Origin: Acidimicrobiia bacterium
GTDB lineage: Bacteria; Actinomycetota; Acidimicrobiia; Spongiisociales; Spongiisociaceae
DNA: 51,138 bases
Direction: 5' to 3'
Assembly (NCBI GenBank): GCA_011523395.1
Contig: WTGW01000083.1
Span: forward strand, 1 to 51,138
In this document: positions 1-51,138 of the stretch, piece by piece
How the letters are laid out: each line of letters begins with the position of its first letter
Numbering within the stretch: the stretch's first letter is position 1
Translations under genes and position numbers: made by a program
Notes under the pieces: model-generated
What the model was told of the DNA's origin: nothing
Database searches by the model: none
The model's input: the letters and a program-made list of their open reading frames with translations, nothing else

Positions 1-228
1 CCCCAGGCCTTCCCGACCGGCGACATGCCCCCGCCGACCGGCTTGGAACGAACCTGGTTCGGAGACACCTGGCTCGAGACCCCGGTCTACCAGCGCTCGG
101 AGATCCCAAGGGCCGCGGAGCTAGCGGGTCCGGCGATCGTCCTGGAGGACGCATGCACCACCCTCGTGCCACCGAGCTGGACCGCCACGGTATCGGGGCA
201 CGGGCACCTCGTCCTGAATCGGTCGTGA
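1..228 (+). CDS. Hydantoinase A / 5-oxoprolinase-family protein, C-terminal fragment (5' end outside window)
   Basis: Frame is open from base 1; C-terminal sequence GPAIVLEDACTTLVPPSWTATVSGHGHLVL is typical of HyuA/oxoprolinase C-termini; hyuB lies downstream. Confidence 0.8.
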   Translation, partial: PQAFPTGDMPPPTGLERTWFGDTWLETPVYQRSEIPRAAELAGPAIVLEDACTTLVPPSWTATVSGHGHLVLNRS

Positions 229-338
229 AGTGACCACGTCTAGACCGCCCGCTGTACGATGAACGCGCACCCCGACCCCGTCCGAAGCGGAACCGGGTAT
301 CCGCACACGCGCAGTCCAGTCTTGGAGGTACGGAAACC

Positions 339-1082
339 ATGAGAATCCAGGTCATCAACCCGATGGGGGTTGACGTGTACAACCCGATGGTCGAGGAGGC
401 CATCGCCAGGGCCACCGCCCCCGACACGAAGGTCGAGGTCCGTTCGCTGATGGGCACCGGTGTCCCGGCCACCGCCTTCCTTCCGGCACACTCGCTCCTC
501 ATGAACCAGCTGCTCACCCAGATCGAGACGGCGGAACGGGACGGGTTCGACGCGGTAGTGGTCGCCTGCGCCGCCGACCCCGGCGTGGAGGACGCCAAGG
601 ACTTGGTCGACATCCCCGTGACCGGACCGATGGAGGCGGCAGTGGCGGCGGGTCGCGCCTTCGGCCAGATGGCGGTCATCTGCCCGCGAATCGAAAGCGG
701 CGAGGGTGAGAACCTTCCGCAGAACGCCAACTGGATCCGCCGGCTGATCCATCGTTACGGCGCCGAGTCCATCTTCGCCGGGGTGATCTCAGCCCCCAGC
801 GGCCATCCCCCGGCTGACGAGGTGAACCGGCTGCTGGCCGAGGATCCGCCGGGACTTCGGGCCGCCGTCCGGGCCGAGATGGAAGTCTCCGCCAAGACCA
901 CCGCGCTGGAAGCGGCGCAGCGGGCCTTCCGCGACCTTGACGCGGACGTGCTCTTCTTTGCCTGCACCCTGTGGTCGGGCCTGCTGGGCCCCATCCGCGA
1001 ACAGGTTCCGGTACGGGTCCTCGATCCGCTCATCACCCCCGTTCTCTACGCGGAGATGCTGGCCAGGACCGGGAGTAACTGA
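339..1082 (+). CDS. Asp/Glu/hydantoin racemase family protein
   Basis: 247 aa; MRIQVINPMG start, VVVACAADPGVEDAK and FFACTLWSGL segments as in the two-cysteine racemase family; RBS-like ggagg upstream. Confidence 0.8.
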   Translation: MRIQVINPMGVDVYNPMVEEAIARATAPDTKVEVRSLMGTGVPATAFLPAHSLLMNQLLTQIETAERDGFDAVVVACAADPGVEDAKDLVDIPVTGPMEAAVAAGRAFGQMAVICPRIESGEGENLPQNANWIRRLIHRYGAESIFAGVISAPSGHPPADEVNRLLAEDPPGLRAAVRAEMEVSAKTTALEAAQRAFRDLDADVLFFACTLWSGLLGPIREQVPVRVLDPLITPVLYAEMLARTGSN

Positions 1083-1184
1083 CAAGGCAACATCGAATCG
1101 GCCGCTTCCCGAGTTCCCGAGCATCGTTCGGTCATCGAACGGTTGGAGCGGTCGAGTAACAAACCCAACAAGGGAGGAAAGCAA

Positions 1185-2912
1185 ATGAACAAAACGAGAT
1201 CGGCTGTCCGGCTCCGCCTGATTGCCGTCTTCGCCGCGCTGGCGCTCGTCGTAGCCGCCTGTGGCTCGGACGACGCCGAGCCGGAGAGCGCGCCCGCGAC
1301 CACCGCTGCGCAAGCCACCACGGCCACGACGGCAGCGGCCGTCACCGAAGAGGCACCGGCCGAAGAAACGATGGAGGAGCCCGCAGAGGAGGCGCCGGCC
1401 GAAGAGCCGATGGAGGAGCGCGTGCTCACTATCGGAGTTCCCGGCGACATCGAGACTCTCGACCCGTGTTGCGCCAACTTCATCAGGGCCCACGAGGCGC
1501 TGCTGATGGTCTACGACGTTCCGGTGATCCACCCCATCGTGGAGCAGAACGGCGCCATGGTCGGGGATGCGGACAACCTACTGCCCCGCTACTTCGAGTC
1601 GTGGGTCGAGCATGACGACGGCCTTACCTTCACCATCAAGGTGCGGGAAGGCATGACGTTCGACGACGGCACTCCGATCACCGCCGAGACCGTTCGGTTC
1701 ATGATCGACCGCAACCTCAACACCCCCGGCGGTGGCGCATGGTTGCTCACCAACATCGCCTTCGTGACCAAGCCCCCGACCGTGATCGACGAGTACACCC
1801 TGGAGTTGGTCTCGGATCGGCGCAGCCCGATGGTGATGCAGTCCTTCTACATGTCCAGCTCGGCGGCGGTCGATCCCGCCGTGGTGGCGGCCAACGCTAC
1901 CGATGATGACCCCTGGGCGACCGAGTACATGGCGCGCAACGCCGACAACCCCAGCGGTCCTTACCGCCTGGTCAGCCGGACGCCCGACGAAGAGGTCGTG
2001 TTCGAAGCCAGGGACAACTACTGGGGCGGCCGTCCCGCCTACGACAGGATCGTTTGGAAGATCATCCCGTCACCCGCCGAGCGCGTCCAGCTGCTCAGGG
2101 CCGGAGTGATCGACCTGGCGGTCGGCCTCGGGACCGAGGAGTTCAATGCACTGGACGGGTCCGAGGGCGTGAAGGTCGTCCGGGCGCCATCCAAGAACAT
2201 GGCCTACGTGGGTATGAACAACTCGATCGCCCCCTTCGACGACGTAGCGGTCCGCCAGGCGGTCTCCTACGGCGTCGACTATGACGACATCCTTGAGAAC
2301 GTCTACAAGGGCGACGCCCGCCGCCTCCACGGGGCCATCCCCAACGGCTCGGCGGTCTCGCTGGGCGCCGAGGTCGGATACTTCCAGGACACCGCCAAGG
2401 CGCAGGAGCTTCTCGCCTCCAGCAGCTACGACGGAGGCACGGTGACCCTGTCGATCGACTCCGCCAAGGCGGAGCACCAGCTGATCGCGGTCCGCGTCCA
2501 GTCGGCGCTGCGCGAGATCGGCATGGACATTGAGATCGAAACCCTCCAGTCCCCCGTGTTCGCGGAGCGTAAGGTGGGCAAGCAGCTCCAGATGTTCGTG
2601 GACGAGCTGCTGGCCTGGATCGACGACCCGAACTACCAGCTGTCCCTGACCCTGGAGTCGGGAGTGTTCGGCAACTACGCCGACTACTCGAACGCCCGGG
2701 TCGACGAGATCATCACGGACGGCTGGGCGGAGCAAGACCCCGCCGCCCGTAGAGCGATCTTCGAGGAAGCCCAGAGGCTCATCTCCGAGGATGCTCCGTG
2801 GGTCTTCCTGGCGCAGCCGGACTTCAAGTTCGCCATGCGTGAGGATGTGGACGGATTCGTGCTGTACCCGAACGCCATACCTCGCTTCGCCGACCTTTAC
2901 CCGGCAGGCTGA
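1185..2912 (+). CDS. ABC transporter substrate-binding lipoprotein, family 5 (peptide/nickel type)
   Basis: Start reassigned to ATG 1185 after gggaggaaag; lipoprotein signal ALVVAACGSDD; LTIGVPGDIETLDP and AVSYGVDYDDI segments. Confidence 0.9.
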   Translation: MNKTRSAVRLRLIAVFAALALVVAACGSDDAEPESAPATTAAQATTATTAAAVTEEAPAEETMEEPAEEAPAEEPMEERVLTIGVPGDIETLDPCCANFIRAHEALLMVYDVPVIHPIVEQNGAMVGDADNLLPRYFESWVEHDDGLTFTIKVREGMTFDDGTPITAETVRFMIDRNLNTPGGGAWLLTNIAFVTKPPTVIDEYTLELVSDRRSPMVMQSFYMSSSAAVDPAVVAANATDDDPWATEYMARNADNPSGPYRLVSRTPDEEVVFEARDNYWGGRPAYDRIVWKIIPSPAERVQLLRAGVIDLAVGLGTEEFNALDGSEGVKVVRAPSKNMAYVGMNNSIAPFDDVAVRQAVSYGVDYDDILENVYKGDARRLHGAIPNGSAVSLGAEVGYFQDTAKAQELLASSSYDGGTVTLSIDSAKAEHQLIAVRVQSALREIGMDIEIETLQSPVFAERKVGKQLQMFVDELLAWIDDPNYQLSLTLESGVFGNYADYSNARVDEIITDGWAEQDPAARRAIFEEAQRLISEDAPWVFLAQPDFKFAMREDVDGFVLYPNAIPRFADLYPAG

Positions 2913-2936
2913 TCGAGGATCACCTAAGTGGTCTAG

Positions 2937-2968
2937 GAGGGTGCGCGGATACCCATCCGCGCACCCTC
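2937..2968 (+). terminator. Perfect 14-bp stem-loop between substrate-binding protein and permease genes
   Basis: GAGGGTGCGCGGAT-ACCC-ATCCGCGCACCCTC; no T-tract follows. Confidence 0.7.
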
Positions 2969-3005
2969 TGAGGACCAGAAAGAGGAACCAACCGAGGGAG
3001 AGGGT

Positions 3006-4013
3006 ATGCACCTCGCCGTCTACGTGCTTCGCCGGCTGGCTTACATGCTGGTGGCGCTATTCGGCGTGTCGCTGGTCGCCTTCGTGGTGACCAGGTTGCT
3101 ACCCGGTAACCCCGCTTACATGATCGTGGGGGTGATGGCCGACGAGTCCACGGTGACAGCGGTCACCGAGCGGCTCGGCCTCGACCTCCCGATCCACGAG
3201 CAGTACTTCCGCTACATCCAGCAGCTGGCGTCCGGCGACCTGGGCGACAGCTGGCGGACCCGCAATCCGGTCACTACCGACATCGGGGCCCGCTGGCCGG
3301 CCACCATCGAGCTCGGCAGCGCCGCCCTGATCCTTGCTCTGGCGTGGTCGGTCCCCCTGGGGATCGTCTCGGCATTGCGGAGGCGTTCCTTCTCCGATCG
3401 CCTGGCCAACACATTGTCGGGCTTCGGAGTGTCGATACCCGAGTTCTTCCTCGGCATGATCCTCCTGCTGGTGTTCTTCGCAACGCTGGAGTGGGCGCCC
3501 CCCGCCCTCGGACGGACGCTGGGGGACGTCCCGCCCCACACGACCGGTTTCTACACGGTCGACGCCATCCTGGCCGGTGACTGGGAGGCGTTCAAGGATG
3601 CCGCAGTACAGATGATCCTGCCCGCGGTGACGCTGGCGGTGACCGTGGGAGCGCCCATGGTGAGGGTCACCCGCGGGTTCATGCGCGAGACGATGGCCTC
3701 CCATCACATCCGATCCGCCCGGGCGCTGGGCGTGCCCGAACGATCCATCGTGCTCCGCCACGCGCTCCCCAACGTGCTGCTTCCCGTCTCCACGATGGGG
3801 GCGATCATGTACGGCTACCTGCTGGGCGGGACCGTGCTCGTCGAATTCGTGTTCGCCCGACCGGGCATCGGCAAGTACGCCATCGACTCCATCAGCGAGT
3901 CCGACTTCGCCCCGGTGCTGGCGGCCGTACTACTGAGCGCCCTCTCGTACCTGCTGGTGTACCTGATCATGGACATCCTGCACTTCGTGATCGACCCGAG
4001 GACCAGGACATGA
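3006..4013 (+). CDS. ABC transporter permease, DppB-like
   Basis: 335 aa; LAVYVLRRLAYMLVALFGVSLVAFVVTRLLPGNPA N-terminus; multi-TM; binding-protein-dependent permease motif. Confidence 0.92.
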   Translation: MHLAVYVLRRLAYMLVALFGVSLVAFVVTRLLPGNPAYMIVGVMADESTVTAVTERLGLDLPIHEQYFRYIQQLASGDLGDSWRTRNPVTTDIGARWPATIELGSAALILALAWSVPLGIVSALRRRSFSDRLANTLSGFGVSIPEFFLGMILLLVFFATLEWAPPALGRTLGDVPPHTTGFYTVDAILAGDWEAFKDAAVQMILPAVTLAVTVGAPMVRVTRGFMRETMASHHIRSARALGVPERSIVLRHALPNVLLPVSTMGAIMYGYLLGGTVLVEFVFARPGIGKYAIDSISESDFAPVLAAVLLSALSYLLVYLIMDILHFVIDPRTRT

Positions 4014-4876
4014 CCGCCCGGGCGTTGCCGGACCGCAGGACACCCACGCGCGGTCGGTCGGGGAGGTTGGTACGCAAGGTGTTCCGAACGCCGGCCTATC
4101 TCTCCATGGCGATCATCGTGCTGGTAGCGCTCGTCGGACCCTTCCTCGTCAGGGACCCGCTGGGCTTCCTGGGTGGCACGCTGACCGCCCCTTCGGCCGA
4201 GTTCTGGTTCGGGACCGACCAGTTCGGTAGGGATATCTTCGCCCGGGTGGTCCATGCCGCCCGCCTCGACCTCTGGGTAGGCCTGATCGCGGCTGCGCTA
4301 GCCGTCGTCGTGGGGATGCCACTGGGCGCCCTGGGCGCCTACCGGGGAGGCACCTTCGACGCGCTGCTGCTGCGGGTCTCGGAGTCGTTCCAAGCCTTCC
4401 CCACCCTGCTGCTGGCCCTCGGGATCGTGGCCGCCCTGGGTCCCAGCATTCCGATCCTGATCATGGTCATCGCCATGGTGAACGTCCCCGTCTATCTCCG
4501 CCTCACCCGGAGCGCAGTGAAACCCCTGGTCGACTCGGACTTCGTGCTGGCGGCGCGGTGCGCGGGCAAGAGCCAGGCCACCATCCTGCGGCGCCACATC
4601 CTGCCCAACGTGTCGGAGATCGTGTTCGCCCAGTTCTCGGTGAACGTGGCGTGGGCGATACAGATCCTGGCCGCTCTGAGCTTCGTCGGGCTCGGCGTCA
4701 AGCTCCCGACCGCCGAATGGGGCGCCATGGTGCGGGACGGCATCGACTACATGTACTACGGACAGTGGTGGATCTCTCTCTTCCCAGGGCTGGCCATCCT
4801 GGCCACCGTCCTGACCCTCAACTACCTGTCCGACGAGATCAGGCACGGGCAACGCGACTCGATCGGGAACCGATGA
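4010..4876 (+). CDS. ABC transporter permease, DppC-like
   Basis: 288 aa; FWFGTDQFGRDIFARVVHAAR; 4-bp ATGA overlap with the upstream permease gene. Confidence 0.92.
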   Translation: MTARALPDRRTPTRGRSGRLVRKVFRTPAYLSMAIIVLVALVGPFLVRDPLGFLGGTLTAPSAEFWFGTDQFGRDIFARVVHAARLDLWVGLIAAALAVVVGMPLGALGAYRGGTFDALLLRVSESFQAFPTLLLALGIVAALGPSIPILIMVIAMVNVPVYLRLTRSAVKPLVDSDFVLAARCAGKSQATILRRHILPNVSEIVFAQFSVNVAWAIQILAALSFVGLGVKLPTAEWGAMVRDGIDYMYYGQWWISLFPGLAILATVLTLNYLSDEIRHGQRDSIGNR

Positions 4877-5859
4877 CCGGCAGCCCCGCCTCCCCGACAA
4901 CGGAGGCTCCTCCCCTCCTCGACATCGAGAACCTCGCGGTCGGGTTCCGCACCGGCACGGAGGACGCTTCCATGCCACTCCAGGGTGTGAACCTGCGGGT
5001 GCCGCGCTCCAGCCGCATGTCGTTGGTCGGGGAGTCCGGATCGGGCAAGAGCCTCACCGCGGCCGCAGTCATCGGGATGCTCCCGGAGGGGGCAGTAATC
5101 CTGAGAGGATCGATCCGGCTGGACGGCGAGGAACTGATCGGCGCTTCGAAGCGGCGCTTGCGTGATCTGCGCGGCCCCCAGATCGCCATCATGTTCCAGA
5201 ACCCCAGAGCCTCTCTCAACCCGGTCCTGACCGTCGGAGGCCAGATCGCAGAGGTCATCCGCACCCACTCTGACGCCGGGCGACGCGACAGCCATCTCCG
5301 AGCCATCGACCTGCTCGACCAGATGGGAGTTCCCGACGCCCGCCGGCGAGCCGGCGACTACGTCCACCAGTACTCGGGAGGGATGGCCCAGCGGGCGGCC
5401 CTCGCCATGGCACTCTCCTGCCAACCGGACCTCCTCATCGCCGACGAACCCACCACCGGGCTCGACGCCACCCTCCAGCAACAGGTACTCGAGTTGGTGG
5501 TGGAACAGGTATCGGACCGGGGCGCGTCGCTGCTCCTGATCACCCACGACATCGCCATCGCCCGCCAGACCTGCGAACGCACCGCGGTGATGTACGCGGG
5601 GAGGGTCATGGAGAGCGGACCGACGGCGTCGGTGACCTCCTCCCCCGCCAATCCCTACACCACGGCATTGCTGCGGGCCTTCTCCACCGTGGACGAGGGA
5701 CGGATGTACGCCATCCCGGGGACCGTTCCCACCCTCTTGGACCCGCTCGTCGAGTGCCCCTTCGCCAGCCGCTGCCCGGAGGTCGGTGAGGAGTGCCGTG
5801 ATGGAGTGCCGGAGCTCCGGACAATCGCAGACCGGGAGGTGGCATGCGTGAAGGCGTGA
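4873..5859 (+). CDS. ABC transporter ATP-binding protein, DppD-like
   Basis: Walker A GESGSGKS, YSGGMAQR signature, LLIADEPTTGLD; start ATG 4873 overlaps the previous stop. Confidence 0.92.
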   Translation: MTGSPASPTTEAPPLLDIENLAVGFRTGTEDASMPLQGVNLRVPRSSRMSLVGESGSGKSLTAAAVIGMLPEGAVILRGSIRLDGEELIGASKRRLRDLRGPQIAIMFQNPRASLNPVLTVGGQIAEVIRTHSDAGRRDSHLRAIDLLDQMGVPDARRRAGDYVHQYSGGMAQRAALAMALSCQPDLLIADEPTTGLDATLQQQVLELVVEQVSDRGASLLLITHDIAIARQTCERTAVMYAGRVMESGPTASVTSSPANPYTTALLRAFSTVDEGRMYAIPGTVPTLLDPLVECPFASRCPEVGEECRDGVPELRTIADREVACVKA

Positions 5860-6869
5860 ACTCCCCGCTCCTCGAAGTCCGTGACCTGGTCAAGGACTAC
5901 TTATCCCGCGACGCCAAGCTCCGCCAGCGGGTGGTGAGAGCGGTGGACGGCGTTAGCTTCGAGGTCTGGCCGTCCGAGACCTTTGCCATCGTCGGCGAGT
6001 CGGGATCGGGCAAGTCGACGGTGGGCAGGGTGATCCTCAAGCTGACCGATGCCACCGACGGCCACGTGTCGCTGCTGGGCGAGGACATCCTGGATCTGGG
6101 CGAGAAGCAGTTCCGGCCCATGCGGACGAACCTGCAGATGGTGTTCCAGGATCCCCTGGCGGCCTTCGACCCGAGGGCGACGATCCGGTCCAGCCTCCGC
6201 GAGTTCGCCGAGTTCGGAGGGGAGCGCACGCCCGCCCAGCAGGACCAGGCCATCGAAGAGGCCATCCGCAACGTCGGCCTGTCTCCCGAGATCGCCGACC
6301 GGCGCCCGGCCGAGGTCAGCGGAGGCCAGCTGCAGAGGCTGAGCGTGGCCCGCTCCCTGCTGGTCGAACCCCGGTTGCTGTTCCTGGACGAACCCACCTC
6401 CTCGCTGGACGTGTCCATCCGGGGCCAGATCGTCAACCTGCTCACCGGTCTCCAGGAAACCGCCCAACTGGCCTACCTGCTGGTGGCACACGACCTCCGG
6501 GTGGTGTACGCCATGGCCCACCGGGTGGCGGTGATGTACCTCGGCCAGTTCGTCGAGATCGGCACCCGGGATCAGGTCTACCGCCAAGCCGCCCACCCCT
6601 ACACCCGTGGCCTGCTGGAGGCCGCCCAGCTCGAGGAACCGGGGCACATGGGGGAGCCGGTACGCCTGTCCGGCGAGATCAGCACCGACCACCTGGGCTC
6701 GCCCGGATGCCGTTTGATGCCGAGATGTCCGTTCTCGGAGTCGAAGTGCGCCGAGCCCCAGCCCCTGCGGGAGACCCGTACCGGTCAGCTGGTCCGGTGC
6801 TGGAAGGCGGTCGAAGCGCCCGTTTCCATAGGATTACCCGAGCCGCCCTCACCGGGCGATAGGAGTTAG
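5844..6869 (+). CDS. ABC transporter ATP-binding protein, DppF-like
   Basis: GESGSGKST, VSGGQLQRLSVAR, LLFLDEPTSSLD. Confidence 0.92.
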   Translation: MREGVNSPLLEVRDLVKDYLSRDAKLRQRVVRAVDGVSFEVWPSETFAIVGESGSGKSTVGRVILKLTDATDGHVSLLGEDILDLGEKQFRPMRTNLQMVFQDPLAAFDPRATIRSSLREFAEFGGERTPAQQDQAIEEAIRNVGLSPEIADRRPAEVSGGQLQRLSVARSLLVEPRLLFLDEPTSSLDVSIRGQIVNLLTGLQETAQLAYLLVAHDLRVVYAMAHRVAVMYLGQFVEIGTRDQVYRQAAHPYTRGLLEAAQLEEPGHMGEPVRLSGEISTDHLGSPGCRLMPRCPFSESKCAEPQPLRETRTGQLVRCWKAVEAPVSIGLPEPPSPGDRS

Positions 6870-6873
6870 AACC

Positions 6874-8505
6874 ATGTACGTAGACCCGGTCACCGTCGAG
6901 GTGATCCGCAACGCCTTCATCTCGATCGCGTCCCAGATGAACAACAACCTGGCCCGCTCCGCCTACACCCCCATCATCTACGAGATGAAGGACTGCTCGG
7001 TCGGCCTCTTCGACGCCCGCGGCAACCTGCTCGGGCAGGCGCCCGGGTTGCCCATCTTCCTCGGGAGTCTCGAAGCCGCCATCGACGCCACGCTCGAGCA
7101 TATGGGCGGCGCGGAGACCTGCCGGCCCGGTGACGTCTACGCGGTCAACGACAGCTACATGGTCGGCAGCCACCTCAACGACGTCAACGTGATCTCGCCC
7201 ATCTTCCACAGCGGGGAACTGGTCGGCTTCGGCGCCACCAAGGCCCACTGGCTGGACATCGGCGCCAAGGATCCCGGCCAGGCGATGGACTCCACCTCCA
7301 TCTACCAGGAGGGCTACCGGATCGCGCCCGTCCACCTCTACCGGGAGGGCAAGCCCGAACGGGGGATGCTCGACTTCCTGACCCGCAACAGCCGCCTGCC
7401 CCGCTCGATCTGGGGTGACATGCACGCCCAGATCGCCGCCTGCCGGACCGGGGAGCGCGGGCTCGCCGAGCTGATCGACCGCTTCGGCCTGGACACGGTG
7501 ACCGCCGCCGCCGAGGTCATCTTCGACCAGTGCGAACGCCTCGATCGCGAGGCGGTGGCATCCATCCCTGACGGGGTGTACGAGACCGACGGCGAGATGG
7601 ACAGCTGGGGGCCGGGCGGCGATCCGGTGTACGTCAAGGTGGTGGTGACGGTGGAGGGCGAGGAGATCAGGGTCGACCTGGACGGGTCGGCGCCGATGAC
7701 TCCCGGTTGCATGAACTGCGGACTTGCCCAGACCGAGGCGGCGGCCAATCTGGCCTTCAAGATGCTGATCAACTCCGACGTCCCGGTCACAGCAGGCACC
7801 TTCCGCAACCTCACGCTGAGCGCACCGGAGGCTTCCGTGTTCGACGCCCGGGAGCCGGCCGCCTGCCAGTACTACTACCCCCACCTCGGGATGATGATCG
7901 ACCTGTTCATCCGGGCCCTGGCGCCGGCGGTCCCCGAACGGGTGGTGGCGGGCCAGGCCGCCGACCCGATGAACGTCCTGTTCAGCGGCCCCAACCCGCG
8001 GACGGGCGAGGACTTCGTGGTGGGAGAGGCCACCGCGGTCGGCTGGGGCGCCTACCAGGGCGGCGACGGCACCAATGGGCTCATCAACTACGGAGGCGGC
8101 GACCTGAAGAACATCCCGGTCGAGGTCATGGAGTCCCGCTACCCGATCCGGGTCCACCAGTACTCGGTATGGCCCGATTCGGGCGGCCGGGGCAGGTGGC
8201 GGGGCGGCCTGGGTGTGCTGCGGGACTACGAGGTCCTGGCCGACGACATTACCGTTTCGACCTGGTTCGAGCGCACCAGAACGCCCGCCTGGGGCTTGTT
8301 CGGCGGCGAGGACGGGGCGGCCACCAACGTCACGTTGACCGCGGACGGAGAGACGGTTCCCCTGCTCAAGGCGAACCAGATACCGGCGCCGAAGGGATCG
8401 CGGCTCCATGTGGCCACCGGCGGAGGTGGGGGCTACGGCGTCCCGGAGGAGCGAGATCCCGAGTTGGCCGCCCAGGACGCGATCGACGGCTACTCGACCG
8501 GATAA
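6874..8505 (+). CDS. Hydantoinase B / N-methylhydantoinase subunit B family
   Basis: 543 aa; DPVTVEVIRNAF start, PGDVYAVNDSYMVGSHLNDV, SGGRGRWRGGLG. Confidence 0.92.
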   Translation: MYVDPVTVEVIRNAFISIASQMNNNLARSAYTPIIYEMKDCSVGLFDARGNLLGQAPGLPIFLGSLEAAIDATLEHMGGAETCRPGDVYAVNDSYMVGSHLNDVNVISPIFHSGELVGFGATKAHWLDIGAKDPGQAMDSTSIYQEGYRIAPVHLYREGKPERGMLDFLTRNSRLPRSIWGDMHAQIAACRTGERGLAELIDRFGLDTVTAAAEVIFDQCERLDREAVASIPDGVYETDGEMDSWGPGGDPVYVKVVVTVEGEEIRVDLDGSAPMTPGCMNCGLAQTEAAANLAFKMLINSDVPVTAGTFRNLTLSAPEASVFDAREPAACQYYYPHLGMMIDLFIRALAPAVPERVVAGQAADPMNVLFSGPNPRTGEDFVVGEATAVGWGAYQGGDGTNGLINYGGGDLKNIPVEVMESRYPIRVHQYSVWPDSGGRGRWRGGLGVLRDYEVLADDITVSTWFERTRTPAWGLFGGEDGAATNVTLTADGETVPLLKANQIPAPKGSRLHVATGGGGGYGVPEERDPELAAQDAIDGYSTG

Positions 8506-9704
8506 TGTCCGGCGTCCACGCCCCGACCCCCCCTCTCCGGATCCGGGGCGTGTCCTGGCTCGACACCGCCACCGGCGAGTCACAGACGCGTGACCTGTTT
8601 ATCCGGGACGGCGCCATCCTGGCCGGAGACAGCAGCGCGGGGAGAACGGTGGACGGATCGGGCCTGCATGCCATGTTCGGCCTGTGGGACTGCCATGCCC
8701 ACGCCGGCGGGCTCATGTACGACCCGGACGCCACCGGCTACTTCGAGGCGGCTCCCGACCGGACGATCAGAGCCGGGGAGAACTTCCGCCAGGCGGCGGA
8801 GATGGGCGTCACCGGGGTGCGGTGCGTGGACGAGGCCGACGACCTGGACCTGGCCTGGGGCCGGGCCTACGCTGCCGGCACCACCCTAGGACCCCGGGTG
8901 ACCGGGGCCGGGCGAGGCGTCCGAACCACTGGCGGCCACGGTACCGCCTTTCCCCGGATCTACACCCAGATGGGCACCGAACTAGTGGTCGACGGGCCCG
9001 ATGCGATGGCCCGGGCGGTCCGGAGGCAGGTCGAGCGGGGCGCCCAGTGGATCAAGATCATGCTGACCGGCGGCCTCTACAGCCCGTTCGAGGCCGCCGA
9101 CGAGGGCCAGTTCACCGACGCCGAGCTGGCCACCCTGATGGAGGTGGCCAACCAGCGCCACATACCGGTGGCGGCCCACTGCGGGGGGAACGAGCCCGCC
9201 ATCGCCTTCTCGGAGCTGGGCGGGCGCTCCATCGAGCACGGATACATGCTCGACGAGAGAGCCGCGGCGGTGATGGCCCGGAACGGCACCTGGCTGGTGC
9301 CCACCATCGGCGTGACCCACGACCAGGAGTACATCCAGAGCCAGGGCTGGCCCGAGCATGCCGCTAACCGGTCCCGTGAGCTGATGCCCGTCCACGCCGC
9401 CGCCCTCCAGGCCTGCATCGAGGCGGGCGTCCGGATCGCGGTGGGTGCCGACCTGAACCCGATCGGTCCCCGCTTCCATCGGGAACTCGAGATGCTGGAG
9501 AGGGCCGGCATGGACAGGCGGTCCGTCCTCCACGCCGCCTCGGTGGGCGGGCGGGCGCTCAACGGCTTCGGCGACTGCTCGACTCCCGATCCGGGCGCGG
9601 TAGCCGACCTGATCCTGGTGGAGGAGAACCCCATGTCGTCGCTGGAGACGCTACGGGATCCCGTTCTCGTGGTCACCCATGGCCGCGTGGTCTACACACG
9701 CTGA
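8505..9704 (+). CDS. Amidohydrolase family protein (imidazolonepropionase/prolidase-like)
   Basis: ATG 8505 overlaps hyuB stop; HAMFGLWDCHAHAG metal motif, AAHCGGNEPAI, GADLNPIGPR. Confidence 0.85.
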   Translation: MSGVHAPTPPLRIRGVSWLDTATGESQTRDLFIRDGAILAGDSSAGRTVDGSGLHAMFGLWDCHAHAGGLMYDPDATGYFEAAPDRTIRAGENFRQAAEMGVTGVRCVDEADDLDLAWGRAYAAGTTLGPRVTGAGRGVRTTGGHGTAFPRIYTQMGTELVVDGPDAMARAVRRQVERGAQWIKIMLTGGLYSPFEAADEGQFTDAELATLMEVANQRHIPVAAHCGGNEPAIAFSELGGRSIEHGYMLDERAAAVMARNGTWLVPTIGVTHDQEYIQSQGWPEHAANRSRELMPVHAAALQACIEAGVRIAVGADLNPIGPRFHRELEMLERAGMDRRSVLHAASVGGRALNGFGDCSTPDPGAVADLILVEENPMSSLETLRDPVLVVTHGRVVYTR

Positions 9705-9800
9705 CTCCCAGGATCCTCCAGTTCGGAGCCGGCCGGCCGTGTTGCAGCTCGCGTCATTCCCGCCACCGGCTCGCCGCGGGTGATACACTTAGCCCGAAGA

Positions 9801-9860
9801 CAGCGCCGATTTGATCAGTCAGCTTGCGGGCGCTCTAGAAGAACAGCTAAAGCGACCGGG
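9801..9860 (+). ncRNA. SAM-II (SAM-alpha) riboswitch aptamer
   Basis: P1 AGCGCC(9802-9807)/GGCGCT(9829-9834); GCGC-C-GATTT, CTTGC-GG-GCGC, and an 11-nt linker before GCTAAA, as in the Sargasso metX SAM-II aptamer recalled from memory; sits upstream of a methionine-cycle gene. Confidence 0.87.
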
Positions 9861-9882
9861 CACTTCCACAGGAAGAGTTCAT

Positions 9883-9910
9883 GGGGCCGCAGAAGCTGGG
9901 CGGCCCCTTT
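9883..9910 (+). terminator. Intrinsic-terminator-like hairpin downstream of the SAM-II aptamer
   Basis: GGGGCCGC-agaagctgg-GCGGCCCC followed by TTTCTC. Confidence 0.65.
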
Positions 9911-9963
9911 CTCGTGAAGGAGCCCTTCAGGGCACCGGCATCCTGGCGGAAACGGAGGAAGCC

Positions 9964-10989
9964 GTGTCCTCATCGAACCCTGCTGCCAGCACATCATCCG
10001 ATCGATTGCTCTCCGAGACGGGAATCCTGGTAGCTGACGGAGGCATGGGCACCAGCCTGTTCGAGTTAGGAATGCCGGCCGGCGCCTGTCCCGAGTTGCT
10101 GAACGTGGATTGTCCGGAGATCGTGATCGAGGCACACTCGGGCTTCCTTGATGCAGGATGCGACATCGTTCTCACCAACACGTTCGGGGCCAACCGGCGA
10201 CGGCTCGCCCTGCACGGACTCCAGGACCGGGTTGCCGAACTCAACATGGCGGCCGCGGCGCTACTCCGGCGGCTGGCCGGCTGTCTCGGACGACCCGTCG
10301 TGGTAGCAGGGAGCGTCGGGCCCACAGGTGACCTGCTGGCACCCCTCGGCCCGCTCGAGCACGGCGCTGCCCTCGACGTCTTCGCGGAGCAGATCGACGC
10401 TCTCGTGCGGGGTGGCGTCGACGTGGTCTGGATAGAGACCATGTCTAGCCGGGAGGAACTGGAAGCGGCGTACGAGGCGGCCCTGTCGTTCCGGACGCCG
10501 GTCGTGGCCACGATGAGCTTCGACACTCACGGACGGACCATGATGGGCTTTCGTCCCGAGCAATTGGCCGCCTGGAGCCGCGCTCAGGCCGTCCTTCCGG
10601 CGGCGGTCGGGGCCAACTGCGGCGTGGGAGCCGGCGACGTGGTGCTCGCCGTGAGCGAGTTGGCCAACGCAGACCCGGGAACGGCCATCGTGGCCAAGGC
10701 CAACTGCGGCCTGCCCGCCTACACCGAGGGACACCTGGCCTATCCCCATGGTCCCGAGATCATGCCCACCTACGTCGATCTGGCGATCAGGGCAGGGGCG
10801 CGGCTGATAGGCGCCTGCTGCGGGAGCAGGCCCGGACACATAGCCGCCATCAGGGAGGCGGTCGATTGCACGCGTTCCACCCGGGGGGTCACCCGCGAGG
10901 AGATCGCTCGCCGCCTACCCCACGCACCGCGTCCGTCCCGCCCGGCCCCGGCCCAGCGCGAGCGCCGCCGCCGGGCCGCCAGGACCTGA
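9964..10989 (+). CDS. Homocysteine S-methyltransferase family (betaine-homocysteine methyltransferase-like)
   Basis: GTG start at 9964 after cggaggaa; GILVADGGMGTSLFELG, GANCGVG, LIGACCGS zinc-binding motif. The upstream ORF extension lies within the riboswitch. Confidence 0.85.
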   Translation: MSSSNPAASTSSDRLLSETGILVADGGMGTSLFELGMPAGACPELLNVDCPEIVIEAHSGFLDAGCDIVLTNTFGANRRRLALHGLQDRVAELNMAAAALLRRLAGCLGRPVVVAGSVGPTGDLLAPLGPLEHGAALDVFAEQIDALVRGGVDVVWIETMSSREELEAAYEAALSFRTPVVATMSFDTHGRTMMGFRPEQLAAWSRAQAVLPAAVGANCGVGAGDVVLAVSELANADPGTAIVAKANCGLPAYTEGHLAYPHGPEIMPTYVDLAIRAGARLIGACCGSRPGHIAAIREAVDCTRSTRGVTREEIARRLPHAPRPSRPAPAQRERRRRAART

Positions 10990-11227
10990 GCCTGTAGACG
11001 GGCACGACCCGGGTTCGAGGAAGAGCCGACCGAAGACGATCGCCGGCGTTGCGTCACGAACTGGCGGCAGGATGGGTCACTGCTCATGGAGGCGGCTCTG
11101 CTATCTCGGCTCGCGTGCTCCGAGGAAACAGAACGGAAAACCCGCAAGGTCGGGGCCACCTGGCGTACATTTGGCGACGCGGCGGCTGGTGGAGGATGCC
11201 CCCGGATCCCCTAGACTCGCGCCCGGC

Positions 11228-12373
11228 ATGAGCACTATCGCATTCGACCACCGCGCCCGGCGTCTCGCCCTTGATGCCGTGCTCGAAGAGGCGGGGGTGG
11301 ATCTGGTTTGGCTCCCGATCGGGGCCGATCTCGAGTACCTGACCGGCATCCAGCGGCGGGTACCCACCTTCGGTGACGTCAACTACGCGCACGGATGGGT
11401 GGCAGGGGCCTTACTGGCGCCCGGTCGGGATCCTGCCTTCATCCTCCCTCGCAACTACGTCGAGTTCGACCTGCCGGAAGGGGTTCCGGGCGAAGTGGTG
11501 AGCGTGAGCGAGATGGACGATGGGCACGCCTTGTTCTCACGGGTAGCCCGGTCCTTCCCTTCACCGCGAACGCTGGCTGTCGGGGCCCGCACGTGGGCCT
11601 CAGCCACGATGAACCTCCTCGAGGAGTTGCGAAACCCGCAGCTGGCCAACGCCAGCCGCCTGGTCAACCGTCTGCGGCGGATCAAGAGCCCCGACGAACT
11701 GGAACTGCTGCGCCGGGCCTGCCACGTGGCCGACGGAGCGATGGAGGAGACCAAGGCCCGTATCTCGAGCGGCGTCACCGAACTGGAACTGGCCGAGGAG
11801 GTGAACTACCACTTGCTCCGCCTCGGCTCCCGTACCTGGTCGTTCGACACCGCAGTGTGGGGAATGGGTCCGGGCGACAACCGGGACGCCAACGTCCGGC
11901 TCTCCCAGCAGGAGGTGCGCCCGGGCGTGGGTCTGTCCTTCGACTTCGGCGCGGTGGTCCAGGGCTACTGCTCCGACTTCGGCCGCACCGTCCGGATCGG
12001 CGAGCCTGACGACGAGTACCGCCACGTGTACGAAGTTGTCATGGCCGCCCAACGGGCCGGCATGAAGGCCGCCCGGCCAGGCGTCAAAGCCTCCGAGGTC
12101 CATCGGGCTACCCGGCAGGTGATCGTGGACGCCGGATACGGGGACTGGTTCCGGCATAGGACCGGCCACTGCATCGGCCTCGACGTCCATGAGGAGCCGT
12201 TCATCTCACCGGAGGACGACACCCCCCTCGAAGCCGGCATGACCTTCACCATCGAGCCGTCGGTCTTCTGGCCGGGCCGGGTGGGAGTCCGCGTGGAGGA
12301 CATCATCCTCTGCACCGAGGAAGGCGGCGTCAAGCTCAACGAGCACCCCACCACCATGGCGGTCCGCGACTGA
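11228..12373 (+). CDS. M24 metallopeptidase (Xaa-Pro aminopeptidase-like)
   Basis: Metal ligands intact: FDFGAVVQGYCSDFGRT, GHCIGLDVHE, TIEPSVF, VRVEDIIL. Confidence 0.88.
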   Translation: MSTIAFDHRARRLALDAVLEEAGVDLVWLPIGADLEYLTGIQRRVPTFGDVNYAHGWVAGALLAPGRDPAFILPRNYVEFDLPEGVPGEVVSVSEMDDGHALFSRVARSFPSPRTLAVGARTWASATMNLLEELRNPQLANASRLVNRLRRIKSPDELELLRRACHVADGAMEETKARISSGVTELELAEEVNYHLLRLGSRTWSFDTAVWGMGPGDNRDANVRLSQQEVRPGVGLSFDFGAVVQGYCSDFGRTVRIGEPDDEYRHVYEVVMAAQRAGMKAARPGVKASEVHRATRQVIVDAGYGDWFRHRTGHCIGLDVHEEPFISPEDDTPLEAGMTFTIEPSVFWPGRVGVRVEDIILCTEEGGVKLNEHPTTMAVRD

Positions 12374-12479
12374 CCCGGTCGGTGCCGTCCCGAGCCGGTT
12401 CTGGGATCGGCTCCGGGAGGATGCGCTCATAGATCCTGCATGCCCCGTACCGGGCGTGATCACCGCGACGTGGCGTTTC

Positions 12480-13217
12480 TCAGCAGTTCCGCAGAGGGAT
12501 GACATCGGCAGATCCCTCGAGCACCTCGAGGGCAATGGTCAACGCGGCGGAGTTGCTCGTAACGACGGGTCGTTCCAAACGATCCTCCAGCGTTTCCCGG
12601 CTCTCCATCCCTCGGAGGTTCGTGCAGGAAACGAACAACACATCGAACTCGCTCGGGTCCGCATGCTGCTCGACGAATGCCACGATCTCGTCAGGTCGGA
12701 CCCGACCAATGGAGACATTGTCGTCAAGAGACATCCCTACGATGGATCTCACGGAAACACCACGCTCCGTCAGGGTCCCCGCTATAGCCACGTTCAGTTC
12801 CTCTATGTAGGGAGTAACAACCGCGACGCGGGCGTCTCCGTACCGAACGAGAACGCGGCTAATGGCTTCATTCGTGCTGATGACGGGCGCACCGCCGGAC
12901 TCCTCAAGTTCCTCCACAAAGCGCTCCTCACCTGACTTCCCGAGAAGGGCTGCCGCGCTGGTGCAGGAGAAGACGATTGCGTGCATGTTTGCTGTCGCCA
13001 GGTCGGCGGCCGCTCGAGGCACGAACGATTCCAACATTGCCCTCTCGGCGGATGCCGTTACTTCTTCCAGGTAGGCACGCGCAGTATGGACGGTTACGCC
13101 GTCCGGTACAGACCGCGCGAAGTCAGGCTCCGCAACAGTGTTGGACGAGGGGACGATGAGGCCCAGACGCCGTGGGATGGCGGATGCCTCGCGTGCTGCT
13201 CCTGCCACTTCTCCCAC
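12480..13217 (-). CDS. Maleate isomerase / Asp-Glu racemase superfamily protein
   Basis: RLGLIVPSSNTVAEPDF, AIVFSCTSAAAL, VLFVSCTNLRG (two catalytic-type cysteines). Confidence 0.82.
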   Translation of the reverse strand: MGEVAGAAREASAIPRRLGLIVPSSNTVAEPDFARSVPDGVTVHTARAYLEEVTASAERAMLESFVPRAAADLATANMHAIVFSCTSAAALLGKSGEERFVEELEESGGAPVISTNEAISRVLVRYGDARVAVVTPYIEELNVAIAGTLTERGVSVRSIVGMSLDDNVSIGRVRPDEIVAFVEQHADPSEFDVLFVSCTNLRGMESRETLEDRLERPVVTSNSAALTIALEVLEGSADVIPLRNC

Positions 13218-13374
13218 GGTCGCTCACGCTATCCGAAGTGCTAGTCCTGGGCAAGACGCCAGGGTCGACCATCTCGTGTGGCAAGGCTCGCCGACGAAGG
13301 CGTCCCCGCAGGTCACAGCAGCGGGCCCGCAGCGTGTGTCGGTGGCGGAATCACCTACATCAGGGCGGTGCCGG

Positions 13375-14457
13375 TCAGCTAGGGCGGGCGGCGTACCAGG
13401 GGTTGATGACCTTATCGATGATCTCCCGGCGCTGGTCGGCCGGGAGGAAGGCGCTCTCCATGGCGTTGGTGGTTAGCCGGTGCACCTCGGGCCAGGACCA
13501 GCCGAAGGCTTGGCAGCACCCGTCGAACTCGCTCGTCAGCGAGACCCCGCTCATGAGCCGGTTGTCGGTGTTCACGGTCACGCGAAAGCCCAGGTCGAAA
13601 AGTCGGCCGATCGGATGGGCGATCATCGACGGAACGGCGCCGATGTGGACGTTGGAGGTCGGGCACTGCTCCAGAGGGATCCTCCGGTCGCGCAGTTCCG
13701 CGGCGAGCGAACCCAGGGCTCCGTCCGCTCCGATGTCGTCCACAATCCTGATCCCATGGCCGATCCGCCGGGCGCCGCAGGTGTGTAGGGCTTCCCGTAT
13801 CGAGTCGAGGCCGTCCGCCTCGCCGGCGTGGATGGTGTAGGGCATTCCCGCCCGGCGCAGCAGATCGAAGGCCGCCAGGTGATCGGAGGGTGGATGACCG
13901 GCCTCGGCGCCGGCGATGTCGAACCCCACCACACCCCGATCCCGATGCCGGAGCGCCAGCTCGGCCGCCTCGAGACTGTGGGGACCGGTCCTCATAGCGC
14001 AGACCAGCAGGCCCATCCGAATGCCGCGACCGTCGCTCCCGTCGCGGAACCCGGCTATAGCGGCCTCGACCACCCTGTCGAGTGAAAGACCGCCCTCGGT
14101 GTTCAGCTCCGGAGCGAACCTGACCTCGGCGTACACCACGCCGTCGTCCGCCAGGTCCTGGGCGCATTCGGCCGCCACCCGGTACACCGCCCCTTCCGTC
14201 TGCATGACGCCGAGGGTGTGGCTGAACATCTCCAGGTAGAGATCGAGGCTGCGACGGCGAGCGCCCTCCTGGATCCGGGCCGCCAACTCGCCCGGGTCGT
14301 GGGTGGGAAGGCCCCGGTACCCGGTCTCCCGGGCCAGCTCGACGATGGTGGAAGGACGCAGGCCGCCGTCCAGGTGGTCATGGAGCACGACCTTGGGCGC
14401 CTGCCGCAGCCGGTCGAAGCCGGGGCTACCGCCTGCTTGGGAGGGTTCAGTGGGCAT
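13375..14457 (-). CDS. add: Adenosine deaminase
   Basis: PKVVLHDHLDGGLRP, YTIHAGEADG, RIGHGIRI, VTVNTDNRLMSG; start set to ATG 14457. Confidence 0.88.
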   Translation of the reverse strand: MPTEPSQAGGSPGFDRLRQAPKVVLHDHLDGGLRPSTIVELARETGYRGLPTHDPGELAARIQEGARRRSLDLYLEMFSHTLGVMQTEGAVYRVAAECAQDLADDGVVYAEVRFAPELNTEGGLSLDRVVEAAIAGFRDGSDGRGIRMGLLVCAMRTGPHSLEAAELALRHRDRGVVGFDIAGAEAGHPPSDHLAAFDLLRRAGMPYTIHAGEADGLDSIREALHTCGARRIGHGIRIVDDIGADGALGSLAAELRDRRIPLEQCPTSNVHIGAVPSMIAHPIGRLFDLGFRVTVNTDNRLMSGVSLTSEFDGCCQAFGWSWPEVHRLTTNAMESAFLPADQRREIIDKVINPWYAARPS

Positions 14458-14527
14458 CCGGCGAGAATACCGGTCGCGAGGTCCCGGCCCGGGCATCCAG
14501 GCGACATGCCGCGGACGCAGTCAGGGG

Positions 14528-15913
14528 CTAGTCGGCGCCTTGGGTCTCGCGGACGTGTTGGGGAGGGCCATCGGGGCTCACCAACCGACCCCCATTCTCC
14601 CCTATGACCCGGCCGGCATCGAACACGATGCGTCCCCGCGACAGGGTGGTGAGCACCTTGCCCTTGAGCTCCATCCCGTCGTACGCCACGGCGCTCCCGC
14701 CCGAACGGGCCAGGAACTCGGATGAACGGACCGTGCGGGTGGCCTCGGGATCCACCAGCACCAGGTCGGCCTCCGATCCCGCGGAGATGGTGCCCTTGCG
14801 CGGGTAGATGCCGTACAGCTTGGCGGGGTTGGCGGTCATCACCTCCACCGCTCGGGCGAGCGGGAGGCGCCCGGTCAGGCCGGCATCCAGCATCGCCGGG
14901 ACCAGCATCTCCAGGGAAGGAATCCCCTGCCCGGAATTCGCATAGGCGGCAGCCGCCTTCTCCTCCGGAGTGAACGGGGCATGGTCGGAAGCCACCACCG
15001 ATAGCGATCCGTCCGCCAGCGCCTCCCACAGGTAGGCGGGATCCTCCGCCGGGCGCAGCGGGGGCGCCACCTTCACGAAGTTGCCGAACTCGGGAATCGC
15101 CGACTCGTCGAGAAGCAGGTAGTGGGGACACGATTCGGCGGAGAGATCGGCTCCGAGTGCCTGGGCCGCCTGGACCTCTTCCATGGCCAGGCGGGAGGTG
15201 ATATGGACGATATGGGCGGGCGCACCCAGGTCCCGGACGATGGTTGCCACCAGGCCCACCGCCACGGCCTCGACCAGGGGCGGGCGGGCCGGGTGTCCGA
15301 ACCGGTCCAACTCCTCGCGGAAGAGTTCGATCATCTGCTGGCTCTCGGAGTGGACCGCGCACCTCAATCCGGTGCTCGCCACCGCGCGGAGAGACTCGAA
15401 GATGCCCTCGGGAGATCCTGCGCAGAGCCCCTCGAACTCGTCGACTCGCTCCGGCGGCGGATGGTGGGTGAACAGCTTGAACGCTATGGCCCCGCACTCG
15501 GCCATCGCCTCCGCCCGGGCCGGATCGCTGAATCCGGCGCCCGAGTAGAGGGCGAAATCGATCAAGCTCTCGGCCTCCCCCAGCTCCCGGCGGAGCTCGA
15601 AGGCCTCCGGGGTGCTGCACGGCGGGTTGGAGATCGGCATCTCGAACAGGGTGGTCACCCCCGAGGCCGCCGCCGCGCGCGATTCGGAGGCGAAAGTGGC
15701 TCGCTCGGGATGGCTGGGCGCCCGGCAGTGGAAGTGGGCGTCCACCGCGCCGGGAATGACCAGCAGGCCAGAGGCGTCAGTCTCCCCGCGCGCCGGGCCG
15801 AGGCCACCCTGGGGGGCGACCTCGACGATGCGATCGCCCTCCAAGCCGACATCGGCGGGACGGGAGAGGCCGTCGCTCACCACGACGCCCCCGACGATCC
15901 TCAGATCGAGCAT
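14528..15913 (-). CDS. Dihydroorotase/allantoinase/dihydropyrimidinase-like amidohydrolase
   Basis: GAVDAHFHCRAP, carbamylatable Lys in AIAFKLFTHH, VASDHAPFTPEEK, NPAKLYGIYPRKGTI. Confidence 0.85.
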   Translation of the reverse strand: MLDLRIVGGVVVSDGLSRPADVGLEGDRIVEVAPQGGLGPARGETDASGLLVIPGAVDAHFHCRAPSHPERATFASESRAAAASGVTTLFEMPISNPPCSTPEAFELRRELGEAESLIDFALYSGAGFSDPARAEAMAECGAIAFKLFTHHPPPERVDEFEGLCAGSPEGIFESLRAVASTGLRCAVHSESQQMIELFREELDRFGHPARPPLVEAVAVGLVATIVRDLGAPAHIVHITSRLAMEEVQAAQALGADLSAESCPHYLLLDESAIPEFGNFVKVAPPLRPAEDPAYLWEALADGSLSVVASDHAPFTPEEKAAAAYANSGQGIPSLEMLVPAMLDAGLTGRLPLARAVEVMTANPAKLYGIYPRKGTISAGSEADLVLVDPEATRTVRSSEFLARSGGSAVAYDGMELKGKVLTTLSRGRIVFDAGRVIGENGGRLVSPDGPPQHVRETQGAD

Positions 15914-15945
15914 CGGTCAGCTCCGTCCGGTTCCCGCGTGGCTCC

Positions 15946-17190
15946 CTAGGCCCTGCGGTATCCGATCTCGGGTCCGGGACCCCAGCGGGTGCCCATGCCC
16001 TCGATGTCCCGCCCGACCTGGGTGTAACCGCCCTCGGACGAGAACGCCATCTGCCCTCGCACGAAGACCCGCCTGACATCCTTCATGTGGTCCAGCGAGT
16101 CCAGCGGATCACCGCCCACGGCCACCACGTCAGCCGTCTTACCGGCTTCGAGACTGCCCAACTCGTCCTCGAGACCGAGCAGCTTGATACCCCGGCGGGT
16201 GATCGAGTTCAGCGCGTCCAGATTGTCGGGGCAGACCCCGATCTCGACCATGAACTTGAGCTCCTCGGCGATGGCGTAGTGCGGCACCACCGGGCTTCCG
16301 GCGTCGGTGCCGAACACGATCGGGATGCCTGCCCGGGCCGCGGCCACGTTGCCGGCGAAGCGGCTCTTGTCGGCCATCTGGTCCTTGCGGCGCTCCACGT
16401 CAGACTCGGTCATGCCGAAGTCCCGACCGAACTTGACCTGCTGCACGAGCGGCGAGAAGGTGGTGACGATGGGAACGCCCTTCTCGACCATCTTGTCGAT
16501 GGTCTCCGGGGTCATCGACCCGCCGTGCTCCACGCAGTCCACTCCGGCGTCGACGACCCGGGAGATGGCCTCGTCGAAGGTGGCGTGGGCCGTGACCATC
16601 ATGCCGTTCTGGTGAGCCTCCTCGACCATGGCGCGAAGTTCGTCCATCGTGAACTGCACCTCTTCGTGGGAGCCCATGATCTTGATCCAGGTGGCGCCCG
16701 CCTTGAACTGCTCGCGGATGGCCTTGCGGACCCCGTAGATCCCGTCGGCTTCCCGGCAGCACCACCAGGTGTGTCCGCCGGTGGTGCAGATCGCCCGGCC
16801 GTTGGGGAACAGCCGTATCCAAGGCGCCCATCCGTTGTCGATGGCCGTCTTGGCGTCGATGTTGGCGTTGTTCATGCCCAGGTCGCGGATGGTGGTCACC
16901 CCGGCCGACAGGTGGCGATGGATGTTCATCACCGCCTTCATGGCGTTGACGGCCGGCGACTCGTTGGCCTGCATCTCGAGGTCGTGGGTGCCGTCCCAGC
17001 CCAGGTGAACATGGCAGTTCACCAGGCCGGGCAGCAGGTGCATGCCGGAGACGTCCACCACGTTGTCGCCGTTCGCGGCCGCGGCGGCGCCCACCGAGGT
17101 GATCTGCTCGCCTTCGATGACCAGGTCCTGTTGCGTGGAGGGCCCTCCGTCGAGGTTGACGACCACTCCGCCTTTGAGAATTGTGCGCAC
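15946..17190 (-). CDS. Amidohydrolase family protein
   Basis: LLPGLVNCHVHLGWDG, VTAHATFDEAI, FGTDAGSPVVPHYA. Confidence 0.85.
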   Translation of the reverse strand: MRTILKGGVVVNLDGGPSTQQDLVIEGEQITSVGAAAAANGDNVVDVSGMHLLPGLVNCHVHLGWDGTHDLEMQANESPAVNAMKAVMNIHRHLSAGVTTIRDLGMNNANIDAKTAIDNGWAPWIRLFPNGRAICTTGGHTWWCCREADGIYGVRKAIREQFKAGATWIKIMGSHEEVQFTMDELRAMVEEAHQNGMMVTAHATFDEAISRVVDAGVDCVEHGGSMTPETIDKMVEKGVPIVTTFSPLVQQVKFGRDFGMTESDVERRKDQMADKSRFAGNVAAARAGIPIVFGTDAGSPVVPHYAIAEELKFMVEIGVCPDNLDALNSITRRGIKLLGLEDELGSLEAGKTADVVAVGGDPLDSLDHMKDVRRVFVRGQMAFSSEGGYTQVGRDIEGMGTRWGPGPEIGYRRA

Positions 17191-17215
17191 GGTTGGTTTC
17201 CTTTCCTGGGTCCGA

Positions 17216-18598
17216 TCAGATCTTTCCGAGCCGGCGCAGGGCGTTGCCCACCGCGGCCAGGTTGGTAAGTGTCAATTCCGAGTAGTTGCGGGAGATCATC
17301 ACGCCGCCCGCTCCCCCGTCGAACGAGGCTTCCACCATCGCTTCGCAGTCTGCGGGGGAGATGTCCCGGGCCACCGTCTCCACACCGAGGCCTATGCCGG
17401 GGTAGACGGCCACCTCGGGACCGACCGCATCCACGTAGCGGCGGGTGAACTCGGCCACGTAGTTGGAGCTGAAGCCGGCCGGAGGGAGGTCCTCGAAGGC
17501 CGCCTCGTCCAGGCCGAGGATCTTGTACAGGATCGGGGTCCACTCCGATGGACTGGCGTCGCCGAGGATGGTCTGGCACAGGTTGGTCACGAACTTGGCG
17601 AACCGCGCTCCGCCCGGGGCGTTGTAGAACACCGGCTTCAGCCAGTCTGCGTACAGCTTGTACTCGGCAGGATCGTGCGCGGCCCGGAGCAAGGGGTTGA
17701 AGGTGTTGATCATCTGCCAGATCCCCAACCCCACCTGGTAGTCGTCGCCGAAGTAGCGCACCGTCCCCGATATCTCCCGGTAGAGGTCCTTATGGCCGTC
17801 CCACCACAGCTTCTGCCACTGGGAGACCTCGGGATACTCGAAGAGGTAGCGGAGGAAGGTGATCAGCTTGCCGTCGGGCGGCTGGTACCCGCCCCGCACC
17901 GAGGCCAGGTAGTCGTAGATCCTCCGGTAGCCCTCGGCCGCCCGTCCGGCATCGATGTTCCGCCGGTGGCCTTCGGAGCGGCAGTGGACGCAGAAGCAGG
18001 TGGGGACCTCGTTGCTGACGATCATGGAGGAGAGCGGGTCCTCCCGCTCGATGCCCCACATGATGCCGTTCAGGTCGTACTCGTTGAGCCAGTTGTCGAT
18101 CACCCCGAACCACCAGTTCCGGTAATCCGGGTTGTAGAGGCAGGGGCGGCTGGCCCGCCGTCCCCATGCGTCCACCTCGATGACCTGGGCGAACCCCGGC
18201 TGCCAGAGCGGCTTGGGGTTCTTGTGGGAGGTCTCGCAGTAGTACGGGAACACCTCCATGCCGCGCTCCCGGGCGGCGGGGATCACGTCACCCAGGATGT
18301 CGAACCCCTCGTAGAGGGGGTCAGGCGCGGTGAAGTCCTTGATCGAGGTGCCGTGGTAGTACCTGGGATCGGGAGGGAAGAATGCGCCGCCCTGCAGGTG
18401 GTCGGGCTCCTGCCCGCCGTGGTCGGGGAAGTCGTTGCTGCCGGAGCGCCCCGCGTTTCCCCGGGCCCAGGAAAGGGCGGAGATGAAGATGGCGTTCACG
18501 CCGGCCTTCTCCGCGAAGATGTCGAGCGTCTCCTCGATGCCCTCGTCGATGAAGCTGATCCCACCCACCTGCATGCCGACGAAGGTCCGGTCGCTCAT
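17216..18598 (-). CDS. Uncharacterised TIM-barrel / glycoside-hydrolase-like protein
   Basis: 460 aa from ATG 18598; motif PTCFCVHCRSEGHRRNIDAGRAAEGYRRIYDYL; Trp/Tyr/Asp-rich; GGAGGVMISRNYSEL C-terminus. Fold inferred only. Confidence 0.6.
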   Translation of the reverse strand: MSDRTFVGMQVGGISFIDEGIEETLDIFAEKAGVNAIFISALSWARGNAGRSGSNDFPDHGGQEPDHLQGGAFFPPDPRYYHGTSIKDFTAPDPLYEGFDILGDVIPAARERGMEVFPYYCETSHKNPKPLWQPGFAQVIEVDAWGRRASRPCLYNPDYRNWWFGVIDNWLNEYDLNGIMWGIEREDPLSSMIVSNEVPTCFCVHCRSEGHRRNIDAGRAAEGYRRIYDYLASVRGGYQPPDGKLITFLRYLFEYPEVSQWQKLWWDGHKDLYREISGTVRYFGDDYQVGLGIWQMINTFNPLLRAAHDPAEYKLYADWLKPVFYNAPGGARFAKFVTNLCQTILGDASPSEWTPILYKILGLDEAAFEDLPPAGFSSNYVAEFTRRYVDAVGPEVAVYPGIGLGVETVARDISPADCEAMVEASFDGGAGGVMISRNYSELTLTNLAAVGNALRRLGKI

Positions 18599-19572
18599 GT
18601 CACACCTCCGTTCCGGCGGCGGATGACCCTTCCGGCGGAGCCCAACTCCAGGGCCACGTTGTCGCCGGCGGGTGTTCCGGCGGTGTGGGGGGTCATCAAC
18701 AGGTTGGGCGTGTCGCGGAGAGGACTGTCGGGCAGGATCGGCTCCCACCAGAAGACATCCAGAGCTGCGCCGGCCAGATGGCCGCTGTTCAAGGCCTCCA
18801 TCAGGGCGTCCTCATCGACCAACCGGCCCCGAGCGGTGTTCACGAAGAACGACCCCTCGGGCATGAGGGCGAACTCGCGGGCACCCATCATCTTCTCGGT
18901 CTCGGCGGTGAACTTGTTATGTAGCGACACGCAGTGCGACTCGGCCAGCAGCTCGTCGAAGGGGAGGTAGCGGATGCCCAGCTCCTGCTCCTTCTCGGGT
19001 GAGAACCGGTTGCGCTTGTAGTAGACGACGTCCACCCCGAAGGCAACCAGGAGCTTGGCCGCGACCCGTCCGATCTGGCCGACCCCGACCAGACCCACCG
19101 TCTTGCCCAACACGGCCTCGAACAGATCCAGGCCCACCCAGTTGTAGGAGTAGTTGAGCTGGTCGGTGACGAACGGTTCCATCCCGTCCACGACCACCCC
19201 GTCCATGAGGCGCTGGTGGGCCGTAGGAAGCCGCTTGAAGAGCGCCAGGATGAGCATCACGGCGTGCTCCGCCACGCTGGTAGGCCCGGGAGACGTGACG
19301 GCCTCGGTCCAGGCTCCCATGGACTCGCAGACCTCTCCGGAGACGGCGGCGCCCCCCGACTCGATGATTACCACTCCCCTGAGCGATGACAGGGTGCTGA
19401 GACGGTCGTCCTCGACGCCCGCCTCCCGAAGCACCAGGTAGTCGGCTTGGCCGATGGTCCCGGCGCCGAGCGCGTCGGTGAGCACCGTGGCGCCGTCGGG
19501 GAGTGCCCTCCGGAGGGCCTCCACCTGGGCGGCCGTGAACTCCTCTACGACAGCTACCTTCGGGCCGCTCAT
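18595..19572 (-). CDS. D-isomer 2-hydroxyacid dehydrogenase family protein
   Basis: TVGLVGVGQIGRVAAKLLVAFG Rossmann motif, GSFFVNTARGRLVDEDAL, LLMTPHTAG; 4-bp overlap with the next gene. Confidence 0.87.
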   Translation of the reverse strand: MSGPKVAVVEEFTAAQVEALRRALPDGATVLTDALGAGTIGQADYLVLREAGVEDDRLSTLSSLRGVVIIESGGAAVSGEVCESMGAWTEAVTSPGPTSVAEHAVMLILALFKRLPTAHQRLMDGVVVDGMEPFVTDQLNYSYNWVGLDLFEAVLGKTVGLVGVGQIGRVAAKLLVAFGVDVVYYKRNRFSPEKEQELGIRYLPFDELLAESHCVSLHNKFTAETEKMMGAREFALMPEGSFFVNTARGRLVDEDALMEALNSGHLAGAALDVFWWEPILPDSPLRDTPNLLMTPHTAGTPAGDNVALELGSAGRVIRRRNGGVT

Positions 19573-20765
19573 CGGCCGCTCCGGCAGTCGTTCCACAGAC
19601 GCCCGAAGCGCTCGAGAGCCTCTGCCAGCTGATCCCTCGGCGCCAGGTAGGAGATCCGGATGTACTTGCGGGCTCCCTCGGCGAACACGTTGCCCGGTGA
19701 GAACAGGATCCCGTAGTCGACCGCCTTGTCGGCGAAGTCGACCGCGTCCAGCCCAGACCCGGAGATGTTGGCGAAGAAGTAGAAGCCGCCCTTGGGCTCG
19801 CCGTACGTGACGCCCAGCTCGTCGAAGGCTTCCCGCATCATCGCCCGGCGCAGGTGGTACTCCTCCATCATCTCGGCCATGAAGTCCTGCGGCCCTTCCA
19901 GCGCGGCGAGGGCGCCATGCTGGGAAGGCAGGGAGGTGGAGATGCTGAGCGAGTGGCGCGGCTCGGTGGCGGCCAGGATGTAGTCGGCCGGGCCCGCCAT
20001 GTAACCCACCCGGAAGCCGGTCATGCTGTAGGCCTTGGAGAACCCGTTGATGGTGATCGTCCGGTCCCACATGTCGGGCAGGGTGGCGAAGGAGATGTGT
20101 TCGAAGCCGTCGTACACCACCTTCTCGTAGAGCTCGTCGGAGATCACCACCAGGCCGGGATGGGCCCGCACCACGTCGGCGATCGCCGACAGTGTCTCGG
20201 CGGTGATCACCCCGGCGGTGGGATTGTTGGGGGTCACCAGCACCAGGAGCTTGGTGCGCTCGGTGATGGCCGCCTCGATGGCCTCGGGCTTGAGCTCGAA
20301 GTCCTCCTCCTCGACCGTATCGACATAGACGATGTGCCCGCCCGCCATGATGATGTTGGCCGGATAGGCCATGTAGTGGGGGGTGGCGAGGAGCACCTCG
20401 TCGCCGGGGTCGAGCAACGTCTGGAGGCTCACCGCCATCGACTCCTGCGCACCCGCCGTGACCAGTATCTCGGAAGCGGCGTCGTACTCGAGGTTGTTGT
20501 CCTCCTTGAACTTGCGGGCGATGGCCTCGCGTAGCTCGATCATCCCGCCCGGTGGTGTGTAACCGACATGCCCGGTGTCCAGACATCGCTTGGCGGCTTC
20601 GATTATGTGCGCAGGGGTCGGAATGTCCGGCTCCCCCCGCACCAGGCGGATTATGTCATCGCGGCCTTCCACCCTCCGCATGATCTGGAAGTAGGGCGAC
20701 TCGTGGCCACCCCGGATCCGCAGGGTGCGCTCCGCCAGCCTTTGTCTCAGTGTGCTCTGGCTCAT
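19569..20765 (-). CDS. Class I/II aminotransferase (aspartate aminotransferase-like)
   Basis: VTPNNPTAGV, SDELYEKVVYDGFEH, INGFSKAYSMTGFRVGY PLP-Lys motif. Confidence 0.9.
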   Translation of the reverse strand: MSQSTLRQRLAERTLRIRGGHESPYFQIMRRVEGRDDIIRLVRGEPDIPTPAHIIEAAKRCLDTGHVGYTPPGGMIELREAIARKFKEDNNLEYDAASEILVTAGAQESMAVSLQTLLDPGDEVLLATPHYMAYPANIIMAGGHIVYVDTVEEEDFELKPEAIEAAITERTKLLVLVTPNNPTAGVITAETLSAIADVVRAHPGLVVISDELYEKVVYDGFEHISFATLPDMWDRTITINGFSKAYSMTGFRVGYMAGPADYILAATEPRHSLSISTSLPSQHGALAALEGPQDFMAEMMEEYHLRRAMMREAFDELGVTYGEPKGGFYFFANISGSGLDAVDFADKAVDYGILFSPGNVFAEGARKYIRISYLAPRDQLAEALERFGRLWNDCRSGR

Positions 20766-20819
20766 AGGGACTCCATATCTGAGGCTATCGGTTAGTTCGG
20801 GAAAACGGGTGGGCGGTCC

Positions 20820-21752
20820 TCAGCCGCCCAACTCGGCGTAGCGGCGCATGCCTTCCTCGATCCCCATCGGGTTCCATCCCAACTCGGCACGGGCCTTGTC
20901 GCAGGAGATGGTGGTGGCCCGGTCGGGCGTGGCATCGACCAGCATGTCGGCGCTGGGATCCACCACCACGCCGAAAGAGGCCACCGCCGCGTCCAGCACG
21001 TCCTGGAACGGGATCGGGTCACCCGAGGAGAAGGCGAAGGCGCGGCTGTTCATGTCGCCGGAGAAGAAGCGATGGGCGCCCTCGGCCACGTCGTCCACGA
21101 AGACCCAGTCGCAGCGGTCTTCGGCCCCGATGACCCGCACCGGCACCCCGTCCAGGGCGGCGTCGGCCAGCTGCTTGGCCTGGGTGACGAACGGGCGGGT
21201 GTCGCGGAACTCCTCCGCAGGGCCGTACATGGACGTGGGGCGGATCGCACCGGCATCGAAGCCGAACATGTCGGCATACCGGAACAGCATGATCTCGGCG
21301 GCCAGCTTGGCCGACCCGTAGAGAGAGAAGCCCCCGTCCGCGTCCGCCTCGGTTAGCGTCTCCTCGTCGAACTGGTTATAGACACCCGCGGAGGAGATGA
21401 AGAGGAACTTGCCCATGTTCTGCTTACGGGCGAACTCGAACGCGTTGAGGGTGCCGATGAGGTTGACGTTCACCAGCTTGGAAGGGTCCTCCTTGGCCTC
21501 CTGGATGCTCGGCGTGAGGGCGGCGGCGTGGACGATGGCGTCCACTTCCCCGGTGACCTCGGTGGACCAGGCGGCCGGATCGGCCACATCCAGCACCACG
21601 TACTCGAGCCGGTCGCTCGGCGTGTCAGACCGGGGAACGAAATCGCCGGGCGGGAGGATGTCCGCCGCCACCACGTGCTCACCACCCAAGGCAAAAGCCC
21701 GGACCAGTGCCCGTCCGAAGAACCCGGCCGCGCCGGTGATCAATACTCTCAT
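20820..21752 (-). CDS. NAD-dependent epimerase/dehydratase family protein
   Basis: MRVLITGAAGFFGRALVRA; YGSAKLAAE active-site motif; start ATG 21752. Confidence 0.87.
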   Translation of the reverse strand: MRVLITGAAGFFGRALVRAFALGGEHVVAADILPPGDFVPRSDTPSDRLEYVVLDVADPAAWSTEVTGEVDAIVHAAALTPSIQEAKEDPSKLVNVNLIGTLNAFEFARKQNMGKFLFISSAGVYNQFDEETLTEADADGGFSLYGSAKLAAEIMLFRYADMFGFDAGAIRPTSMYGPAEEFRDTRPFVTQAKQLADAALDGVPVRVIGAEDRCDWVFVDDVAEGAHRFFSGDMNSRAFAFSSGDPIPFQDVLDAAVASFGVVVDPSADMLVDATPDRATTISCDKARAELGWNPMGIEEGMRRYAELGG

Positions 21753-22027
21753 CTCGACTTGCTGTTCCCTTCCCCCGCGCCCGCGCGCAGGCTCATCCAG
21801 TTGCTGTCGGTCTGCCACCGGGCTCGGGTGTCACTGCCAGTGAGCTCGGGCGGCCTGTCGATATTAGTGGTCACTGGTTGGACTCACCGCGGCGATCCGG
21901 GGATACGCCTCAAGGCATGTGGCGCCGGCGAGAGACGGCCTGCCAAGCCGGCCACCACGTAGGAAGCAGGCCGGACGATACGCCCGACCTGCTCCGGCAC
22001 TCGATCTGCTACTAGCCGCACCCAGAT

Positions 22028-23194
22028 CTAGGCGTCGAGAACTATCCATTCATCGGTCTGATCGACCATCCGGGTACCCCCGTCGGGACCGACCAGAACG
22101 TTGTCGGCGATGCTGATGCCACCCAACCGGGCACCTGTCTCGGGGTCCGAGAAACCGCCGATGGCCGGGTGGAGGTTGATCATCATGTTCTCTTCCATGA
22201 TGCGGCGCTTGCCGGGCACCCACGGGGGCTCCAGCGAGTCGATGCCGATCCCGTGAGCGGTGTAGGAGTTGGAGTCCCTGGCGTCGTACCCGTACTTGTC
22301 GTAGACACGATCGCGGGCGTCGAGGACGGTGTCGGAGTCCTCGCCCGCCTTCATAGCCTGCACACACGCCTCGAAGCTCTCGACCCGCATCTCCCAGAAG
22401 GCCTTCTGCTCGTCATTGGGCGGCTTGAAGCTGTACACACGGCGGACTTCCACCCAGTAGCCGAGCGGCCCGCCCCACTCGAGGTCGATGACCATCACAT
22501 CGTCCTTCTCGATCACGCCCCGGGTACCCGGGCTGAAGCAACTGAAGGGCGCACGTCCCATGAGGGCGATTCCCTCCATGCAGCCCAGCTGGCGGGCCAG
22601 ACGGTGGGCCTCGGAGAGGACGTCCACCTCCTGGACGCCCGGACGGATCTCCGCCTCGAGCGCGTTGAAGACCCGGCGCATGATGTTACCGGTCTCGATG
22701 GTCGAGTCGATCTCCTCTTGGCTCTTGATGGCCCGCACGTCGTCGAAGAGGTCGGTGGCGTCCACCCAGTTGGCGTTGGGAAGGGCGCTCTTCATGCTGT
22801 TGTAATCGGCCACCGAGGTGATGTCGGCCAGACCGACGATCCCGATCGTGCCGGTGGCGAGACCATGGTCGGAGAGGACCGCGCCAATCTCGGTACCGGC
22901 GTCGTCGGGCTGGCGGTAGTCGTTCAGCCACATGCCCTGCATGGCGTAGCCGGTGCCCCACAGCGGATCGACCACGAAGGTGGCCTCGCCCTTCATCGGC
23001 AGAACCACGAAGCCGCGGCCGGCCCACTGGAAGATGTCGCTCACGTACTGGACCCGCCCCCGCACGAACTCGTCGCCCCTGCTACAGATGACGAACGCAT
23101 CCATGCCGGCGCCGGCCATGGCCTCCCGGAGCACTGCGTAGCGGCGCGCGCGCTCGGCATCCGAGGTGATGTGGGTTACGGGTACGTGGGTCAT
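22028..23194 (-). CDS. M24-fold hydrolase with degenerate metal site (creatinase/Xaa-Pro dipeptidase-like)
   Basis: VIDLEWGGPLGYWVEVRRVY, AHGIGID, MINLHPAIG, SIADNVLV pattern of the M24 fold. Confidence 0.8.
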   Translation of the reverse strand: MTHVPVTHITSDAERARRYAVLREAMAGAGMDAFVICSRGDEFVRGRVQYVSDIFQWAGRGFVVLPMKGEATFVVDPLWGTGYAMQGMWLNDYRQPDDAGTEIGAVLSDHGLATGTIGIVGLADITSVADYNSMKSALPNANWVDATDLFDDVRAIKSQEEIDSTIETGNIMRRVFNALEAEIRPGVQEVDVLSEAHRLARQLGCMEGIALMGRAPFSCFSPGTRGVIEKDDVMVIDLEWGGPLGYWVEVRRVYSFKPPNDEQKAFWEMRVESFEACVQAMKAGEDSDTVLDARDRVYDKYGYDARDSNSYTAHGIGIDSLEPPWVPGKRRIMEENMMINLHPAIGGFSDPETGARLGGISIADNVLVGPDGGTRMVDQTDEWIVLDA

Positions 23195-23300
23195 GCTGAC
23201 GGGTCTCCTTAATCCTGACGGACTGACGGTCAGACTCTAGTTGGTGCTGAGACCCCCTCGCGTCGGCCCCACGCTCTGCCCATACGCGGAATTATTCTGT

Positions 23301-23327
23301 AATATCGTACGCGACGCGAACGATATT
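23301..23327. promoter_or_regulatory. Inverted repeat AATATCGT-N11-ACGATATT in an AT-rich intergenic gap
   Basis: Perfect 8-bp dyad between divergent genes, 18 bp before ATG 23345. Confidence 0.5.
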
Positions 23328-23344
23328 CCAGGAAGTACTGGACT

Positions 23345-24505
23345 ATGGGCCTGGTCAACCGACCTACTGACATACAGGAATTGCTCTCGGCTGTCGCCCG
23401 CGCCCCAGTTACCCTGTTGACGGGCCCGCGCCAGGCCGGAAAATCGACGTTGGCGCGCCAGGTCATCAAGTCCCCACCGTCAGCATTCTACGACCTGGAA
23501 GACCCCATCGACCGTGCGCGCCTCGCTGAGCCCAGGCTCGCCCTGCGTGATACCGGCAACACCATCGTGATCGACGAGGCTCAACGCATGCCGGACCTCT
23601 TTCCGATCCTTCGCGTCCTCGTGGACAAGAACCGGCGCCCCGGTCGGTTCTTAATTCTCGGCAGCGCTTCCCCCGACCTGGTCGGACTCGGATCGGAGTC
23701 CCTGGCGGGACGCATTACGTTCATGTCCATGTCAGGCTTCCGCCTCAGCGATGTCGGGGCCGAGAACATCGACGATCTCTGGCTGAGGGGTGGCCTGCCG
23801 CCCTCATACCTCGCCGACAACCAGGCCGACTCCAACCGCTGGCGAGACGACTACATCACCACCTTTCTGGAACGCGACCTGTCGAACCTCGGTTTCCGCC
23901 TTCCATCCACCATGATGCGCCGGTTCTGGACCATGCTGGCCCACTACCACGGGCAACGCTGGAATGCCGCCGAGATCGCCCAATCGATCGACGTGTCGGT
24001 CTCAGCGGTCCGGCGGTACATCGACGCACTCACCGACGCGCTGGTCGTGCGACAGCTGCCACCGTGGTTCGCCAACATCAAGAAGCGTCAGGTCAAGGCG
24101 CCCAAGGTCTACATCCGCGATTCGGGCCTGCTGCACCGCCTTCTCGGCATCGGCCGCATGCTCGACCTCGAGCGCCATCCCAAACTCGGCGCCGGCTGGG
24201 AGGGGATGGTGATCGAGCAGCTGCTCAACCGGTACCCGCATGGGTATCCGAGCTACTGGAGGACCTACGGGGGCGCCGAGTTGGACCTCCGCCTGGAGGC
24301 CGAGGGGAAGGTTCTCGGATTCGAGATCAAACGCACGGAGACGCCCTCCACCTCCAAGTCGATGCACATCGCTTCCGCGGATCTGAACCTCGATCATCTG
24401 GTGGTGGTCCATGCCGGCCGGCATCGCTTCCCGCTCGCTGAGCGGATCACGGCCATCGGCGCGGCAGAGTTGCTGACCGCGGAGGATCCGCTTCGGGACC
24501 TCTGA
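23345..24505 (+). CDS. AAA ATPase with DUF4143-type C-terminus
   Basis: [18 protein letters not shown] Walker [19 protein letters not shown] Walker [14 protein letters not shown]-terminus. Confidence 0.88.
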
Positions 24506-24579
24506 CCAACCGGGTAACGGGCTACCGGGCCTGCTCGGAATCACACGACCGACGCCACGATAGAAGACAGCCTCGGTAC

Positions 24580-25110
24580 TTATCCATCGCCTGGTGTGCG
24601 GCATGCGTCGAACGATGCCATGGCGTAGCCCAGCAGGGTGTAGTAGCCGACCAGGATGCTCAGCTCGACCACGCCCTCGGTGCCGAGATGGGATTCGACG
24701 CGGGCGAACGTCGATGTGGACACGGATGACGCCGAGCAGAGCTCGCCGACCATGTCCAGGATGGCGGCCTCTCTCGGCGCCAGGTCCCCCACCTCCCCGT
24801 CGAGGTGGTAGATCGCCTCGGGACTGGTCCCTTCGCGGCGCGCCAGGTCCACGTGGGTGTCCCAGACGTAGTCGCAGCCGTGGGCCCGGCCGGTCGCCAG
24901 GATGGCCAACTCCCGGTCGGCGCCGTCCAGGCCCGACTCGAAGCGGACCACATGGCCGAGCCTTGCGATGTGCTCCGCCTGCTCGGGGGCATGCAGCAGC
25001 ACCTGGAAGGGCCTCACCAGCTCTCCCCTGCTCCCCACGATCCAGTCGAACAGCCGAGCCTGGCCCGGAGCGAGCCCATCCTTGCGGTCGATCAGCTCTA
25101 TTCGCGCCAT
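24580..25110 (-). CDS. Carboxymuconolactone decarboxylase family protein
   Basis: 176 aa; HVVRFESGLDGADRELAILATGRAHGCDYVWDTHVDLARREG. Confidence 0.8.
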   Translation of the reverse strand: MARIELIDRKDGLAPGQARLFDWIVGSRGELVRPFQVLLHAPEQAEHIARLGHVVRFESGLDGADRELAILATGRAHGCDYVWDTHVDLARREGTSPEAIYHLDGEVGDLAPREAAILDMVGELCSASSVSTSTFARVESHLGTEGVVELSILVGYYTLLGYAMASFDACRTPGDG

Positions 25111-25230
25111 CTTCCCTCCGTGCCCTCGGTCAAGCGATTGCCGGACCGACCGTAGCGCCCCTGACCGGCAGTCTCACGGCAGGCAACCGGCGGGTAGACT
25201 CGCCGCCGATGGACGGACCGAACCGCCAAG

Positions 25231-26064
25231 ATGGCCGCTGAACGCGATCAAGTCCGCATACTCCGGGATGAGGAGGATGCTCCGGAACTTCGCATAGTCG
25301 AGCACGGCGGCCGGGCCTGGGTGGTGGTCTGGCCGGGCCTGGACGCCCATCTGCGCTCCATACACCACATCTCACTGGAGCCGGGCGGGCGAACCGTCCA
25401 GTTGGAACACCCGATGGAGTCCGTCTACTACACCATGTCGGGAAGCGTGGCGGCGGCGGACAACTCCTTCGGCCGGCGCCTCGACGTCCCGACCGGGGCG
25501 ATGGCACATATCGGAGCCGACACGAAGTACGTGTTCGAGGCGGGCCCGGACGGCGCCGAACTGATCGGGGGTCCCTGTCCGGCCGACGAACGGCTCTATG
25601 CCCATCTCGAGTACGAGCGGCGCTCAACCCCACCACCACCTGCCGGCGGTAGCCGCCTCGCGGCTCGGGGTGTCCGCATCTTCCACCGCGACCAGCCGAC
25701 CGCCATCGTCCCGATGATCGCGAGAGATGCCCGCCTGATCGTGTGGGCCGGAGTCGGCGCGTACACGGCCAACATGAACTACGTGGACATGCAGGCCGGG
25801 GAGCGGAACAAGGAGCATGTACATGTCGAGTCCGAGGACACGATCTATATCCTCGACGGCAAGGGGAGCATCGAGGACCTGACCAACGACCTCCGGCTGG
25901 AGTTCGAGGCCGGGGACGTGGTTCACGTGCCGGTCGGGATCTGGCACGCAGTATCGGGAGACCGCGACGATCACGTGGAGAGCGTGGGGGGCCCGTGTCC
26001 GGCCGATTGGAACATGTTGCGGATAGCCGGCCTCATGCCGGACGGTCCACTGGGACGGGAGTAG
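25231..26064 (+). CDS. Bicupin protein
   Basis: Two cupin halves each ending in GGPCPAD; second half has EHVHVESEDTIYILDGKG metal motif. Confidence 0.75.
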   Translation: MAAERDQVRILRDEEDAPELRIVEHGGRAWVVVWPGLDAHLRSIHHISLEPGGRTVQLEHPMESVYYTMSGSVAAADNSFGRRLDVPTGAMAHIGADTKYVFEAGPDGAELIGGPCPADERLYAHLEYERRSTPPPPAGGSRLAARGVRIFHRDQPTAIVPMIARDARLIVWAGVGAYTANMNYVDMQAGERNKEHVHVESEDTIYILDGKGSIEDLTNDLRLEFEAGDVVHVPVGIWHAVSGDRDDHVESVGGPCPADWNMLRIAGLMPDGPLGRE

Positions 26065-26068
26065 CACA

Positions 26069-26923
26069 ATGGTCAACAAGGTCTCGATAGGTCTGGTGCA
26101 GATCGGGGGCGAGCCCCTGGCGGTCGAGGAGAACCGCGATCTCACGGTCCGATGGACGGAGCGCGCCTTCAACAAAGGGGCCGACATCGTGGTGCTGCCC
26201 GAGATGATCATCCACGGGTACGCCTTCGACTGGCGGGCGCTGGCCGAGACCGCCGAGCCGGTTGACGGGCCCACCGTCAAGCAGTGGACCTCCCTGGCGG
26301 CCGAGGCCAACGGCTACGTGGTGGGCGGCTTCTGCGAGCGGGACGGCGAATCGTTGTACAACTCGGCGGTGGCGGTCGGGCCGGACGGAACCATCCTCCA
26401 TTACCGCAAGACCCACCTGTTCGCCAACGAGAAGATCGCGTTCCACGACGGCGACCTCGGCTTCCCGGTGGCCCACACCCGGTTCGGGACTATCGGGTTG
26501 TGCGTCTGCTACGACCTCCGCTTTGTAGAGGTGGTACGGCTGATGGCCCTGAAGGGCGCCGACCTGATCTGCGTTCCGACCGCCTGGCTGCCCGGCTACG
26601 ACAAGGAACGCTGGGACCAGGACGGAATGTGTCCCCAGGGCAAGGGGGCGGTGCTCCAGGCCAACCTCTCCCAGGTCTACATCGCTTGCGCATCCCAGGC
26701 CGGCCGTCACGGGGAGTTCGACTTTCTCGGCTCGTCGATCCTGGTCGATCCCTACGGCAAGCTGGCGTCCGGGCCGTTACCCGGCTCGGAGGACGCCATC
26801 AGCGTCACCGAGGTCGACCTGGGCGCAGCCAAGCGAGCGCAGGTGCGGGGCGAGTTGATCGCTCCCCGCGCCGACCGCCGCACCGATCTCTACGGGATCT
26901 GGGAGAACGGTCTGAGGTACTAG
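26069..26923 (+). CDS. Carbon-nitrogen hydrolase (nitrilase / beta-ureidopropionase / N-carbamoylase-like)
   Basis: Glu-Lys-Cys triad: VVLPEMIIHGYAF, HYRKTHLF, GLCVCYDLRF. Confidence 0.88.
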   Translation: MVNKVSIGLVQIGGEPLAVEENRDLTVRWTERAFNKGADIVVLPEMIIHGYAFDWRALAETAEPVDGPTVKQWTSLAAEANGYVVGGFCERDGESLYNSAVAVGPDGTILHYRKTHLFANEKIAFHDGDLGFPVAHTRFGTIGLCVCYDLRFVEVVRLMALKGADLICVPTAWLPGYDKERWDQDGMCPQGKGAVLQANLSQVYIACASQAGRHGEFDFLGSSILVDPYGKLASGPLPGSEDAISVTEVDLGAAKRAQVRGELIAPRADRRTDLYGIWENGLRY

Positions 26924-26991
26924 TTCGTGTACCGGGCCCGTATTCCTGCCCCCTACCATCCGTCAGCAACCGATACCGGAGGTAAACCGAA

Positions 26992-27819
26992 ATGAAGCTC
27001 GTCGATCTCTCCCACCCGATCAACATCCACACTCCGGGTTGGGTCGGGTATCCCGGATCCAAGATCTATTACACCCAGACCCTGCAGACCAACCGGGTGG
27101 TGTCACAGAGGATCGAGTCTTCGCTGCACGTGGGAACGCACCTCGACGGCCCGATGCACATGGCCGACGGGGGCGGCGACATGGCCTCGCTCCCGCTCAC
27201 CAAGCTGATCCACGAAGGGGTGATCGTCGACGTGTCGGACGAGGTGAGCGACTGGAGCATCATCACCCCCGAGATGATCACCTCCAAGGTGGAGGTCAAG
27301 AAGGGCGACATCCTGATCATCCACACCGGCTATCACCGCTACTACGAGGGGAAGCCCGAGCAGGACCTGACCCGCTACTTCTGCATGCATCCGGGCGGCA
27401 CCAGGGAACTGGCCGAATGGATGCTGGAGAGGGAGCTGGCGTGGTGGGGAATCGACGCCGGCTCGGGAGATCACCCCATGAACACCACCATCCGCCACAT
27501 GCGGCCCGACCTGACCAGGCGCTTCGAGCAGAAGGTGGGCATGCCGGTGAGGGACTACTTCGGCGAGTACACCTACACCCACCATCGGAGTGGGCGGGAG
27601 ATCACCGAGGACCTGTTCCCCCTCCACTATCTCGCCTTCCCCAAGGGCTGTATCCACGCCGAGAACGTGGGCGGCGACATCGAGAAGGTGCTCAACCAGC
27701 GATGCATCATCGGCGCCTTCCCGTGGAAGTTCGAGGGTGGCGAGTCATGCCCGTGCCGCATCATCGCCTTCTTCGATGTCGGCGACCTGACCACCGAAGA
27801 GATGTTCCAGGCCGTCTGA
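26992..27819 (+). CDS. Cyclase family protein (kynurenine formamidase-like)
   Basis: Metal motif HVGTHLDGPMH (HxGTHxDxPxH); cggaggtaaaccgaaATG start. Confidence 0.86.
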   Translation: MKLVDLSHPINIHTPGWVGYPGSKIYYTQTLQTNRVVSQRIESSLHVGTHLDGPMHMADGGGDMASLPLTKLIHEGVIVDVSDEVSDWSIITPEMITSKVEVKKGDILIIHTGYHRYYEGKPEQDLTRYFCMHPGGTRELAEWMLERELAWWGIDAGSGDHPMNTTIRHMRPDLTRRFEQKVGMPVRDYFGEYTYTHHRSGREITEDLFPLHYLAFPKGCIHAENVGGDIEKVLNQRCIIGAFPWKFEGGESCPCRIIAFFDVGDLTTEEMFQAV

Positions 27820-27919
27820 TCCCCGGGCCGGACCGGGTAAGAACCTCCCTTCCCGGTCTCTCTTGCCGTCCGGATCGGGACTCCCTTCGGAAGATCTAAC
27901 CCCGGCTCCAGGTAATCGG

Positions 27920-28348
27920 CTAGATCGAAGCCTCGGCCTGGTCATCGGCCTCCACCAGCCCGCGCGCCTCCGAGCCCGGCGGTGCGAGGAGCCAGAGGAC
28001 GGTGAGCCCGTCGGGACCCGAGTGGGCCTGGTGCGGGAGGTTGGAAGGGGCGAGGAGGACCCCTCCGGGCTGCAGGGTGTGGGGGGTCCCGGCGATGTCC
28101 ATCCAGCCGCCGCCGGAGAGGACCACCGACACCTCCTCGGCTTCATGAGGGTGGGCAACGGTGGAGAAGTGCGGAGGCAGGCAGGAGGTACCCACCACGA
28201 CCTTGGAGGAATTACCCCGCTCCGGTGAAGCCTTGACGGCGGTCGCCCGACCTTCCACCAGCCTTCCATCGCCGGCGCCACCCTCCGCCAAGGCCCTCTC
28301 GATCTCCTCGGCCAGGTCGGAGAGCAGCCATCCTGTCGCTCCGGTCAT
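27920..28348 (-). CDS. Cupin domain protein
   Basis: TVAHPHEAEEVSVVLSGGGWMDIAG cupin motif; LQPGGVLLAPSNLPHQAH. Confidence 0.75.
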   Translation of the reverse strand: MTGATGWLLSDLAEEIERALAEGGAGDGRLVEGRATAVKASPERGNSSKVVVGTSCLPPHFSTVAHPHEAEEVSVVLSGGGWMDIAGTPHTLQPGGVLLAPSNLPHQAHSGPDGLTVLWLLAPPGSEARGLVEADDQAEASI

Positions 28349-28359
28349 GTTCAGGTGGC

Positions 28360-28737
28360 CTAGCGGTCGGCCGGCTGGGGACCCTGGCGTCGCCGGACTA
28401 AGTACATGAGGCCGATCAGGGGAACCACCGCGAACGTCAGCGGCAGCGACCAGTCTCCCCGCAACGTCCCCTGGCTTATCAGGACGGCCGCCACGATGTC
28501 ACCGGCGATGCTCACCGACAGCATCGCCAGAGTTATGCGCCGTATCAGCGGGCTGAGCCGCTCGGAGGACACCACCGCGTAGAGGAGCAGGGCGGCCGCC
28601 AGCGGGTGTACCGCGCCCAGGAGGAGGCGCTCCGGTGCGGATCCCCCGTCGGCGAAGTTCGCCACCAGGGCGATCAGGACCGACCAAGCGAGATGCAGCG
28701 AAGCCAGAATCACCATCACTATCCGGAATCCCATCAT
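28360..28737 (-). CDS. Small hypothetical membrane protein
   Basis: 125 aa, about four hydrophobic segments, basic C-terminus. Confidence 0.55.
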   Translation of the reverse strand: MMGFRIVMVILASLHLAWSVLIALVANFADGGSAPERLLLGAVHPLAAALLLYAVVSSERLSPLIRRITLAMLSVSIAGDIVAAVLISQGTLRGDWSLPLTFAVVPLIGLMYLVRRRQGPQPADR

Positions 28738-28847
28738 GCCTACCCGCCCCTGTTCTAGCGTCCGCCGAAAGATCAGCCAAGAGGAACACGGCGAGCCGCG
28801 CCGACCCGCTCTCGTCGCGTGTCGGCCCGTTCACCGGCTCAGGTCAA

Positions 28848-29030
28848 TTATGGCAACCGCGCAACGGTCTTGCCATGCCTAGTGATCACGATCTCCTCAC
28901 CGGTCTCGTTCACCTCATCCATGAACGCGTTGCTGAAAACGTCCCGTTTGGCACGATCACAGCCAGCAAAACCCCCGGTCAACGCGTAACAGGCCAACAT
29001 GTAGAGGTCCATCCCCGCCTTATTGAGCAC
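28848..29030 (-). pseudogene. Phd/YefM-type antitoxin remnant
   Basis: FMDEVNETGEEIVITRHGKTVARLP* resembles the Phd/YefM core; N-terminus unrelated, truncated right after ARLP, no toxin adjacent. Confidence 0.5.
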
Positions 29031-29034
29031 CCTC

Positions 29035-30138
29035 CTACAGGCCGAGCAGCCGGCGCGGGTTCTTGACCAGGATGCAGTCCAGCGTGGTGTCGTCCACTCC
29101 GGCGTGGGCTAACGCGGGCACGATGTTGCGCAGGATGTGTGCGTATCCGTAGCCCCCGTACCGGGTGAGTTGGGTCTTGTAGCAGGTGTCCTGGGACACG
29201 AGGATCTGGTCGCGGTAACCGAGGTCCAGCAACTTGAGCAGGCCTTCGTGGCGGTGGGAGTCGTGGCTGTTGTAGCTGAAGTCGATGGAGTCGTAGTAGT
29301 TCTCCAGTCCGAAGTTGTCGAACGAGATGAACACGCCCAGATCCGCCACGCTTCTCTGGTAGTCGAGGTTCATGTAGCCGTCCATGTGGCACATGTTGAT
29401 CTTCTGCGGGTCGACGCCCTTGCGTAGCACGAACTCGGCGACGTCGGGAGCGATCCTGGCCCTCGCCCCGAAATAGGGATGGATGTAGAGCGGGAGGCCC
29501 GTCTGTCTCTGAGCCTCGCATGCCGCCTCGAGGACCTTCCACTCGTCTTCCTGAACCGGCTGGCTGAGCCCGATCTCGCCGATCACACCGGGCCTGATAC
29601 CGGTTCCGTAGATGCCTTCGTCTATCTCGGAGAGGATCGTCTCGGCGAGGGACCCTGAGCTCGACGTTCTCACGTACTCCGGATGGGAGGCCTGGATGTA
29701 GAACCCGCACCCGGCGACCACGTTGACGCCGGCCTCCACCGAAACCGTCCTGAGCCCCTCCGGGTAGAGCGACCGGGACGGTGGGCGGGCGCCGATCGGA
29801 GTCGCGTCCACAACGGTCTTACCGCCGTACTCGGCGAATGCCGAGATCTCGGAGATGGCCAGCTCCACGTCGTCCAGGACCATGAAGTCCGGGAACTTCG
29901 AGTAATCCCGGCGCCATTCACCGAGCATGTGAATCTCCGGTGGGCCGTACCGGGCGTCGGGATGGTGCTCCGTATACGACTGCCGCATGTCGAGGAAGAT
30001 GTGCTCGTGAACGAGCACTGTCCCGAGATCGTCGGTGGCGACCGGACCCGTCACCGTCATGACGGTTCGCTGCTGCCCACCGGCGGCAAGCCCACCCGAC
30101 GTCATGAAGGAGCCTCCCATCGACGCGGATACCGGCAA
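29035..30138 (-). CDS. Phosphotriesterase-family metal-dependent hydrolase
   Basis: GTVLVHEHIF (HxH), GVIGEIGLS, PLYIHPYFGAR, VSQDTCYK. Confidence 0.87.
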   Translation of the reverse strand: MPVSASMGGSFMTSGGLAAGGQQRTVMTVTGPVATDDLGTVLVHEHIFLDMRQSYTEHHPDARYGPPEIHMLGEWRRDYSKFPDFMVLDDVELAISEISAFAEYGGKTVVDATPIGARPPSRSLYPEGLRTVSVEAGVNVVAGCGFYIQASHPEYVRTSSSGSLAETILSEIDEGIYGTGIRPGVIGEIGLSQPVQEDEWKVLEAACEAQRQTGLPLYIHPYFGARARIAPDVAEFVLRKGVDPQKINMCHMDGYMNLDYQRSVADLGVFISFDNFGLENYYDSIDFSYNSHDSHRHEGLLKLLDLGYRDQILVSQDTCYKTQLTRYGGYGYAHILRNIVPALAHAGVDDTTLDCILVKNPRRLLGL

Positions 30139-30303
30139 TACGGCGTTGGAATGGAGAGCAGGGCCATCTCCATTTGGAAGTTACTCAGACGGAACCGAGA
30201 ACCTCGTCGATTGCCGAGCGGAGGACGCCTCCGGCTGTGCGATGCCGTTCTTCCCCCGCGCCGTAGTGAGCCACTAACCCCGCACCTCTGCAGTTAGCGA
30301 GGT

Positions 30304-30349
30304 CCGCTGGGGGCGTCCCGTGGTTAGAACGTCCCGGGACGCCCCGCGG
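30304..30349 (-). terminator. GC-rich stem-loop downstream of the 796-aa gene
   Basis: GGGGCGTCCCG (30310-30320) pairs with CGGGACGCCCC (30335-30345); outer CCGC/GCGG extension. Confidence 0.6.
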
Positions 30350-30361
30350 TCAGGGATCTTG

Positions 30362-32752
30362 TCAACTCCGGATGCTGTCGACCAACTCGTATTCGCCCTC
30401 CGAGTTGATCACGGTCAGGTAGACCGCATCAGAACCCTGGTTGTCACCTGGTCCGAATTGGAGCGAGACTCCGCCTATGTCTATGGACCCGGACGCACCT
30501 GTGACATCCAGGAAGCACGCCCGGCTGACGTCGGCGCCGCAAGCCCTCAGACGTTCGATGGCGAGCCGTCCGGCGAGATAGCCCTCGAGGGAGACGAATC
30601 CCGGATCCGCATCCGGATCGACGCCGGACAGTGCGGCGCGGTACTCGGCCAGGACCGAGACGTCGTCCCCGCCGGGCAACGGCACCACCTGCGTCACGTA
30701 GACACCCTCGCCGGCAGCACCCAGCTCGGTCGCGAGAGCTTCACTGCCGACGAACGACACAGCCATGAAGATCGTTTCGGGTCCCAGGTCCTCGCGCAGC
30801 TTCTCGATGAGCCGCGCCGCCGGGCGGTACGCGCCGATGATGATGACCGCTTCCGGCTGCTTGTCGGCAATCCGGAACGCCGCGGACGTGACAGCCTCCG
30901 TGTTCCGCCGGTAGTACCAGGAAGCCACCAACTCCAGGCCATGATCCTCCACCGCCTGCTCTACCCCCGTCAGACCGTCGACACCATAAGAGTCGTTCTG
31001 GTAGAGCACCGCCACCTTCGTCTTCCCGGCAGCGGCGAGAAGCTCCGCCATCCTCTGAGTCTCCTGGTGGTATGACGCACGGATATTGAGAACATTGCTC
31101 AGCTCACCGACCCGCAGCAGCTGCGCACCGGTGAAGGGCGCCACGAACGGTACGCCCGAGGCACGTGCCAGCGGAGAGGCTGCCCGAGAGGTTGGTGTTC
31201 CCACGGCTCCGATCAACCCGAAGACCTGATCGTCCTCGATCAGACGAAGGGTTTGCGCGAACGCTGCATCGCTCTCGTACCGGTCATCTCTGGTTACAAG
31301 CCTTAGCTGGCGTCCGTGCACTCCTCCTGCATCGTTCGCCTCCTTGAACGCCGCCTGGATGCCCAGCTGCATACCCAAGCCCAACGCTGCGGAAGGTCCG
31401 GTGAGGGCCGCTGACTGACCGAACAGTATCTCGCTGTCGGAGATGCCGGGATCGTCCGGGCTTACCGTTGGAGCCGTTGGAATGGGTGGCACGCGCAAAC
31501 CCTGGGCTTCCTTACCCAAAGCGTCAACCTGAGTCAAGAGCTGCCTCAGAACGTTCTCGCTGTCCTCTATCAGAGCACGTTCATTCTCCACCAGCTCGAG
31601 ACGCTCCTCCAGCCGTTCGAAATAGTCATCCCCTTCGGCTCCGGCATCACGTAAGTTCTCGGCCAGATTCAAGACGACATTGTTCAGTCCGGTGAAAGAA
31701 GACGCGCGAAGGTGGTTGATGTCAAGATCAATTCTGTGAGCTACCGAGTCGAATGACTCCTGAAGCCGTGCTACGTGTGTGGGATCTTGCATAAGGCTTG
31801 CCACCAGCAGAAGCGTATGTCCCAACACCGTGTTATTCGCTAGGCTATCGGTGGCGCTGTAATCCAGCAGATTCTGCCTAGTGAGTGCCGTTGAACCGGT
31901 ACCTCTATCTTCCGGAAGGTTAGTCACTAGGCCATAGAATTGTCTGTCCGCACTGGCGGTTATAGCCGGGAACAGGGCAATAGAGTTCGCACGAGTCAAC
32001 TCGGCTCGGCTCTTTTGCTCAGCCTGCAATCTGAGCAACAACTGGCCCCTTCCACTTTGTATAGACGATACATTGGTGATAAGCCTATTGGCCAGGGACT
32101 TGATGTGCTCAACTCGGTCACTATTACTCTTCTCGCTGAGGATCCCCAGCTGCTGAGTTAAGGCGGTCTTGTGCCGGAGGATGAGCGCCACGTCTTGAAG
32201 GAGTGATTCCCGTGTCATACCGGCATTAGTCGGTACAGACCCTACGCTATTCAACGAGTGGGCATGGTTCGCTATGGACAGTGCAGCGGACTGTAATTGG
32301 ACGATGTCATACACGTCCATGGTGCCATCGGAACCCGCCAACCTCAACGTCGTCCAACCCGACCAACTAGGACTAGTCGATTGGCCGAACTTGCTGCCGA
32401 CGCCAAACGCATAGACGGTTCCAGGCGCAAGGTTCTTAAGCGTTAGCGTGTACTCATCCTCGCCGTGTTCGGCGACGTCGATGGACTCGATCATGTCCTG
32501 CCATGGTCCTCCGAGGCGCTGGAGGAGCGTTGCGGCGTTCACATTCATCCAGCGAACGCTGTAGCCGGTGGCCCCCGGTACTGCGTCCCATGTAATGAGA
32601 GCCTCCCCGGGCTCATCCCCATCGACTACCGAGAAGTCGACATGTGCCGGCAGAGTCGTATGGGCGGCAGCCGGGTTGGTCTGACCCATGAACAAGGCCA
32701 GTATTACCAAAATAGTAACAACTACCGTAGGCCTGGATGCCACGCTACTCAA
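30362..32752 (-). CDS. Secreted multidomain protein: FnIII-like, helical sensor-like, LivJ-type periplasmic binding domain
   Basis: TTG start with ggaggg RBS; signal peptide ending AAA-HT; FnIII pattern; long helical middle; C-terminal ILFGQSAALTGPSAALG...AAFKEANDAGGVHGRQLRLVTRDD binding-protein signature. Confidence 0.8.
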   Translation of the reverse strand: MSSVASRPTVVVTILVILALFMGQTNPAAAHTTLPAHVDFSVVDGDEPGEALITWDAVPGATGYSVRWMNVNAATLLQRLGGPWQDMIESIDVAEHGEDEYTLTLKNLAPGTVYAFGVGSKFGQSTSPSWSGWTTLRLAGSDGTMDVYDIVQLQSAALSIANHAHSLNSVGSVPTNAGMTRESLLQDVALILRHKTALTQQLGILSEKSNSDRVEHIKSLANRLITNVSSIQSGRGQLLLRLQAEQKSRAELTRANSIALFPAITASADRQFYGLVTNLPEDRGTGSTALTRQNLLDYSATDSLANNTVLGHTLLLVASLMQDPTHVARLQESFDSVAHRIDLDINHLRASSFTGLNNVVLNLAENLRDAGAEGDDYFERLEERLELVENERALIEDSENVLRQLLTQVDALGKEAQGLRVPPIPTAPTVSPDDPGISDSEILFGQSAALTGPSAALGLGMQLGIQAAFKEANDAGGVHGRQLRLVTRDDRYESDAAFAQTLRLIEDDQVFGLIGAVGTPTSRAASPLARASGVPFVAPFTGAQLLRVGELSNVLNIRASYHQETQRMAELLAAAGKTKVAVLYQNDSYGVDGLTGVEQAVEDHGLELVASWYYRRNTEAVTSAAFRIADKQPEAVIIIGAYRPAARLIEKLREDLGPETIFMAVSFVGSEALATELGAAGEGVYVTQVVPLPGGDDVSVLAEYRAALSGVDPDADPGFVSLEGYLAGRLAIERLRACGADVSRACFLDVTGASGSIDIGGVSLQFGPGDNQGSDAVYLTVINSEGEYELVDSIRS

Positions 32753-32849
32753 TTCGCCCTCCTATATGGATGTCGGGTGGGGCCAGATTATCACGGGCAT
32801 TCCCACGCCGCCCAGGATGGTTCTGAGTTAATGGGGTGTGGTCGTGGTG

Positions 32850-33200
32850 GTCATCGACGGTGGTTCTGCCTGTCTTGGCGGTGGCACATAGGGCTCGCAG
32901 TGGGCGAGGGGGGAGCCGCTTCGGCGTCCAGGACGCTGGCTGCGGTGAGTTCGGCTGCGGTTACCACCCCGGGTTCGGGCTCGACAGCCATACGGCTTTG
33001 TAACCGTCCCGTTTGTCAGCCCGGGTTTGCGACCGTGCCGCGCCTGGGGGTCGACTGTCAATATGGTGCGGTACCCGGCTACCCGCCGCGCAATCCGCCC
33101 GGCGTCCTAGCCGGCCCGGGTCGGCTTCGACGTCTTGTGCCGTAACCAACGGTACATAGCGACTTTCGGTCTCGAACGTCTCCAGACCATCCATTGGCCG
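32850..33200 (-). pseudogene. Decayed IS1182-like transposase fragment
   Basis: Across three minus frames: QDVEADPG / RRIARRVAGYRTILTVDPQARHGRK / RADKRDGYKA / AVEPEPGVVTAAELTA, in transposase order but split by frameshifts. Confidence 0.75.
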
Positions 33201-33436
33201 TCCGGAGCCGAAGGCCCTCCGGCCGCAATCCGCCTACCGCTGGGGTCCCGTCAGTCCGAGACCTCCGACCGGTGGGCGTGCTCCGATGACCTCTACGACC
33301 TACCTCGTCGGAGGTCATGGTCGCTCCGGGCCAAGTGAATGAATGGTGAGGATGTACAAAATCTCCGGTTTCGCCGACAGCGCGTGTCCCCGTCAAATAT
33401 GCTTCCGTCGGAGCGCTAGACGGGAGGCGATAGGGC

Positions 33437-34039
33437 ATGAGCGCGATCAAAGACGGTCTCCGATTCAAGACAGCTTTCACGACAACGGCATGGGTACTCA
33501 TCCCGGTGGCTATCGGGATCAACCTCATCGGAAGGTTCTTCACCCAGACCTTGAACCTGCCACTGTTCCTCGACACCATCGGCACCACCATGGCGGCCTT
33601 CCTGGCGGGGCCATGGGTAGCGGCAGTTGCCGGGGTGCTCACGAACCTGGTGATCGGGCTCACGCTCGAGGCTACGTCGATCCCCTTCGGGATCGTGAAC
33701 GCGGCCATCGGGATCGTGGCCGGTGTCATGGCGGCGCACGGGTTCCTTCGCTCTACGGGCAAGATCATCTTGACGATGCTCTGCCTGACCGCGATCACCA
33801 TCATCACCGCGACCCCCATAGTGGTTCTCGTCTTCGAAGGCGTCTCCGGGTCAGGCGTCGACGCGGTTACGGGATTCTTCGTGGCTTCCGGGCAAGGTAT
33901 GGTCGAGTCGGTGATCGGTCAGCAGTTGGTCACTTCACCGCTCGACAAGGTGCTGACGGTGCTCTTTGCGTTCGCCCTGATCAAGGGCGTCCCGCAGCGT
34001 TACCGGCCACCGTTCGGCCGAGAGGTCATACCGTTCTGA
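33437..34039 (+). CDS. ECF transporter S (substrate-specificity) component
   Basis: 200 aa, multi-TM; FLDTIGTTMAAFLAGPWVAAVAGVLTNLVIG pattern; followed by T and two A components. Confidence 0.82.
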   Translation: MSAIKDGLRFKTAFTTTAWVLIPVAIGINLIGRFFTQTLNLPLFLDTIGTTMAAFLAGPWVAAVAGVLTNLVIGLTLEATSIPFGIVNAAIGIVAGVMAAHGFLRSTGKIILTMLCLTAITIITATPIVVLVFEGVSGSGVDAVTGFFVASGQGMVESVIGQQLVTSPLDKVLTVLFAFALIKGVPQRYRPPFGREVIPF

Positions 34040-34103
34040 CCCGCTAGATGGTCTGCCTGTGAACCATCGACGTCTCTCAGGGCGGACGCCGTGAGGGGCG
34101 TCG

Positions 34104-34955
34104 ATGGCTAGCAGGGCACGTCGAGTGGCTCCGCTGGCGGACCACGACGACCATCCTGATGTAGTGGAAGCCGACACGGCCACCTGGTCCCCGGCTCGGG
34201 TCGCCGAGCTATACGACATCGGGAACACCTGGCTTCACCGGACCCATCCACTGACCAAGCTGTCGGCGGTGCTTCCTCTCACGGTTGCCGGATTCGTCGG
34301 CGACGGCGCAGGAGTACCGGTCATCCTCCTGGCAGTGGCGATAGTGACCCTGGTGGTGTCCCGCCTCGGCATCATCGCACTGAAGTCCCTCCGGCTCATG
34401 GCCCCGATGACCTTGGCGCTGGTCATTATCCATGGAGTGGTCCGCCCGTACGACTCAGAGCCGCTGGCAGCCTGGGGCCCGATCTCGGTCAACGCCGAAG
34501 GCTTGGCCCTCGCCGGAACGACCGCGGCGCGCCTGGCCGTGTTTGTCATCGCCGTGACCGCCGCTATGGCGACCGTCCACCCCAAGATCTTCGCCACGGC
34601 CCTCATCCAGCGGGGGGTCTCCCACAAGCTGGCCTACGCCTATCTCGCCGGGGCCGAGTTGATCCCGGAGATGAGGCTCCGGGCCACCCAGATTCTCGAG
34701 GCCCAGCAGTCCCGCGGCTTCGACACCAAAGGGAGCCTGCCGCGGCGCTTGCGGACTCTCTTCGCACTGCTCAAACCGCTGCTGGTGAGTTCCCTGATCG
34801 GGGTAGAGATGAGGACGCTCGCCCTGGAGTCCCGCGGGTTCTCCCTGCCAGGCAGGCGGACAGCCGCGGTCGCGGTCCGGGAGAGGGGAAGGCTGCTCCA
34901 GAGGAGCCTGCTCCTGGCCTCGATCCCGCTGCTCGTCCTGGCGATCATCTGGTGA
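34104..34955 (+). CDS. ECF transporter T component
   Basis: HPLTKLSAVLPLTVAG; coupling-helix-type ARG-like repeats AQQSRGFDT and ALESRGFSL. Confidence 0.88.
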   Translation: MASRARRVAPLADHDDHPDVVEADTATWSPARVAELYDIGNTWLHRTHPLTKLSAVLPLTVAGFVGDGAGVPVILLAVAIVTLVVSRLGIIALKSLRLMAPMTLALVIIHGVVRPYDSEPLAAWGPISVNAEGLALAGTTAARLAVFVIAVTAAMATVHPKIFATALIQRGVSHKLAYAYLAGAELIPEMRLRATQILEAQQSRGFDTKGSLPRRLRTLFALLKPLLVSSLIGVEMRTLALESRGFSLPGRRTAAVAVRERGRLLQRSLLLASIPLLVLAIIW

Positions 34956-35860
34956 GTGGCGCCGGCCTGCCGGAGACTGAGAGCCTGGCCACCTCCACCT
35001 TCGCCACCTTCGAGGACTTCACGTTCCAATACGACACGGCCTCCGAGCCATCACTGACCGATTTGAATCTCGGCTTGCGTGCCGACCAGCTCACGCTGAT
35101 CTCCGGGCCGTCCGGAGGTGGCAAGTCGACGCTGGCCCGGGTTGTGGCCGGGTTCATCCCGCGACCGCTCGGGGGGAGTTTCGAGGGTACGGCGAGGGTG
35201 CTGGGGCATGACGTGGACACCGCTCCACCACACGCGCTCACCGAGGCGGTCGGCGTCGTGTTCGACAACCCGTTCGATCAGCTGACCGCCGCCACGAGCA
35301 CAGCGTTCGACGAGGTCGCCTACGCCCTGGAGAACGAGGGCCTCCCGCCGGCCGAGATCGTGGCTAGAGCACTGGAGGCGCTGGAGAGCGTGGGGCTGGC
35401 CGAGATGACGGGCCGGCACCCCCGCCGCCTGTCTGGTGGCCAATCACAGCGGCTTGCCATTGCCTGCGCTCTGGCCCAGAGAAAGCCGATCCTGGTCCTC
35501 GACGACCCGACTTCCCAGCTCGATCCCACCGGTCGGGAGGAGGTCGTCTCGTTGGTCAGGACGCTGCGGGACGTGAACACCACAGTCGTCCTGGTGGCGC
35601 AGGACCTGGGCCACTGGCTCGAGATGGCGGATCGGCTGGTCATCCTGGATGGTGGCCGAGTGACCGCCGACGGCCATCCGGCAACGCTGCTGGCCGACCC
35701 TCGCCTCCTCGACGGAAGGATCCTGGTTCCCCGCTGCGTCACCGTCTGGGCCGACCTGCGTCGGCGCGGGATCGCCCTGGGTGACACTCCCCCGCTGACC
35801 ACCGACCAGCTGGTCAGCTCCCTTCGGAACCTCGGTAGGGAGCGGGAGCCGACTCCGTGA
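34952..35860 (+). CDS. ECF transporter ATPase (A1), degenerate catalytic motifs
   Basis: GPSGGGKST, LSGGQSQRLAIA, LVLDDPTSQLD; 4-bp overlap with T. Confidence 0.9.
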   Translation: MSGAGLPETESLATSTFATFEDFTFQYDTASEPSLTDLNLGLRADQLTLISGPSGGGKSTLARVVAGFIPRPLGGSFEGTARVLGHDVDTAPPHALTEAVGVVFDNPFDQLTAATSTAFDEVAYALENEGLPPAEIVARALEALESVGLAEMTGRHPRRLSGGQSQRLAIACALAQRKPILVLDDPTSQLDPTGREEVVSLVRTLRDVNTTVVLVAQDLGHWLEMADRLVILDGGRVTADGHPATLLADPRLLDGRILVPRCVTVWADLRRRGIALGDTPPLTTDQLVSSLRNLGREREPTP

Positions 35861-36666
35861 TCCACCTGAACGACGTCCGCTACACGTACCCGAAAGGTGG
35901 AGCAGAGGCGATCCGGGGAATCAGCCTGGACGTGTCCATGGGCGAGACCCTGTTCGTCCTGGGTCATAACGGGGCCGGCAAGTCGACGATGCTCCGCTTG
36001 TTCAACGGACTGCTCAAGCCCGGTTCTGGGACGGTCACGGTCGACGGCACCGACACAAGGGAGGTGAGGCCAGCCCAACTCTCGCGAACCGTGGGGCTGG
36101 TGTTCCAGAATCCTGACGCGCAGTTGTTCCGGGACCGGGTCTCCGAAGAGGTGTCCTTCGGCGCCGAGAACGGCTCGGGAGATGACGACGCGACCGAGCG
36201 CCACGAGCGGGCCATGGCCCTGCTCGACCTCGAGTCGGTCGCGGACAGCAACCCCTACGACCTGACGCTCTCGTGGCGAAAGCGGGTTGCCATCGCGTCC
36301 GTAGTGGCCATGGGGACGCCCATCCTGGTGCTCGACGAACCCACCGGCGGCCAGGACGCAGACGGGACCCGGGTTCTCACCGACCTCATCTCCGACACGC
36401 GCCGCCGCGGTCACGGCTGCGTCGTGGTGACCCATGACGTGGATCTGGCCTTCGACTGCGCCGACCGGGTCGTGGTGCTCCGGGACGGCAAGATCCATCT
36501 GGAGGGCAGTCCGATGTCAGTGCTCGGCAACCCGCTCCTGTCAAGAGCCGGGGTGGAGCCCTCCACCATGCATCAGATCTCCGGTGGCATAGGGTTGGAC
36601 CCGCCGGCGCGCGGGGTTGATGAACTGGAAGAATATCTCGAAGCCGCAGGAGGTCGGATTCCATGA
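35857..36666 (+). CDS. ECF transporter ATPase (A2), degenerate signature
   Basis: GHNGAGKST, LSWRKRVAIASVVAM, LVLDEPTGGQD, VTHD; 4-bp overlap with A1. Confidence 0.9.
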   Translation: MIHLNDVRYTYPKGGAEAIRGISLDVSMGETLFVLGHNGAGKSTMLRLFNGLLKPGSGTVTVDGTDTREVRPAQLSRTVGLVFQNPDAQLFRDRVSEEVSFGAENGSGDDDATERHERAMALLDLESVADSNPYDLTLSWRKRVAIASVVAMGTPILVLDEPTGGQDADGTRVLTDLISDTRRRGHGCVVVTHDVDLAFDCADRVVVLRDGKIHLEGSPMSVLGNPLLSRAGVEPSTMHQISGGIGLDPPARGVDELEEYLEAAGGRIP

Positions 36667-37454
36667 AGCATGATCCGTTGAGCACCGACAGGCCCCAGCA
36701 CCATATCCGATGCCTGCCGGGCGACGTCGCCGACAAGGTGCTCCTGCCAGGCGATCCCAAGCGAGCAGAGTTGATCGCGGGCCTCCTCGACGATGCCCGC
36801 CACGTTGCCACCAATCGGGAGTACACCACCTACACCGGGACCTACCGGGGCATGCCGGTGTCCGTGACGTCGACCGGCATAGGCTGCCCGTCTGCGGCCA
36901 TCGCGATCGAAGAACTCACCAGCGTGGGCGCCAGGACCTTCATACGCACCGGGACCAGCGGGTCGATGAGTCCCGACGTCGGGCCGGGTGATGTGATCGT
37001 CGGTACGGCCGCGATCCGGGAGGAGGGAACGGGAACCTCCTACCTTCCCGTCGAGTTCCCGGCTGTGGCCGACCTCGACCTGACCTACTGCCTGCGGGCG
37101 GCGGCCGAGGCGCTGGGACTGCCGGTTCGGGTGGGGGTGCTCCACTCGAAGGACTCCTTCTACTCCCACCGCGATCCGGACCGGCTCCCGGTGGCCCAGG
37201 AGATGCGGGGCAAGCGGGCCGCCTGGACGGCGGGAGGCGCCCTGGCGTCGGAGATGGAGACCTCCACGCTCTTCGTTCTCGGATCCATGCTCCGGCTCAG
37301 GACCGGGTCGATCTGCTTGGTTGCGAGCTCGCAGGACGCATCAACCCGTCTGACGCCCGAAGACTCGGAGCGCCTGGTCACGAGGGTGGTGACGGCCGCG
37401 CTCGACGCCCTGGTTCTCGACGAATCGAACGCCATGGAAGGCAGCACTCGATGA
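36663..37454 (+). CDS. Nucleoside phosphorylase, uridine phosphorylase-like
   Basis: VLLPGDPKRAELIAGLLDDA, TSTGIGCPSAAIAIEEL, FIRTGTSGSM, ASEMETSTLF. Confidence 0.9.
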   Translation: MKHDPLSTDRPQHHIRCLPGDVADKVLLPGDPKRAELIAGLLDDARHVATNREYTTYTGTYRGMPVSVTSTGIGCPSAAIAIEELTSVGARTFIRTGTSGSMSPDVGPGDVIVGTAAIREEGTGTSYLPVEFPAVADLDLTYCLRAAAEALGLPVRVGVLHSKDSFYSHRDPDRLPVAQEMRGKRAAWTAGGALASEMETSTLFVLGSMLRLRTGSICLVASSQDASTRLTPEDSERLVTRVVTAALDALVLDESNAMEGSTR

Positions 37455-38455
37455 GCACCCGAATCGACGTCCACACCCACTTCTACCCCACTTCCTACCT
37501 GGCCGCCCTGGAGAAGCGCCGCGAGATGCCGCGCGTCTACCGGGACGGCGACGTCCGGCGGTTCGTGATCTTCCCGGAGGAGGACGCCGATCCGCGCATA
37601 GGGCGCCCCATCGAGGACGGCTGGTGGACCATCCCTGGCAAGATCGGCTTCATGGACGAGAACGCCATCTCACGGTCGGTCATCTCGCTCGGCAACCCGT
37701 GGATGGAGCCCTTCGGAGGACAGCAGGGAGTCGAGCTCACCAGGGTGGTCAACGACGAGCTGGGAACACTGGAGGAGAGGACGGAGGGCCGGCTGGTGGG
37801 CCTGGGCGCCCTCCCCGCCACGGGTGTCGCCGACGTGGTGGACGAGATCGAGGCCATAGACGGCCATCCCAGCCTGCGCGGGATCGTTACGGGCCCGAGG
37901 ATCGCCCGGTTCCGCCTCGACGATCCGGAGCTGGAACCGGTATGGACGGCACTCGAGGCGCGGGATGTCCCGGTGCTCCTGCACCCCCAGGACGGTATCG
38001 CCCTCGACCTCCTCGAAGGCTACGGACACGTACTACCGGTGGGGGTGGGATTCCCGATGGAGACCACGGCGGTGGTGAGCCGGCTCGTTTTCGGCGGCGT
38101 GCTCCACAACCACCCCGATCTCAAGATCATCGTCTCCCACGGCGGCGGAACCCTGTCCGCCCTGGTAGGACGCCTCGACGCAGCCTGGCGCTCGGACGAG
38201 ATCGGCCGTTCCAGGCTTCCGGACCTCCCGTCCAAGTCGATCGCCCGGTTGTACGTCGACGCCATCACGTACGCCGCCGGCCCGTTCCAAGCCTCGATTG
38301 CCATGGTCGGGAGCGACCGAGTCATGTTCGGCACCGACCATCCCTTCTCGATCGAGGATGCCGGCGCCACGATGGACGCCATGGAAACAGTGGACGAGAC
38401 GACCCGCGACTCGATCTTCGCCGGCAACGCGTCGGCCCTCTTCGACCTGGCCTGA
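37451..38455 (+). CDS. Amidohydrolase_2 / ACMSD-like family protein
   Basis: IDVHTHFYP, HNHPDLKIIVSHGGG, VMFGTDHPF. Confidence 0.87.
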   Translation: MSTRIDVHTHFYPTSYLAALEKRREMPRVYRDGDVRRFVIFPEEDADPRIGRPIEDGWWTIPGKIGFMDENAISRSVISLGNPWMEPFGGQQGVELTRVVNDELGTLEERTEGRLVGLGALPATGVADVVDEIEAIDGHPSLRGIVTGPRIARFRLDDPELEPVWTALEARDVPVLLHPQDGIALDLLEGYGHVLPVGVGFPMETTAVVSRLVFGGVLHNHPDLKIIVSHGGGTLSALVGRLDAAWRSDEIGRSRLPDLPSKSIARLYVDAITYAAGPFQASIAMVGSDRVMFGTDHPFSIEDAGATMDAMETVDETTRDSIFAGNASALFDLA

Positions 38456-38576
38456 GGACCGAAGGCGCCCGGACCGGTCGCCGAACCTACTCTCGGCATG
38501 CTCGGGAGGCGGCATTGCCGACCGATGCCGCCTCTCCCCTAGGATCGTCGGGTCGGCTGGCAGGAGGACGTCCGGC

Positions 38577-39377
38577 ATGATCGAAGAGCGGTTCTCTATG
38601 GCCGGGCGCCGGGCCGTGGTCACCGGTGGCGGTGGGGGGTTCGGTAGGGCATTCTGCCGGATCCTGGCCGAGGCCGGCGCCGAGGTCATCCCGGTAGACA
38701 TCGATCGGGCCGCTGCCGAGGAAACCGCCTCGCTCGTATCGGGGGACGGTGGTCAGGCGTGGGCGATCGAGTGCGACGTAGCGGACGCGACCGCTGTCGA
38801 GGCGATGACCGATCGGCTGGAGGAGGCCGGCCAGGGCGTGGGCGTGCTGATCAACAACGCCGGCAACTCCCCACCTTCCAGGCGGGTGGCCGACATCCCC
38901 GTCCAGGAATGGGACGACGTGATCGCCGTCAACCTGCGGAGCGCGTTCCTCTGCACCCGGGCCCTGATGCCGATGATGCTGGCCACCGAGAGCCCGTCCA
39001 TCGTGAACATCGCCTCGGTGCTCGGGATGCGGGGCTTCCATCCGGACGTCATCTCCCAGGCCGGATACGCCGCCTCCAAGGCAGGCATGATCGGTCTCAC
39101 GCTCCAGACCGCGGCCGACTACGGGGAGTTCGGGCTGCGCGCCAACGCCGTGGCTCCCGGCTGGCACCTCGGCACCAACCTGAGCAAGCGGGCCGGCAAC
39201 TTCGCCACGCCCGAACAGGAGGCGAGCCTCCAGCGCACCATCCACGAGCGGATACCGCTCCAGCGAGCCTCCACCGCGGAAGAGCTCGCTCCCCTGGTCC
39301 TCTACCTGGCCAGTGACGCCTCCCGGTTCGTGAGCGGGGCGGTCATGACCCACGACGGCGGCTGGACAGCCATATGA
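38577..39377 (+). CDS. Short-chain dehydrogenase/reductase
   Basis: AVVTGGGGGFGRA, NNAGNS, YAASK; ATG 38577 after caggagg. Confidence 0.9.
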   Translation: MIEERFSMAGRRAVVTGGGGGFGRAFCRILAEAGAEVIPVDIDRAAAEETASLVSGDGGQAWAIECDVADATAVEAMTDRLEEAGQGVGVLINNAGNSPPSRRVADIPVQEWDDVIAVNLRSAFLCTRALMPMMLATESPSIVNIASVLGMRGFHPDVISQAGYAASKAGMIGLTLQTAADYGEFGLRANAVAPGWHLGTNLSKRAGNFATPEQEASLQRTIHERIPLQRASTAEELAPLVLYLASDASRFVSGAVMTHDGGWTAI

Positions 39378-40141
39378 CGGCCGCAGGCGGCACCCTGGCG
39401 GGCCGGACGGCCATCGTGACCGGAGCGGCGCAGGGAATCGGCAGGAGGGTGGCCGAGCGGTTCGCCGACGAAGGGGCCTGGGTGGTCATCGCCGACATCC
39501 AGGGTGACCTGGCCCATGAGGTAGCCGACTCCATCCTCGGTGACGGAGGCAGGGCCCTGGCCATCCGGACCGACGTGGCGGATGCGGAGAGCGTGGCCCG
39601 CATGGCCGAACGCACCCGGAGGACCGTCGGCACGGTCGACATCCTGGTGAACAACGCCGCCGATATGGCAGGGCTCCGCCGGCAGCCATTCGACAGGATC
39701 ACGGAAGCGGAGTGGGATCGGACGATGGCCGTCAACGTAAAGGGCCTGTGGCTGATGGTCCGAGCCGTGGCCGGGGGAATGCGGGAGGCCGGATACGGAA
39801 AGATCATCAACATGTCCTCCGATCTGGTGCTGTCGGGAGTGCCCGGAATGGCGCATTACGTGGGCTCGAAGGGCGCCATCTGGGCGCTGACCAGAACCCT
39901 TGCCCACGAGCTGGGACCCGACGGGATCAGGGTGAACGCGGTGGCGCCCGGCTTCACCGAGACCGAATCGGCCCTCCGCCTCGGTGGGGATGCGCCGGTG
40001 CGGAGCATCGCCCGGCGGGCGCTTCCCAGGGCCGAGACACCTGACGACCTCACCGGCACGATGCTCTACCTGGCGTCTGCGGCCTCGGACTTCGTGACCG
40101 GCCAGTTGATCGCTGTGAACGGAGGGTCCGTCCTCCATTGA
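39374..40141 (+). CDS. Short-chain dehydrogenase/reductase
   Basis: AIVTGAAQGIGRR, NNAAD, YVGSK; 4-bp overlap with upstream SDR. Confidence 0.9.
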   Translation: MTAAGGTLAGRTAIVTGAAQGIGRRVAERFADEGAWVVIADIQGDLAHEVADSILGDGGRALAIRTDVADAESVARMAERTRRTVGTVDILVNNAADMAGLRRQPFDRITEAEWDRTMAVNVKGLWLMVRAVAGGMREAGYGKIINMSSDLVLSGVPGMAHYVGSKGAIWALTRTLAHELGPDGIRVNAVAPGFTETESALRLGGDAPVRSIARRALPRAETPDDLTGTMLYLASAASDFVTGQLIAVNGGSVLH

Positions 40142-40187
40142 CGCCGCCTCCCGTCCGTCCGGGACCGAGGAGTCATCCGTCGAATGC

Positions 40188-41000
40188 TCAGAGATGCAGG
40201 AGCCGCGCCAGATTGTTCCCCATGATGGCTTCCATGTCCGATTCGCTCAGGTTGATCCCGAGCGGACCGTCCCTGGTGAGGGTCTCGATTATGCGTAGCT
40301 GGCTGTATGGATCCTGCACCGGACAGTCGCTGCCGAACACCATGCGGCCGGCGCCGATCGCGAGGACCGCCTCGGCAACCCTCGGCTGATGGCCCCACCC
40401 GGTCTCCAGGTACACGTTGTCGCAGTGGCGAGCCACATTGATGGCGTCGTCCGCGTACCCGATCTTCTGGGTCCCGAGATGAGCCAGGATGACCGTCGTG
40501 CCCGGATGGTCGGCGGCCAAGGGCTCCATCAGCGCCGGGACCGCGAACGGTGGATCGCCCGTGTGTATCAGGACCGGAATGTCCAGCAGAGCGGCCTCCT
40601 CCAACACCGGGTCGGTGAATTCGCGGGCCTTGGGCCAGTAGGCGTGCGCGGTCGGGTGCAGCTTCACCATGCGAAACCCCTCCTCGGCCACCAGACGCCT
40701 CAGCTCGGCCAGGCCGGCGTCCACACCCAGGTGCGGATTGAGCATGAACGTACCCACGAGCCGGTCGGGGTACTTGCGAACCGCTTCGATCACCGGCCTG
40801 TGCTGCTCACGGAAGCTGAGATCGGCCCGCTGGGTGGGACCCAACATCGGCATGACCGCCGCCCGGTCGATCACCCGGGGGCCGCCCGGGACCGGGAGCT
40901 CCTCGTCCATGATGGAGATCAGGTCGTCGGCTGTGAACGGAGGCCAACCTCGGGTGGGATCCGGGTCGTCACTGAGATGCACATGTCCGTCTACGATCAA
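40188..41000 (-). CDS. Amidohydrolase family protein (TIM-barrel)
   Basis: MIVDGHVHLSDD, ILAHLGTQK, MVFGSDCPVQDP. Confidence 0.85.
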   Translation of the reverse strand: MIVDGHVHLSDDPDPTRGWPPFTADDLISIMDEELPVPGGPRVIDRAAVMPMLGPTQRADLSFREQHRPVIEAVRKYPDRLVGTFMLNPHLGVDAGLAELRRLVAEEGFRMVKLHPTAHAYWPKAREFTDPVLEEAALLDIPVLIHTGDPPFAVPALMEPLAADHPGTTVILAHLGTQKIGYADDAINVARHCDNVYLETGWGHQPRVAEAVLAIGAGRMVFGSDCPVQDPYSQLRIIETLTRDGPLGINLSESDMEAIMGNNLARLLHL

Positions 41001-41069
41001 CCGTCACCTCCGGCGCGCCATGTTACGGCTCCGGCCCCACGGATCGCGCAGCGAGTAGCATGCGGCACC

Positions 41070-42266
41070 GTGCCCGACCTCCGAGCAGCCGCCCAGCACC
41101 TGTACCCGGACCTGGTCGACTTGCGCCGGCTGCTCCATCGGTTCCCCGAGCGCGGCAACCACCTCCCCGAGACCCGCCGGATCGTGCTCGAAGCACTGGA
41201 AGGCCTACCGCTCGACATCGTGCTCCACGAGACCACCAGCGGGATCGTGGCGGTGCTGGAGGGTGACCAACCCGGCCCGGTGACCCTGCTCCGGGCCGAT
41301 ATGGATGCCCTCCCGGTGACGGAGGAGACCGGCCTGGAGTTCGCCAGCCTCCACGACGGGTTCATGCACGCCTGCGGGCACGATCTGCACACCGCCATGC
41401 TGGTCGGGGCGGCCCGGGTGCTGTCCTCGATGAAGTCCGACCTGGGAGGTACGGTGCTGTTCATGTTCCAGCCCGGCGAGGAGGGCTTCGCCGGGGCGCG
41501 GTTCATGCTCGAGGAGGGTCTGCTCGAAACGACGGAAGACCGGCCCTCGGGCGCCTTCGCCATCCACGTCAACACCTGGACGCGCACCGGCATGGTGCTC
41601 CACCGCAAGGGCCCGCAACTCGCTTCGGACGATGAGGTCCGGGTCACGGTCCGGGGCAAGGGAGGCCACGCTTCGGCCCCCCACCTCTCCTACGATCCGA
41701 TTCCCGTGGCTGCGGAGATCGTCCTGGCCACGCAGACCGCCATCACCCGCCGGATCAACGTCTTCGATCCGGGCGTGATCACCTTTGCGACCGTCGACGC
41801 CGGGACCACCCACAACGTGATCCCCGAGACCGCCCTGCTGGTCGGAACGATCCGAGCCGTCTCGGACAGTACCCGCCGCCAGCTTCACGAGTTGATCAAC
41901 CGGGTGGTCCCCGGCATCGCCGCGGCCCACGGCGTGGAGGCCGAGGTCGAGATCGACCTGGGATATCCGGTGACCGTCAACGACCCCGACCACACGGCCT
42001 GGGTGGACGCAGTGGCCCGGAACACGTTGGGCGACGACCACGTGGTGTGGATGGACTCGCCGTTCATGGGCGCCGAGGACTGGGGATTCGTGCTGCAGGA
42101 GGTGCCCGGGACCATGTCGTTCCTCGGGGCGTGCCCTCCCGAGCTCGAACCGGGCCGGGCAGCCGGGCTCCACTCCAACCGGGCGGTGTTCGACGAGGAG
42201 GCGATGATCAGCGGCACGGCTCTGCACGCCGCAGTGGCCCTCTCGCGTGCGATGAGCGGGGAGTAG
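41070..42266 (+). CDS. M20 family amidohydrolase/peptidase
   Basis: GTG start; LLRADMDALPVTEETG, HACGHDLHTAMLVGAA, FQPGEEGFAGA. Confidence 0.88.
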   Translation: MPDLRAAAQHLYPDLVDLRRLLHRFPERGNHLPETRRIVLEALEGLPLDIVLHETTSGIVAVLEGDQPGPVTLLRADMDALPVTEETGLEFASLHDGFMHACGHDLHTAMLVGAARVLSSMKSDLGGTVLFMFQPGEEGFAGARFMLEEGLLETTEDRPSGAFAIHVNTWTRTGMVLHRKGPQLASDDEVRVTVRGKGGHASAPHLSYDPIPVAAEIVLATQTAITRRINVFDPGVITFATVDAGTTHNVIPETALLVGTIRAVSDSTRRQLHELINRVVPGIAAAHGVEAEVEIDLGYPVTVNDPDHTAWVDAVARNTLGDDHVVWMDSPFMGAEDWGFVLQEVPGTMSFLGACPPELEPGRAAGLHSNRAVFDEEAMISGTALHAAVALSRAMSGE

Positions 42267-42442
42267 GCGATGCCACCCCTGAACCGGCGCGGCGTAGCGG
42301 TACAGGCAGCGGTCGGCACGGCTTCAAGTCGCGGGACGGTTCCGTTCCGGCTCTACACTCTCGCCGGTGAGTACCCCCACGTACACATACGAGACCGGAC
42401 TTCGCAAAGAGTCTTGAATCCGGCCAGTAGAAGACGGGATTG

Positions 42443-43303
42443 ATGGTTCGCTTCCGTCCCAAGAGAGCTCCGAAGCCCGCAACGGACGGCCCCGGCCCGT
42501 CCAGTCACGGTCGGGCAGGGCATCCGGCCGTGCTCGTAGACGGCGTCACCAAGATCTACAACGAGGAAACGCCTCAGGCACTCCTGGCGCTGGATGACAT
42601 CAGCATGCGCGTCGACCAAGGCGAGGTGGTAGCCCTCCTGGGGCCGAGCGGTTGCGGCAAGAGCACCCTGCTGAAGATGATCGGCGGCCTCTACCCGGCC
42701 ACCGGCGGACGGATCCTCGTCGACGGTGTTCCGGTGACCGAGCCAGGCGAACTCACCGGCATGATGTTCCAGAAGCCCGTCCTGTTCCCGTGGCTCAAGG
42801 TGGTCGACAACGTGCTGTTGCCGGTGCGCACCCACGGCGCCAAGCGGTCGGAGTTTCTCGACCGGGCCAACGACCTCATCGCTCTGGCAGGACTCCAGGG
42901 CTTCGAGCAACGATATCCGTGGGAGCTGTCGGGTGGGATGCAGCAGCGGGTTGCGATATGCCGCATGCTGATGGGCGAGCCGAAGGTGCTCCTGCTCGAC
43001 GAGCCGTTCGGGGCACTGGACGAGATGACACGCGAGTACATGGACCTGGAGCTCAGGCGCATCATCATCCAGCAGAACCGGAGCGCCCTGCTGGTCACCC
43101 ACAACCCGCTCGAGGCGGCATTCATCGGCGACCGGGTGGTGGTGATGACACCGCGCCCGGGCAAGATCGCCGGGGAGGTGGCCGTCCCGTTGGGCAAGGA
43201 CCGCTCGGAGGACCTGCTGGCCTCTGACGAGTTGAACGTGTACATCCGGGAAGCCCGTTCCCTGCTCGAACTGGCCAAGGACAGCATGGGACGCCCGCTG
43301 TGA
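42443..43303 (+). CDS. ABC transporter ATP-binding protein (nitrate/sulfonate/NMT1 type)
   Basis: GPSGCGKST, LSGGMQQRVAICRML, LLLDEPFGALDEMTR. Confidence 0.9.
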   Translation: MVRFRPKRAPKPATDGPGPSSHGRAGHPAVLVDGVTKIYNEETPQALLALDDISMRVDQGEVVALLGPSGCGKSTLLKMIGGLYPATGGRILVDGVPVTEPGELTGMMFQKPVLFPWLKVVDNVLLPVRTHGAKRSEFLDRANDLIALAGLQGFEQRYPWELSGGMQQRVAICRMLMGEPKVLLLDEPFGALDEMTREYMDLELRRIIIQQNRSALLVTHNPLEAAFIGDRVVVMTPRPGKIAGEVAVPLGKDRSEDLLASDELNVYIREARSLLELAKDSMGRPL

Positions 43304-44091
43304 GCGACCGGGCCAAGTCGGCATTGACGTTCCTGGCCTCCCTCGTGGTGATCCTGGGTGTGTGGGAGTACGTGTCGCGGAGTGGCGGGGTCAACCCGAT
43401 CGTGGTACCGGCGCCCTCCTCGATCATGGCCGCCATCTGGTTCGTGATAACCAACCTGTTCAGCAACCTGGCCTACTGGAAGGACACCTGGATCACGCTG
43501 TACGAGATCGTGTTCGGGTTCCTGCTGGGTTCGGGGACGGCCATCGTGATCGGCTCTCTGGTCGCCGAGTTCGCCACCGCGCGCCGGATCGTGATCCCTT
43601 ACACCATCGCCCTCAACTCGACCCCCAAGATCGCCATCGCCCCCCTGTTCGTGATCTGGTTCGGATTCGGGGCGATGCCGAAGATCCTCATCGCGGCGGT
43701 CATCTGCTTCTTCCCGGTGTTCGTCAACACGGTCACCGGCCTGCAATCAACCGAGGAGGAGGAACTGGAGTTGATGGCGTCGATCCGGGCCTCCCGCTGG
43801 CAGACGTTCCTGCGGCTCAAGCTCCCCCGCTCCGCCCCGTTCGTGTTCGCCTCGCTGCGCACGGCCATGGCCTTCGCCGCGATCGGGGCGGTCATCGGCG
43901 AGTTCGCCGGCGCCCAGGACGGGCTGGGGTTCCAGATCGAGTTCGCGGCGGCACGGCTCGAGACCGCCCGGCTGTTCGCCTTCCTGTTCGTCGTGTCGGT
44001 GCTCGCCTACCTGCTCTACTCACTGATCGCCTACACGGAGCGCAAGGTCATCTTCTGGTCGGCCACCACCAGGATGCAGCGCCTCCAGTAG
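43300..44091 (+). CDS. ABC transporter permease (SsuC/TauC-like)
   Basis: ILGVWEYVSRSGGVNPIVVPAPSSI, PKIAIAPLFVIWFGFG; 4-bp overlap with the ATPase. Confidence 0.9.
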   Translation: MSDRAKSALTFLASLVVILGVWEYVSRSGGVNPIVVPAPSSIMAAIWFVITNLFSNLAYWKDTWITLYEIVFGFLLGSGTAIVIGSLVAEFATARRIVIPYTIALNSTPKIAIAPLFVIWFGFGAMPKILIAAVICFFPVFVNTVTGLQSTEEEELELMASIRASRWQTFLRLKLPRSAPFVFASLRTAMAFAAIGAVIGEFAGAQDGLGFQIEFAAARLETARLFAFLFVVSVLAYLLYSLIAYTERKVIFWSATTRMQRLQ

Positions 44092-44147
44092 CGGTCCGGC
44101 CCGGCGAACCGGTCCACGATCTCCCCACCGGTTCCGACCCGGTAAGC

Positions 44148-44175
44148 GGAAGGGCCGCCGGATGGCGGCCCTTCC
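44148..44175. terminator. Hairpin shared by convergent transcription units
   Basis: Perfect 12-bp stem GGAAGGGCCGCC-GGAT-GGCGGCCCTTCC between convergent genes. Confidence 0.75.
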
Positions 44176-44198
44176 GTGTGCTTCGGCTCGACGGCCGA

Positions 44199-45284
44199 TC
44201 AGGCCGACGTGGCGGCATCCCGCTCCGCCTGCTTGTCGAAGTCGTTGATGGTGTCGATGAACTCGTTGGTGTACACCGACGTGGGATCGAAGCCATCGCC
44301 GAGGGTTCCCCGCGATGCCAACAGGTCGATGTAGGCCGTCCACGAATCCGGACGGTTCCAACCCAGCCGGTTGCCCGAGTCCTCGTATGGCAGCTGCCGC
44401 TTGATGCTCTCCTCGATGGCCAGCTTGTCGAACCCTTCGGGATCGCCCACCTGATCGGGGCGGGAAGCGGCGATCGCGTCCAGCCCGGCTCTCGGATCGG
44501 CGTGGGTGTACTCCGCCGCCCGGGCGATCGGGCGCAGCAAGCACTCTACGAGGCCGGGATCGCTGTCGATGAGCTCTTGCTGGACCACGATGCTGGCGCC
44601 GTTGAGCAGCCCGAACTCGCCCAGATCGAACTCGTTCAGGTCGACTTCGAAGCCCAACTCGATCACGTTGAAGTAGTCCGAGAAGTAGGCCACGATCCGG
44701 TCGCTGTCGAAGGCGGCAGCGGTGGTCCCGCCGGCCCCGGTCTCGATGATCTCCACATCCGCCTCCGGGTCGATGCCGGCGGCCGCCAGCATGCTCTCGA
44801 AGAACGGGACCTCGCCGGCGGTGGCCTCCGACACACCGAGGGTTTGACCGGCGAACGACTCGATGGTGGTGAAGGGCGATCCTGCGGGCGTCACCAGTGC
44901 GTAGATGAGCCGGTTCTGGAGTACGAAGACCACCTTGAGGTCTTCGCCCAGAGCGACGGCGTCCACGATCGGGCCGGGGTCGGCCAGACCGAACTCCACG
45001 TTGTTGGCCACCACCTGCTGAACCACGGACGCGCTGCCGTCGGCGAACTCGATGTTGACCGAGATGCCCTCTTCCTCGTAGTAGCCGAGCGACTCCGCTA
45101 CGAAGATCGAGTAGAAGGGTACGGCGAACGGGAAGGGAAGGAGGAACGTTGTCTCACGCAACTCGCCGTCGACCGCACAACCGGCGCCGGACGATTCGGC
45201 ATCGTCCCCTTGGCAGGCGGCTGCCACGAGTGCGAGGCTCAGAAGCGCTGCCACCAGACCCGTCCGTCTCGAAATCCTTGTCAT
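44199..45284 (-). CDS. NMT1/THI5-like ABC substrate-binding lipoprotein
   Basis: LVAAACQGDD lipobox; FYSIFVAESLGYYEEEGISVNIEFADG. Confidence 0.9.
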   Translation of the reverse strand: MTRISRRTGLVAALLSLALVAAACQGDDAESSGAGCAVDGELRETTFLLPFPFAVPFYSIFVAESLGYYEEEGISVNIEFADGSASVVQQVVANNVEFGLADPGPIVDAVALGEDLKVVFVLQNRLIYALVTPAGSPFTTIESFAGQTLGVSEATAGEVPFFESMLAAAGIDPEADVEIIETGAGGTTAAAFDSDRIVAYFSDYFNVIELGFEVDLNEFDLGEFGLLNGASIVVQQELIDSDPGLVECLLRPIARAAEYTHADPRAGLDAIAASRPDQVGDPEGFDKLAIEESIKRQLPYEDSGNRLGWNRPDSWTAYIDLLASRGTLGDGFDPTSVYTNEFIDTINDFDKQAERDAATSA

Positions 45285-45498
45285 ATACCACCCTCCCTGG
45301 GTCGGCGATCGGTGTATCGGTCCCCGAAGCGTACACCGCTCACCGGAACGCGACGTCGCTCGTCTGACCCACCCGACGGTCTGCAGGAATGAGGATCGGG
45401 GCTAACCTGCGAAGGGTCACCGCTCGATCTCGGGCCCCGCCCGCTCGGCGAATCCCCGGCCCCGCAACGGTTGGCCAGATGCGAAACAGGAGGTCTCA

Positions 45499-45900
45499 GT
45501 GGGCCGGAAGGCGATCAACAGCCCCGAATACCACGTTCCGATAGACGGCTTCGCCCAGATCATCGCCGCGGAGGCGGGCAGTTCGACCCTGTACGTGAGC
45601 GGGCTGACCTCCCGGATCGCTGACGGAACGATCGTGGGAATCGACGACATGGCGGCCCAGGCGCGCCAGGTTCTGGTGAACATGGCCAACGTGCTGGACT
45701 CCGCCGGCGCCACCATGGACGACGTGGTCCAGATCCGGACCTACGTCACGGACATCACGCTGTGGGACGTGATCGAGCCCGTGTGGCGCGAGCGGTGGGG
45801 CGACGTCTGGCCGGCCTCCACGCTGGTGCAGATCGAGCGGCTCTTCGACCCCAGGCAGATGATCGAGATGGAGGCGATCGCCCGAATCGGGAGTTCGTGA
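45499..45900 (+). CDS. Rid family protein
   Basis: 133 aa; YVSGLTSRIADGTIVG, VLDSAGATMDDVVQIRTYVTD, IEMEAIARI. Confidence 0.82.
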   Translation: MGRKAINSPEYHVPIDGFAQIIAAEAGSSTLYVSGLTSRIADGTIVGIDDMAAQARQVLVNMANVLDSAGATMDDVVQIRTYVTDITLWDVIEPVWRERWGDVWPASTLVQIERLFDPRQMIEMEAIARIGSS

Positions 45901-46793
45901 TCCGTGGCCGGGAGCAGCCGGTGAGGCCGGCGCCCTTCAGATACCTCGCCCCGGACTCTCTGGAGGAGGCACTCTCGCTCCTGTGCGAGTACGGGGAGGA
46001 GGCCAAGATACTGGCCGGCGGTCAAAGCCTGTTGCCGCTGATGGCGTTCCGCCTGGTCCGACCGGCAGTCCTGATCGATCTACGCAACATCGCGGAACTC
46101 GGCCGCTACCGCCTTGAAGCCGACCGGCTGACCATCGGATCCATGGTCACCCATCGGACCATCGAACTCGATCACCGGGTCACCTCCCGGTGCGACATGC
46201 TGGCGGAAGCCCTGGACGTCTTGGGCCACGCCGCCATCCGCAACGTCGGCACGGTCGGCGGAAGCCTCGCCCACGCCGATCCCACCGCCGAGTGGCTCGC
46301 CGTCGCGCTGGCACTGGAAGCGCGAGTAATGGTCACCGGACCCCGCGGCACTCGCAGCGTGGCGGCGGAGAACTTCGCCACCGGATGGATGGCCAGCTGC
46401 CTGGCCCCCGACGAGATACTGACCGAAGTGCGCCTGGACATGCCCGGACCGGGCACCGGTTCCGCATTCGAGGAGGTAGCCAGGCGCCACGGGGACTTCG
46501 CCGTGGTCGGCGCGGCAGCCGCGGTCACGGTCGCGGACGAGGCGATCGAGGGCGTCCGGATTGCCCTGGCGGGCGCCGCGTCCACGCCCATCCGGGCGCC
46601 GCGGGCCGAAGCCCTCCTGGCCGGCAGCGTCCCGTCGGCCCAGGACCTCGAAGCAGCCGGCGAGGCGGCCGCCTCCGAAACCGATCCCGTAGCCGACCTG
46701 CACGGGAGCGAGGACTACAAGCGGCAGCTGGCCCGGGTGTTGACCCGCCGCGCCGTGGCGCGCGCCTATCGCCGGGCACTGGCGCGGCCATGA
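45897..46793 (+). CDS. Molybdenum hydroxylase FAD-binding medium subunit (CoxM/XdhB-like)
   Basis: GTG start overlapping Rid stop; AKILAGGQSLLPLMAFRL, IRNVGTVGGSLAHADP. Confidence 0.9.
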   Translation: MIRGREQPVRPAPFRYLAPDSLEEALSLLCEYGEEAKILAGGQSLLPLMAFRLVRPAVLIDLRNIAELGRYRLEADRLTIGSMVTHRTIELDHRVTSRCDMLAEALDVLGHAAIRNVGTVGGSLAHADPTAEWLAVALALEARVMVTGPRGTRSVAAENFATGWMASCLAPDEILTEVRLDMPGPGTGSAFEEVARRHGDFAVVGAAAAVTVADEAIEGVRIALAGAASTPIRAPRAEALLAGSVPSAQDLEAAGEAAASETDPVADLHGSEDYKRQLARVLTRRAVARAYRRALARP

Positions 46794-47275
46794 CCCCCGA
46801 GCTGCACACGATCCGCCTGACCGTCAACGGTGCCGCCGTGTCGGTGCAGGTGGAGCCGCGCCAGACTCTCGCCGGCGCCCTACGTGACCAGTTGGGCCTC
46901 ACCGGGACCAATCTCGGGTGCGAGCACGGGGTGTGCGGAGCTTGCACGGTGCTCCTTGACGGCCGGACGGCCCGCTCATGTACTTTGCTGGCGGTCCAGG
47001 CTCAGGGCCGGTCGGTCATCACCGTGGAGGGTCTGGCAGCCGACGGCGAGAGGCTGCATCCCGTCCAGCAGGCCTTCGCCGAACATCATGCCCTCCAGTG
47101 CGGGTTCTGCACGCCGGGCTTCCTCCTGACAACCATCGAGTACCTCGACGAGGCGCCTGCCGTTGACTCCGACGCCATACGGCAACGGTTGTCGGGAAAC
47201 CTGTGCCGATGTACCGGCTACCACAACATCGTCGCCGCCGTGAAGGACCTCGTCCGCCGGCAGGCCGCGCCATGA
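46790..47275 (+). CDS. Molybdenum hydroxylase [2Fe-2S] small subunit (CoxS-like)
   Basis: GCEHGVCGACTVLLDG, CGFCTPGF, LSGNLCRCTGY. Confidence 0.93.
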   Translation: MTPELHTIRLTVNGAAVSVQVEPRQTLAGALRDQLGLTGTNLGCEHGVCGACTVLLDGRTARSCTLLAVQAQGRSVITVEGLAADGERLHPVQQAFAEHHALQCGFCTPGFLLTTIEYLDEAPAVDSDAIRQRLSGNLCRCTGYHNIVAAVKDLVRRQAAP

Positions 47276-49623
47276 GGCAGGTCGGGAAGCCACTGGCCAG
47301 GCGCGAGGACGACCGGCTCCTGCGAGGGAAGAGCCGGTACCTGGCCGACCTGGCGTTCGGCGACCAGCTCGAGGCGATCGTCATCAGGAGTCCGTTCGCC
47401 AGGGCCCGCATCCTGTCGATCGATACCACCGCCGCGCTCGCCGCCGACGGCGTGGTGGCGGTGTTCACCGCCGAGGATCTCGTGGACGTCGATCCTGCTC
47501 TGACCCGCCAGTTCTACTCGCTCACGCCTGCCTTCGTGGAACGTCACGACGTGTTCCTGGGGCCATACAGGGAGCCGATCCTCGCCCCGGGCCGGGTGTC
47601 ACGGGTGGGCGAGCCGGTGGCCCTCCTCGTAGCCACCGGTCGAGCGGCCGCCGAGGACGCCGCCGAACTGGTGGAGGTGGACTACGAGCCGATGGACCCG
47701 ATCGTCGACCCGCTCGAAGCCATGGCGCCCGGCGCCGATCCGGTAGCGGCCGACGTGCCCGGCAACGTCCAGGCCTCGTTCCGGATCGAGGTCGGTGACC
47801 CAGGCCGCGTGGCAGGAACAGCCGATCGAACGGTCAGCGGCCGATTCCGCATCGGGCGCTCGGTGGGATCGCCCATCGAGAACCGGGGCGCGGTGGGCGT
47901 GCCGGCCACCGGCACCGAGCCGCTGACAGTCTGGTCCACCACCCAGATACCCCATGTCCTCCGGTCCTACCTGGCCGACTTCCTCCGGTGCGGCGAGGAG
48001 GATCTCCGGGTGGTGGCGCCCCCCATGGGCGGGAGCTTCGGAGGGGGCATCTATGCGGAGGAGCTCCTAGTGGCGTTCGCCGCCCGAGCGCTGGAGAGGC
48101 CGGTCCGGTGGCTGGAGGACCGCCGCGAGAACCTGGGCAACGCCCGCCACTCCCGCGACCAGATCATCGACGCCCGGCTGGCCTACGACCTCTCGGGGAG
48201 GTTCCGGGCTCTCCGCATGCGTATCGTCCAGGACTGCGGATCGGCCAACCTGTTCGGCCTGACCCTGCCGTTCAACATCGCCTCCCACGCCCGGGGCCAG
48301 TTCGCGATCGACCACTTCGATGTGGAAGGGCTGTGCGTCCTCACCAACAAGACCCGGAACACGCCCGTAAGGGGCGCCGGGCGCCCGGAGGCCACCTTCG
48401 TGCTCGATCGGCTGGTGGACATGGCCGCCGACGACCTGGGTCTCGACCCGGCGGAATTGCGGCGGCGCAACCTGATCCCCGCCGGTGAGATGCCGCGGGA
48501 CATGGGCATGCTGTACCGGGACGGAGCGCCCATGGTGTACGACTCCGGCAACTTCCCCGACCAGCTCCACACCGCGCTCGAAGCCTCCGGATACTGGGAG
48601 AAGCGCCGGCTGGGCGGCAGAGCCGGAGAGGGCAACCGCGCCCGCGGCATCGGTATCTCTTCGCATGTGGAGGCCACCGGACTGGGTCCCCACGAGACCG
48701 CCCGCCTCGAGATCGACGACTCGGGGAGAGTGGTCCTCACCTGCGGGTCCAACCCGCACGGCCAGAGCCATGCCACCACCCTGGCCCAGGTGGCAGGCGA
48801 CGCGCTCGGCGTTCCCTATGACCGCATCGAGACCCGTTTCGGCGACACCGGGCTCCTGGAGCGAGGCGGAGGCACCTTCGGAAGCCGAAGCGCCGTCACG
48901 GCAGGTTCGGTCGTCCATAGCGCGGCTATCGAACTGCGGCGACAGGTCCTCGAACTGGCGGGCGAACTGCTCGAATGCGACCCGGCCGACCTCGACATCC
49001 GGGACGGCCTGGTGAGCCCCCGAGGCGTGCCAGGAATCGGGCTCGGTTTCCCCGAGCTGGCCGCCGCCGCCCGCGACCGCAACGACGGTGACGGGTCCGG
49101 GCTGAGCGCGCATGACGAGTTCGTGCCCTCCACGGTCACCTTCGGATCGGGAACCCACGTCGCGTCGGTGGCTGTGGACCGGGAGACCGGTGTCGTCAGC
49201 CTCACCGGTTACGTGGTGGTGGACGACTGCGGCACCGTGCTGAACCCGATGGTGGTGGACGGCCAGCAACACGGTGGGGTGGCCCATGGGATCGGAAACG
49301 CCCTCCTGGAGGAAGCGGTGTACGACGAGGACGGACAACTCCTCTCCGGAACCTTCATCGACTACCTGCTTCCCACCGCCACGGACGTCCCCGACATCGA
49401 GGTCATCCACCGACCGCATCCCACCCCGCTCAACACCCTGGGCGTAAAGGGCGCCGGGGAGGGCTCGACCGCCTCCGCTCCCGGTGCCATCGCCAACGCG
49501 ATCGTGGACGCCCTCCGACCGCTGCGAATCGAGATCAACGAGATGCCGATCACCCCGCAGAGGCTCGTGGAGCTGATCCGAGCGGCGGAGGCCGAACACA
49601 TGGTCGGCTCAGCCGGAAATTAG
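47272..49623 (+). CDS. Molybdenum hydroxylase large subunit (xanthine dehydrogenase / CoxL-like)
   Basis: FGGGIYAEE, TPVRGAGRPEATFVLDRL, GVKGAGEGSTASAPGAIANAI. Confidence 0.92.
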   Translation: MRQVGKPLARREDDRLLRGKSRYLADLAFGDQLEAIVIRSPFARARILSIDTTAALAADGVVAVFTAEDLVDVDPALTRQFYSLTPAFVERHDVFLGPYREPILAPGRVSRVGEPVALLVATGRAAAEDAAELVEVDYEPMDPIVDPLEAMAPGADPVAADVPGNVQASFRIEVGDPGRVAGTADRTVSGRFRIGRSVGSPIENRGAVGVPATGTEPLTVWSTTQIPHVLRSYLADFLRCGEEDLRVVAPPMGGSFGGGIYAEELLVAFAARALERPVRWLEDRRENLGNARHSRDQIIDARLAYDLSGRFRALRMRIVQDCGSANLFGLTLPFNIASHARGQFAIDHFDVEGLCVLTNKTRNTPVRGAGRPEATFVLDRLVDMAADDLGLDPAELRRRNLIPAGEMPRDMGMLYRDGAPMVYDSGNFPDQLHTALEASGYWEKRRLGGRAGEGNRARGIGISSHVEATGLGPHETARLEIDDSGRVVLTCGSNPHGQSHATTLAQVAGDALGVPYDRIETRFGDTGLLERGGGTFGSRSAVTAGSVVHSAAIELRRQVLELAGELLECDPADLDIRDGLVSPRGVPGIGLGFPELAAAARDRNDGDGSGLSAHDEFVPSTVTFGSGTHVASVAVDRETGVVSLTGYVVVDDCGTVLNPMVVDGQQHGGVAHGIGNALLEEAVYDEDGQLLSGTFIDYLLPTATDVPDIEVIHRPHPTPLNTLGVKGAGEGSTASAPGAIANAIVDALRPLRIEINEMPITPQRLVELIRAAEAEHMVGSAGN

Positions 49624-49663
49624 GGTGGGAGGCACATCCCACCGGACCGCCAAGGAGTTGCGC

Positions 49664-51052
49664 ATGCCCGCATTCGATCTCGCCATAGTCGGTGGCTCGA
49701 TCTGGACCACCCAGGGATTCGTCGACCGGACGGACATCCTGATCACAGGCGAGAGGATCGCCGCATTGCGGCCGACCGGGGAAGGACCGGTGGATGCGAC
49801 CGAGGTCGTAGAGGCCGCCGATCGGCTGGTGATCCCGGGCTTGATCGACACTCACTCCCATCACCGGGACCCGGGTTTCACCCACAAGGAAGACATCACC
49901 AGCGCCACCCGCGGAGCGGCGGCAGGCGGAGTGACCACTACGGTCGGAATGCCCAACGTCAACCCGCCTACCACCACGCCGGAGCGCTACCGGGCCCTGA
50001 TCGAGGATCAGTCCCGGCGCGCCGTGGTCGACTTCAACCACAACCCCTCCCCCACCAACGTGGACATGGTGGCGGAGATGGCGGAGATGGGCGCGCTCGG
50101 CTTCAAGGTCTTCATGGTGGTGGACGCCGCCCGTAGCTACCCGCATATGCCCGGGTTGGGCGTTCACAAGCACGACGACCTGGTCCGGATCATGGAGGCG
50201 GTGGGCGAGACCGGCCGACCCCTGATGGTCCATCCCAACGATCAGGCGGTCCTCGGCCTGATCGAGCACGCCCACTTCGAGGCGGGGAAGATGGACCCCG
50301 AGTCGTACGCCAAGGCGGAGTGGATGTATGACGGGGCGGTGTGGAACAGCGGGGTGGCCACGCTGATCGAACTCAACCACGGCGTGGGAGGACCGCTGCA
50401 CGTGCTCCACATGATGTCGGACCGGACAGTGGAGCTGATCCGCCGCGCCAAGGCCGACGGACAGGACGTCACGTCCGAGGTCAACGCGTTCGGGCTATTC
50501 CACGCCGACTGGGACGAGATAGCCCACATGGGTCCCCTCGCCATCGGGAGATGCCTCAAACCCGAGTGGCGGGAGGCGCTCTGGGAGGGGATCGCCGACG
50601 GCACGATCGATGTGCTGGGAACCGACCATGCCCCCCACACCCTCGAGGAGAAGGCCACCGGCTGGGACAACATGTGGGCCACCCCCACCGGCACGCCGCA
50701 GCTCCAGCACTACCTGATGAAGCTGCTGGACGCCTCGCGCCGGGGCCTCATCTCCCTCGACAACGTGGTGCGGATCGGCTCCCACAACCCGGCTCGGCGC
50801 TTCGGGCTGTACCCGCGCAAGGGCACCATCGAGGTTGGGTCCGACGCCGACCTGGTGGTGATCGACTATCACGCCGAGCACACGGTCACCCGGGACGAGG
50901 TGCTCTCAAAGGCCGGGTACTCGGGGTACGAGGGCCAGACACTCAAAGGTGTTCCCGTGCTGACCACGGTGCGGGGCAGGATCGTGGCCCGCGACGGAGT
51001 GGTGACCGCGGAGCCGGGATACGGACGGTTCGTTACCCCGGCAACTGCCTGA
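49664..51052 (+). CDS. Dihydropyrimidinase/allantoinase/dihydroorotase-like amidohydrolase
   Basis: GLIDTHSHHRDPGFTHKEDI, ALGFKVFM Lys, VLGTDHAPHTLEEK; start ATG 49664. Confidence 0.88.
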   Translation: MPAFDLAIVGGSIWTTQGFVDRTDILITGERIAALRPTGEGPVDATEVVEAADRLVIPGLIDTHSHHRDPGFTHKEDITSATRGAAAGGVTTTVGMPNVNPPTTTPERYRALIEDQSRRAVVDFNHNPSPTNVDMVAEMAEMGALGFKVFMVVDAARSYPHMPGLGVHKHDDLVRIMEAVGETGRPLMVHPNDQAVLGLIEHAHFEAGKMDPESYAKAEWMYDGAVWNSGVATLIELNHGVGGPLHVLHMMSDRTVELIRRAKADGQDVTSEVNAFGLFHADWDEIAHMGPLAIGRCLKPEWREALWEGIADGTIDVLGTDHAPHTLEEKATGWDNMWATPTGTPQLQHYLMKLLDASRRGLISLDNVVRIGSHNPARRFGLYPRKGTIEVGSDADLVVIDYHAEHTVTRDEVLSKAGYSGYEGQTLKGVPVLTTVRGRIVARDGVVTAEPGYGRFVTPATA

Positions 51053-51086
51053 ACCCTTCCCGTCTCGGGCGTTGGTTCCCGGGCGG

Positions 51087-51138
51087 TGGTCAGTGGTCAG
51101 TGGTCAGTGGTCAGTGGTCAGTGGTCAGTGGTCAGTGG
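51087..51138. repeat. Heptanucleotide tandem repeat (TGGTCAG)n, truncated by window end
   Basis: Seven perfect 7-bp copies plus a 3-bp partial copy running to the last base. Confidence 0.97.

Follow-up and report, generated by a model that had tools for sequence, protein, structure and literature searches.

A SAM-II riboswitch precedes a betaine-homocysteine S-methyltransferase gene in a genome of the Acidimicrobiia (Actinomycetota), and the probability that it is functional there, turning the gene off when S-adenosylmethionine (SAM) is plentiful, is put at roughly 80%. SAM-II is an RNA sensor for SAM known mainly from Alphaproteobacteria. In the window, the 51,138-nucleotide stretch of contig WTGW01000083.1 analyzed here, the Rfam model of the class (RF00521, SAM_alpha) matched positions 9793–9871 of the forward strand over its full length (model positions 1–79 of 79) at 42.0 bits (E = 3.5e-6), above the gathering score of 36 bits. 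RF00521 was the sole family at or above gathering when the whole window was compared with all of Rfam by cmscan. The element had been proposed from the sequence in the initial annotation, which named the RF00521 search as a check, and the search agrees with it. A single copy was found in the 3.1-Mb host genome. A chance match is excluded because none of 14 control genomes matched and 8 of the 9 other genomes of the same genus carry the element; many relatives in the host order score below 36 bits yet retain the same core. Besides the match above gathering, the element has the P1 stem and H-type pseudoknot of the class, with a short distal helix that pairs natively, and it lies upstream of a gene of methionine/SAM metabolism (PF02574, NF005718). 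On these grounds, 9793–9871 is a genuine SAM-II riboswitch and a predicted SAM sensor. SAM-V (RF01826), a separate class that also forms a pseudoknot, lacks the final 3' pairing element, and lies near the start codon, was considered and rejected: only RF00521 exceeded gathering, the window element retains the 3' pairing element, and ~110 nt separate it from the start codon.

The P1 stem is formed by AGCGCC (9802–9807) and GGCGCT (9829–9834). Five of its six pairs differ on both sides between copies from Acidimicrobiia and Alphaproteobacteria, and within Acidimicrobiia it hardly varies, with changes at the outer pair only. Across P1 and the core pseudoknot, 98.4% of cells in the alignment are paired, with covariation in P1. 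The 6-bp P1, the GATTT directly after it, the CTTGC at 9823–9827, and the spacing of exactly 11 nt (9835–9845) between P1 and GCTAAA at 9846 were all placed correctly in the initial annotation. The crystal structure 2QWY was mapped onto the window by sequence, using what we take to be the 2QWY sequence. GATTT (9808–9812) corresponds to the loop L1 strand of the SAM-binding triplex (2QWY G8–U12), as judged by identity to the published pocket residues (PMC3764141), and ATTTG is invariant in alignment A2. The 5' strand of the core pseudoknot, TTGC (9824–9827; 2QWY U20–C23), pairs with 9846–9850, and GCTAAA (9846–9851; 2QWY G42–A47) supplies the 3' strand and SAM contacts; both are invariant in 52 sequences. 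The SAM pocket of 2QWY comprises U10–12, U20–C23, and G42–A47 (PMC3764141), and the window residues at 9810–9812, 9824–9827, and 9846–9851 are all identical to them. From this identity, we infer that the window aptamer would bind SAM. The base triples of the crystal structure, G8-C23-G42, U11-A45-U21, and U12-A46-U20 (PMC3764141), map onto the window as U9824-A9850, U9825-A9849, G9826-C9847, and C9827-G9846. An earlier suggestion that AGC (9821–9823) pairs with GCT (9846–9848) conflicts with these triples and is abandoned. The companion suggestion that GTC (9818–9820) pairs with GAC (9854–9856) is sound and identifies the distal pseudoknot helix, P2a. Its native pair count was 74 against a mean of 57 for swapped strands, and none of 1000 swaps scored as high (18 Acidimicrobiia sequences, with swaps that ignore relatedness); swapping scored by duplex energy was marginal (p = 0.07). 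The P1 sequence and score set the window copy apart from rhizobial SAM-II, and its 42 bits, well under the 57–87 bits of typical rhizobial copies, might be read as a sign of a degenerate aptamer that has lost SAM sensing. Such decay is very improbable given that every pocket residue is intact and invariant across the host order, that the linkage to one gene is kept, and that scores this low are also seen in alphaproteobacterial members of the subtype.

The methyltransferase gene spans 9964–10989 on the forward strand and encodes 341 aa from a GTG start. The frame from GTG 9964 matched PF02574 (2.5e-62) and reached 371.7 bits against NF005718 (PRK07534), above the curated NCBI cut-off of 338. 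The solved structures closest to the protein are methionine synthases, followed by betaine-homocysteine methyltransferases of mammalian type; glycine betaine is the presumed methyl donor, judging from the family assignment. The open reading frame originally supplied begins at TTG 9811. This start had been challenged in the initial annotation in favor of a ribosome-binding site followed by GTG 9964, a revision that we adopt. TTG 9811 falls inside the aptamer, and the frame upstream of the gene is not kept, since leader length shifts by single bases among close relatives (the distance from aptamer to start is mostly 111, 112, or 113 nt in the genus); GTG 9964 is therefore the likely start. A Shine-Dalgarno-like GGAGGA lies at 9954–9959, and GGAGGA/G precedes the start in relatives of the same genus. 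Full-length metH was not found in the host genome, although separate modules are present, and the metE-type domain gave weak matches alone, so the betaine-homocysteine methyltransferase gene may give the host an important source of methionine. Farther along the window, on the reverse strand, are genes for an EutA/arylmalonate decarboxylase-like protein (12483–13217), an adenosine deaminase (13378–14496), and an allantoinase-like amidohydrolase (14531–15913).

The leader offers a plausible basis for regulation. An extended -10 promoter box, TGATACACT, lies at 9781–9789 and would place the transcription start near 9796; a search for a -35 consensus was negative. Of 32 related leaders, 19 have TGNTANNNT in a comparable position, against a mean of 0.48 and a maximum of 3 after shuffling. 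The aptamer is followed by a terminator-like hairpin, GGGGCCGC AGAAGCTGG GCGGCCCC (9883–9907; -17.4 kcal/mol), which has the 8-bp stem described previously (9883–9890 with 9900–9907), a 9-nt loop, and an imperfect U-tract, TTTCTCG (9908–9914). A hairpin occupies the same place in most relatives; across the host order, most leaders have a G+C-rich hairpin between aptamer and gene, and its sequence differs between families. A generic scan of the leader for promoters and terminators found neither; it allows loops of up to 8 nt, one fewer than in this hairpin. The leader fold was no more stable than that of shuffled sequences (z = -0.31) in single-sequence folding with pseudoknots left out. These two results and the imperfect U-tract speak against a terminator here. 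The original proposal of a SAM-II element that is followed by a terminator-like hairpin and precedes a homocysteine methyltransferase gene is nevertheless supported. A small hairpin, CTTCC-ACA-GGAAG, also lies between aptamer and terminator (9863–9880), directly followed by an ATG (9881) in a different frame from the methyltransferase gene; the counterpart of this stem in one relative (L002) is TTTCC/GGAAC-like, and the small hairpin may be kept in the genus.

The 3' part of the aptamer, CAGCTAAAGCGACC (9844–9857), is the proposed 5' strand of an antiterminator. Its duplex with the terminator hairpin, involving the 5' half and the loop of the latter, was calculated at -13.1 kcal/mol, whereas shuffled sequences averaged -7.7 (p = 0.023). 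The same pairing was found in several relatives from family f1 (p ≤ 0.003) and in f6 (p = 0.007); by duplex energy against shuffles, families f2 and f7 and part of f3 gave no significant pairing. The match to the aptamer model, the pocket residues, the helices, the gene linkage, and the spread through the order are computed results, to which the following scheme adds a suggested mode of action. Transcription would start just 5' of P1. Binding of SAM would lock the 3' strand of the aptamer (GCUAAAGCGAC) in the pseudoknot, the hairpin at 9883–9907 would then form, and transcription would stop; in the absence of SAM, GCUAAAGCGAC would instead base-pair with the hairpin (5' half plus loop), allowing transcription into the gene. 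The antiterminator would thus form at the expense of the pseudoknot strand and the SAM pocket. An OFF-switch working by transcription termination and antitermination fits the leader because the 5' half of the terminator can pair with the very aptamer strand that SAM would hold, and SAM-II commonly occurs with terminators in Proteobacteria (PMC1273637, PMC2258182). The aptamer might alternatively bind SAM and act on translation by controlling access to the ribosome site, with the hairpin incidental. The imperfect U-tract is compatible with such a mode, as is the preference of Actinobacteria for translational riboswitches (PMC2258182), and no clear terminator was seen in three of the leaders (L017, L019, and L023, from two f7 genomes and one f1 genome), which are short and whose riboswitch may act on translation. 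For the window, we consider translational control rather unlikely: its ribosome site lies ~95 nt beyond the pseudoknot, and the intervening RNA, as in most relatives, contains a strong hairpin able to pair with the aptamer strand.

The initial annotation had supposed a nonproteobacterial genome and, as one possibility, a wider range for SAM-II, and both points hold, the host belonging to the Acidimicrobiia and the element being present across one order of that class. RF00521 matched in 23 of 59 near relatives (host counted). Of 395 class genomes sampled, 31 had a match, and every one of these belongs to the host's own order (families f1, f2, f3, f6, and f7). In a draw of 397 genomes from the phylum, the window's copy alone matched, in a search of a size at which stricter filters can lose weak matches. 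All 32 aptamer loci examined in the host order precede a betaine-homocysteine methyltransferase gene, one of them a short fragment. The host assembly is a draft of 239 contigs with an estimated contamination of 4.98%, so that misbinned alphaproteobacterial DNA had to be weighed as the source of the element; the likelihood of this is negligible. It is refuted by the copies in 8 of 9 other Acidimicrobiia genomes of the genus, by the position of the element on a 3.0-Mb contig in one genome (G011), and by two genomes (G030 and G049) in which SAM-II shares a contig with a SAM-I riboswitch. A literature search for SAM-II in Acidimicrobiia found no paper and, as far as the literature found shows, the known range of SAM-II is extended to this class. 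The riboswitch class itself is known, and bhmT has precedent as its target in Pelagibacter.

SAM-II occurs in 141 of 289 sampled alphaproteobacterial genomes. The copies upstream of metA, metY, and metX share with the window copy the covariance-model aptamer, the pocket residues, a promoter in the leader, and frequent terminators (PMC1273637); the window differs in its host, a member of the Acidimicrobiia, and in its target, a betaine-homocysteine methyltransferase. Lower-scoring alphaproteobacterial copies include a subtype, GCGCC...CAGCTTGCGGGCGC...GCTAAAGCG (also GCGCC...CAGCTTGCGGGCGC...AAATGCAGCTAAAGCG), that is very like the Acidimicrobiia copies and whose core sequence is nearly identical to that of the window. 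Its downstream genes differ from the window's: among 40 low-scoring loci, metY-like, transporter-like, and other genes follow the aptamer (translations read by eye), and BLAST found a betaine-homocysteine methyltransferase downstream at none of them. Four low-scoring copies (L183, L184, L193, and L201) precede genes resembling ABC transporter substrate-binding proteins by eye (DYAYYNPVSL), and a divergent copy (L198, genome G823) lies upstream of a 175-aa frame that appears OsmC-like by eye.

The initial annotation raised the alternative that aptamer and gene were acquired in one transfer. A joint origin in rhizobia or other Alphaproteobacteria would account for an aptamer so like an alphaproteobacterial subtype, and SAM-II does precede bhmT in Pelagibacter (PMC5069961). 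The methyltransferase phylogeny points elsewhere. In a quick tree search, the SAM-II-linked proteins and that of UBA4744, in whose genome SAM-II was not found, formed one clade (SH-aLRT 100) that was sister to a clade of Alphaproteobacteria and other Acidimicrobiia, whose loci gave no SAM-II match, and was not nested among the alphaproteobacterial proteins. In the phylogeny called for earlier, the window protein thus falls outside the alphaproteobacterial methyltransferases. RF00521 matched at none of 60 scanned loci of methyltransferase relatives (L030–L091), alphaproteobacterial ones included, and the best-matching homologues in the order of G823, a 1.4-Mb alphaproteobacterial genome, are ~30% identical or less. 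With an aptamer resembling a subtype found before other genes and methyltransferases that form their own clade, joint transfer from Alphaproteobacteria is unsupported and quite unlikely. Transfer of the aptamer alone is possible and is the simplest reading. At two of the relative loci (L051 and L082), PYLIS_3, the pyrrolysine insertion element of mttB, matched barely above gathering near the methyltransferase gene.

The host genome also contains a second type of SAM sensor. Two SAM-I (RF00162) matches, at 69.8 and 66.8 bits (cut-off 44.4), lie on other contigs of the assembly (C36:21424–21506 and C207:853–935). An OsmC-like gene (PF02566) follows each of them, with an oxidoreductase-like frame next at the C207 site. 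SAM-I shares its ligand class with the window aptamer and is otherwise unrelated to it. At least 11 genomes of the host order have both SAM-I and SAM-II, against no overlap in the alphaproteobacterial sample between 4 genomes with SAM-I and the 141 with SAM-II. In G030 and G049, both from other families, the SAM-I on the shared contig lies, respectively, before a cystathionine gamma-synthase-like gene (L219) and in the neighborhood of O-acetylhomoserine sulfhydrylase-like genes (L222), as read by eye from translations. SAM-IV was considered as a local SAM sensor and rejected, with matches in 2 of 198 genomes of the class only. In 2007, Barrick and Breaker noted that no species was known to have both SAM-I and SAM-II (PMC2258182); later reports may exist.

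The nearest known parallel is Candidatus Pelagibacter ubique, in which a tandem of SAM-II and SAM-V precedes bhmT (PMC5069961, PMC2704228). The two systems are alike in placing SAM-II on a betaine-homocysteine methyltransferase and in transcription termination, which is proposed for the window; they differ in the tandem with SAM-V and in the alphaproteobacterial host, and putatively Pelagibacter-like homologues are distant from the window protein. In Ca. P. ubique, SAM riboswitches control both osmC and bhmT, the latter through SAM-II and SAM-V (PMC5069961). In the host, too, SAM aptamers precede the betaine-homocysteine methyltransferase gene and OsmC-like genes, so the logic of the two regulons is similar although the parts differ. 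For the order as a whole, a tentative reading, given slightly less than an even chance, is that this order of Actinomycetota splits the work within a genome between two unrelated aptamers, using SAM-II on the betaine-homocysteine methyltransferase only and SAM-I on other sulfur or redox genes, SAM-II having been acquired alone from an alphaproteobacterial subtype, placed on a resident gene, and kept as the families diverged. The greater interest lies in the spread of SAM-II across the order and in its sharing of genomes with SAM-I, which provide a natural case for asking why one organism has two sensors for a single metabolite and how an aptamer reaches a new gene.
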